Positions 1 through 64,000 of a stretch of 64,000 bases of DNA are shown here, one piece after another (position 1 is the stretch's first letter; each line of letters opens with the position of its first letter). Made by a program: the position numbers and the translations under genes. Source of the DNA: Chlorella sorokiniana (lineage: Eukaryota; Chlorophyta; Trebouxiophyceae; Chlorellales; Chlorellaceae); NCBI GenBank assembly GCA_025917655.1, contig CP084612.1, positions 1,054,001 through 1,118,000 of the forward strand. The letters are read 5' to 3'. The notes under the pieces were generated by a model, which searched no databases, was not told where the DNA came from, and saw only the letters and a list, made by a program, of their open reading frames with translations.

Positions 1-381
1 CCTGGAATCATTTGCCTAATCGGATGGGGACCGACATAGGCTGGTCGCTGAACATTTGAGTGTGGCACACGGTTCAAAAGGGCGAGCATCATGGCAGGTG
101 AGAAATGCAAAAATCTTTGCTGCAATTTTGAAGCTTTCAGACCAATGCAATGTGAGGGAAGGGCAGAAGGGACACCATGGGAGGGAAAAATGAATGTTCA
201 CGGCTGGATGGAGTCAAAAGGCACGCCTGCTCTCGACAGAGTGCTGCATGCAAGTGAGACGGCGGTGCAGCCTGGAGCCGTTGCTGCCTGACAAAGGCGA
301 GGGCGTCAGAGCTGCGAATGCCGCATCACGGACAAAGGTGCCAGGGCTTCCACAGGCTCTGACTGGGTGCTCCCTGCCTGC

Positions 382-3300
382 TCAGTTCTTTTTGAAGAAG
401 GTGACACGCTTGCTGGACCGCACCGAGTTCTTCTGAACCTCATCGCTGCTCACAGCAATATCGGCCCAGTCAGCTGACTTAGCGCCAGCGGTGGCTGCAG
501 GTTGGGTGCATGCGGAATGGACTTGGCGGATGTGGGGGAGCGGCCAAGCCAGAACAGAAGGCAGTGCATGGGTGCGGTTTTGGTCAGCAGCAAGCAGCTT
601 ACCGCCTGCCGGGAAGGTGAAGGCGCCCACCCAGCCGTCAAAGCCGCTGAAGGAGGGTTCCGCCTCCTTGTCCTCGTAGTCATTGTAGGGGTGCTGCACC
701 ACAGCCATCAGGTAGCTGTGGCCGTTGAAGTTGCGGTACCACCCAGTGCCGGTCACCTGCGCAGCAACAGGCGGTGAGGGGTATGCGTGCGGATGCTGGA
801 AGGGAGGGCTGGGCGGGTGTGCACGCCCGAGGCCGACGAGCATGGCTGGACGCTTGGTGCAGCGTTCACGGGGAGGTGAAGGTGCCCACCTCAGCGCCGT
901 AGGGCACGCTCATAATGCGCTGCAGCTGGCCTGCAGGGATGGGAAAGGCGGGGGCCACAGTTGATCTGCTGCAGGCATGGGCACGGCTGCATCTGCGCGG
1001 CAGTCACATCGGCAACCCCTCCCCTGTCCCCCCCACACAAACACAAGCGCTGCCAACTCACGCGTCTTCAAGTCTGCATATCAAAGGGGAAGAGAAAGGA
1101 GTAGGCAAGGCTGCTGCGTAGGCCAGATTGGACAGCAGCATGGTGGCGGGTATGCAGAAGGCAGCAAGGCAAGGGCATGCCGCAGCGGCCAGCAGCGCAC
1201 CATATGCCCACATCACGTTGCTCAGGTGGTCGCTCGTGTCCTGCAGTGTGGGTTTGTATGTGCGTGTGTGGGGGGGTGGGGGGGGGGGTGGGGGGGGTGG
1301 GGTGGAAGAGGATTGATTGCTGAATGAGACTGTGTTGAGTGCACCAGAAACACACGGCAGACAAGTGGCTTGTTTGTGCCGCTGCCCAGCAACCGCCCCA
1401 TGGAGCCGACTGGCCCCGATGCTGCCAGCCCCACCTCGCCAATGATGATGGTGTCAGACTCCTCCATGTAGTCCACGTTGTCGGGCGAGGAGATGCGGTT
1501 CACGTCGCAGGCGTTGTCCTCGTCGGCTGCAGAAAGGGGGCAGCAGCAGGGGGTGGGGGCCCGGAAGGCTGGGTGTGAGCGGGAACACATGGCGTGTGCG
1601 CGGTTCGACGTCGATGCCAATGTTGACTCGGCCCGGCCCGCCGCGGCGCTGTCTTACTCACCGGTGTTGGGGTTGGGGCGGCCGCAGATGAGGGACCTCA
1701 TGCCGGTGGCGGTGGATGATGCATCCACCTGCACACCCACGGCGTGGATCAGGTTCAAACAGCCTCAGAAGCGTTCGTGGGGCAGTTCAGCAAGCAGGGC
1801 TGCTCTGCCAAGCTGGCGCCGCGCAACTGTTGCAAGGGAGCGGACTTGAAGTGCAGGGGGAGCCCATTCAGGGGCCGACCCCAGCCTCCCCACTCACCGG
1901 CAGCTGGTAGATGCAGCCGCAGCGGTTGTACTGCAGGCGCACGTGGTTGGGGCCGCCCACATCCCACCGGTTGTCAGCGTTGCCACGGCTCTTGGCGTCC
2001 TCCATGCCCTCGCGGATGCTGGACATGGCGGTGTACAGCAGGCCACGGCGTGCATCGAACGAGATGCCCTCCCACCTGACACATGGACAGGGTTTGAGGC
2101 AAAGCTATGTTTGCCTGGAAACGGAAAAGCCGGGAAGAGGTTCGCAAGCGAGCTGGCAAGCACGCCAACAGGAGCAGGGGGCCTTCCCCAACCGCAGCGT
2201 GACCACCAGCGCACAAACCATGCACACAGCCACGCACTTGGAGAACTCGGTGGTGGCTCCACGCATGGCTGCATAGCGGCGAGTCTCCAGGAACGCTGCA
2301 GCGCGGGCCTTGGCAGCCTGGAGGAGGCGCAGGGATAGCGGCAAGCCAGCAGCCTTGGACGGTGGAAGGCGGTGGCCTTGCTGCCAACGCTGGCTCTTGT
2401 CGCTTCAGGGTGTCGCAGCAGCTGCGCTGAGCAGGCAGACTGGCTTTCCTGATGGGCCGCTGGCAGGCTGCCGCCGCCGCACCTTCAGCTTAAGGCACTC
2501 TGGGCCAACGTCATCCTGGTTGATTGAAGTGAACCCGGCGGGACAGCCGTTGTTGTAGGCAGCTGCAAGGCAGGTGCACAGCAGGGCGTAATGGGATACC
2601 ACAGCCCCCATGGATAGCTGCATGAGAGCTGTATCAGGGGCGGGCGCTGGCCCAGGCGCGGCCGCGCCCGCGCCCCCACACACACACACACAGGCACAGT
2701 CATTCACCCCCTGCACGCTTCCCCCAGTCCAGCCTCACCAGTCTCGAAGATGTCGGAGAACTTGGTGCTCTCAGCCAGGGACTTGATCTGAGCGTTGGTC
2801 CCTGCCACGGGTGGATGGATGAAAGGCGATGCGTTGGGTGCAGCCATCAAGGACACATGTAGGGGTGCAGGGGATACTCAATTGAGGGGCGGGCCGGTTC
2901 TTTTGAAAGCAGATGGAAGCCAAGGATCACAGCCGGGACAGGGGAGGGCGGGCTTGCCGCCGAGCGCCTCCTGTCACCCACCGCTGCCCAGCAGGATCCA
3001 GTCAATCTTGAAGGCGCCGCCACCGATGCCGCTGGTCTGGGTGAACTTGGCGGCGTACAGCTTGCCTGCGGGTTCGAAAAACGCAGCAAAGGGCCAGCAC
3101 CGCGGCCAACGTTCTAACCAGCAGCACAGGTGGAGGCAGGCATGTGCGGGCAGGCATGGAGCGCTGTGGTGCCCACCGGAGGAGAGGTCGTTGGGACGGT
3201 CGGCCTTGAACATGAAGAAGCCGACGTTGGAGCCGTCGTCGGTCATGTACACCGTGCGGCGGTCGGGCATTGCGTAGCTGCGGGAAGGAGGGCCGGCAGC

Positions 3301-5248
3301 TTGCCTGTGCATGAGCAACAGGCTGGCTTCCCGCAGCAGGAGGCGAATCGGCCGCGTCCAGAGCACTGCGTGCTGACCACGGTGCATCCCCCTGCCCCTG
3401 GCCAGGGGCCTGTGCACTCACGCGAGCTCCCAGGCAGCGCGGCCCAGAGTGTACCACTTCTCGGGGACCACCTTGCCCTGGGGGTGATGGTGGTGGACAC
3501 GATGTGGCCGTAGCGGTAGGGGCTGCGGTGCAGGGGACGGGTGCCATCAACGCCTGCTTGTCCAGCCTCGCGTCGCGTGCAGTCCCCTGGGCAGCAGTCA
3601 GGGGTACACGCAGCAGACGCCGAGGCTTTGGGGGATGCCATCAGCGGCAGGTGCCTCGTCCCTCACTTGAACAGCGTGCGCACGCGCTTCAGGTTGAGCT
3701 GGGCGGGGTAGAGGTCGTAGAACTTCATGAAGCCCTCCACGTCGCGCCAGTCGCCGCCGTACAGCTGCTTGAGCTGGTCGAAGCTGGTGGCCTGCGTGCA
3801 CATGAAGTATATGAGGGGTGGAGTGGCCCCAGGCAAGCCAGCAGGTGAGCAGAGAGCTGCGCATTCGCTGCGACGTTTTCGGAGATGCATACACCGGCAT
3901 CGCAGGAACCACCGGGCAGCTGGCTGCATCTTGCAAAAAGAGCGCGTCGCCGCGCTCGCTGCAGCGCCCGTCGCCGCACCTCGGACAGGGGGCGGGCGTC
4001 GGGCTCGTACTCCCTCGCCGGCCAGGCGGGCTCCCCAGGGGGTGACGGAGCCGGCGCAGGGGATCCACAGGCCGTGGAGAGGGCCCCAGTTGACAGCCTG
4101 TGGGTCAAGGAGCATAAAAGCATGAGAGATAGCACATTCAGGGCCTGTACCTGTAGCACCTACCACACTTCAGAGCAAACCGCCGTGGGCGTATGCGAGG
4201 CTGGTTCAGCTGCCGATCTGGTGCAGGACCCCACCTTCATGCTCTTAGGGGTCAGGGTTCCATTCTTCGCCTGATTCAACTCAACAACATACTGCGGGGG
4301 CAGGGAGGGCATTGAACACGGGAATCAATGCGGCGCACGGGTAAGAGGGAGAGCGTTGGGGCCGCACTGCAGGGATTGCAGCGCAGCCGGAGCGGCAGCA
4401 GGTGGCGCAGGGCGGCGGCGGCGGCCTCATGGGCCAGGGCCCAGCCGCGTTGCCGCCGCACACGTGGCGGCGGCCTCACCATGGAGCCGGGCGGGGACTC
4501 TCGAACTGGGTGGTGAGGTAGAGCTTGTCGCCGACCTGCAGGGGGCACGGCGGGCATGCCTGACTGCTGCGCGGCAGTCTGCCCAGCATGCTGATCGGGT
4601 GGATCGGGATCCGCCCGCAGCCGCCCAGCAGTGCTGTGCGGCCGCTGCGCTGCGCAGCCGGCCACCTCCACTGCCCACCCCACCTTCTGCAGAGAAGCGT
4701 AGTCGGGCTCATTGCTGATGAGCAGCTCGCCGGTGCGGCGGCCATCCTGCATGCAGCAGAGCGGGGGTGACGGGACTACACAGCTTCAACGGCCGCCGCA
4801 GGCAAAGCACGTGCACGTCACATCAGAGGCAAGTTAGGCTCACCTCGCCAGGCACGTAGATTGGCTGCAGGTTCTTGGTGAGGAGCTGGCCAAACTTGAA
4901 TGGATAGTTTCCAACAGAAGCAGAGGAGCGGAGGATGGTCTGGTAGCCTGCATTTTGAGTGGCATGTCGTGGGCAGCAGGAGTGGCAGCATGAGCTGGTA
5001 GGAGCCAGTGCGCAGGACTATGATGACTTTCGGATCAAACTGAAATTGATCGCGACGAGCACTGCATAGGCTTCTTCTGGGGCTGCCTCGGCGAAGCAAC
5101 CACCATCATGCGACCATCAGGCGGGTGATGGCGGCAAAGGAAGCGCTCGTTCAATCAGCTCACCGGTCTTAACGGTCGTAGCGACATCAGCGCTTGCAAC
5201 GATTGCCGAAGCTGCCAAAAGCAGCGCAAAGAGCGTTGCGCGAGCCAT
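382..5248 (-). CDS. secreted PhoX-like (DUF839) alkaline phosphatase
   Basis: Predicted to hydrolyse phosphate monoesters outside the cell, as the calcium-dependent PhoX/DUF839 family does. About a dozen exons are seen. Exon 1 (5248 down to about 5158) starts MARATLFALLLAASAIVASA, a clear signal peptide. Later exons at 4844-4947, 4684-4746 and 4480-4535 carry the early strands. Around 4000-4095 lies the family hallmark PCAGSVTPWGARLAGE followed by EYEPDARPL. Further down come FMKFYDLYPAQLNLKRVR (3.66-3.79 kb), MPDRRTVYMTDDGSNVGFF (3.2 kb), IGGGAFKIDW (3.0 kb), DDVGPECLKLK (2.5 kb), GYNNGCPAGFTSIN and WDVGGPNHVRLQYNRCGCIY (1.9 kb). The last exon ends RSSKRVTFFKKN. One extra base near 4012-4014 breaks the frame inside the hallmark motif. 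I chose the ATG at 5248 because it sits directly before the signal peptide. The family call is firm; phosphatase activity itself is inferred. Confidence 0.85.
1262..1313. repeat. G-run simple repeat in a PhoX-gene intron
   Basis: GTGTGT leads into runs of G broken by single T. On the coding (minus) strand it is a C/CA tract just before the acceptor at about 1240. Confidence 0.8.
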
Positions 5249-5832
5249 GATGGTGGTGAGCCAACAGGTTGTGAGAAAGGCCCCCCAAGCGATGCCGGCA
5301 CTGTGGGCCCCTTTCTCGAGGTGATGAACGAAAACAAATTCAAATAAGCAGGGCCAAGACTTCACGGCACTAGATGCTCACATCTGCAGCATCATGCTGA
5401 GCTGGAGCATCCCCTGCAGGACCCTGGCATCTGGGTCAGCTGACCAGCTACTTGTAAGCATGACCATCCCAAGGAGGCTGCAAAGCATCGCAACCAGTGT
5501 CACCCACTGATCATCACATACCATGTGTGTCACCGGAGACACTTTCTGGATCCCGACGAGTTCGCCCTGCTGCCCCGCGGCGCGCCAACCATATTGCCGG
5601 CGCCTGCGTGCAGCTGCTGCCGCGGCGCGTCTGTCTGAGCACACGGGGCGACCAGCGGGGGCCCTCAAAGTGGGGGACTGCACAGAGGCCACGCAGCCAA
5701 CAGCTTTGCACGTTCCATGGGGGACGGGTGCCGCAGGGGGTGTGCAATGCAGGGCCGGCGAGCGTGCCCGGAGGCGGATCCGCTGCTGAGGCGTGCTGCT
5801 GTTGGAGGCACCGAGCTGCTTGCATGTTCAAG
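5249..5832. other. intergenic; 5' flank of PhoX-like gene
   Basis: This stretch lies between the start of the PhoX-like gene and the stop of the next minus-strand gene. It should hold the promoter and 5' UTR of the phosphatase. I see no convincing coding exon or RNA gene, and no clear TATA box. Confidence 0.5.
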
Positions 5833-8800
5833 CTACTCGCCCAGACCCATGAGGCTCATCAGCTCATCCAAATCATCCCCCAGGGCACCGGCAGAGGGTG
5901 CTTGCCCGGGGCTGCCGCCGCCGCTGCCAGGCCTGTCGCCGCTGAGGCTGGCAGCGGCGCGGGCGGCAGCCGGGTTGCTGCTGGTGGCGCCGTGGTCGGG
6001 GCCGCCAGGCTGGCACTGGCCGGAAGCTGCGCACCCCAGCTTGCAGTTGCTGCCGTGGGTGCCTGCCGCACCAGCATTGACCCCGTGGGAGCACCTGCAA
6101 GGGGCAGGAGCGTGGCAGAGCCCACTGCCGGTGCCGCCTGCCAGCTGGCCATGCTGCTGGGCGGCGCTCGCCCGACGCCGCCTGCAGGCCGCCGGCCGCC
6201 GGCATCAGCATCTGCGAGGGCGATGTGCCGGCCCCCGCCCGCCCGCCTGCCGCCACACCGCCGCTGCCGCCGCCGGTCGCCGCCGGCAGCGGCCCGCCGG
6301 GCTCGGTCCAGGGGCTGGCGGCCGATGAGGCTGCGGGCCAGGTCTCGGAGCTGCTTCGCCCGCTGACAGCCGCTGCCACCGCCGCGGGCCCCATGTCCAA
6401 GCCGCCCCGGTACTCTGGCATCTGCTGCTTAGCCGTGGCGTCGTAAAGGCGGCGCCCAACCCCGAGCTGCCCTGCAGCTGCGCTGCTTGCGGGAGTGATG
6501 GCGGGGGCGGCGGCCCAGGGGCCACCACGGCTGGCCGTGCGCGCAGCGGCGTCCCGTACGCCTGCTGATAGCGCTGCGCCTCCGCCCTGCTGGCCTCCAG
6601 CGCCGCCGCCAGCTCAGCCTCCTCGCGAGCCGCCGCCGCCGCCTGCGCTACGTTGTATGCGGTGGCAGCAGCGTCGGTGCTGGCGGCCAGCGCCGCCGCC
6701 AGCTCAGCCTCCTCTCGGGCGGCCGCCGCAGCCTGCGCCACGTTGAACGCCGTGGCGGCGCTGCTTGTGCTGGCGGCCAGCGCCGCCGCCAGCTCGGCCT
6801 CCTCTCGGGCGGCCGCTGCCGCCAGCCTGGCCTGGTCGACCTCTGCGGCCTGCACGCTGGCACACGCCGCGCCCTGCTCCGCCTGCTGGGCCAGCTGCTC
6901 GCGCGCCGCCTCCCAGTCGCCCCCGCCACTATCAGCGCCATCTCCGCCTCCGCCAGCCCCAACCCCAAAGAGGCGGCATAGGCCAGCACCTCCTGCGCCT
7001 CGCTGCACGGAACAGTGGGCGGCGGGTGGAAAGGTGGGGAGGGGGGAGGAGGAGGGGTGGGTGGGGGTGGGTGTGGAGTTTGGGTGCAGGCAGGTGAGCA
7101 GGGTGCTGCTGCGGGAGGAAAGCGAGCGGCAAGGGGGCCGCACTCATGCGGGCGGGTGCGGCACGTCAACCGATTGCAGGGCAGGGGCAGCAGGCGGCAG
7201 CCCTCCACCAGAGCATTATGCGCTCCACAAACCAGGCCCGCTTCAAAAGGAGCAGCAGGGGTGCCGCGGCGCCGCAGAAACCCGACACACTTGCAGCATG
7301 GCACCCACCCTGTCACGCTGACAGGCTTGGGCCCCGCCAGCAGCGCCCCCTCCATCAACAGCGCTGCAGCGGCCGACACGTCAGCGGCGGCCGCGTCGGG
7401 CGGCGGCGCCGCGGCGCCGTCGCTGAACCCCATGTCGATCAAGCTGGCCACGCACAGCGAGCGCTTGTGGCTGCACGGGGTGTGGGCGAGGGAGCAGCGG
7501 GGGGCTGGGTGAGAGCAGGAGCAGGCTGCACGCGCTGAAGGTGCGCTCAGGCTGCACGCCGCCCCAGCCAAGTTTTCTGCCGATGGCGAGGAGCGCAGGC
7601 CAGGGCTCAGCCGGCCACTGCTGCCCCGCATTCCTTCCTCCCTTCCTGCAGGCGGGGACCCTTCAGGCGCCATGCCCTGTCCGTCCCTGCCAGAGAGGCG
7701 CCTCCAACTCCCCATCACCACCACCCACACCCACACACCACCACCACCATCAACCCATCGCATGCCCTCACGCCCCCCCGCCGTCCACCACTCACACCTA
7801 CACACCACCACCCCCACCCCCACCCCCCTGGGCCTGCTCACTCCTTCATCAGCTTCAGCGTGGCTTCCGCCATCTGCAGGTACGCCTCCTCGTGCTCCAG
7901 CACCTCCCGCTCCCTCGCCGCAGCCTGCTCCACCCACTGCGCCTGCTCCGCCCGCGCCGCCCGCTCCGCCTCGTGCCGCTCCAGCTCCTTCCGCCGCTGC
8001 TCCCTGCGCCAGCGAGGCGCCCACAGGCAGGCGACAGGTGCGGCTGCCTTGAAGCAGGGGATGTGGTGTGGTGCATCACAGCGCACGTGTCCGCTGAAAT
8101 GGGCAGACGCGGAGCAGGGGCGACGGGTGCACGGGTGCACGCAGCGGCGGCCTCACCGCCTCTTGGCCTCCTCGCGAGCCTGCCACGCCTGCTCGCGCTC
8201 CCTCAGGTCCTCCTGCGCAGCGAGAGGGAGCGCAGGCTGGGCGCACTGCACGGGGGCTGCAGGGAGGTGGGTGAAGGAGCGCGGGGGCCGCCGCAGCTGG
8301 GGCTTACCTCGCCATGGGATTTGGGGCACATGTGGATGAAGCACTCCCCAATCTCTACCCAGTGCTGGCACATCTGCGGGGCAAGCAAAGGCACTGCGTG
8401 CAACGCTGAGCCAGCAGCCTGCTCATAGGAAAATCCGGGCAGCGCCGGTGGGCGCCAGCACGCGTGCAGGCGGGCCGCCCGCCGCTGTCCCGAGTCTCAA
8501 CCCACCTGAAGCTCCACCGGCCTCCTGCCAGGGGCAAGGTGAGCCCGCCTGCGCTGCTGCCGCGCAGGGACGAGGCCCCACCCCGGCCGGAGCGCCAGCG
8601 GCTGTCGCTGGCCGCTGAGGCTGCCTCGTAGCCTGGCGCGACCACGGTGCGCATGGCTGCCGCCAAAGCCCGCTGCTGCTGCTGCACCTCTTGCTTGGAG
8701 GGGCCCGCCGGCGGCGCCGCCACTGGCTTCTTGGGGGCTTGGGCGCCGGCCGCGGCGGGGGCCCCCGCTTCTGCTTGGGTGGCGGCGGCGGCGGCGACGG

Positions 8801-9409
8801 AGGGGACGCCTTGGCTGGCTTCACCATTTCAGCAGCTATCGTCTTGCCTGCGGGAGACCACCGGTTGCAGCAGCGGGTTCATAGCAGGCGTGCAGAGTGC
8901 AGGGGCAGTCGTTGGTGGGCAGGCTGGGCCAGCCGCAGGCGCCCCCGCCATCACCTTCGCAGCCAGACATGTGCGGGCAGCGCATGCGCTCTTGGGCCAT
9001 GTAGTAAGCCGGTTTGTTTTGCACGAGGCGCTGCAAAGCATGGGGAGACAGGTAACCGGCTCAAAGGCTGGGCCCAGCTTGGCGGATCACCGATGGGACG
9101 CCCGCCCAGCGCACCCGCGCCCGCTCCGTGGCGCGAGTCGAGTCATGGTGGATCCTCGCCAGCAGCGGCCTCAAGCAGTCCACGTGGTAGTCGTGGTCTC
9201 CGCACTTGATGCAGGTGGCTGCGGCAGCAGCACGACATGGCAAGCTGAAGGCTGACACAGACGTGGTGCCAGGGCGGGAGGGGCGGCAGCAGCAGAACAG
9301 CCAGGCCCGAGGGCTCACCCGCTATGTACTCTTCGTCGGCGTCTATGTTGTTGCCGCATGTTCCGCATACAGGGATCGCCTTCTCGCTGCGCTCGCTGTC
9401 GGAATCCAT
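5833..9409 (-). CDS. zinc-finger/UBA/UIM protein, putative ubiquitin binder
   Basis: I do not recognise an orthologue, but several modules are readable. Exon 1 starts MDSDSERSEKAIPVCGTCG and continues through CIKCGDHDYHVDC and later MRCPHMSGC, a RING/PHD-like set of Cys/His pairs (9.4-8.9 kb). A Pro/Arg-rich stretch follows. Next is CQHWVEIGECFIHMCPKSH (about 8.37-8.30 kb), a C-x8-C-x4-C-x3-H finger of CCCH type. A highly charged coiled coil comes next (about 8.2-7.85 kb, with EEAYLQMAEATLKLMKE at its end), then a UBA-like segment LIDMGFSDG with following Ala-rich helices (7.45-7.3 kb). Three UIM-like helices REEAELAAAL follow, 30 residues apart (6.84-6.57 kb). The tail is Gly/Ala/Ser-rich and ends DDLDELMSLMGLGE. 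The alternative in-frame start MINPAKQ lies 16 codons upstream. A role as ubiquitin receptor or E3 accessory factor is inference. Confidence 0.6.
6601..6840 (-). repeat. 90-bp tandem repeat encoding UIM helices
   Basis: Nearly identical units begin at 6601, 6691 and 6781 (period exactly 90 bp, 30 codons, the third copy incomplete). Each encodes a UIM-like REEAELAAALAAS core (the copy nearest the C-terminus reads AALEAS) followed by an Ala-rich linker such as AATAFNVAQAAAA. The period preserves the reading frame. Confidence 0.85.
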
Positions 9410-9742
9410 CCATTTATAAGCAGCGCGCCATCGTGGTTGTTTCGCTGGGTTTATCAATCCTGACAGCAGAGAGACGAAGCTGAGTGCCTACAGATCAGAT
9501 ACAATAGCCAAGCGCATCCACGCTTGGATACAATGGCTGGCACCACGTCAGCGGCAGCCGGAGGCCGCGGCGCACCCCTCAGGCAACCATCTAACTTGGA
9601 TGTAACATAAACGACAGCACCTTTGCGAAGCACCAATCGCGCTGATTCATTGCTGCCTGTAGGCGCGCAAGTGGACCGCACCACGGAAGTGGGCTCACCG
9701 CCGCTGTGCGTGGCGCCGGCGGCGCTGCAACACTCTCTTGGC

Positions 9743-9747
9743 TTACA
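9743..9747 (-). terminator. TGTAA polyadenylation signal
   Basis: On the minus strand this reads TGTAA, 20 bp downstream of the coiled-coil gene stop at 9767, the usual placement of the green-algal poly(A) signal. Confidence 0.5.
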
Positions 9748-9766
9748 CCTCGCATGCAGCACAGCG

Positions 9767-11460
9767 TCACAGCTGAGGGGGCAGGGAGGTGAAGGGCCCC
9801 ACGGGGCTGGGGATGGCCAGCGCGCGGCTGAAGACGGAGCAGCTCTGCAGCAGGGCCTGCTGCGTCTGCTGCGCCTCGCGCCGCAGGGAGCGCACCTGCG
9901 GCAGGGCAGGCGGTACGGTCACGGTACGGGCAAGCGCTTGCTGCCATGGCGGCTCAGCGATCCTCTCACGAGCGCAGGACGATGTGCAGCCGGCAGGTGG
10001 CCAGCCAGCCGCTTGTGCGCAGCAGCAGGGGTCGGCTTGCTGTGCGGCACGGCCCACCTCTCGGTCCAGGGCCTTGGTGTGGCGAGCCAGCGCCATCACA
10101 TCCGTCGTCACTGCATGCAAGGGCGGGAGGGGCACACCCCCTGCGTCAGCTCTGCTGGTGCACGGCAGTCGTCAGCCGGGCAGCGCGGCACCGCTGGACA
10201 CGCGCGGCCGTGCAGATGCTGCCGCCCCCGCCCCCCCACACACCCGTCTCACCTGAGCTGACCAGCTGCTCCGTGGTCCTTGCCTGCTGTGCCTGCTGCT
10301 CCGCCACAGCGGCCAGCTGCTCCTCTACGGCAGTCAGGTCCGCTGCCGCGTTCCCCCGCTGCTGCGTTGCAAGCTGCGAGTGGGGGAGGCCTGCAGGGGC
10401 CACGGTTGCTCCGCCGCCGCTGCGGCTGCCACGACCTGCCCCTGGAGCAGCCCCTGCAGCCCCTCACTCAGCTGTGCGTGGCCCCTCTGAAGACCCTGCA
10501 CCTGCTGTTGCAGCTGCTCCAGCTCTCCGCAGCCGTCGCTGGGTGGTGGCGCCTGCATGCCCGCCTCCTCGAGGCGGCACAGACGCTCCTCGTGGTTGCT
10601 GTCGGCGGCAGCGGCCCGCCTGCACCGCTCAAACAGGTCCTCCACCCTCCCCGCCAGGCCGGCAACGTCGGCTGCAAGCCCCGCAGACAGCTCCGTGACG
10701 GCCGCCACTGCCTCCTGCACTGGCTGCAGCAGCCGCGGCAGAGCCTCGTCCGCCCAGCGCTGCACGGCGGCCCCCACGGCTGCCTCAACGGCCGCCGGCA
10801 GCAGCGCCTGCTGCCACCGCTGCTCTGCCGCGGCCAGCTGGCTGCGCCGCCGCGCGCTCCACCGCCGCCTCCAGCTCCGCATCTCGCTGCTGCAGCTGTT
10901 GGCGCAGCAGGGCGGCCTCCCTCTCTAACTCGCCGCACCTCTGGGCCAGCACCGCCTGGCCGTGCGTGTGCTGCCCGTCTGCAGCGGCCAGGTGCTGCAC
11001 ATCGGCCTGCAAAGCCGCTGCTACCTGCAGGGCAGGTTGACAAGACATATCAGCACAGCCTCGTGGGCTGCCCGCTAGGCTGGCTTTTGTTGGCATGATG
11101 CTTAGGGGTGCGCAGCACCAGGCCTGGGTGCCTCACCTGCAGCCTGCCGACGCACTCACGCCGCACCGACTGCAGTGCCTGCCGGTGCTCCTCCTGTTCC
11201 ACCTGTCGCCCGTTCAGATCTTCCATGAAGGCTTCTGACAGCGACAGGAATGCCTTGTGAAGGGCGCTGATCTGGAGGAGGAGGTGCGCGTTGGAAGGCG
11301 CCGCCTCTGCCAGGCCACCACCGCCCGCGGTCGGGGTGCCCGGCTGCGAGGAACTGAGCTCTCGTACCGCGCCCCGGAGCACACTGAGAGCCTGATGAGT
11401 CTGCATGGCAAGCGGGCGGCCCTGAAGTTCAAGCAAGGTGACAGCGCTGACAACCACCAC
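9767..11460 (-). CDS. coiled-coil protein of unknown function
   Basis: No family was recognised. The first exon (11460 downward) starts MVVVSAVTLLELQGRPLAMQ and runs to ALQSVRRECVGRLQ. The next, at about 11.02-10.83 kb, holds heptad-rich LEREAALLRQQLQQRDAELE. A long exon (10.88-10.38 kb) contains RWADEALPRLLQPVQEAVAA, VEDLFERCRRAAAADSNHEE and LEQLQQQVQGLQRGHAQLSE. Short final exons carry VRSLRREAQQTQQALLQS and end TSLPPQL. The frame changes by one base near 10.83-10.88 kb with coiled coil on both sides and no splice signals between, so an indel is likely. A TGTAA signal lies 20 bp past the stop (9743-9747, minus). The start is about 310 bp from the divergent NIT2 start. Confidence 0.55.
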
Positions 11461-11773
11461 TGCGAGCGTAATGCGAGGATTGAAGGACCTTGATCGCTGT
11501 GTTTTATCATTTAAGAAAGTGGGGATCGGCCGTTAGTTCCCGCGCGGGCAGGCAGAGCGCGGCAGGTCTCGTGGAAGACGACGTGGCAGGTGGCGCGGAG
11601 CTCATCCGCATGTGTGGCGTATGCATCCCATCGTCGGGCTGGCTGCATTATCCGGCACACATTTCACAGTTTTAGGAATGCCGCCATCTTTTTAGGCAGG
11701 GTTCATCACAGTGCTGTTTCTTGCCGTCGCCAGTCACTCTCACATTGCTTGTTGAGAGAATTTGCAAACAGCG

Positions 11774-14012
11774 ATGGCCAGTGCGCGGTCTGCTGCACTA
11801 TTGGGCGCCGGCGGTGCGCTGTTGGCGGCAGCGGTGGCAGGCACTCGTGCAGCCCGGTTGCGCCTGCCCGGCATGTTGCGCACCGTGAGCAGCCATGCCA
11901 ACGCCACCAAGGACTGGATCGAGCCACCACCAGCGCAGAAGGTGGGTGCTGCGCTGCATCCAGCTGCTCAACGGGTTGCGCACTGCGCAGCAGGCGGGCG
12001 ACAGCACAGGCCCCAGGCATGAGACTCTTGTGAAACAACAACCAAAACCTGCCTGCCTGCAGATCAAGGTCGCGCTGTGCCAGCTCAGGGTGGGCGCCGA
12101 CAAGGATGCCAACCTGGCCACAGCCCGCAGCGCCATCAACGAGGCCGCCACCGCGGGTGAGAGCGGCGGGCGAGGCCCATCCCCTCTCTTGCCCGCCACC
12201 AGTCAGGAACTCTGCTGCCTGCACCCAGATATTCTCGTATCTCTGCATGTTGCCTGGTGGCCCTCCCAATTGCCTTATCATCACCCGACGCACCGCTGCG
12301 CATTCATCATGCCGCTGCGCATCCTGCGACCTCTCCGTCCACCGTGCTTGCCTCCCATCGTCGCTCGCTGACCGTCGGGTCGGTCGCCTTGGCCCCACCC
12401 TCCCCTGAAACCACCCGCCAGGTGCCGACCTGGTCGTGCTGCCCGAGATGTGGAACTGCCCCTACTCCAACGAATCGTTCCCGGCATACGCGGAGGACGT
12501 GGAGGGGGGCCTCGCCCTCCGCAGACATGCTGTCGGCGGCGGCAGCGCGGAACCGCGTCGTGCTGGTGCGTCGTGCCGCTGCCGCTGTGCTCGTGCTGCG
12601 TGCGCGTGTGTGTGTGCGTTTGTGTGTGCGTATGTGTGCTGTGGTAGCGCGTGCACCTCGAAGATGTGCTGCCTGCCATGCCTGCTGGGGGCTGCGAACA
12701 TGCAGCCTGTCGGTCGCTGCGCTTGGCTGCCGGCAGTCTGGTCCCACTGCGCTGCTGCCCGCCTATGCTTGCAGGTGGGCGGCAGCATCCCAGAGCGCGC
12801 CAACGGCGGCCGCCTGTACAACACGTGCCTCGTGTTTGGCCGCGACGGTCGCCTGCTGGGCCGCCACCGCAAAGTGCGCGGCAGCGCGCGCAGTCCTGCC
12901 ACGGCACTCTGTTGCACAGGCCAGCGGTGCTTCCTGCATGCCCCCAACCCTTCCCTGCCCATGCTGTCCATGCTGCGTCTGCTGTGCGTGCTGTGCATGC
13001 TGTGCGTGCTGCACTTGCAGGTGCACCTGTTTGACATCGACATCCCGGGCAGGATCACGTTCAAGGAGTCGCTGACGCTGACGCCGGGGGAGGGGCCCAC
13101 GGTGGTGGACACAGAGGCGCGCTGCCGCGGCAGCCGCCCGCTGCCTCGCACACGCATGCGGGGACCACGCACATTTCAGCCCAGCCTGCCGGTTTGGCCA
13201 GGCAGTCTTTAAGTCTCTTGCGGCCGCGCAAGCCCCCTCCCCCGACCCTAGTCCAACCCCCGGCATCTCCGCTCTCTGCCTGCAGGTGGGGCGCCTGGGC
13301 ATAGGCATCTGCTATGACATCCGCTTCCCGGAGCTGGCCATGCTGTACGCGGCGCGCGGCGTGCAGCTCATTGTGTACCCCGGTGAGGGGCCCAGGAGGG
13401 CTGCCTGGGGGCGAGGGGTTGCGGCGCCACCGCACCGCCGCGCGTATGCCTGTTGGGCCGCCAGGCACCCCATCACTGGCAGTCGGCGCCCCGTGCGGCT
13501 GGTAGCCACAGCCCCCTTTTGTTGCCCTCCTCTGGTTGCAGGCGCGTTCAACATGACCACGGGCCCCGTGCACTGGGAGCTGCTGCAGCGCGCGCGCGCG
13601 CGTCGACGGCCAGCTGTTTGTGGCCACCTGCTCGCCGGCGCGCAACGAGGGGCCCGGCTACGTCGCGTGGGGGCACTCCACGGCGGTGGGGCCGTTTGCA
13701 GAGATCCTGGCCACCACGGGTGGGTGGCCGGTCAGCGGCTGCCTGGGCACAGCTTGCTGACGCTGGCCTGGGCAGCCGCTTCAGCTTGAGTTGCGCGGCC
13801 CACGGATGCTCCGTGCTCCTGCCTTGCTTGCGGGACACAAAGAAAGCCCCTGACTGCCTGCCCTCCTGTGCTTTGTGCCGCCTGCAGACGAGCAGCCCGG
13901 CATCGTCTACGCCGACATGGATTTTGCGCAGCTGGAGGAGCGGCGGGCCAACATGCCGCTGCGGCAGCAGAAGCGGTCCGACCTCTACTCCCTGCTGGAC
14001 CTCAGCCGGTGA
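11774..14012 (+). CDS. NIT2: nitrilase-family omega-amidase NIT2, probably mitochondrial
   Basis: Predicted omega-amidase that hydrolyses alpha-ketoglutaramate and alpha-ketosuccinamate to the 2-oxoacid and ammonia. The catalytic triad of the carbon-nitrogen hydrolase superfamily is visible: Glu in [17 protein letters not shown] (12.43 kb), Lys in [20 protein letters not shown] (12.86/13.02 kb) and Cys in [20 protein letters not shown] (13.3 kb). VGGSIPER and [17 protein letters not shown] also match plant NIT2-like proteins. The N-terminus [20 protein letters not shown] plus basic residues suggests a transit peptide. Exons: 11774-11941, 12063-12156, 12422-about 12569, 12773 on, 13021-13116, 13286-13382, 13542 on, last ending LYSLLDLSR. 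Frame breaks sit in a G run (12504-12509) and a CG run (13589-13602). The intron after 13116 seems to use a GC donor. TGTAA follows at 14064. Confidence 0.92.
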
Positions 14013-14063
14013 GGAGGGCGGCAGTACCAGCGTGCCGTGATACCAAGGTCAGCCTTGCCTCAG

Positions 14064-14068
14064 TGTAA
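14064..14068 (+). terminator. TGTAA polyadenylation signal of NIT2
   Basis: TGTAA lies 52 bp past the NIT2 stop codon, the normal position and sequence for a chlorophyte poly(A) signal. Confidence 0.5.
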
Positions 14069-14377
14069 CTGCAACAACCATGCTGCCCAGCTAAGGAGGC
14101 GGAGCTGAAGTGCGGGAGCAGGGCCGGCCGCCACCCGCCACCCGCCAGGTCGTCAGACAGGGCAGCGGGTGGAGGCTTGGCGGCCTTCTGCGATGCATAC
14201 TGATGCCGCATTTGCTCACAAAGGTTTCAACTGTCTTAAAGTGTGCTTGGCGCCAAGGGAAAGGCGAGGGCGATCTTTTGGTCGAAGCGCTTCACGCCCA
14301 GCAGGCAGACAATCCTGGCAGCACCTGCACCCCTCGCATGGTCTGGCATTCATTTGTGTTGGGCGTGTACGTCAAAT

Positions 14378-16151
14378 ATGGACCAATTCAGCGCTCACGC
14401 TGTCGCCGCCCCTGCGTCTAGCAAAACACGTCCGCCGGCGGCGCGAGATAGGCTAGCGGGAAGACTATGCGTTGTGGGAGGTATGCTGGCGATTCGCAGG
14501 GGCAATGTGGCAGGGTTGGTCATGTGCGGCAGCCTTTGGCAGCGGCGGCCGCCAAAGGTAGCGAGGATGGCAGCTTGGCTTGGCTGCCTTGTTCAATCCC
14601 TTCCCTTTCTTGCCGCACGGTGCGACAGGTGCTAGCGGCATCGTTGGCAGCGGCATTACCCGGCAGCTGCTCATGGAGGGCGCTAAGGTTGTGGCGCTGC
14701 TGCGCTCCGCCGACCAGACGGACGGCTTGCTGCGGGACTGCCAGGGTGGGTGCTGCGGGCAGCAGGCTCGGGGCTGGCAGCTGGTCGGCTGGGCCTCACT
14801 TTCTGGATGGGGACATGCAGCTATCCAGCTGGTTGGGCCTGCAGGCAGTGCGCCATCGGCTGCCATGGCAGCCTGGCATGCCGCCCTCCTTCCTCCTGCG
14901 CCCCTCGGGCGGCACCCGGCGCTCCCCATGCGCCGCCCCTCTCGCCGCCGCAGGCGCCCCGTGGAGAACCTGTACCCCCTGGTGGTGGCGGACGTGAGCA
15001 AGGAGGACCAGTGCGCCGCGTTTGTGGAGGAGGTGGTGCGGCTGCACGGCCCCATCGACCACGCCGTCTCCTGCTTCGGCGCGTGGTGGCAGGGAGGTGA
15101 GCGCCGCCGCCGCGCCGTGCAGCTCGCCTCGGCTGCGTCGCGGCTGTCGGCGTCGCGCTCGGCCGTCCACTCAGCCTGCCTGTCCTGAATGGTGCACCCT
15201 TCGGACGACCCCCCCCACTCCCCCCACCCCCCACACACACACACACCACACACACACACACCTCTGCGATGCACCTCTGCCTGCTGGCAGGCCTGTTGAC
15301 GGAGCAGAGCTACGAGGAGTTCAGCCGCGTGATTGCCAACTTTGCGGGGTCGCACTTCACCTTCTCCAAATACGTGCTGCCCGCCATGCGCCCCACCGAC
15401 TCCTCCTCCATGCTCTACATCACGGGCGGCGTGGGTGGGTGCCGCCGCGCCTGACCAAGCGTGCACGGCCGGCAAGGGCACCCAGTGCTGCCACTGCTCC
15501 GCAACAAGGCTGGGCCTCCTCCTTGCATCGCACAGGTCCTGCCGCATCGGTTGCCGTACGGGAGGCTGAACCGATGCTCCTGCCATTTCTAACGGAATGA
15601 ATGACCCCCTGGCCCCCAACACACACATGCTGTGCGGTTCAGGCAAGCGCGTGCTGAGCGCGGACAGCGGGCTGGCTTCAGTGGGCGGCGCTGCGCTGTT
15701 TGGCATCGTGCGCGCGGCGCAGGCGCAGTACGCAGGCGTTCCGCCTCGAATCAACGAGCTGCGCATCTATGCCTTGGTCACGCGGCACGGAGGTGTGCTG
15801 GGGCGTGCGGCTGGACGGCTGCAGCTGCGGCAATGCTGCCGCAGGGGGCTGGGCCGCGTGCCGCCTTTCCGCTTCCACCGACCTCCTACAACCCGCAGCA
15901 TTTGGCCCCAACATGGCTCAGCTGTGGCATACTGCCTCGCCTCGTTTCCAGCGGTCGGTTGGCCCCGCTGCACCCGCCCCTCCCGCAGAGCTGCCTCGCA
16001 CACAGTCGACCATCGTACACGGCCTGCGTGCGCACTCCAACCGCAAGGTGGGCAACCTGGCGGCCGAGGCGCTGGCGGGGCTGCCCCCAACGAGCTGCTG
16101 GAGGTGACGTCGGAGCGGCTGGACGGCGTCATGCTCATGGTGGGGGACTAG
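14378..16151 (+). CDS. atypical short-chain dehydrogenase/reductase
   Basis: A Rossmann-fold SDR protein. Exons: 14378-14480 (MDQFSAHAVAAP to GRLCVVG), 14629-14745, 14954-15096, 15291-15434, 15643-15792 and 15989-16151. The first two join to LCVVGGASGIVGSGI, the glycine-rich nucleotide-binding loop, followed by LLMEGAKVVALLRSADQTDG. Then come YPLVVADVSKEDQCAAFVEE, HGPIDHAVSCFGAWWQGG and SSSMLYITGGVGKRVLSADS. The usual catalytic YxxxK is not seen: the matching stretch reads GLASVGGAALFGIVRAAQ. It may therefore be a non-catalytic or differently catalytic SDR. The C-terminus is NELLEVTSERLDGVMLMVGD. One C appears to be missing from the run 16084-16088. The substrate is unknown; no clear transit peptide is seen. 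Confidence 0.8.
15210..15262 (+). repeat. C-run and (CA)n microsatellite in an SDR intron
   Basis: C tracts run into about 20 CA dinucleotides between the donor at 15097 and the acceptor at 15290. Confidence 0.85.
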
Positions 16152-16847
16152 GGTGGCGGCTGCGGCGGCTGTCGATGGGCGGCTGTAGCTGCTGGCGCCC
16201 TCGACGTCTGCCAAGAGCATGCCATGAATGCTGGAGAGGTTGTGCGGCGGGAGCAGGGCAAGTGGCAGGCCTGCCGAGCCGGAAATGATGCAACGGATCA
16301 GCTTGCAAAGAAGCAGTTGCTTCAACACTTTTCTCTTTCATCTGAACTCCCAGTGATTTCATTGAGCGTTAAGAATGCAGAAGTTGCGCTTGCCGGCTGC
16401 CCTTGAACCTGTTCTTGCCAGTACCCTAGCCTGCTGCTGCCGCGGCATGTAAGCTCGAAGGTGCAGCACATGCAGCGGCGGCGCTGCCTGCTCCCGCTTC
16501 TCTCCCAGCGGTGCCTGCTGCAACTCAGGACAGGCGTGCCTGTCAGGCTTCTGGCAGGCCTGTTACATGCAGGACCGCCGCCCTGCAGAGCGCAGGGCGG
16601 GGCAGACCCCGGACACAACATGCCAGTCCAGAGCGGCGGCGGGTGTAGGCGCACAGCAGCACGCCAGCCAGACCGCAAGAAGGTGGGGACGCGCGGGCCG
16701 ACAGCCAACACGCAAGCACGCCAGGGCACTGCCCGCTGCTGTCTGCAGGACCCAGCCCGCAAGCCAGCCAGCGGCGCGGCAGCACAGCCTCCTCGCTCTC
16801 GCTTGCAGGCTGCGTGCTGCGTGCCTCTGGCTGGCTCAGCTGCCGCC
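16152..16847. other. intergenic between convergent SDR and RPS12 genes
   Basis: These are the 3' flanks of a plus-strand gene and a minus-strand gene. A TGTAA occurs on the plus strand near 16447 and on the minus strand near 16563, which could end the two transcripts. No coding exon is supported. Confidence 0.45.
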
Positions 16848-17798
16848 CTAGCGGCTCTTCAGGTACTCCTGCAGCACCGCCAGGCCCTCAGTCTCCTCGC
16901 CGTAGTCGGTGACTACGGCGCAGGAGCACTTGACGACCTGCGGCGGGCGGGGCAGAGGGTAGGGGAGGTTTGAGCAGCAGAGCGGGTGGTGGGAGGGGTG
17001 GGGGAGGCACCAGCCAGGAGGACGGCGAGGGGGGCCACCAGCGAGGAGGGGGCACACCAGGCGCGGGCCGCGGTGGAAGGACCAGCAGCGGGCGCGACCA
17101 GCGGCCTGCCCGCGCCCAACACCGGGGCGGGGTGCGCCGCACCTTGCGCGCCTCGCCCTCCGAGTCGATCTTGCAGAGGCCCGCCCACTGGCCGAGCGTC
17201 TGCTGCTCCGGCACAGAGATCAGGTTGACGCTCTGCTCGGCGCACAGGGCCTCGATCAGCTTCTTGTAGTCGGGCTGGTTGCAGTCGTCCGCCAGGATGG
17301 CCAGCTGGGGGAAGGAAAGGGTGTGTGTGGGTGTGTGAAGTGTATGTGGGGGAGGGGGGCACCATCAGCGACACCCGGCGTTGCTACGGTAGCGGCTGCG
17401 GCTGGTGGCCGAAAGCGTGGCCCCGTTCCATTCCGTCACAGCGCATCACAGCCAGCGCTGGGGCGCTGCATGCGGGAGGGGGTCACCTGGGCCTGGCCGC
17501 GCTCGATGGCGCGGGCCGACTCGTGCAGGCCGCGCGCCAGGCCGTCGTGCGCCAGCGCCTTCTTCATCACCACCTGGATGGCGGTGTTGAGGTCCATGGG
17601 CTCGCCGGGGGCGGCGGCCGCGGGGGCCTCCTGCACAGACTTAGGGCTCTCCCCTCTGCGCGGCGGGGGAGGCAGAGGGGCGGGGTGAGTGGCGCTCTCG
17701 GCACCACTGCAGGACGGAGCTGGTGGGATGTGCGGTGGGGCCCAGCCGCTGCATGGACGCGAGGTGAGACTCTGGTGGGCGACGCACCCGTCAGACAT
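16848..17798 (-). CDS. RPS12: 40S ribosomal protein S12 (eS12)
   Basis: Cytosolic small-subunit ribosomal protein of about 143 residues. Exon 1 is tiny (ATG at 17798, MSDG) and ends at a GTGCGT donor. Exon 2 begins [10 protein letters not shown], and the next exons give [57 protein letters not shown] and [20 protein letters not shown]. The last exon reads [20 protein letters not shown] and LQEYLKSR. All are highly characteristic of eS12, and the length is normal. No frame break is visible. A first intron directly after the start codon is common in ribosomal protein genes. The gene is divergent to the SRPK gene, 565 bp away. Confidence 0.95.
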
Positions 17799-18362
17799 GA
17801 TGGTCCTCGACAGGCGAACTGTCTCCCTGTGTCTTCTTCCTTCGAGAAGAGCCTGCAGCACGACGACAGCGGCGGCGGTCAGAGCGGGCGCCACCCCACG
17901 GACGTCGGCAGCATTCCTCGGTTGTCAGAGCAGCCCCTTTGTCGATACGCAAGTGACTGGCGGTTGCTGCACACGCGATGCTGCGCTGCCCAGCACAGGT
18001 CGTGACCATGCAGGACTGCATGCAGGCAGAGCCTGAGGGTCGCCCACCTGGCTTGTCACAACCAGAGCTTGCTTTGCAAGAGGCAGAGACAGGCCTGGCG
18101 CGGTGCTAAAACGACCATGCCCAGGGTCTTCATGAAGACCGCTCCAGGTGTCCCCCGCCGCCCTCCTTGCCCGGCTTTCATCACAAGCTGTGCAATATTG
18201 CCTGCCTGTTGCTCAATATACCTTCCCAAATTCGGGTGCCAGGCGCTTCTCAAGTGGCTTGTAGGGCCTTCTTCTCACGCATCACTGCCTCCTACGCTGC
18301 TGTCACCGCTGGCTGCGCTGACAAAGTGTACGCATAGGCCTTGCGAAGGGCTGTAGCCCAGT

Positions 18363-22802
<4,440 letters not shown>

Positions 22803-23257
22803 CTACGCAAACCTTTTGCGCGCACGTGTGCTTGTTTACGCCTTCTCTCATTGCACTGCTGCTGCCTGCCCCCATGTTTGCTTAACGTCGATCATAAATC
22901 GTTCTCTCTTCATTCCTTCCTCTCGCCTACCGCTCATTCCGCTCCCCCAAATGCCATGGATCAACGCGCCTGAGCACTCTCTCATCCCAACTGCGCTTTT
23001 GACCTACGATGCCCTGCTGACCTTCACTCTCCCTACTTTGTGAACTGTACGCACACCCTGACACCGTGCTGTGGCGCACCATGCTGTAATGGAGGCCTCT
23101 TGCAGAGGACCTGCTGCTGGGGGAGGTTCCCTGCTGGCGCTGGCGGGTGGGTGAGCTGGCTGCGGCGCACAGCGGCGCAGCGTTTGGAGGCCCGCACCCA
23201 AGCCTGTTGCACGTATTCCTTGCCATTCTTCTTTAAAAGCTCTAGTTGACCGAAATC
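22803..23257. other. intergenic, SRPK to UCH37
   Basis: This holds the SRPK 3' UTR and the UCH37 promoter. It is AT-richer than the flanking genes, with pyrimidine-rich stretches around 22.86-23.04 kb. No gene is seen. Confidence 0.5.
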
Positions 23258-25391
23258 ATGGGCGACTGGTGCACAATAGAGAGCGACCCGGGCTGTTTCT
23301 CGGAGTTGATTGAGCGCATGGGTGTCGTTGGCGTTCAGGTGAGTCTTGACAAAGTCTTAAATTCGTTGTACATGTGGCAACACACTTCGCGTGGGTGATC
23401 ATTGATGCAGTTCGTCCGCCTCACGGGCTGTGCCGTCTGATCGCAGATGGAGGAGCTCTGGTCGCTGGATGACGACAGTTTAAACTCTCTCAAGTGCGCA
23501 AAGACATTGGCGACCCGCTGCTGCGTCCCCGCCGCCAGTGGTCCCGTCACCGTCTCATTGCCTTGCTCCCTGATGCAGGCCGATCTATGGACTCATATTT
23601 CTCTTCAAATGGCAGAAGGAGGACGACAGCCGGCCCGTGGCTTCCGACTTTGAGGAAAAGGGCGTGTTTTTTGCGGCCCAGGTTATCCAGAACGCGTGTG
23701 CGACGCAGGTGGGCTGCCGCTGCACCTCGCTCGGCATGCAGCCGCCCAGCTGAGCAGCATCAATGACCTGCGGCCGCCATGCGCATGCATGTGGGTCGCG
23801 CATGTGTCCACACTGGCTGCGCGCTGCAGGCCATTGTGAGCGTGCTGATGAACCGTCCCGACCTCAACATTGGGCCCGAGCTGGACGCAGCTGCGCGATT
23901 TTACCAGCGGCTTCCCGCCAGACATGAAGGGTGCGCTTGGCTTGACACGTACCGAACAACGGCGGCCGTGAGGGAGCTGCATGCCTTTGGGCCTGCCGTC
24001 GGGCAGGCGTGGCGGCGTGCTGCAGGCCAGCATGGCGGGGAGCCTGTGTTGTGCCACCCCCCGCTGGCTGCCCGCTCGGCTGGCCCGGCCATGCCCTTCC
24101 CGCCGACGGCTCTCCCTCCCAGCGCAGGCCTGGCCATCGGCAACAGCGACACCATCCGGTCCGTGCACAACTCCTTCTCGCCGCCGCAGCCGCTCATCCC
24201 GGAAGAGGCGAGCGACGAGAAGGGCGAGGCCTTCCACTTCATCGCTTACGTGCCCGTGGGGTGGGTGGGTGGCTCTCAGCGGTTGCGAGGGGCCGGGAGC
24301 GCGGTTCCAGCAAGCACCGTCACGTGCACTTTGGTGCAGCATGCTGCTGGGTGGCAGGCAATCTGAGGGCCTAGCAGGCTCACTCCCTCTGCCTGCTTGC
24401 CCTCGTCCCCCGCTGCAGCGGCTGCCTCTACGAGCTGGATGGGCTGAAGCCGGGACCCATCAAGCTGGCAGACTGCACAGAGGTGGGAGCCGGGCGACAC
24501 CATGCACCGTTCTTGCGCGGCGCAGCTCAACCCTGTGGGGCACGCTCCTGGAGGCACCTGCTTGTGCCCGCTCCCGCCAGCCTGCGCCAGCTCAGCCCAA
24601 AGTGCCTGCCCGCCTGCAGGCCGACTGGCTGCCCAAGGCGGCGGCAGCCATCACAGAGCGGATCGGGCGATACGCAGCCAACGAGGTCAAGGTGCGCGGC
24701 CGGGCCGCGGCGGCTGCGCTGGCTCAGCGGCAGCAGCGGCGCCTGCGCGGCCCGCTGCAGGCCGGGCGGCCCCTGCAGGCGTGCCAGGTTCACCCTTGAA
24801 CGGGTCCGGCTCCGCGTTGCGTGCTTGCTGCCGCAGTTCAACCTGATGGCATGCATCGAGGACAGGCGGCAGAAGTACGGGCGGGAGCTGGCGGCGCAGC
24901 GGCACCTGCAGGCCTGCATACGCGCCAGGCTGGGCAACAGCGCGCCGCCGGACGCGCCGGGGGCGGCGGCGACGAGCCGCCGCTGCCGGGTGACCCAGAC
25001 ACGCTTGCGGCGCGCCTCTCCGAGAGCGAGGCTGAGGCGGCACGGTGCGTGGCGCCCTGCACAACAGCCGGACCTGTGTGCTTTGCTAAAATGTGCTGCT
25101 GCAGCGCAGGCACAGCGCCGCAAGACTTGGCCGAGGACGCGACTTGGAAGGAACACCTCCCCTCTGCTGCCCTGCTGCAGGCTGGAAGCGCAGCTGGCGA
25201 TGGAGGAGGAGCGGCGGGCGCGGTGGCGCGATGAAAATGTGCGCCGCCGCACAGACTACATCCCCTTTGCATTCCAGCTGCTGTCGGCGCTGGCTGAGCG
25301 CGGCCAGCTGGCGCCGCTCGTGGAGAAGGCGCAGGAGGCGCACCTGGCCAAGCAGCAGCAGCAGCGGCAGGCGGCGAGCGCGGGCGGTTGA
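23258..25391 (+). CDS. UCHL5: ubiquitin C-terminal hydrolase UCH37/UCHL5-like
   Basis: Cysteine-protease deubiquitinase (peptidase C12) that in other eukaryotes docks on the proteasome or INO80. It starts [20 protein letters not shown] and continues [20 protein letters not shown]. The active site is clear: oxyanion Gln and nucleophile Cys in [16 protein letters not shown] (23.67-23.83 kb), His in [13 protein letters not shown] and Asp in [20 protein letters not shown]. The C-terminal UCH37 helices are present ([20 protein letters not shown] and [20 protein letters not shown]), ending in a Gln/Ala-rich tail [13 protein letters not shown]. Length, about 330 residues, fits the family. An extra G at 23887 interrupts [18 protein letters not shown]; removing it gives the expected family sequence. 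Confidence 0.93.
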
Positions 25392-25704
25392 TAGGATTGC
25401 TGCGCCGGGGGCTGCCTCGCATGGCCTGCCACCAGCTGGCTGCTGTATCGAGTGAATGTTCCATCTCACATGCTGGTACCAAGGGCCAGGCAGTCACGAG
25501 AAGTGAGGAGGCAGAATCACAGATGCAAGCACAGAAAGAGATGAGCGGGAGGGCAGAGCGCAGGAGCGAAAGGAGGGATGCAGGGTTGGAACATGGATCG
25601 CCAGCGGCGGGAGGGCGGCTGTGGTGCACAGCTGGTACAGCTGTCACCCGGCCAACCTGTACATTGTGCTACAAACTTGCTACCTAGGACATTAGTAGCT
25701 CAGT

Positions 25705-26787
25705 TCATGGGCTGAGCGCTGTGGCGCTGCAGCCGCCGCTGGCCTGCTGCGGCGCCAGCTGCAGCTGCGTGAACATCTCTGCCGCCTGCTGCTCATCCAG
25801 CAGCGTGCGGGAGCTCTTGCGCGGCATGGGCGGGCTGACCAGCTCTGCCTCGAAGCGCTTCCGGCTGCAGCCTGCAAGCTGCTGCGCCGGCAGGCCCAGG
25901 ATGCCCCCAGGCGTGTCAAGTGACCGGCGCATGATGGGCGGCCCAGCAGCCGCTGCCACTGCGCCATTCAGGGAGCGCTTCACCCTGCGGGCACCATGAG
26001 GGCTGGGCAACCGAGTGAAACAGCTTGTTGCATCATCCAGGCAAGAGGCGTCACAAGCTACCCCTGCGAGCACGCACCTGACCCGCACAAGTGGCCTGCT
26101 GCCCCTCCTGCCCACTCGTTCTGGCGGGCAGGACTGCACGCGATCTGCCGCCAGCGCTGCAGCCGCTGCCCAGGGGACCTGGGCGGGCGAGCCATCGGCA
26201 GTGGGTTTGCGGTGCACGGCGGGCGGCGCCGCAGCCTGACCAGCCTGGTGGGCACACAGCGGTGTGCAGCCTGGCAGCGCATCGTCCGGCGCTGCAAACG
26301 GATCGAAGCGACTGCTGCTGTGGCGCTGGGGGAGGTGTGCTGCAGGCGTGACGGGCAGCTGACGGGCGGGGCGGCCCAGTCGGTGCCGCTCCCCAGCGGT
26401 GTGCGCCGCACGTCAAGTGTTAGCAGCCTGGTTGGCAGATTGAATCGCTGCGAGGGGCCCTTTCCATCTGCAGGCAGTTCCAGGCCAGCAGAAGGCCCTG
26501 GCTTGAGCAGCCCGGCTGCACATGGGCGCACAGAGAGGGTTAGGGCGCCCTCCAAGTTGACCGCCTCGCGGGTGGCTGCCAACCAACGCATTCCCTGGAT
26601 TTTTCGGCCATCAGAGCGTGACAGCCGTATCTGGCATCCAGAATGCATGCTGCTGTGGCAGGGCTGTGCAGTTGGTGGCAGGGGGCGCGATGAAGAGCAC
26701 CCCTGCACTCTGTCACCACCTGTCGCTGCCTGCCCCTGGCGCACGAGGCTCACCTTCATTTTCCTTGTCCGTCCGTGGCTCCTGCAT
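25705..26787 (-). CDS. hypothetical protein, weakly supported
   Basis: I do not recognise this gene. The proposed start (26787) gives MQEPRTDKENE and runs straight into a GTGAGC donor. A middle exon (about 26347-26070) would read FDPFAAPDDALPG and later VHRKPTADGSPAQVPWAAAA before a GTGCGT donor. The last exon, after an acceptor at about 25990, gives VKRSLNGAVAAAAGPPIMRR, SLDTPGGILGLPAQQLAG, SRKRFEAELVSPPMPRKSSR and TLLDEQQAAEMFTQLQLAPQ. The Ser/Arg/Pro-rich character would suit a small nuclear or cell-cycle phosphoprotein, but that is a guess. It is divergent from SCC2 with 370 bp between starts. Confidence 0.35.
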
Positions 26788-27156
26788 GCTCAAATCGCTG
26801 GATGCATGGCCGGCCTCCCGGCAAACTGACAACCGCCCTGCAAGTAGCGGTGCTGGGGGCGCGGCAGACTCTGCAACCGCTGCAATCGGACCTTTCGATG
26901 GACAATGTAGGCAATGGACGGACGGTGCTCTGCAACGGCCCCGGTAAAATTGCCCCGGCGCGCCTCGTCAGCACCCAATTCTCCTTTGCTGTTTCTTGGT
27001 GTCTGCAACGCCTTGCGATCGTGTTTGATACATCAACTATTACTGCCAGCACGCAGGGGAAGTTCCCTTTTCAAGGGCCTGACATTGCAACATGGCAACG
27101 GGCAGCGCTTTTATGCCGGTTCCCTTTTGATAACCGCTGCACGACACTGACACGAC

Positions 27157-30100
27157 ATGCAGAACGGCGATGTTGGCACGGAACAGCTGCCTTTTGTGCA
27201 CTGGCCGTCGATCATCCACCCAGCGCCCCAGGCCTACCTTGCGCTGCCCTTGCCTGCTCCTCCGACCGTCACATACAAATTAGGACCGGAAGAGCAGCAG
27301 CAGGATGCCCTGGCGGACCACACCACACTCCCCAGTCTGATCTGCGCTCTGCAGAGCGTGGATGTCAGCTACCTGTGCGTATGAATGGTGCACATGAACA
27401 TCAACAGGCAGCCCTGTCGCCTGGCAGTGATCCCCGCATAGCTGCGCTGCCCTTGTTGCTGCCGCCAAGAGGCTCCTGCCGCCCGCCGCTGCCTCAACGC
27501 AACCTCCAGCCATCCAGCAACCCCGCCACCTCGCTCCCTCCCTTTCCAGGCAACCTCTGCGTGCTGCTCCCCCAGAGCCGGAGAACCGCGCACTGCACTG
27601 CAGAAGCAGGTGGCGGAGGCAGCGCCAGGCATCTTCTCCGGCACCCAGGTGCCAGCACCCACAACAGCACCGCTGCTGGCCAAGCCCCGCCGCACTGCGG
27701 CCAAGGCTGCAGCAGTCGCCCCTTCCATCGTCGCGCAACCGGTGCAGCAGCAGGTGGTCAGCCCACACGCAGTCGCCCTGCCGGCGCGAGTGGCGGACAA
27801 GCCTCCAGCCGCCAAGCGTGCTCGCGTGGCGCACGTGGCGGTTGCGGCCGCTCGGGCGCAGGAGGAGATGCCGGCTGAGGGAGCCAGCAAGGCGGCAGGT
27901 GGGTCAGCGCCCCTCAAACTCCCAGTGATGCCAGCCTTGCGATGCTGGCAGCCTTCATGCACGATTTCAGCGGCAGGGCAGCCGGCTGATCTTGCCTCTC
28001 CTAGCCTGTCCTGCAGAGGCCTACACTGCGTTCATCACAGACTTTGTCGCGAGGCACGAAAAGGCGGCAGCAGAGCTGGGGGATGCGCGGCAGATCAACG
28101 GTGCGGCGCGTGCTGTGCTGACTGTTAATGTCACCGTGAGCTGTGCCACAGCTGTCGTTCTGCTCCTTAAGTGCTGACGTCGGCTTGGTGGCCCCCATGG
28201 GCTGCAGGCACGGCTGATGACAACGGTGGGCATGAACCTGCAGCAGAGGAGGCTAGCGATGGGGAGGAGGAGGAGGAGGCTGCAGGCGCTGGGCGTCCTC
28301 CGCAGGCTCTGCGCTGCTGCGCGCCGTGCGGCGGCTCTGCAGCGAGACGCTGCGCATGTGCCGTGCCGACCACGTCGCGGCGCTGCGAGCGGTACCGCTG
28401 GACCCACTGCTGCGCCTGCTGCGCCTGCTGCACCGCCTGGTCAAGAGCGGCGCGGGCGGCTGCTGGAGCCCGGCGATACGGTGGGCCCGCCATGCCTGTG
28501 GGGGACCCGTGCGTGCTGGTGCTGGTTTCGCGGCATGCAATGGCTGGCGGCAGCAGACCAGGGGGCAGCGAAACGCTGCGCTGTGTGTGCTGCCCGCCTT
28601 GGTCAGCCGCTCACGGGTGCTCCCGGCTGCTGGCCCTGCCGCCACCTACGCAGGAGCGCAACTCCCGCGCCAAGTCCATCCTGGTGTCGGTGGAGGCGGC
28701 GGCGGCGGCGCTGCACCTGGTGACGGTGCCTGACATGCCGGCGAGGGGTGGGTCCACTTCCCATACTCCGATTAATGCTGAGGCATCGCCAGACTGCCCT
28801 TGATGCCGCCATGCCTTGTGCTCGCCGCCGGCCAAGAACATGCACTGATGCTCGTCTTGCTGCCAGCAAGTGCCGCGCTCGTGGCCGCCCGTACCGCAGT
28901 GTACAACGAGGACCTGATGGAGGCTGTGCTGGACCTGGTGCGCTTCCAGCTCACCTACAACATCTACCCCTTCCACGACGCGCGGCTGCGCCGGCGGCGC
29001 GGCCCAAGCTGGCAGCGGCTGCGGCTGCTGCCTCGGCAGCCGCCGAGGCTGCGACGGGCGCCAGCCGGAAGCTGTCGGCCAAGAAGGCGCGGGAGGCGGA
29101 GGCTGCTGGCGTCGGGTGAGCGTGGTTGAGGGCTGAGACGAGCCTGACGCTGCAACAGCTGCGTTGGTTCGCGCGGCCATGCAGCACCCGGTGTAGGCCA
29201 GCTCACCTGCATCTTTTGCCTCGCTCCCCCTCCCCCCAGCATGCCCCCCGCCATGGGCCCGCTGCTGGACCGCTGCCAGGCGCTGCTGCTGCTGGCCGCT
29301 GACCTGCTGCGAGGTGTGCGACTGCCCGCGGCGGCGGCGCTGCCGCTGCTGCGCGCCGCCGCGGTGGGGCTGGCGGTGGAGGGGCAGGCGCTGCTGCAGG
29401 AGAAGGCGGTGCGCCTGCTGGTGGCCGCCTTTCGGGAGTATCCGGCGCAGGTGCGACAGAAAAGTTCTCAAAATTAAGCGGAGGTTTGGTGTGTGGTGCT
29501 GTGAGTGGGTGGGTGTTTGTATGTAAGGGGTGGGGGTGGGGGTGGGGTGGGTGTTTAGAGGGGGCGTAGGGACGGGAGTGCTCCTCCATCACGACGCTTG
29601 CCAACCCATGCACCTCACCACGCACGCCGGCACCCCCGCCGCTAGCAGTGGGGCTCCCTGTTGGACGAGCTGTTTGCGCACGTGGTGCCGCACCTGGGCG
29701 GCGGCACCCGCGTGCCCCGCGACTTCCCCGCCTCCGAGGACGCCCGCACCTGCATCCAGATGCTGACTGCGGCGGTGCTGCAGATGATACAGGTGGGGGT
29801 TGGGGTGGGGGGGGGGGGGGGGCCGGCGCGCGGATGGGCGGCCTATGAGGGGATCCACAACTTCTACCAGGCCCTGCAGCGCGGCAGACCCAGCCCTCCT
29901 CTTAACTCCTCATGACATGCCTCACCGCAACGTGGCACCCTACCCCATGCCCCCCCCCCCCCGCCCCCACCCCCCACCCCTCCCTCCCCACACAAACACA
30001 CACACACACACTCACACACACACCACCCAACACACAACACACCACTGAACACCATTCCCTGCAGGGCTGCGTGGACCTGCCCCCATGGACTGCCCCGCGG

Positions 30101-33100
30101 AGCGCCTGGCCGACTGCTACAAGGGCGCCGCCACCTGCGCCGACTACTTCTGGATGCTCTGCTTCGACAGGTGGCGCCTGGGCTGCGCTGGGCTGCCGGC
30201 AGGGCGGCTGCTGCCCTGCCCCGCACCCTGCCGTGCCGTTCTAGAGAGTCAGCGGCGCCAGATGGCTCAGCATGGCATCTGTTGATCGGAAGCTGCCCTC
30301 TGAGCTGCCGCTCTTGCCCTACATACACACGACGCCAACGTTGATGCCCCTTCCCCCTCTCCCCCACACACACTCGTACACGCACAGGCTGCCCGGCGCC
30401 CGCGGCGCCAAGGCCGAAAGCGACCTGGACGTGCGGCCGCTGCTGAGCGCCCTGCTGCGGGACCTGCTGGCCTGCGCCCACCTGCCCGCCTGGCCCGCGG
30501 CGCCCTTCCTGCTGCTGCGCCTCGCCGCGCTGCTGCAGGGCGAGCGCGGGCTGCGCCACGCAGACCCGCACGTGCGCCAGCACAGTCTGGACCTGCTGGC
30601 CAGCCTGGCGGCGCAGCTGTATGCGGACGAGGTGGCGGTGGCCGCTGACGCGCCGCTGCTGCGGCAGCTGGCTCAAGAGTTCGGAGGTGAGTGCAGGGGG
30701 CTGCCGCACCTGCCTCGCTCGACCTGCTACCAGCACAGGTACTCTGGTGGTCATGGAAAGGCCAGCCACTCTTTTTCGCTTATGTGGCGGCTGCCAGTGG
30801 TCGTGCAACTCCCTGTCATGCGGCTATCCCCACCCCGCACACCCCACTCCGCCACTTTGACTCACGCGCCCCCAGGCTCCGACGATGTGGCCGAGGAGGC
30901 CCCTGGTCTGCTGCTGGCGTATCTGTCAGACCCGCGGCGCGCCAGCCACGCGGCCACCGCCTCCGCCCGCGCATTCTTGCTGTGCCAGGCGTTCGCCGAG
31001 GAGGTGACGCACTTGCAGAAGGCGGGGGCGGCGCAGGAGCAGCTGACAGAGAAGCTGGTACAGGTGGGGGCCAAGGCGCGGGGGGGGGGGCGGGGGAGAG
31101 GGGGGGAAGGGGGGATTGTCAGGACCTGGCTGTGTGGAAGGAGCTAAAGAAGGGGCTGGGCAAAAGAGGTTGGAAACCTGCTCAGGAAACAAGGGAAGCA
31201 CCCTCAACACAAAGCTGACCGAGCAGGCGATCCTCCTGCACATTGCGCGCCTGCTGCCCTGCTGCAGTACCGGCGGCAGCGCGAGGAGCTGGAGGCACAG
31301 GGGGCGGAGGTGGGGCTGGATGCGGAGCAGGCGCAGCGGCTGACGCGCTACGTGGTGCAGGTGGGGGCGGGAGCGCCGGCTGTTTCCTGCGCTGAAGCGG
31401 CGGTGTTCGCGAGCGCAGCTGGCTTTCCTCACCCACCCTGGAAGGGCCCAGCTCAGCGGCATCAATGGCCGGCGTGAAGGCATGCGCCGCCAGACAGCTC
31501 CAACTTCCGAAGCACGGCGTCGCGCCCAACGCGCCCCTCCCCCGTCGCGCCCACTGCCTCCCCTGCCCCGCAGTCGTCCCTGGGCCGCGCCCGCGCCTCC
31601 ATGGTGCAGTGGCTGCTGGAATGCCTGGCACCCGTGGGGCAGGCCCCCACCACGCGCTGCAAGGCGGTGCGGGCGCTCGGCGAGGTGGCGGCGGCAGACC
31701 CGCGTGTGCTGGACGCGCCCGGCGTGCAGGCGGCCGTGGAGCGCGCTCTGCAGGTGTGTGTGTGACGCAGCGAGGAGAGCGTCGGGTGGCCGCCGCGGGG
31801 GATGAAGGGGGCGGGGCGGCGCCAGGAGGAGCTTTGATCCACGGACAGGGATGAGTCGGCGGGCCAAAGCAGGCAGCGGCAGGCGGCTACCATGCAGACC
31901 CCAGCTGCATGTGCTCGCCCGCATGCAACATCCCCTCGCTACGCCCTTTGCTGTCGCATCGAACAAGTTTGGTTTGCGTGTGACGCGCCCCCCCCGCTCA
32001 TCCTGCCAGGACGAGGCGATCAGCGTGCGGGAGGCGGCGGTCAGCCTGCTGGGGCGCCACGCGGCGGCCAACCAGGCGCTGGCGCTGCGCCTGTTTGCCA
32101 CGCTGGCCCGCGCCGCCACCGACCCGGGCACCAGCGTGCGCAAGAGCGCCATCAAGATCCTGTGGGAGAGCTGCATCCGCGCCCCTGGCTTCCCCCTCGC
32201 CACTGGTGCGCCACCGGGCCGCAGCAGCGCCTGAAACGCTTGCAGAAGGCAGCAACAGCGCGTGAGGAGCCTGCTCCCAGCAGAGTGCACGACCCAAGCC
32301 AGCTCCCCTCTGCTGGGCCAGGTTGCCGAGCCAGGTCGCCCAGCCACAGCTGCGGCCCCGCCTCCCCCTCACCCCCTGCGGTGCAGATGCGTGCAAGCAC
32401 GTGCTGATGCGGGCGGCTGATCCCGAGGAAAGCATACAGGACATGGTGGCGCGCGTGTTCCACAGGTGAAGGCGGGGGGGGGGCTGTGTTGGGTGAGCTG
32501 GCCTCCAGGGCCAACCGCAGCTGCAGAAGCTTTCACGCTCCAGCTGCCAGCAGGGGAGCACGGAGCAGGGCTGCGAGTCGGAGCAGCGCCTCGAAGGTTG
32601 CCAGGCTGAGGGTCTCCTGCTGGTCCGCCCGCCGCCAAGTAACGCCTGCCTGCTCCGCCTGCGCACCCCCTCGCCAGCCTGTGGTTCACGCCGCGGCTGG
32701 AGGTGGAGGAGGGCGGGGCGCGGGTGGCGCGCAGCGCGGCGCAGCGCGCGCAGCAGCTGGCTGATGTGGCGGCCGCCGTGTACGAGGCCGGGGGCCGCGC
32801 CATCCACCTGCCGCTGGAGCAGGCGCACCCGCTGGTGGCGGTGCTGCGCGCCGCTCTGGGTGCCGGCGCCCGCGGGGACCTCAAGGTGGGGCGGATTGGG
32901 TTGGGAAGGGCGGTGGCAGTGAGGAGTTTGGGGCATCGCTGGTGGCGTGGACAGCCATCCTTCCGGATCAGCCGGCCCTGCATAGACCCTTGACACGTCG
33001 TGCCTCCGTTTGCGGCTGGGTTGGGCGCCTGGGAGGCTCCGCTGGCGGCAACGGCGTCCCTGCGCCGCCCAGCTGCGCCAGCCAGCTTGTCAGCTCAGCG

Positions 33101-36100
33101 CTGTCTGCCTCCCACCGCGACCGCTGCCGCGCAGAGGGAGGTGGCGGCTGGGCGCGAGGTGGCGGCGGCGCTGCTGGAACTCTTCCTCACCGCGCAGGAG
33201 ACTTCGCAGGTGGGTGGGCAAAGCAGCGGGATGGCTGTTTGCCACTCCTGGCCGCATGTCGCGCTGCGCTCTGCAGTTACGCAGCACCTGGCAGGCCTGT
33301 GGCAAGGCTCTAGGCCTGGACGCCCCCACCCCCACCCCCACCCCACCCCCCATCGGCTTCTCCAAATTGGCTTCTGCAAAGTTCGTTTGACGTCCCCGCC
33401 CCATGCGCAGGCTGGGGAGCAGGCAGGGTTCCCCCACCTGCTGGCGCTGCACGCCTTGCCGTCACCGACGTGGACCTGTGCATGCCGCCCAGCGACGCCG
33501 GCAAGTTTGTGCGCAGCCTGGCGCCGTACCTGAAGGTTGCCCCAGGTGGGGGTGCTGGGGTTGGGGTGCTGGTGGGGTGGAAGGGTGCTTGACATGAGTT
33601 GAGAGCAGAAGAGATGCCGCGGCTGCGGGCTGCCGCGTGTGACGTGGGATAAGTGGGAACGCGGGCGGCCAGCCAAGCAGCTTTGCCTCCAGGGCTTGCT
33701 GCGCCGGGGGCTGACGCCTGTGTCTGTTGCCCGGCACGCAGACTCGGGGGAGGGCGGCGAGGTGGCGCGGCGGCGCGGGGCCGAGGCGCTGCTGTGCGTG
33801 CTGAGCGTGCTGGGAGGCGTGCTGGGCCAGCAGGCGCGCTGCGAGGCCGCCACGCTGGCGCAGCTGCTCCCGACCTGCTGCACCTGGTCAACCGGCACCC
33901 CTACGTGCAAGTGCTGGCGGCGGCCGCAGCCTGCCTCACCACGCTGGCGGCCAAGGAGCCCGCAGCCGCCACCCAGCTGGCTGGCTGCGCCGCCTTCTAC
34001 GCCACCCGGCTGCGGGAGGCGGCCGCGGCGGCGGAGGACCCCGCAGCGGCGGCGCCGCAGCAGCCCGCGCTGCTCTGCCGCTTCCTCTTTATCCTGGGCC
34101 AGCTGTGCCGCCGCGGCGCAGACGTGCTGGAGGCCACGCCCCCGAGGGCGGCGCGCCGCCGCTGGCCATGGCCGAGTGCCAGCGCATCTTCGTGTCGTTC
34201 TGCGGGGCTGGGCAGAAGGACTTGAAGGTGCGCCCGGGGGTGGGGAGCAGCAGCAGCAGGGCGCTGCTCGCACGCTGCCCGCTGCCGCTGGTGCCGCATG
34301 CTCTGCGCGGCTGTCTCGGGCAAGGTCCCCATGTTTTCAGCCTGCCCCCGGCCATTTACGCAGGTGGCGGAGGCTGCCCTGGGGGCCATCGGCGCCCTCA
34401 CCATCGCGCGCCCCGCCGTGATGGTGGACCACCGCTCGGCCGCCCACCGCATCATGAAGGCGGCGCTGCAGCGCACCGCGCCGGAGCCGCTCAAGCTCAA
34501 GGCCCTGTCCAACCTGATCGACCTGCTGCGGGCGGATGAGGACGACATGCTGGTGGCGCAGGCCGACGGCGGGAGGCGCTGGGCGGCGCCGCGCCCCAGC
34601 CCAAGGCCGTCGGCGCCGCCAAGCGGCGCGGCCGCAAGTCGGCGGCGGCCGCCGCGGAGGAGGCGGCGGCGGCCGCAGAGGGCCGCGGCCTGGCCACGCA
34701 GAACGGGCAGGGCGACACGCTGAGCCAGAGCAGCAGCATACTGCAGGACAACTGGCCCGCGGTGCTGGCCCTGGCCACCGACACCACGCCGGCGGCCCCG
34801 GTGCCGCCGCCACCAGCCCGCCTGGCTCCGCTGGCGGCGCTGACCTGGCGCCAGGCACGCACGTGCGGCGGCGCGCCATCGAGCTGATGGAGATCGTGCT
34901 CAGGTGGAGCTGGGGGCTGGCGGGGCAGAGCGGGATGCAAGGCGTCTGGCAGCACCGTGCAGCTGCGGGCATGCAGCCGCTGCCCCTGCGCCTCTGCATG
35001 CGCGGCTGCCCACCGCATCACTCCTCCCCTGCCGTCGTGTCTTCCCAAGAGATGGGTGCAAGGGGTGCACGCTGCCCTCCTTTCCCCCATACCCCCGAAC
35101 GCACACGTGCACGCCACTACCGCCGCCACCACCCATGCACGCTTTTGTACACACCGTCACCGCCCCCACCCAACACCCGCAGGGGCGGCCTGGTGGGCCC
35201 CTGGACGGCGGTGGCGCCCCTCATGGCCCTGGCCGCCGACCCTCTGGAGGAGGTGCGGGGGCGGGCACTGCGCCTGCTGCGCACGCTGTGCGACAAGCAC
35301 CCGCGCTACCTGGACGCCGACCGGCTTTGCAGCGGGGTGGTGGAGGCATACCGATTCAGGAGCGCGTTGGCTCAGGTGGGGACAGAGGGGGTACCGGGGT
35401 GGGGTGGGAGGTGCATGCCGTGTGTGTGTGTGTGTGCGTGTGTGGGGGGGGGGGAGGATGCAACGAGGGAGGGAGGGAGCGAGTCAGCATCAAAATGTCA
35501 TGGGACCCAGCATTGACCCCTCTTCCCCCTGAACCCACACCACCCCGCCCAGGCCTCTAGCGCCGGGTACCGCGGCTGGGAGGGCGGCGCGCCGCCGCAG
35601 GCGCTGGCGGGGCTGTCCGCCGTGTACGTGCACCTCATCCAGCCCCGCTTCCAGCTCAAGTGCGACTTCCTGCGCGGCCTGCTCAAGCGCCTGCGCCTCG
35701 GCGCCTGCCTCCTCAGCGCCCGGCGCCGCCGAGGCCGACCCCCGCCTCCTCGCCTTCTGCGCCGCCGTGGCTGCGGGGCTGCCCTACCGCCGCGGCGACG
35801 AGCCGTGCCTCGTGGTGCAGGTGGGTGGGTGGGTGGGTGGGTGGGCAGGAAAGGGAGGGGGAGGGGCGCCGAGCTGGCACAGGCTGCTTGAAGCAGGTGC
35901 CGCCGCCTATCGGACCAGTCCGTCAGGCGCACTGCTCAGCCGCCTTCCTTGCGCCCCTCGCCCGATGCCCCAACAGGAGATCAACGCGATTGTGAGCCGC
36001 AGCGGCGAGTCGGTGAAGGAGGAGCTGAAGCGCTCGCTGTATGGCACGGCGGTGAGCCACACGAGCTGCCTTGGCCTGTTGCACACTCATTCCCACGTTC

Positions 36101-37250
36101 TGGCTGGGCTTTGGCCTGCCCTGCTGGCCTTTGCTTCTCTGATGGCCTGCCTCATACTTGGACATTTTGCTTTGAGAGCTAGACTCGCTTCCTGTCTCTC
36201 CTGCAGGCCGCCGCCGGATCGCCCGCCGCAGCGCCCACCTCCCCAGGCCCCGCCAGCGTGCAGCTCATGGCTCAGTGCAAGGCCAGCCTGGCGCTCAGCC
36301 TGCTGCTGCTGGTGAAGGAATACCTGAAGGCCGCCTACAGCGTGAACGGGGAGCGCATCGTGGCGTTTGCGGCGGGTGAGGGGGGCGCGTGCGGGAGGGC
36401 AGGCGGGGGCGGGCCAGGGCTGCAGCAGGGTGGGGTCGCCGACTGCATGTGGAGGCCAGCGCGGCACCGTCTGCTGGCTGCGCAAAGGCTGACCCCGCGA
36501 GGGCGCCCCAGCACAGCACAGCCCTGCGCTCACATGCACCGCGTGCACCCCCCTCCGCACAGCGGGGAGCGGCGTCGCGCCGAGGAGAAGGTGGTGGTGT
36601 CGGCGCTGCCCGCGGTGCCCACCCACCTGGACAAGCTGGACCTGGGGGCGCACCGCGATCCGCAGCGCCTTCGATCGCAGTACAAGGTGCGGTACCGTGG
36701 TGGAGCGGCACCGCTCCTGCCGCTGCCGCTCGCGGTGCTGCTGCTGTTGGGGGCGGTGAGGAGGCAGGCAGGGTGCGGGTTGACGGCGCTGCCCAAGGCC
36801 CCGCCCTCCCCTCTGCCGCTTCCCTGCAGCTGTTCAAACAGCTGATGAAGCGGGACGCGGCCGATTACGGGCACCTGCTGGCGTCGGGGCGGGGCAAGCG
36901 CGGTGGGTCGGAGGAGCCCGACGCCCCGGGAAGCGGCGGCGGCGGCGGCGACGTGACATCCCCGGGCGGCGAGCCTGGGGACGACGCCACTCCAGGCTGG
37001 ATGGAGGGCCTGGGGCAGGCGCCAGCGGGGACGGGCCATGGGCGGGGCCGCGGGGGGGCGCGGCGGCCGCGGGGGCGGTCCACCGGCCGCGGCGGCCGCG
37101 GGCGGGGCAGCACCGCTGGCGGCCGCGGGCGGAAAGCGCAAGGCGGCGGGCAGCAGTGATGAGGAGGACGACAGCGGCGGGTCCGGGGACGACTACGAGC
37201 CGCGCCCGCGCGCCGCCAGTACCAGGAAGCGGCTGCCCATGACGCACTGA
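27157..37250 (+). CDS. SCC2: cohesin loader SCC2 / NIPBL (Nipped-B)
   Basis: HEAT-repeat protein that loads cohesin on chromosomes with SCC4. The longest gene here, about 10.1 kb with more than 20 exons. It starts MQNGDVGTEQLPFVHWPSII; a basic/Pro-rich N-terminal part and an acidic stretch EEEEEAAGAG precede the first helices. Conserved pieces: LMEAVLDLVRFQLTYNIYPF (28.9 kb), ADYFWMLCFDR (30.1 kb), DEAISVREAAVSLLGRHAAA and DPGTSVRKSAIKILWESCIR (32.0-32.2 kb, the signature HEAT region), LKALSNLIDLLRADEDDMLV (34.5 kb), RRRAIELMEIVLR (34.9 kb) and VAPLMALAADPLEEVRGRAL (35.2 kb). The Nipped-B C-terminal domain has CKASLALSLLLLVKEYLKAA (36.3 kb). A low-complexity tail ends RAASTRKRLPMTH. At least five one-base frame breaks occur (33869-33871, 34139-34143, 34571-34573, about 34.79 kb, about 35.72 kb). 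Confidence 0.88.
29795..30045 (+). repeat. G-rich and C/CA-rich tracts at opposite ends of SCC2 introns
   Basis: An 18-20 bp G run follows the donor at about 29793. The next intron carries a C run (29949-29961) and (CA)n repeats up to its acceptor at about 30064. They are simple-sequence repeats inside introns, not coding. Confidence 0.7.
35418..35455 (+). repeat. (GT)n and G-run microsatellite in an SCC2 intron
   Basis: GT repeats followed by a G run of about 10, some 45-80 bp downstream of the donor at about 35374. Confidence 0.8.
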
Positions 37251-37895
37251 CGCGCCTGTACACCATGCCCGCTCGTACGCTCCCCAATCACAGCCTGCTG
37301 GATGGAGCATTTCTGGCTGCCTCGCTGCAGCCCTGTACCCTGCCAAATAGCCCTGACTGACCCCAGCACCTTTTTCCATTCCTCAACACTGCAATGCTTT
37401 CATGCCGCCATGCTTTGCGCTTCTCCTGCGCTGTGTTACAGCACCGAGTCTGAGGAACGTTTCGCTGTCGAAACAATATGCTTGCATCGATCATGACGCG
37501 ATGATGCGGTTGGCAGAAACTGCCGACATGCAGCAGCGGGAGACTGGAAGCCCCTTGTATGCTTTGAGTGCTGCGGGCGAAGCAAGCCCCGCATTTCTGC
37601 CGCTGCTTTGGCTGCATGCCGTCTTTCACTTACTGGACATCTTCACTTGCCGAGCGCACCCCCTCAGCCTGAGCGCCGCCGCTTATCGGGCTCCTTCCTT
37701 CTGCCGCCTGCACTCACAAGAGCATAACTATTCAATACTACGACCTCCCATAAAAGCGGAGTGAGCGAGCACCGCCTGAGAACAGCGTCCCGCCTTAACC
37801 CGCTGCCGCTGCCGCCACGCGTGTACATGTTGCGTTGCCACCCTGTTGCACAGTTGGTAACTCAGCTTGCCGTGAGCCTGTGTTGATGCAGCAAC
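37251..37895. other. intergenic, SCC2 3' flank
   Basis: AT-richer than its surroundings. It should hold the SCC2 3' UTR and the promoter of the small basic-protein gene. No exon, RNA gene or repeat was recognised. Confidence 0.5.
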
Positions 37896-38685
37896 ATGTC
37901 CAAGAAGAACAATCAGGGCACACGGCGAAATATGCATGCCGCAAGGCTGGAGAGTGAGTTTGCCGCATGCTCCCCTGCTGCACAGCAGGGACTGACTGTT
38001 TTCCGCTGCACCTGCATGGCGTCAGCTCAAGCCGTGAAGCCCCTCTGAACGCCCCGGCCGTGAAGCCCCTCTGAACGCCCGGCTCCGGCCCTGCAGGAGA
38101 GAAGGAAGAGGCAGCGAAGCGTGCCGCAAAGCAAGGCGCGCAAGCAGGAGCGCATCTCCGAGGCGGCGGTGAAGGGCGTGGCGGTGCCCAAGCGGCTCAA
38201 GCGCAAGCAGAAGAAGGGCGTGCGCATACGCAAGAACCTGGTGGTGCGGGTGAGCGGAGCGGGAGGGGCGGGGCAGTGCTGCAGGGAATGCCGCTGCTGC
38301 AGTATCAACGTCAAGGCCTTGTAGGGAGGCAGCAGCCGGCTTGGTGAAGTGGCAAGCGCTCAGCCTTCAGGCTTGTCTGGTCGTTCCACCCGCCGTCTTT
38401 CCCCCTCAACCGGGCCCCCAGGGCATCAAAGTGACTGACGCGGAGAGCAAGCAGCGGATCAAGGAGGTGCTGGCTGCGGAGGAGGCGATGAAGGATCTGA
38501 TGATGGACATGGAGGGGCCGGCCGCGGAGCAGGCCGCGGCAGGGGCGGCGCAGCAGCGGGGGCAGGACAAGCAGCAGCGGCGGGTGGGCGTGGGCGGCGG
38601 CGCCAAGGTCAAGGGCAGCAGCGTCAAGGTGAAGGCGGGCAAGGCGGGCAAGAAGGCCAAGGGGGAGGGCATGGCGCTGGGTTAA
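37896..38685 (+). CDS. small lysine-rich protein, possibly nucleolar
   Basis: Three exons. Exon 1 gives MSKKNNQGTRRNMHAARLE and ends at a GTGAGT donor (37954). Exon 2 (38098-38249) gives KEEAAKRAAKQ, then ARKQERISEAAVKGVAVPKR and LKRKQKKGVRIRKNLVVR. Exon 3 (from 38423) gives IKVTDAESKQRIKEVLAAEE, AMKDLMMDMEG, and a Lys/Gly-rich tail ending KKAKGEGMALG. The frame of exon 2 changes near 38140 at a short CG run, where two bases seem to be missing. Strong basic charge and the KRK clusters suggest a nuclear or ribosome-assembly factor; no named family was recognised. TGTAA follows at 38763-38767. Confidence 0.65.
38031..38081 (+). repeat. 26-bp tandem duplication in intron 1
   Basis: The unit GCCGTGAAGCCCCTCTGAAC plus a C-rich end occurs at 38031 and again at 38057, almost identical, just before the acceptor of the small basic-protein gene. 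Confidence 0.85.
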
Positions 38686-38762
38686 CCATGGGCTTGCCCC
38701 TACGCCCCACTTCCCCCACCCACACCCACACCTGCCACCTGCTGCGACTGGACTGTCCACCA

Positions 38763-38767
38763 TGTAA
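38763..38767 (+). terminator. TGTAA polyadenylation signal
   Basis: TGTAA lies 78 bp past the stop codon of the small lysine-rich protein gene. Confidence 0.4.
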
Positions 38768-39396
38768 CCTCGGCTGTGCCACCTGTATGGCGGTGCCGCC
38801 TTTCTTCCCACACTCAGGGAGGATGAAGCGTGGGACGAACCAATCTTGCCTTCAGCCCAGGCCCCATCCATCCTGCCTTGGAAGCAGCATGCAGATCTGG
38901 CTTTGCTCCGCCTCAGAACGTAGGCAGGGAGCCCCACCCTTTGGTGGCACTGCAGGGAGGTGGGCCCCGCTGCCAGAGCAGCCACCAAAGCCAAGGCTGC
39001 GCTCACCGTGCCTGCCGGGCAGCATCCAAGGCGCCCCTGATCCCACATTCTGCCATGGTCGCATGCCCCGCTTGTCCCGCCGCGGCGGCCGCCGCCCTAG
39101 CACGCTCGGAAGGGCAGGCGAGCTTGAGGATGAGGTGCCTCCCAAAGTTCAAGCAGCAGCAGCTGAAGCCGGCGCATCCGAGGCCGCCATGCATGACCTG
39201 GTGCACGAAGCGCCCCTGCTGACCGTGACGCTGCTACACGCTGTCGCATCGGCGGCGGCAGGGCTGGCGTGGACCGTGGCGCATGGCACGGTGGGGGATG
39301 CGGCGCGATGCAGTTCCTCTTGTGCCTGCCACACCTGGCACCCTGCATGCCTGTACAGGTCATGTCTGTGCATCCACAAACCCGCCGTCCCTGCAG
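38768..39396. other. unassigned stretch before the SWIB exons
   Basis: It may hold the promoter and first exon of the SWIB-domain gene. A plus-strand segment near 39.13-39.22 kb (KVQAAAAEAGASEAAMHDLV) looks mildly coding, but I could not join it convincingly to the downstream exons. Confidence 0.3.
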
Positions 39397-40258
39397 CAGG
39401 CAAGTGTTGAACAGAGCAGCGCTGCTGCTGACCAGGTCACGGAAGCAGCAGATCAGGAGAGTGTGCAGGGGTGAGCTCCGCTGAGATACCCTGGTAGTCA
39501 GCTTTCATAAGTTAGGCAATATCCAAAGCTAACTGTGATGCTGGCAGTGTGGACGCAGAGGGGGGGAATCAGCTCGCCTGCCTTTCTCTGCCTGCAGGCA
39601 GGGCACACCACCCAGCAGCCATCCCAGCCGCAGCCCTCGCCAGGCATCAGCGCTGTCCCCCAGCTGCGGGAGTTCCTGGGAGCCGACACAATGCCGCGCT
39701 GCCAGGTGGGCCCGCGCATCGCATTGCGCCAACGCCGGCAGACCCATGTTTGATAGGCCTGCGTGCTGCACTGCCCCGCCCCTCCCTGCCACCCCAGCCA
39801 GGTCGTGAAGCGCTTGTGGCAGTACATCAAGCAGCACAGGCTGCAGGATCCCGACGACGGGCGCATCATCCGGTTTGGTGCGGCTGCAGGCACAGGCGGC
39901 GGCTTGCATGCATGCAACCTGGCGCAGGGAGGGCAGCAGCCGCTAGTGGGTGGACGGTGCGGTGTGCCAGGGAGGGCCCACTTGCATGTCTTCCATGCAC
40001 AACTGCAGACAGCCGCTTGCGGAAAGTGTTCCCAGGGGAGCGAAGCAACATTTTCGCCATCCACAAGCTGCTGTCCAGGCACATGAGCGCAAGCGGTGTG
40101 AGGCTGCCCCTGCGTTCCGTCTGCCTGCTGCTTCGCTTGCGCATGCTGCGGGAAGTGAGACGAGTTTTCTGCACCTCTTTGCCTGCGCTACGCGCTCCTG
40201 TCACGCGCAGGAAAACTTGGAACCGCAGCCGGGGAGGACCCCCAGTGCAGAGCTGTGA
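39397..40258 (+). CDS. SWIB/MDM2-domain protein (5' end uncertain)
   Basis: SWIB domains occur in SWI/SNF-type chromatin complexes and in small plastid or nuclear proteins of plants. The domain is spread over three exons: AVPQLREFLGADTMPRCQ (about 39600-39704), VVKRLWQYIKQHRLQDPDDG then RIIRF (39803 on), and DSRLRKVFPGERSNIFAIHK with LLSRHM (40010 on). The last two join at a GTGCGG donor to restore IIRFDSRLRKVF. An upstream exon (39397-39472) reads EQSSAAADQVTEAADQESVQ. The 3' end is ambiguous: a GTGAGG donor joined to the acceptor near 40210 gives ENLEPQPGRTPSAEL and a stop at 40258. In another frame the same exon encodes SSEEEEKLKQRVKLLEQQEQ, a coiled coil. The start codon is not identified. 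Confidence 0.7.
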
Positions 40259-40359
40259 GGTTGTACCGCCTGCCACCCCCACCGGCAGCAAGGGCAGCTC
40301 TGAGGAGGAAGAGAAGCTGAAGCAGCGGGTGAAGCTCCTTGAGCAGCAGGAACAGGTGC

Positions 40360-41380
40360 GCTGGGCGGCCAAGTGTACCTTCGGGCGGCAGGAGCACTCT
40401 TGCTAGCGTAGGCGAGTGTTTGCTTGCACACGTCGCTCTGCAAAGCAGCCTGCCCTTTCTTGGTCTTTCCCATCACTCCCATGAACGCTCGCGCAGGGCA
40501 CGAAGCGCATCTTGCGTGTTGCTCTCACCGCTGCGCGCGTGCAGCGTGTGAGCGGTAGGTCTGGCGCGTGCGTACCGGTGGATGAGGCCAGGTTTGGAGG
40601 CTGCAACCCGTGTGGGTCTCCTAGCTTGATGGCGCTGGGCCGTGATGCCGACCGCCCTCGTTGCTGCCAGCCGCCGTTGCTGTGCTCTCCTTCCTGGCTG
40701 CAGTCTGATCCAGCTGGCGCAAGCAGTGGAGCCTATTGTCAGGAGCTCGCTGGACTGGCCTCCCAGCCACACCGACAAGCGACCAGGAGGTGGGGGCGCC
40801 GTGACGCCCTGGCTGCCAGCCCCGCACTGCCCAGCAGCAGCGTACTGCCCGTGCAATCGACGTTCGCATTGCGCTCGAATCACATACGGCATGATCCTGC
40901 TGGGCTGCAATGCCCTTGCCAGCAGGATGAGCACGCAGTAGGTGAAGGCGGACGCTGGCTGAGGTTCGAAGGCATCCCGGGTCAGCTCCGCAGCGCAGTG
41001 GATTCCAGCGGACAACCCGGAAGAGATGGTGCAGCAAACAACCTTCTGAGAGGCTACATCTGCCATCACAAGCATGCGCAGTGCCAAGTCCACGCATGGA
41101 GACACCAAGCAGGCGGCCGGGGCATCGACACAAAATCAAGCGCTTCAACCGCAGTACTCGGCAGTGCAGCCTCACCCAAACGCTGCTTTGTTGTCTGGAT
41201 GGAAATGGCTCTCTGCATTCGACTGCTAGTACTGCACACAAGAATTGCCTGCTTCCTGTAACAGACCCTCACATCAGAGCTGGCGCTGGGGTGATGGTTG
41301 TGGGCGCCACCCGGGAGGGTGGGTGACAGGGCGCTCAAGGGGGAACCTTGGACAGCTGCAACCATGCTGCTAGACCTGGC
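40360..41380. other. unassigned stretch, no supported gene
   Basis: Long open frames exist on both strands (about 250 codons on plus, 211 on minus). Neither shows a recognisable domain, and they overlap each other, as expected by chance in GC-rich DNA. It may contain the 5' end of the next gene. Confidence 0.4.
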
Positions 41381-41638
41381 CAGTCCTCCCAGAGCAGAGC
41401 AGCCATGACAGCCAGGCTTGGAGCGGCCTCGAAGCTTTTACCTCCGCCAGCGGTGGGGTCCTCATCAGTGGCTGGTCCCCCTTCTCTGTTGCTGGCGCAC
41501 ATGCAGTTTTCCGGGCAGGACCCTTGGCATGGCAGCAGGCCAGCGCCGTCTCGGCGCCATGTTTCTGGCGGCCCCTCGGCACGTGCCCATCTCCTCTCCC
41601 TGCCCCAGCCTGCCCCATCGCCGCTCCGAGGCTGTCCA

Positions 41639-43553
41639 GGAGGGGCATGCAGCGCCGACTGATCGAGAGGTTGCGGCGGCAGCAGCGGCGGCGCTCTCAG
41701 CCACCGCCTCCAACATGCAGCACAGCAAGACCGCGCTGGGGTACCTCGCCAGGGAGGCGCCCCTGCTCACCTGGCTGCCCCTGCTTGCCTGCGCCGCAGC
41801 AGTGGCCGCCGGGGTGTGGGCCTGCGGCGGCGCCTGGTCTGGGCGGCCCTCGGGGCCCTCGCCTCCTACGCCCTCACCATCTGGCAGGTGACCCGATTAC
41901 CATGCATTCCAAGCCTTCCTCAGTGCCTGCCCACGTTAATTCTGAAATGAGAACCCCCTCAGCCCCCTTAACAAAACCCTCACCACCCACCTACCTGCAC
42001 CCGCACCCCAACCCCACAGGTGCTGGCCCCCTGGTGCGCCGCTTCCAGGCCCTGCGCCGCCAACTGCTGGACAGCGACCGAGCAGCCAAGCGGCGGCTGG
42101 ATGCCGCGGCGGAGCAGCTCAGGCAAGCTGTCGTAGGCACCCGGCAGTGCGGCACAGCAGCAGGCAGACCCAGTGCTGAGAACTTTCTTTCTTTCTCAAT
42201 GGGTCGACTATTTCTTTGTGCCAGCTGCAGGCGGGCTCAGATCCAGCAGCGCGAGGCGGAGCAGGAGGCAGAGGAGGTGGGGGCGGGTGGGCCGCTGGGC
42301 GGAGGTGGTGACGAGGCTGAAGACTTCACATTGCTTGTCAGGGACAGACATGCTCTGCAGCTTTCGCGCACTCTGCACATCCCAGTTGTCACGCCTGTCT
42401 GCAGCTTCGGCAGGAGCTCAGCTGGTTGAGGGAGACAGCAGCTGCTAGCTGGCAGGCTGGCCACAGCGCCAGGAGCAACGATCACAGCACCGTTGCTCCA
42501 TTGGACGTTTTGGAGCCGACTGCAGAGGACGCCAAGCCACAGGGCTTCCCAAGAACAAGTGCAGAAGGCAGCGATACGGGAAATGCGAGCGGTGCTGCGC
42601 CGCTGCAGCAGCATCCAGTTGAGCAGGAGCAGCGAGAGGATGAGCGGGTGCGCTGAGCTGCCTGCCAGGGCAGCAGTCCTTGCAAAAGGCTCTTCCACTG
42701 CAGGCAGACCAAGTTTTGACTTGGTTCACTGAAGCTCTGTGCATTCCTTGCTGTGTGCAGCGCCTGGCGGGCATCCTGAACAACGCTCTGAACGCCGCGG
42801 CGGTGCCCTCAGCGCCCAGTGATGCCTGCGACGCCGATTGTTCGGCGGACCTGGATGCCCTGGATGGCTGGGGGAGCGTCTCGTGGACAGGGGTGCGCCC
42901 CGGGGTGCGAGGGCATGCAAGGGTGAAGCGGTGGCTACCAAATGGCCACATAGGGTGCCTGACCAGGCCGTTGCCTCTGCGCAGCACACAGCTGGGTGGC
43001 TTGGCCTGCCTCTACAGCCCGGCTTCATGTTCCTGCTGCCTGCGCCCATCCTGCCGCAGGATCCCTGTGGAGCTGGCGGGGGCGCTGCAGCCGCGGGTGG
43101 ATGCTCTGCGGCGCCAAGCGCAGGAGGCAGCGGCCAAGGAGGAGGAGGTGGGGGCGGCAGCACCGGCAGCCAGCCCGGCACCCGGCTCTGCACAAAGGCA
43201 GCCATCTTCGAGCCTCTGCTTCTCAATTATGGTAGTCTCGCTCATGGAAACCAACTCTAGCTGCCCTCTCACTGCTTTTGCAGATCCAGCATCTGCGCAG
43301 AGAGGTCCGCGAGTGCAGCGCCGAGCTGGATTCGGCGCGGTGCCAGCTGGCGGCGGCCCGGGCCGACAGCCGCAGGGTGGCCTCCCTGCAGCGCCACCTG
43401 GCGGATGTGGAGGAGCAGCTGGTGCGGAAGACGCGCGAGTGGGAGCAGCTGCTGGCAGCGGTGGCGGGGCCGCAGGCGGTGGGGCAAGCGGATGAGCAGC
43501 GCAGGCCACGCGGGCGCCCCAAGGGCTCAGGCCAGCGGCAGCATGCGACATGA
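41639..43553 (+). CDS. membrane-anchored coiled-coil protein (5' end uncertain)
   Basis: No family recognised. The first clear exon reads REVAAAAAAALSATASNMQH and SKTALGYLAREAPL, then a hydrophobic pair: LLTWLPLLACAAAVAAGVW and, after a one-base frame change (about 41815-41823), LVWAALGALASYALTIWQ. Two adjacent membrane helices are therefore likely. The rest is cytosolic-looking coiled coil: LVRRFQALRRQLLDSDRAAK, KRRLDAAAEQLR, IQQREAEQEAEE, VDALRRQAQEAAAKEEE, IQHLRREVRECSAELDSARC and LQRHLADVEEQLVRKTREWE. The tail RRPRGRPKGSGQRQHAT contains an AT-hook-like GRPKG. A C seems missing from the run 42027-42031. The layout resembles a tail- or head-anchored tether or golgin-like protein; this is inference. 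Confidence 0.5.
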
Positions 43554-44346
43554 TCAGCGACTACACTCTGTGCATCCGGTCACACGAGAGGGGGAAGGGC
43601 AGCTGCACATCAGCTGAGAGAGTCGGGAGCACCCAGGGTGGCGTGCGTGCAAAGGGCGCACGACTACAGCAGGCGGGGCGTGGCGGGGCGCATACATACC
43701 GGGCCACATCGAGCGCCTTCCAGTGGCAGGCAGTGCCATCCACAAACAGCTGGGTTAGGGTGTTGTGTGCCTGGCGTGTCGACAGCTTGAATGCGTCCAC
43801 CAGAGGCGCCAGCCGCTGCACAAACTGCTGCACGGCTGCGGCGGCGCGCCCGGCTGGCGCCTCTGGTGGACGCATTCAAGCTGTTGATACGCCAGGCACA
43901 CAACACCCTAACCCAGCTGTTTTTGCAGCTTAAATTTCCCGAAAGCTGTAAATTAGGCTTCAAGCTGATGGTTGCAATAAGCTGGTGGCAAATTTAGTGA
44001 TGGCGGCGGGAGCACATGGCGACAGGGCAGCAGCAGCGGTGGCAAGTTTAGTGCGCGAGGGGGACCGTACTGCGTGCTCATGATCATCGCGCGCACTTTC
44101 AGAGTCGATTTGCATTCTAGAGTCGCGTCACCTGCTTTTCAAGGAAAAGTCCCGAAACTTTCACGCGGCTACGAGGCTAGTGTAGGGCTTCGTGACTGGG
44201 ACGTAAGCTCCGGATCAGCTGCAGACGTGTTATCGCAACACGCGATCATTGCCCAGGGAGGCTGTGGCGAGGTCGACCGCCGTCCACACGGCCAGGCGCC
44301 GCTCACGTCACCCGCCTGGTTGACGGCGGCGCACCCCGCAGCGTGC
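43554..44346. other. intergenic; contains a long hairpin
   Basis: Apart from the inverted repeat at 43741-43925, this is AT-richer DNA with no convincing gene. A 14-bp direct repeat TGGCAA(A/G)TTTAGTG occurs near 43986 and 44039. An open frame from 44080 runs into the OTU gene but has poor codon character before 44347. Confidence 0.5.
43741..43925. repeat. near-perfect inverted repeat, 75-bp arms, 35-bp loop
   Basis: The left arm 43741-43815 is the reverse complement of the right arm 43851-43925 with only three differences in 75 positions. As plus-strand RNA, two of the three (43778/43888 and 43781/43885) are G-U pairs, leaving one true mismatch (43743/43923). The minus strand of the left arm encodes APLVDAFKLSTRQAHNTLTQ and continues outside the arm as LFVDGTACHWKALDVAR. 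This ends at a perfect GTATGT donor, so it looks like a copied exon of a host gene. The right arm encodes APLVDAFKLLIRQAHNTLTQ on the plus strand. Confidence 0.9.
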
Positions 44347-46041
44347 ATGAAGCCTGAGGAGACGGTGGAGGTGTTGATAGTAGCCCACCATGAGGGCGCC
44401 AACGCCTCCACAGATTGCGACGAAGCGATAGCAAGGGCACTCGAGGCGGAGGAGGGAGGGGTGACCGCCGGCAGCGGCGCCGGCCAGCAAGGCGGAAGCA
44501 GGCAGGGTGCCTTGGCGGACGCAGGCCCAGCACCTGCAGCAGACGAGGTGCAAGGGCCGGACGCTCCCTCGGCGCCGCCGTTGCCCTGCGACCCTCGGTC
44601 GCCTGGCTCCCAGGAGCGGGCTGGAGAGCCTGCAGGGCCGGGCGCTGCTCCGGCGCAGCTGGCTGAAGACGAGCAGCTGGCCCGCTCCCTCCACGATGAG
44701 GAGCTGCAGCGGCTGTCTGAGGAGCAACGGGGTGGGTGAAAGCCCGCCTTACACCCAAGCCAGTGGGCTGCTTTGATCACGCGAGACGGCTGCCCACACC
44801 CAGCCGCCTTCCAGCCGTGAAGGTGTCCGCCCTCCCTGCCCCCGCTGCCCCCCCCCCCCGCAGAGCGCCTGACCACGCTGCCCTCGCTGCTGGCCGACTC
44901 GCCGCTTGTGCGCACGCTGTCGGACAAGCTGCTGCAGAGCGTGCCGCTCACAAAGGTGACGCCCGGCATCCCCCCCCGCCTCCTCGTGGTTGCGTCCAGC
45001 CGCTTGTGGCGCCGGCTGAGAGCCCACCCAAGGCTGCTGAGAGCCTCCTCGGGTGTGTCGCCACCACCTGCTGCAGCTGCTGCCGCGGGTGAACAGCCTG
45101 ATCGATACGGCTGCGCGCGCCGAGCCCAGCAGCGCGGGCGGGCGCGGCTGGAGGAGCGGCTGCGCCTCTACTGCCTGACTGAGCGGCAGGTGAAGGGGGA
45201 CGGCGCCTGCCAGTTCCGCGCCCTGTCAGACCAACTGTACAGGTGCGTGGGGAAGGGGCGGAGGCGCTGCCGCCGGCTGCGCTTGGCGTGCCAGCCGCTC
45301 TTGCCAGCACGGGCGCCGCCGTTGCTACGCTCCTGACCAGCTGCCTGCGTCCCCGGCCCGCAGGACGCCCCGCCTGCACGGCTTCGTGCGGGAGTGCGTG
45401 TGCCGGCAGCTGGCGGCGCGTGCGGAGCGGTACGCCGGCTTTGTGCCAGGGGATTACCGCTCATACTGCGCCAGCATGGCGCGCAGCTCCACCTGGGGGA
45501 CCACGTCACCCTGCAGGTGAGCCCAAGGGGCACCCCTCCTGCTGGGCTGCGCTAGGCAGCGCCGCAGCGGAGCTCGGCCCTTTTGCGAGACATGCTGGCA
45601 GCCAGTAAGGAGCCCTCTGATTGTGTGCCCGCGGCAGCGTGCCTGTCAGCTGCCGGCCCCACATCCCTGCCAAGCCCCTTCCCCGGTGCAGGCTGCGGCC
45701 GACTACTTTGGGCTGCGCATCCTGGTGCTGGCCAGCTATGAGAGCGGCGCCTTCCTGTGGATCGAGCCCAAAGAGCAGCGCAGCAAGCGCACGCTGTGGC
45801 TCAGCTTCTGGGCAGAGGTGCGGGGGAGGGGTGCAGGCCGGGAGGCCTAAGACTGCATGTTGTCGCACGCTCACTGGCTGCTCCACGTCTTCCAACGACT
45901 GACACAAACGACTGACACAAACATTTGTGCTGCCCCGCAGCTGCACTACAACTCCTTGTACCATGCGGACGAGCCGCCGCCGCCCTGCCCGACGGCAAGC
46001 TTCTGGGCAGCCGCCGCCTGCACGCCCTCCTGTTTGGGTAG
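44347..46041 (+). CDS. OTU-family cysteine deubiquitinase
   Basis: Predicted ubiquitin-chain-cleaving protease of the plant OTU type. The N-terminal exon starts MKPEETVEVLIVAHHEGANA and has two short amphipathic helices, DCDEAIARALEAEE and EDEQLARSLHDEELQRL; the second fits the UIM pattern. After TLPSLLADSPLVRTLSDKLL comes the OTU core: GDGACQFRALSDQLY with the catalytic Cys (45.2 kb), GFVRECVCRQLAARAERYAG, STWGDHVTLQAAADYFGLRI, LVLASYESGAFLWIEPKEQR, and LHYNSLYHADEPPPP with the catalytic His (45.95 kb). The natural end is LPDGKLLGSRRLHALLFG with stop at 46041, reached if one C missing at 45983-45985 is allowed. Another frame break lies near 45.13 kb. The start at 44347 was chosen because upstream codons look non-coding. 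Confidence 0.88.
45894..45921 (+). repeat. 14-bp tandem duplication in an OTU-gene intron
   Basis: The unit ACGACTGACACAA(A/C) occurs twice in tandem, within the last intron of the OTU gene. Confidence 0.75.
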
Positions 46042-46757
46042 CAGCCGATTGCTGTGCCGCCTCGCCAAGCTGCTCACCTGCCGCCCCTTCATTGTGTTTG
46101 TGGTTATGATGGCGTTTACATCACAGAAACAAGACAAAAAGATCAAGGAACCAAGTAATTTTTGTGGCAGTATCTCGACGGAGGGAGAAGACGGCATGCG
46201 GGAATCAAAGGCCATGGCGGGCGCCCTAAAACTTGTGTGAGGAGGGCGTGGTCGAGAAGGTGTGAGACGGTTGCGTGAGAGGTACGGCAGGGAGGTTAAG
46301 AGGAGGGCACGGGGTGCAAGAGGAGACGCACGGGGGGACGTGTCAGAGAGGCCGGGACAGCGAGCCAGGGGCGCACGGGGTGAGGGCGGTACAATATGGA
46401 GGGCCGGATCCGGTGGGATCCGTTTTGAGGGCAGCGCGAGGACGGGTGGTCAATGAAACAAGAGGTGCAGGGTGGGGCGACAGCCGCCCCACCCCACCTC
46501 GTCACAAGGTGCTACGTGGTCAGCCGAGAGGGCAGCAGCCGAGAGCCCCTTGGGCAGGGGCTGCGGTGCTGCACAAGTGTATTAGCGGGGTGCATGAGCG
46601 CAGGGCGGCCGACAAACCACGCCATGAGCTGCTTTGCTGCCGAGGCGCCCGACACAAAAGAACAAGAGTGGGAAGGAACTGGGAAGGTAATACTGGGCAG
46701 GCAGGGCAGCGCGGGGGTGGGTTGCCAGCCAGGCTGGAAGCCTGGCATGCTGCACCC
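46042..46757. other. intergenic between convergent OTU and HDAC genes
   Basis: The 3' flanks of two convergent genes. A strongly purine-rich plus strand runs from about 46235 to 46445, with two nearby GGATCCG copies (about 46410 and 46422). No exon is supported. Confidence 0.45.
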
Positions 46758-49700
46758 TCAAGACACAGCTGTCTGCCAGCAGATCAAAGGGCAGGGCAGG
46801 GTAAGCGCCTCACGGCTCCTGCTGAGGCACGGCGCGCTCCTCGCCAGCCGGCGCCGCCTGATCCCGGCCGGCTGCTCCACCAGCCGCAGCGCGGTGCCAT
46901 CCACCAGCGCCGGCGACAGGCGCTGGTGCGCGGGCTGGCCGGCCCGCTTCAGCACAACGGGCCGCGGGGCCAGCCCCTTCCAGTGCGGCGAGCCTGCGCG
47001 GTCGTGCGGAGCGCGGGCGCCGGCCTGGCCAGCCTCCTCGCCGACCGAGCGCTCTTGCAGCGGCGGGGCGGCCTCCTCGGCAGGCGGGCTGAGCGGGGCA
47101 TCCAGGCTGTGTTCCAGGGCGGGCATGGCCCGGCCGCCCGCCGGGTCGCCACCCAACAGGCTGGCAGAGGTCAGGCCCGCGGGGCGGCCGTGGCTGCCGT
47201 CCGAGGCGGTGCCGGAGCCGGGGCCGTCGCTGTCGCTGTTCAGCACCGTGTCTGACAGCGCACGCTGCGCTGGCGCCAGGTGCACCGGGCTGCCTTGGGA
47301 GGCGGAGGGGTGGGCGAGGCGTCCCCACCCTGCTCCGCGGCGGCGACGTGCTCCAGGGCAGCGCAGCCCGCGTGCTCGTCGTCGCTGTCGCTGCCGGCAG
47401 GGCTCAGCTGCTGCTCGTCGGATGCCAGGTCAGCATCGGACTCCCAGCCGCTGTTGTTGCGGTACTCTGCAGCGTGCAAGGGCCGCGGGGCGGTGGGGGT
47501 GAGGGAAGAGGGCCACGGCAGGCAGCAAGGGGGCGAGCAGGCGGGAGGGACCATGCAGCGTGGCAGCAACATGCCGGCGCGGGCGCCGCGCAGCGCCAGC
47601 TGCACTGCAGCGCTTGCACAGGGCTGCAGGAGGGCTTGAAGGGGCGGCTGCACTCACGCTGGTGGGGGTGTCTGCCTCAGCCTCCTCCATGCCCTCGGCG
47701 GAGGCAAAGGGGCGGCGGCCGAGCGGGTGCGGCTCGCCGCCCTCCTCGTACTCCTCGCCGTCGTCCAGCAGGTAGGGGCCGCGGTGAGGTGCCGCCGCGT
47801 CCTGCCGACGCGCCGTGATGGCCGCCGCCTGCTCCTTGCGCGCGGCGGCCGCCGCCAGCACCCTGAACTGCTGCTGCACCAGGCCGCGCATGCAGGCCCA
47901 GTAGCGCGACTGCACGCGCATGGCCTGCGCGACGGCGCCCAGCCCGCTCTCGCAGGCGGCCTGCTCGCCGGGGGCAGCGGCGGCGGGCGCTCCCCCAGCA
48001 GCACGCGCAGCACGGCCTCGGTGCCGCGCGCGGTGGACAGCAGGTTGTACCCCCCTCCAGCAGGGCCACCGTGGGGGCCACCAGCTGCAGCTGCGCCGCC
48101 ATGTGCGCGTAGCACTCGGGCGTGAGGTGGCACCCGCCGATGGGGTCGCCCTCCGCGGCGTCAAAGCCGGCAGAGATGATCACCAGGTCAGGGGCATACT
48201 CTGAGCGGATGCAAGGGGTTCAAAAGGGGGGCTTACTCACTCATGAAGTGAGGGGACCAACACAACGGTTGGGAGAGCGGGGGAGGTTGCCCAGCCACGG
48301 CTGTCAAGGACCCCCTTCCGCGCCGCTGCACCCCCTCCCGCAGGCTCACCGTAGGCGATGGGCAGCACCACGTGCGCAAAGGCGGCCAGGTAGTCGCCGT
48401 TGCGCATGCCGCCGCAGGGCCACGGCACGTTGACAGAGTAGCCCTCGCCCTCGCCCTGCCCCACCTCGTGCGCGGAGCCTGTGCCGGGATAGAACGAGCC
48501 GCTGCGGGAGGGGGGACCCACAGAGCGCAAGGCAGAAGCGTGAGCACAGCTGCACAGCCTGCAGGACCCCGGACAGAGCAAGACAGCGGGGGCGGCGCAG
48601 GGCAGGGTTTCGAGGGCATCGCGGCGGGGAGGCGCTGCCGCCGCCCACCCGTCGTGTCGATGCAGCGACATGTAGAGGACCGAGGGGTCGGCCTCAAAGA
48701 TGTGCTGCGTGCCGTTGCCGTGGTGCACGTCCCAGTCCAGCACCAGCACGCGCTCAGCGCCCGCGGCCTGCGGGCAGGGAGGCGGAGGGGCACCAGGCGG
48801 CAGGAGGGTCGGCACGCAGGCTGGGTGCCTCAGGGGCGCCAAGCATGAGCCCAGCTGGCCCCAGCCTCTTCCTCCATGCTGCCCTTCATCACAGCGGGCT
48901 CTGCCGAGGCTGCTGCCCGCCGCTCAGCTGCCGCTGCCGCCGCCGCCGCGGGCGGGCGCACCTGCGCAGCGCGCGCCGCGATGCCTGCGTTGTTGAAGAA
49001 GCAGAAGCCCATGGCGGTGTTGGACTCGGCGTGGTGGCCGGGGGCGCACCACCGCCACGCCCGCCGCCGCCTCGCCCCGCACCACCGCCGTCGCCACGTC
49101 CACGCACGCGCCCGCCGACAGCTTGGCACACATTGCGGTGTGCTGGTTCACGTACGTGTCTGCAAAGCGGGAGGAGTTGGAAGGAGGGAGGCCGCCGCAG
49201 CGTGAGCCAGCACAGGCAACCCGTCCAACTTGCGCTGCGCATGCGAGATGCAGCACGGTCGGCTGCTCCGCCGCTGGGCCTCGGGGTAAAGGGGTCAAGC
49301 AGGCCCCCGCCCCCGCCCCGCCGCAGCCCACCAGGCGAGAAGTGCAGCTGCGCGCCGCCCTGCAGGCGCGACTGCTCGCTCAGCAGGTCCACCGCCTCCA
49401 GCAGCTCGGGCACGTGGCAGGCCTGCACCTCGGCGGGGGTGGCCTCCCGCGCGGGCAGCCGCCGGCACCGCCCCGCCAGCTCCGCCGCGCGCAGGCGGGC
49501 CATGACGGCGCGCACGCGGTCGGGCGCTCGGGGTGCACCGAGGGGCCGCCCTCCTCGTGCAGCTCCATGCGCTCGTCCCACGCGATGACGGTCAACGCGT
49601 CGCCCTGCAGGCGCGGGCGGTGCAGCGCCGCCGCGGGCGCCACCGTGGGCGCAAACAGCTCGTCGTCGTGGGCCGGCATGTGGCCGCAGTCCTGCAGGGG

Positions 49701-50410
49701 AGGACGCCGGCGGAGCAGGAGTCAGCAGCCGCTGCAGCAAACAAGCAGGCGGGGTGCCTGCCCGCCGGCGGCATGCAGGCGCGCGTTGCATAGGCCTGGC
49801 CTCGGAGCCCAAACAGGCAGCTGAGAACCCCAAACTCCAGCTGCCACGCAACGCACCATGCAGATGTGGCCCCACAGCGTGCCGGTGCAGTTGGTGCAGT
49901 GCTGCATGCTCAGCACGTCCATGTCGTCGCCGCTCTCGTAGCCGCCCGCCGAGGCGGGGCGGTCGGGCGGGTGGATGGCTCCTCGTCGGAGCTGCCCAGG
50001 CAGGCCGCGGCGGCGCAGGCCGAGCCGCCCATCTCGCTCAGCGGCACAAAGCTGGGGGCAGGGTGCTGCTGCTGCTGCGGGGCGGCGGCGGGCGAGGTGC
50101 CCAGCATGCCGAGCTTCAGCGGGCTCTGGCTGCGGGATGGCATGGCAAGCTCCAGCGCCTCGGGCTGCGCCTCCGCCTCCGCCTGCTGCTCGCCATCCAC
50201 AGCCATGTAGTCCGCTGCTGTGTCTGCCAGATGCGCTGGCTCCAGCTCCGCGGTGGAAGCAGCGGGTGTGGAGGACATCAGCGGCGGCGACGCGGCGGGC
50301 GGGGGCGGCACAGTGACCGACCCCACGGGCCCCGCCAGGTCCAGGCTTGCGCCCACAGGCAGGCTCGCCGAGGGGCTTGGCGGCTGACCGCCACTCTGCT
50401 CCGAGACCAT
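46758..50410 (-). CDS. class II histone deacetylase with N-terminal zinc finger
   Basis: Zn-dependent lysine deacetylase, like plant HDA5/15/18. The N-terminus (from ATG at 50410) is Ser/Pro/Ala-rich. A small C4 finger then reads MQHCTNC, WGHIC and MDCGHMPAHDDELF across an exon junction at 49858/49692. The deacetylase domain begins AWDERMELHEEGGPSVHPER (49.55 kb), then AEVQACHVPELLEAVDLLSE, TYVNQHTAMCAKLSAGACVD, the active-site GHHAESNTAMGFCFFNNAGI (49.0 kb), VLVLDWDVHHGNGTQHIFEA (48.74 kb), GSFYPGTGSAHEVGQGEGEG (48.5 kb), LVIISAGFDAAEGDPIGGCH (48.17 kb) and ALLEGGYNL (48.05 kb). The Zn ligands and the catalytic His pair are present. A long acidic, Ser-rich C-terminal region follows. Frame breaks: 49040-49044, 49522-49524, about 49.97 kb and about 47.3 kb. 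Confidence 0.9.
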
Positions 50411-52695
50411 TGCTGGCCTGTATAACAGGGCGAGGGGGAGGGTTCAAAGGAACGAAAAGGATGGCCGAGAAGGGAACGTGCGGCACAGCGGCAAACAACA
50501 GCGCTGCAGGCGGGCCGCGCAAGGCTGCCATGGCTTGCTGAAAACCGGCTGATGGCCACTCAAGCTGGCCGCCACAAGTCAATGATGCTGCTAGAGTACG
50601 AACCGCTGGCTGAGGAGCGCGCAGCAGGGCGCAGGCACGAACAAGCAGAGGCAGCGGGCAGCTGATGGCTGCGTGCTGCCACTGCAGGGCGCCGCGGAGC
50701 CCCGCTTCCCCGGTGCAGGCTGCCTGACGGAAACTGCGAGGATTGAGCGAGCAGCCGGCGCCGGAGGAAGGCGCTGTGCAACGCAACGCACCTTGGGCGA
50801 GTTGGGCCTGCCGCGGCCTCTGCTGAAGCGCGGGACGCTCCGGCGGGCTTGTTTACGGTAAAAGACGCAAAATAGTATTTGTGGACCGCGCTGGAGCGGC
50901 GGAGAAGAACAGGCGAAAAACTTCTCTAAAAAACGCGACGAGGGGGCGGATAGCAGGGGGAACTGGCGCGCGTGAACGTCGCAGAGCCGCCCCAGTGGGC
51001 AATTTGAGGCTTCAGACGCATGTTTGCGCGTCAATAACCCGAAAAACGGGGCCTGGCACACGCAGCATGCTTAGCGCCCGTTGCGCAACGTGCTGCCATG
51101 GGCCCAAACTTCTGCAGTTCTGCTGCAACAAAACTTGCTTGAGGCTTTGCACACCTGCAAGTGAGCTGCAGGTTGGTTTCATGCTTAGACTAGCTCTGAA
51201 GATGACATTTTCTGGCAAGGAGTGGTCGTCGTGCGCTGCCGTCAACCCTGGGTGTACAATCGACGTCTGATTGCTGTGATCAATGAAAGGCATAACATGC
51301 AGATGATCTTGTCACCTATCGCTTTGATTTGGAAGCCTTTTTAATTGCATTGTGACATATGCTTGCATTATCGTCATGCAGAGCATGTTCTGCTCGCTAG
51401 CACCCACCAGCGCTGGTTGTGGTGGTGCCTTAATAAGTTGGTGGTTTGGGGGATCATTGCCAGCACAGACCGGTTCACAAGAGGATGCCAGATGCTGTGC
51501 GGTTGCAATGTGTTCCCAAAATTTGAGTTAAGCAGCACCCGACTTCAGAGTCTCAGTTTCCAAATTGACGAGCCCCTTGGCTTATCTGGTGATACGCCCA
51601 CTGTACGTTCCCACCCTGGCAATCGCACCAGGAGCTCGTTGTGCGTCATAGGCATGGCAGCATCATGAGCACTACAGCCCACAATAAACCCTCCGCTCAA
51701 CTCCCGCCTTTGCGATGCGCTGTGCTGGATCCAGACGCTGCAGCGCGCTGGGCCTCTTCCCGCTGCTTTGGGCTTGTCCTTTGGCTCACGCTTCTTGCGT
51801 ATGTCTTTCATTTTTGTGGTGCCTCAGAATTGGGGATGGGCCTCTCCACTGCGCTCAGGCATCCCTGGCGCACGGCATGGCCGTCGGGTTTGGCGTGTCG
51901 CACTGGTTATGGAGCCTTAAAGGTGATCGACACAAACACACATGCACAGCATTCTTCTGCACTGCCTTATTACCTTGCTCAGTCTAGTTTTTGCACCTGC
52001 GGTGTGCGGCAGCCTGACAGCTCCCCCAAAGCGGATGTCTATCCCTGAATAACAAGAAACAAGCCGGCGAAGACGATTGCGTCCGGCGCTAGCCTTTCTT
52101 AGGGTGCCACTCGGCGCTGCACCCACAGCCGCCCTGTTGCTACCAACTGCCTTCATTTTGTCTCTGTCCATGCAGGAAGCAAGGAGGCAGCAGCAGACAT
52201 GCAACCCGCACGCACTTACAGCTTAAGATTCAGATGATTCTTGGTTTTCCCTCAGCAGGTCCAGCTGCATCTTTCAGCATGCTACCCGTTGCAGTCACCG
52301 GTCCTCTCTGTCTTCTGTACCACTTGCGCTCGTTGCACAGCGTTCTGATTCCTGAGCGTATCATTCCTTAGCTCTGTATGGTTTTCCAGCATCACTCTTG
52401 CTCACTCTTGCCCCCAGTACTTCCCTACCTGTCTGCAGGCTGGTTTTGTTTGCCTTTCTGACCTGTTTTAACCTGTATTTCCTGCTTGTTGTTGATCAGA
52501 ATGTCGCTCTTTGACTTTGGTTCTGAAGCTCAGAGTATAGTTCCTTAACCCGCCTCTCATCATTCACTCATTGGTTGTTTCTTTACTGCTGTGGAATGTC
52601 CTTGCCTGCGGGTGACTTGATCTGAACACAACCCTCTTGCAACGCCGCTGACAGCTTCAGGTACATGTTTGATTCCAGCACACGCATCGTCTGAG
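50411..52695. other. gene-poor, lower-GC stretch
   Basis: From about 50.85 kb the base composition falls visibly below that of the coding regions (for example 51.28-51.36 and 51.46-51.58 kb). It holds the HDAC 5' flank and, near its right end, a C/T-rich plus strand (52.23-52.62 kb) that is the likely 3' UTR side of the cysteine-rich gene. No exon, tRNA or transposon feature was found. Confidence 0.5.
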
Positions 52696-53272
52696 CTACG
52701 AGCAGCTGCGTGGCACATGGAGCCCACAGCTGGGAGCCACTATGCTGGCAGTGCCCGCAGCTGCGAGGGGTTCGAAGCCCTGCAGCACGACAGCCTCCTG
52801 GTAGCGCCTGAGGGGCAGGATAACCTCTGTCAGCAACCAGCTTCACATGTGCGAAGCGTCAGTGGCGCTTGACAAGCAGCAGGTGCACTCACCGGTTGCA
52901 AAAGCACCGGCCTGCTGCCAACTGTGCTAGCAGGGTGCAGCAGTCCAGGGTTGGCAGTCCAGCGGCTGCCAGGTTGGCAGCAGCCGCTGTTGCCTGGGCC
53001 TCTGTTGGTGAGCTTGAAGAGGTCCGCGGGTATATCAGGGCCACTGCACAACGGCAACAGCGGCTTCATGGGGACCTCCTCGGACGCATTGCAAGGGAAC
53101 ATCACACACCTAAATCCAGCCCCGCCATGCACGATTGCCGGATCTCCAGCGCCAGACCCAGGCAATCGACGGCCTCGGGGGTGGGCACTGTGAAGCCCGG
53201 CTGCGAAGCCACTGGTGGTGGGCTGATGGCAGAACACAGGATTAGGCAGAGAATGATTACAACCACAGCCAT
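52696..53272 (-). CDS. secreted eight-cysteine-motif protein, nsLTP-like
   Basis: A compact three-exon gene: 53272-53110, 53043-52893, 52807-52696, with introns of 66 and 85 bp that all keep phase and GT-AG ends. The 141-residue product starts with signal peptide MAVVVIILCLILCSAISPPP. The mature part has exactly the spacing of the plant eight-cysteine motif: C37-x10-C48-x40-C89-C90-x10-C101-x-C103-x28-C132-x7-C140. Key segments are DCLGLALEIRQSC, LDCCTLLAQLAAGRCFC, APSCGLHVPRSCS. That C, C, CC, CXC, C, C order is shared by non-specific lipid-transfer proteins, 2S albumins and hydrophobic seed proteins, which are secreted helical bundles with four disulphides that bind lipids. No frame break is visible. 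A role in the wall or extracellular lipid transport is inferred only from the fold. Confidence 0.72.
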
Positions 53273-55874
53273 GGTGCCGCCAGTTGTATGACGACTTGTC
53301 CAAGGTTCAAGTCAGGGCAGGCCTCAACAAGGTCGATGACACAGCAGCTTGGGGAATCGGCAACAAATTCGACAGGACCTGGGGCGGTTCTCTTCCAAAG
53401 GGTGACTGCCAAAGAGCCAGGCGGCGCTGATGTGGAACTTTCCATCTATCAGGACGATGCAGTGCACAGTATACCTCTGAAGCAGCACGGAGAGTACGGA
53501 AGAGCTTTGGCAGCGGCACAGCGACCTTGGCCAGGGCAGGCGTACCGCATGCGGCAAGCGCACGAGCCAGCTGACTATAGCCAAGTGTCCCCAATGTCTG
53601 CCTGCTTGCCCCATCGCAAGCGCGTGGCCTGTGACTCCAGCTTAGTCGCTGCCCTGGCAAGGGCGCCCGGCGCCTGATGCCAGCGCTGTGCCATCTAGGC
53701 AGCCAGCATGAGCGCCAGCGGCTGCACATAGCGCTGCTGTCTGCCGCCCTGGTTGGCAGCAGGGAGATGGGCACTCGGATGGGCGGGCAGCAGCTGAGCC
53801 TGGGTTCAGCACGCCTTGCGCTCCTGCCAGCAGTCCAGCAGGCTTGTGTCGCCAGCCGGCAGCCCCTTCAGCATTCCTGGGCAACGAGGGACGCAGGCGC
53901 CGCGAGCTAAAGATGTCAGTACAGTGCTGGAGGAAGGGCAATCGAGCTTCACTTCTTCCCACCTTGCACGACAGGAAGCGCATCGTTGACCAGGCGACGT
54001 TGTGGTGGCACTAGCCAGCGTCGCAGCCTGCTGAGCCGCCTCCATCGGTAGGCAGCCTTGGCAATGAAAGGGCCTGCGGCGCACGTGGCATTGTTGCTGG
54101 CACATGGGAAGCGGTTTAACACATTTGAGCAAAGCCTTGCGCGCTGCTGCGCGTGTCTTGCTGGCAGCCGAAACGAAGGCGGCTTTTAAAGCACAGGACA
54201 TGCAAACATATTCCCCAAATGTGTCAGGGTTGTGGCGGGGCTAGAGCCCCGCACATGCCTGCTGCCCCTAGAACCCTGCCGCCAAACTTGACGTCCCTCA
54301 CTTGTTAGCGCTTGCCCATACCTCAATTGAAGCTGCATGGTGCGCCCATTCCTGGCATCCCCCTTGGTATGGGCTGCGTTGGGCTTCACAGCGTGGGAAA
54401 CGGGGCAGAGCCTATTTGCCAAAGCTTCCTCCGCTTTGGATGCTCCCAACGCATCCCTGCCGAGCGGCATGAGCAGTAAACAACTGGATTGTGCCCGCAG
54501 CACCGCAGGTGTGAGCGCCAGAGTTTCTGGCGGCAGTTCTGTGTGTTTTGGCTGGCTGCTGCAGCGAATTACTCTCAGCGGCCCACATGACGTTAATATT
54601 GCTCCTTATACGTCCACTGCAGCATCTGCAAGTGACCTGTGGAGCATTCACCAGGAGCGCACTCAAACGGCGGGCCCGCCAGCGCACCACCCCGTCAGGT
54701 GGGTGTGAAACCGCTCGCCTGGGTTAGTCCATGCGCTGTCCGTCGCCTTGATGCGGCCTCCTTGCTTTGCACCTGGCCGCTTGAGGTCGATGCCTCTGCA
54801 CCGGCCCCCTGCCTGCAGCTAGCTGTTCGGCGCTGGGCCCCCTTCCATGCAAGGCTGCCATCTACACCACCTTGCTCCGTGTTGGGCATGCCAGCATGGC
54901 CAGGCGTGCCTTGCATGTTCAGCCATGATGACTTCCAAGTTGCTGCCAGTTTTTACGACCGCTCACACAGCTGATGATTTCCTCCTTTGATGTCCATCCT
55001 TGTGCTTGGCACCTGTACCCTTTCTTCATTTTGAAACCTTTGTTGATTCTCGCAGTGCCAACCTCGCCAGTCTGGTGCCCTTGCTTTCAAACCAAATTGC
55101 GCTTTGATCGAGTCGTTAACTGCATGCATGCTGAAGCACTCTGCGCTCTGTCCAGGCCGAAACTTTGCAGAGGAAGTAATCCTCGTCATGAGTCGTCTGT
55201 CTCTACCGCCTTGGTCCCCTGAGCAAGAGCTGGATAGTGTAGAGGGTTGGAGGAGAATTGCTTGCAATTACGAGATACAGTTTCAAGAAATAGTACGTCC
55301 AGATATGTGTCTGAAACAGTATGAGGCACTGCTCTTGGTCAGAACCTGCATGCTCCCGCCATGGTGCTGTGCCATGCAACCGCGCAGCATGGGAGCCGAT
55401 CTCCCCCGAAGAAGGCTCATCCAATGGTTGTCACGCACTTTCATTCCATTAGAGCAACCGAGCTTAATCAACGCACACAGTGACCGGTCACCCAAAGTTT
55501 GGCCTGTTGCACACCTTTGAGCTCTTGCCATCCTGCTCATAACAATTTTCAAATCACACAAAAGCTAGATCGATGTAAGTGGAACAGTCTTGAAGCCTTC
55601 ACATCTCTGCACCCTGTGAAGACAAAGCTCAAGGGCACTGCCAGTCGCATTACCTTCAGCATTAGATGCTCAAAAGTTGACGATCACATTCAGCTGTTGC
55701 TGCTTGCAGTGTCGCGCGACCCGTCGTCACGGACCCACCGCCAACCCGCCGCCGTGCGGTGCCGTGCACCCAGCGCTGTCTCAGCTGCGGCGCTGCAGGC
55801 GACCCAGGGAAGCAGCACGCCACAGCAGGTCCTAGCAGGCCCCAGCCTCACAGCAGCAGCGCGACGTGGCGTGC
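53273..55874. other. gene-poor, lower-GC stretch upstream of MED6
   Basis: No gene can be assigned with confidence. A minus-strand segment at about 53420-53290 reads FVADSPSCCVIDLVEACPDL and could be an exon of another cysteine-rich protein. A TTTAAAA box on the minus strand lies near 54184. A plus-strand open frame of about 138 codons (55104-55520) has no start ATG at its beginning and no known domain. Confidence 0.4.
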
Positions 55875-57140
55875 ATGGCGGGCGCAGGGGAGGTGCCAGC
55901 CCACGTGGCCACCGATGACCTGACCGGCACCGTCTGGCGCGACGACCTGTGGCTGGCCGCCTTTGGCCTGCACCACGGCAACGTGCTCGACTACTTCTCC
56001 CTCTCGCCCTTCTACGACCGCGGCTGCGCCAACGAGCGGGGTTTCCTGGCTGGCAAGCCGCGCGCCCAGCCGCCGTGAGTGGGGCGGCTGCGTCGGGCTC
56101 GGAGCGCTGCAGGGGTGGGGGCCAAGACCTGTATGCCTGCCCCGGTGCCGCTGCCGCCGCCGCCGCGAGCGCACATGCTGCAGGTTGTTGCTGCTGCTCA
56201 GACTGGAAGCCTGCGTGCGGTGCAGTGCGCTGGGGAGGGCGTGGAGTACCTGCTGGCCGACTCGCAGCCGCCCCACCTCTTCATCCTGCGCAAGCTGTAC
56301 CGCCACGGCGGCGGCGCCATCACCACCCTCGCCTTCTACTACGTCCTGGACGGGTCCGTCTACCAGGCGCCCTCGCTGCAAGCCGCGCTGCTGGCTCGCA
56401 TGGTGCGCGGCAGGCGGGGCGAGCGGGGGCTGTGGGCCGCTTTGTCTCGGGGCAGCGTGATGCGCAGCACAGCAAGCCGGCCTCAGCAACTGTGCTGCCT
56501 CACCCTCCTGCTTTGCATCGTACCCGCAGCAACGATGCATGTTCAACCTGAAGTCGGCGTTTCGGGACATGCAGCGGGACTTGGCGCCGCTCTCGCAGGG
56601 TAGGAGGGCTTGCGGGGCTGCAAGTTGCTGTGCCTGTCGTGTCCATCCGCAGCTCACAAGCATAGGAAGACGTGGCTCACACTTCCTGCCGTCATGGCGA
56701 TTGTATGATGCGAAACCCTCTGTATTTTCTTGACACCCTGGTGCAGCCACGCAGCAGCAGCAGCAGCAGAGCGCGCTGGAGCGGGAGCTGGCGGCAGGGA
56801 GGGAGGTGCCGCGCGTGCTGACCGCCGCCGACCGCGACCAGCAGCAGCGGGTGGAGGCCAACATACGGCATGTGCTGCGCCAGGTGCGTGCCCTGGCTCC
56901 AACTGCGGCCCAGGCTGTGCTTCACGGGGTGTTCTGCTCGGAAGCGGTTCTCCTGACCCAGCGCTCCTGCTGCAGTTCCCGGCGCCCATGCCAGCAGCGT
57001 TGTTGGACCCAGGAGCGGCGACTGCAGCCGCAGCAGCAGCAGCGGGCGAGACACAGCCCAAGGCAGAGCCCGAGCCCAGCCAAGGGGCCGGGGCACCCTC
57101 AGCTGCAGGTGGCGCCCCTCCCCTCATGTCGGCGGCATGA
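55875..57140 (+). CDS. MED6: Mediator complex subunit 6
   Basis: Head-module subunit of the Mediator coactivator that bridges activators and RNA polymerase II. Exon 1 (ATG at 55875) gives MAGAGEVPAHVATDDLTGTV and the MED6 signature WRDDLWLAAFGLHHGNVLDY followed by FSLSPFYDRGCANE. The next exon gives EGVEYLLADSQPPHLFILRK and YVLDGSVYQAPSLQAALLAR, both conserved. Then MFNLKSAFRDMQRDLAPLSQ, and a variable C-terminus with LTAADRDQQQRVEANIRHVL, ending GGAPPLMSAA at 57140. The end of exon 1 is somewhat uncertain: a GTGAGT donor follows AGKPRAQPP, which would leave an extra stretch not usual in MED6. No frame break is obvious. TGTAA follows at 57313. Confidence 0.9.
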
Positions 57141-57312
57141 CCGCCTGCTTGAAAACCAAATGGAGGTGGGTGTCCCCGTTGTGGCCGTGTAGGCCATGTG
57201 CGCTGCCCATGAACAATGGTTCCGGGCCCTCCTGGCTGTTTCAACCTAGCGCTACTCGCCCACAGTTTTCCTTGAAAAGGTCCACAAGCAGCCCTTTTGA
57301 TGGTCTCAGCAG

Positions 57313-57317
57313 TGTAA
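57313..57317 (+). terminator. TGTAA polyadenylation signal, MED6 side
   Basis: TGTAA on the plus strand, 173 bp past the MED6 stop. It is the first such signal in that direction. Confidence 0.4.
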
Positions 57318-57324
57318 ACCAAGC

Positions 57325-57329
57325 TTACA
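57325..57329 (-). terminator. TGTAA polyadenylation signal of RPS14
   Basis: TGTAA on the minus strand, 66 bp past the RPS14 stop at 57395. It lies only 8 bp from the opposing MED6 signal. Confidence 0.5.
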
Positions 57330-57394
57330 AGCCAGCCAACACGAGGAGCAGCGGGTGGGGCAGCGCGGCAGCGTGCACCACGACAACCACGCGC

Positions 57395-58206
<812 letters not shown>

Positions 58207-58670
58207 CTGCAGCAGGGCAGGCGGGGCAGCAGGGCAGCGATGGGCTGGCCAGCCTATGCGGAGGACAGGGCCGGCAGGGCGGCGGACAACAACTGCTGCT
58301 GGGCTGCTGAAGCCGCGCTGCTGTGCGTGCACAGGACAGCCGTGCTGACTAGCTGTCTCGTTGGCTGGGAGCAGGGCGGCTGATGGCTTGCATGCGGGCA
58401 TCCTTGCTCCATGCCCGGCGACTGAGCAAGCTTTCACGAGCGGCGAACATCTCAATCGGCTGCACAGAGCTATGTCTGACTGCAGGCAAGCAGCCGCAGG
58501 CAAGCAGCATCCACTCACTCTTGCTGTCTGTGGGCTCTGACGAGCGAGGGAAAGGCTGGGCACGACTGTGGCCACCTTTCCGGCGAGACAGCTGAAGAGA
58601 GGGAGAGGCAGGCACGCCAGCGCCCCAAGAACGCTGCCGAGTGCCAGCGAGGACCCAGGAGGAAAACTCG

Positions 58671-60822
58671 ATGAATGGGGCGTTTACTACGGTTCCATTC
58701 CACCTTTATCGGCATATCGAAAGCTCCTGGTATGTTCGTGCACTCGCCAGGGCAACGCGCCCAGCCGCCTGCGACGGCCGCTCGGCACGCAGTTGGCAGC
58801 GCAGGACACGGCCAGGGAGGTCAGAGGCCAATCATGGCCACTTGGTTGCAGCAATTGGCATCCTGGTGGCCTCCCGGGCGCAGCAGCACCTCGCACAGGG
58901 CCTCGGCGCCTTCCGCTGCCGGCGCCTCGCGAGCCGAGCACGCCAACGCTCCAGTGCTGGAGGGGCCGCAGGGGTGGCCGCCGCAAGCGAACAGCCTCCG
59001 AAAGAGCACCTGATTGTCATGGTGCACGGCCTGTACGGCACCAGGGACAACTGGCGGGTGAGGCGGACTCGCTGCGGCGGGCTTCTGGGCCCTCAGCGCA
59101 CATCCTGTGGCCAGCATCGCAGCCATCCCTCCACCTGTGCTGGCCTTGCTGCTGCAGGCCATCAGGGGGCTGCTGGCGGAGCACCTGGACCCTTCCTCCA
59201 CAGTGCTGTTTGTTTCTCATTGCAACGAGCGGACACGCACGTTTGACGGCGTGGACGTGTGCGGCGAGCGGCTGGCGGCAGAGGTCCGCGCCGTGGCGGC
59301 ACGGCACCCGGGCCTGCGCCGCATCTCGATACTTTCGCACTCCATGGGAGGGTTGATCAGCCGGTACGCTGCGGGAAGGCTGTTCGACCCCGGCAGCGGC
59401 ACGCTGGCGGGCCTCCAGCCCTGCCACTACGTGGCCATCGCTACGCCGCACCTGGGCTGCGACACGCAGCACAGCCACCCCGCTCAGGTGCCGCTCATCG
59501 GCTGGCTGGCGGCGGTGCCGGGCGTGGGAGACGCCGTGCACGGCATTGTGTCGGTGAGCGGCCGCCGCGCTCCGCTTGCTCCACCTCTGCGGCTGCTGCC
59601 GCTGCTTGCTGCCGCTCCTCCTGATGTGCACACGCTTGTTGAGTCGCTGCTGTCAGGCCGTCGCTGGGAGGCTGCGCTCCTGCCCCTGCGCCCTGCGGCA
59701 GCCTTTGCTTGGCACGGGCAGCCATGTTTTTGCGTCGTGCGTCGTGCAGGAGCTGGCGGCACCGGTGTCGCAGCTGGCCCTGGGGCGGGCGGGCCGCCAG
59801 TTCTTCCTGGCCGACTGCGAGGAGGATGCTTCCCCCTGCAGCTGGCAGGCCTGGCTGAGGAGCAGACGCAGCAGCCACAGCAGCCACAGCAGGGCCAGCA
59901 GCAGCAGCAGCAGCAGGCAGCGGGTTCAGCAGGCAGCCAGGAGCGGCGGCGGCGCGAGCCGCTGCTGTACCGCCTCACCGAGGACCACCCCCAGGAGGTG
60001 AGGCCCCTTGCTTGCCCCCTCCTCTCCCTCCAGGGAAGGCCTCTGCAGCCGCTGCCGACCGCTGGCTGTTGCTTGCCCCCGCCATCTCCTTCCGGATGCC
60101 CTGCTGGCCGCCCGTCCCAACGATCCACGCCTCCACTGCAGGGCCTGCACTTCCTGTCGGCCCTAGCCGCCTTTGAGACCCGGACCCTGCTCGCCAACAG
60201 CAGCGGCGACCACCTGGTGGGCTGGGCCAACTCCTCGCTGCGGAGGGTGGAGGAGCTGCCGCCACGCGGCGCGGCCGGCGCGGGCGTGGTGCGGGAGGAT
60301 CCGCTTGAGGCTGCGTGGCCCCCGAGGCGCGGCGGCGCCTGGCCGCCTCCCCGCTGCTGCTTCGCTGCACAGCGGCGAGGGGCGGCGCGTGAGCCAGCAA
60401 GCCATCCTGGCCTCCGGCAGCGCGGGCCAGCTGGCGGCCGACGTCGGCGGCGGCGAGGGCGGCGGCGACGCAGCCGTGGCGCCCAGCAGCAGCAGCAGCA
60501 GCAGCGCGGGCTCTGCGCAGGCTGGCGCGCGGGGCGTGAGGTGGAGCAGATGCTGTGCCGGCTGCAGGCGCTGCCCTGGCGGCGGGTGGATGTGTGCTTT
60601 GGCGCCACCCTGCTGCCCATGCTGTCCCACCAGCACATCCAGATGCAGCGCTGGTGGGTCAACTGGCCGGGCTGGGCGGTGGCAAAGCACCTGGCCCTGC
60701 AGATCCAGGCCATGGAGCAGCTGAGGGGCGGCGCTCAGGCGGCGGCGCCAGCTCAGCCTGAGCCGGCCGATGCGGCGGAGCCACAGCCTGCGCAGGGAGC
60801 GCAGGCAGCTGCGCACTTGTAG
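58671..60822 (+). CDS. DUF676 lipase-like serine esterase
   Basis: Alpha/beta-hydrolase of the ROG1/DUF676 group, predicted to act on glycerolipids. Exon 1 (start uncertain; MNGAFTTVPFHLYRHIESSW at 58671) ends EHLIVMVHGLYGTRDNW, the oxyanion-strand motif. Then AIRGLLAEHLDPSSTVLFVS, FDGVDVCGERLAAEVRAV, and the nucleophile elbow RRISILSHSMGGLISRYAAG (59.33 kb), followed by HYVAIATPHLGC. The next exons give LALGRAGRQFFLADCEED, a Gln-rich insert (59.87-59.93 kb), LLYRLTEDHPQEGLHFLSAL, and LANSSGDHLVGWANSSLRRV, where the catalytic Asp/His are expected. The C-terminus has WRRVDVCFGATLLPMLSHQH and WWVNWPGWAVAKHLALQIQA. Frame breaks: a missing C at 59832-59836 and others near 60.3-60.4 kb. A start at 58833 (MATWLQQLA) is an alternative if another indel is present. 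TGTAA at 60911. Confidence 0.85.
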
Positions 60823-60910
60823 CGGCATGAGCCAGATTGTCCCGCCACCTTGTTGTATCACCTGTACCCGAGTCTCCGCGGTTGCTCCGCAAAAGTTGCC
60901 CCTCATTTGA

Positions 60911-60915
60911 TGTAA
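60911..60915 (+). terminator. TGTAA polyadenylation signal of the esterase
   Basis: TGTAA lies 89 bp past the stop codon of the DUF676 gene. Confidence 0.45.
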
Positions 60916-61165
60916 CCCCTTTGGGTGTTGCTGTGATGATCTCCAGGTTTTCAGCACAACTGGCTGATCTCATTAAAAGGCTGTGCCGATGCGAGGCAAG
61001 GCCCCAGCGCCCTTACTCCACCACCGGAGGGAGACAAGGAGGGTGTACTGCTGCACCAATGGCGAGCACCTTGCCCGGGCAGACTTCCTTAATGTGCGCA
61101 ATCCCAAGTCTGAGATATCAATCGTTGAACAGCAAAGGTTATCTTTGACTCTTCGCTTCAGCTCA
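60916..61165. other. intergenic, esterase to S4-domain gene
   Basis: A short promoter region of moderate GC, with no exon or RNA gene seen. Confidence 0.45.
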
Positions 61166-62982
61166 ATGTCCAGCTGCTGCTGTGCATCACTGCGACCAGC
61201 CGTGCTGCCTCGAATCACTGCTGTTTGCAAATGGGCGCCGTCAGCCCCGCCACAGCGGGGTTGGCGATGGTGCAGCGGGGGCAGCGGCGGCGCCGCCAGC
61301 GGCAACAACAGCCTTGCAGCCGGCGGCGGTTTAGCAGGAAGCAGCGGCGACCAGCGGCCCCGGTCCAGCACCGTAGCAGCAGCAGCCGTGCGGGACGACT
61401 TGCTACGTGGCGTCAGCACCGAGAACCGGGATGCAGTGGCGCGTGTGGTTGAGCAGGCGCAGCGCGCCGCCGACAGCTGGACGACGCTGCACACAGACTT
61501 CCACACGCCGCCCGTGGTGGCCGAGGCTCTCACGGTGCTTCAGGTGGGTCTCTCGCCCCGCTCTTGGAAAAAGGGGGTATGGTTGAAGAGGCTGCAGGCT
61601 TGGCAAGCGCCCGCACCCCCAGCCCAGGCCCTCGTGGGCACCACTCCTCGCCCATCCCGCTGCCCACGCTGCGCCTGCACACTTGCTGCCCCCTCTGCCG
61701 CCCCCGCAAACCCGCAGCGCATGGCGGATGTTTCGGGCGTGGCGTGGGGCGGGTACCCTCAGGCAGAGCGCTGCCGGCTGGTGGTGGGGCGGGAGGAGGC
61801 GGTGGGGGCGCTGGCGGGCGGCCCTGCTGAGCTGGGTGCGGAGCTGGGGGGTGGCGGCGGTGGAGGTCAAGGGCAACTTCATGTTCGACCCCGCCACCCA
61901 CCGCGACTTCCTCGGTGGGTGGGTGGGTGGGCGGGAGGGCGGGAACAGAACAGCTGGGTGCCCGCATGTGTTAACGGCAGACACTATCACCCCTCTGCCC
62001 TGCACTCGCGCCTGGCCTGGGGCATCTGCATGAGCATCGGGCGCCACCGGCCGTCCCGCGCTCCCCGCAGGCGCGTGCCTGGGCACGGGCATAGAGCGGG
62101 GCCGGGTGGGCGACATCCTGGTGACCGGGGAGGATGGGGCGCAGATACTGGTGGCGCCAAACCTGGTGGAGCACCTGGAGGGGGCGCTGACGCAGGTGCG
62201 AGCGCGTGGGGTGGTGCGTGTGGGAGGAGCTGGGGCTGCGCGTGAGCTCGGGGCACGTGTGTAATGAGGTGCTGTTCTGTCCTGGTCTACTTGACGTCTG
62301 TGCTCTTCTGCCATCAACAAATGGATGTGATGGACATGCTCTTGTGTATGCTCGGGCGGTGCACGAGATGCTCCGCGTGTGCTGGGCGACTCCAAAGGCG
62401 CAAGCCTTGCAGAGCCCGCGTTGGAGGCAAGCTGTGCGCCTGCCCCCTGCGCAGGTGCGCACGGTGCCGGTGCAGGCGCGGGCGTCCCGCTGAGCGAGCT
62501 GCGAGTGCGGGCGCCGCGGGTGGAGGAGCTGTCCAGCGTGGAGGCCAGCCTGCGGCTGGATGCGGTGGCCAGCGCCGGTTTCCGCGTCAGCCGCAGCAAG
62601 ATGATGGACCTGATCAAGTCTGGTGGGTGGGGCAGGGAGGGGCCAGCGGCGCACGTTCCGTGTTTGCACGCTGTGGGCACTTCTTCACCTCGGCCCCCTC
62701 GAGACCCAACAATGTGCGAGAAAGGCCTACTCTGCCTTGGCTGCCCAAACGCTCATCATGAGCGTTCCAGGGTGTTCCAAGCCAATTGCTGGTGAGGCAC
62801 CTGTTCTGCCTACGTGCTCTGCAGGCGACGTGCGCGTCAACTGGCGGTCGGGCGCCAAGCCGAGCGTGGTGGTCAAAGCAGGCGACATGATCAGCTGCGC
62901 GGGCAAGGGGCGGCTGGAGGTGAAGGCAGCCACACTGACCAAGAAGGGCAAATGGAGCGTGCAAATGGTGCGCTTCTTGTGA
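61166..62982 (+). CDS. chloroplast S4-domain RNA-binding protein (PSII S4 type)
   Basis: Homologue of the plastid/cyanobacterial photosystem II S4-domain protein, related to bacterial YlmH; thought to bind RNA in the chloroplast. It starts MSSCCCASLRPAVLPRITAV and has a Ser/Ala/Gly-rich, basic leader typical of a transit peptide. The mature part gives LLRGVSTENRDAVARVVEQA, FHTPPVVAEALTVLQRMADV, VAWGGYPQAERCRLVVGREE, VAAVEVKGNFMFDPATHRDF, TGIERGRVGDILVTGEDGAQ and ILVAPNLVEHLEGAL. The S4 fold follows: LDAVASAGFRVSRSKMMDLI, KSGDVRVNWRSGAKPSVVVK, AGDMISCAGKGRLEVKA. It ends KWSVQMVRFL at 62982. An extra G in the run 61846-61851 breaks the frame before VAAVEVKGN. TGTAA lies 10 bp after the stop (62992). 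Confidence 0.9.
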
Positions 62983-62991
62983 TCGCTTGCC

Positions 62992-62996
62992 TGTAA
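62992..62996 (+). terminator. TGTAA polyadenylation signal of the S4 gene
   Basis: TGTAA begins 10 bp past the stop codon. Confidence 0.5.
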
Positions 62997-63498
62997 CGTA
63001 GAGGCGCCTTGCTTGGGCGGCGGCGGCTCACAGGCGCAAGCCGCACAATTGAGAGCAGGGCCGGCCTATTCGGTCTTAGCGACGATCTGTGCAAGTCACT
63101 TTACGTGCCATCAGCGTTTGTCGGTTGTCGTGGGTGTCCTGCTGGCGGGCACGTCTTCACCTCGGATAACAGGCAGGCGACAGGCGGAGATCATCGCCCC
63201 TTTCTGGCTTCATACAGCACTGTGATTAGAAATTTTAGGCGTGAACAATGTTAGCAGCATCGCAAACCTTCCCGGTCCAATGCAACACCTTGTCGAGGGC
63301 CCAGAAGCGATATAGCAAGGGACGCATCCCATTCCGTGCCCAGGCTGCAGCACAGACAAGCGGTCAGGCGACCCAACCCAAATGGGCAGGTGCGGCATGA
63401 GGGGATGGAGGTGCTTCTCGCTCCTCTGCCGCCGCCTGCAGCTCCGCACCCCAGGCCTGATGCCGCCCAACACCCCACGCACTGACCTGCCACGTCAG
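62997..63498. other. flank and possible first exon of the next gene
   Basis: It should hold the promoter and the first exon of the methyltransferase-like gene. An ATG near 63404 (MEVLLAPLPPPAAPHPRP) could begin it, but the link to the exon at 63499 is not clear. Confidence 0.35.
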
Positions 63499-64000
63499 GC
63501 GATGACGTCTTGTCCAAGCTCATGAACCTGCTCATCGCCTCGCCGCTGTTTGGCGTGCTGAAGGAGGGCGCGGCGCCGCATCCGCGGCGTGGCGGAGGGC
63601 CGCGGCGTGCCGTGGCAGGCGCGCGTCGCCGAGCTGGAGCGCTCTGCCGTGTTCCAGATCAAGGAGGAGCTGGAGGACAAGGGCCTGCGCTACCCCGCCT
63701 ACTACACTCGCGCCTTCCACGGTGGGCTGCCGCACGCCTGGGCGGCTGGGCGTGGTTGTGCGTGAGCGGCGTTGGGATGGCGTGGGTGCCTGGGAGACGG
63801 CGTCCTGCTGGAGGCAGGCCTGAATCCAGCACCTCCCTGAGGATCCAGCCCCACCCTCCCCCCCCACACACACACAATTATCCTAACTTGTTCCAGCCAA
63901 CATTCCCGGCCCCTCCAGGCTACGACCAGGGCAACCTGAGCTGGCTGGCGGCGCTGGAGGCTGAGCCCGCCTCCGACGTCATGGCGCTGCTGCCGTGGGC
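63499..64000 (+). CDS. methyltransferase-like protein, cut by the window edge
   Basis: Partial gene. The exon after the acceptor at 63498 reads DDVLSKLMNLLIASPLFGVL. After a frame change near 63.56 kb it gives IRGVAEGRGVPWQARVAELE and IKEELEDKGLRYPAYYTRAF. After an intron (about 63720-63918) it gives YDQGNLSWLAALEAEPASDV, running off the window. The YYTRAFHxYDxGNLSWxAA pattern recalls the N-terminal part of a family of plant and algal class I SAM-dependent methyltransferases. The SAM-binding domain itself would lie beyond the window, so the function is tentative. The start codon is not identified. Confidence 0.5.

Follow-up and report, generated by a model that had tools for sequence, protein, structure and literature searches.

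A near-perfect, apparently single-copy foldback built from an old gene fragment: a plausible proto-hairpin locus in an alga-like genome

It is an established proposal that new MIR genes can form when pieces of genes or pseudogenes undergo inverted duplication, as set out for plants in PMC3237417. A comparable arrangement is found within the window, which is the whole 64,000-nucleotide stretch of DNA that was analysed: a gene fragment is accompanied by an adjacent inverted copy of part of itself, the two form a hairpin, and a source-like gene lies elsewhere in the genome. The locus differs from the plant cases outlined in that report in that its fragment appears to have drifted to 69% identity before the inverted copy was made, and the hairpin is known here from its sequence alone. 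A second related system comes from Chlamydomonas, where direct cutting by DCL3 has been proposed for mRNAs that carry hairpins in their untranslated regions (PMC4817775). The present hairpin likewise appears to lie 3' of a stop codon, in a genome with Argonaute and Dicer-like genes, whereas both its UTR status and its dicing are putative. The third system is the template-switch inverted repeat described in PMC8604942; a two-hop polymerase switch could explain a near-perfect repeat such as this one, and template switching can also homogenise the arms of existing repeats. The arms at this locus are 72 nt long, in contrast to the 7–16-bp repeats in the table of that report. The features of the locus are as follows, in window coordinates.

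43236 to 43553, plus strand: last open frame of the presumed upstream gene, coiled-coil-like, with its stop at 43551–43553 (predicted gene model)
43571 to 43848, minus strand: gene fragment homologous to positions 408521–408806 of contig C4 (local score 195; best of 100 shuffles 46)
43699 to 43851, minus strand: exonic portion of the fragment, which extends to GTATGT and stays open for 51 residues
43741 to 43815, minus strand: left arm of the hairpin, in frame on this strand within the drifted exon fragment; its share of the compact stem is 43744–43815
43816 to 43850, no strand given: spacer or loop of 35 nt, of which the portion up to 43848 is the exon fragment continuing upstream on the minus strand
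43851 to 43925, plus strand: right arm, an inverted copy of the left arm, with the C4 base at both internal arm differences
43947 to 43951, plus strand: TGTAA, the sole plus-strand instance in 42000–46000 and a possible poly(A) signal, just beyond the hairpin

The hairpin is real. Its arms (43741–43815 and 43851–43925) are 75 nt each, exhibit 96% complementarity and are separated by 35 nt, in agreement with the original prediction of a 185-bp near-perfect hairpin with three differences between its arms. The non-matching pairs are 43743/43923, 43778/43888 and 43781/43885. The first of these is located at the outer end, which leaves a compact stem of 72 nt (43744–43815 with 43851–43922) containing two differences. 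Both internal pairs are G-U in the plus-strand RNA, as had also been predicted, and C/A in the minus-strand RNA. Folding of both strands, which had been proposed as a check, gave -182.9 kcal/mol for 43721–43945 on the plus strand (z -21.3) and -173.7 kcal/mol on the minus strand (z -17.4), and each fold was better than all 200 of its shuffles. The stem is retained in a 417-nt fold of 43554–43970, with none of 100 shuffles as good. The window and 12 fetched loci were scanned for foldbacks with arms of at least 30 nt, identity of at least 88% and a spacer of no more than 500, a sample of 144,172 bases in which 3,198 are counted twice because locus L012 lies inside L022; no second foldback was identified in this sample. 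Among the first 25 of the window's 29 inverted pairs, the next are at most 37 nt long, and many are of low complexity. Several low-complexity inverted pairs of G-rich and C-rich sequence are situated at 29791–31102.

Comparison with known RNA families returned no Rfam family at its gathering score, all 15 matches being below it. The best match is MIR918, with 97.1 bits against a threshold of 268 on the plus strand and 96 bits on the minus strand, which amounts to generic hairpin similarity. The long and nearly perfect stem looks more like an hp-siRNA precursor than a microRNA precursor. The structural half of the definition of an inverted-duplication MIR gene is present at this locus, and its adjacent inverted copies can be traced to an identifiable gene, as is characteristic of inverted-duplication hairpin loci.

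An inverted repeat is also the shape expected of a MITE or another inverted-repeat transposon, and this origin is extremely improbable here. The matches listed from a DNA search with 43721–43945 against the genome (38.8 Mb in 15 contigs), which scores only the best candidates, comprise the query locus, its match to itself in inverted orientation and a single short stretch of C4, and no further copy of the hairpin. An arm 21-mer occurs in the genome at zero or one mismatch only in the two arms, and the right flank has no match besides itself. No exact direct repeat of at least 4 bases flanks either the hairpin or the whole insert when the ends are shifted by up to 3 bases, so that no target-site duplication was found in this range. 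Membership of a repeat family was rejected on the copy search, among the matches listed, and on the self-match of the right flank.

The left arm had been read on the minus strand as part of an exon that reaches a GTATGT donor, and the open frame does extend to the predicted exon edge, where GTATGT is present. A genome search with the minus-strand peptide, the route suggested for locating the parent gene, matched the locus itself, the right arm and C4, and a source-like gene is thereby located on C4. The fragment peptide exhibits 50% identity with the C4 exon across 48 residues (residues 4–51). The nucleotide homology with C4:408521–408806 forms a single continuous aligned block that runs from window position 43848 down to 43571, and when the C4 stretch was used as the query of a reverse search, the matches were itself and window positions 43588–43848 alone (69%, E 6.1e-20). 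The block corresponds to approximately the final 150 nt of a C4 exon and the presumed intron that follows, almost to the 3' end of the intron, with the exon and intron limits predicted from splice sites read in the C4 sequence. Since the intron is present in the copy, the copying would have taken place at the level of DNA and not by reverse transcription. Pfam analysis of five open-frame pieces of the C4 gene gave a single weak UCH/USP match (PF00443, 20.4 bits with a cut-off of 23.9) and no match for the other four, and there was no Pfam match in the hairpin fragment itself. The C4 gene is tentatively assigned as USP/UCH-like. The open frames on either side of it (locus L007 1–2300 and locus L025, within C4:404000–419000) have similar peptides, LLAFYTFVAAAMGKPSARPRTW and LLALYTFVAAAFGRPSARPRTW, which suggests that the C4 gene is flanked by duplicated genes.

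The proposal that an exon fragment was copied and then inverted next to itself is borne out in part: there is a source-like gene on C4 and an adjacent inverted copy. The fragment, however, also holds a presumed intron and is old, at 69% identity, and only the inverted duplication looks young. The alignment of the fragment with C4 covers 45 codons, in which codon positions 1, 2 and 3 show 12, 19 and 17 differences respectively. The third-position excess is absent, so the divergence is unlike that of two constrained coding exons, and the fragment appears to have drifted as non-coding DNA; its 51-residue minus-strand frame is still open despite this lack of a coding-constraint sign. Identity is uneven across three blocks of 15 codons (0.78, 0.44 and 0.71). 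The C4 exon carries a short internal repeat at L007 4610–4631, with CTGTGCCTGG occurring twice. The repeat lies in the block with the lowest identity to the fragment and may be the cause of that low value.

The arms differ from each other at 2 of 72 sites, and because the C4 base is found in the right arm at both, it is the left arm that most likely mutated after the duplication. The simplest history, and the best read of these two sites, would be an old fragment, a recent inverted duplication of part of it and two subsequent left-arm changes. One alternative is an older duplication whose arms were kept alike by template-switch homogenisation of the kind described in PMC8604942, and another is a recent copy of a diverged paralogue that is absent from the matches found. 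Two arm differences are too few for demonstrating selection on pairing. They also bear on whether the hairpin could be an assembly or read artefact. Fold-back chimeras yield inverted copies with short spacers, which is the form observed here, but at each of the two internal differences between the arms the right arm agrees with C4. The chance of that pattern is roughly 3%, an estimate which takes some 40% of arm sites to differ from C4 and lets a new base agree with C4 in at most half of the cases. An artefact is accordingly regarded as very unlikely.

The hairpin follows closely on a plus-strand open frame, and the fragment that contains it begins 17 bases past the stop codon at 43551–43553. 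This upstream frame (43236–43553) gave five Pfam matches, every one below its cut-off. On the 3' side of the fragment a further open frame on the plus strand contains an ATG at 44347. The pentamer TGTAA has been proposed as the poly(A) signal of every chlorophyte but one among those studied in PMC1868727. The two strands of the window together contain 24 copies of it, with 21.6 expected from an order-3 model and 17.0 from an order-1 model, so it is not notably enriched. The position of the hairpin together with the one TGTAA beyond it suggests that the hairpin may lie inside the 3'UTR of the upstream gene.

Components of the silencing machinery are encoded in the genome. An Argonaute is encoded on contig C1, where two Piwi matches (61.2 and 52.4 bits, cut-off 28.9) and a PAZ match just under its cut-off (28.5 bits, cut-off 28.8) lie on the same strand within about 4 kb. 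The Piwi piece, when compared with solved structures, matches Argonautes, with argonaute 10 as the best hit. At a separate C1 locus, the one piece compared with the PDB matches DCL1 first, followed by DCL4 and other Dicers. Pfam analysis of four pieces of this locus gave two RNase III matches below cut-off and two pieces with no match, and more RNase III-like motifs were seen nearby by eye. The genome probably encodes a Dicer-like protein as well. Two further RNase III loci on contig C3 are both above cut-off. In addition, 41 chlorophyll-binding family matches suggest that the genome is that of a photosynthetic eukaryote, probably a green alga.

Trans action would require that small RNAs from the stem match the C4 gene, as the original prediction had anticipated, and this is the case for one end of the stem. 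A total of 34 of 165 plus-strand 21-mers are antisense to the C4 region with no more than 4 mismatches, 2 of the 165 having a single mismatch, and only 6 of 165 minus-strand 21-mers match it, all with 4 mismatches; these counts refer to the genomic sense strand of the C4 region and are without a shuffle control. The loop-proximal 21-mer that is antisense at 43798–43818 pairs with C4 at 20 of 21 positions, which makes C4 its best non-self site in the genome. Five other sites have two mismatches, and the reversed-pattern control gave none. The C4 mismatch falls at position 17 of the small RNA, which leaves positions 2–12 fully paired, the pairing that was required of cleavage targets in PMC5511227. 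A proto-miRNA or hp-siRNA locus that targets the C4 gene in trans, in line with the inverted-duplication model, has this site in its favour and is nevertheless unlikely, given that the divergence from C4 is too great over most of the stem and that the best 21-mer depends on three nucleotides that extend past the arm into the loop. The 21-mer two bases along, moreover, has three mismatches with C4 and two better non-self sites with two mismatches each; it gives 44 genome matches at up to three mismatches, its own two arms included, with 10 for the reversed-pattern control. One of these matches, on the minus strand at C6:1161818–1161838 (locus L028 4319–4339), is a 21-mer identical to the C4 exon site that lies within apparently unrelated sequence. 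It was rejected as a second source copy, as its surroundings score 43 against C4 and 34 against the fragment, with a best shuffle of 46, and sequence that aligns no better than shuffles is taken to contain the 21-mer by chance.

The explanation that we prefer combines an origin with a conditional mode of working, and as a whole it is judged moderately probable. The end of an exon and the presumed intron of a USP/UCH-like gene, either the one now on C4 or a lost paralogue, would have been the source of a genomic fragment. This fragment would have been inserted in reverse orientation just 3' of the stop codon of the plus-strand gene, where it then drifted as non-coding DNA. A later event, most likely replication template switching, would have produced an inverted copy of a 72–75-bp piece of it and with this the near-perfect foldback. 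If the upstream mRNA reads through, its RNA would contain a stem of about 72 bp that would be a suitable Dicer-like substrate. If the hairpin is transcribed, the likeliest outcome would be that the host mRNA is cut in cis and that siRNAs arise as a side product, by analogy with the Chlamydomonas UTR hairpins for which direct cutting by DCL3 has been proposed (PMC4817775). In trans, the C4 gene could be silenced only via the loop-proximal end. The template switching, the transcription, the dicing and any effect are steps that we infer, and it is doubtful that cis cleavage of the host mRNA really occurs. A still more elaborate arrangement would be a newborn siRNA hairpin in the 3'UTR of one gene, built from the exon of another, whose dicing destroys the host mRNA and at the same time frees a small RNA that cuts the USP-like mRNA, coupling the two genes; it is quite improbable.

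The same origin is compatible with a silent scar, a young neutral foldback that has no consequential transcription or dicing and that will decay or be lost. This reading has somewhat less than an even chance, and as the origin is common to both, its probability overlaps with that of the preferred explanation. No sign of selection was found at the locus, no other copy was among the matches listed, the fragment is without coding constraint and no Rfam family reached its gathering score, all of which would fit a scar. Against a scar, the hairpin lies close 3' of a plus-strand stop, no plus-strand TGTAA intervenes before its end, and silencing genes are present in the genome.

The locus is best described as a real foldback, apparently single-copy and recent, that derives from an old gene fragment, and a proto-hairpin locus is a plausible designation for it. 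It would be an example of an already known kind that is itself new. A silent locus would be no more than a common scar of rearrangement. If it is transcribed and diced, it would show the inverted-duplication route to small-RNA genes at an early point where the history can still be read, and one assembly of an alga-like genome would hold the source-like gene, the probable sequence of mutations and the silencing genes together.
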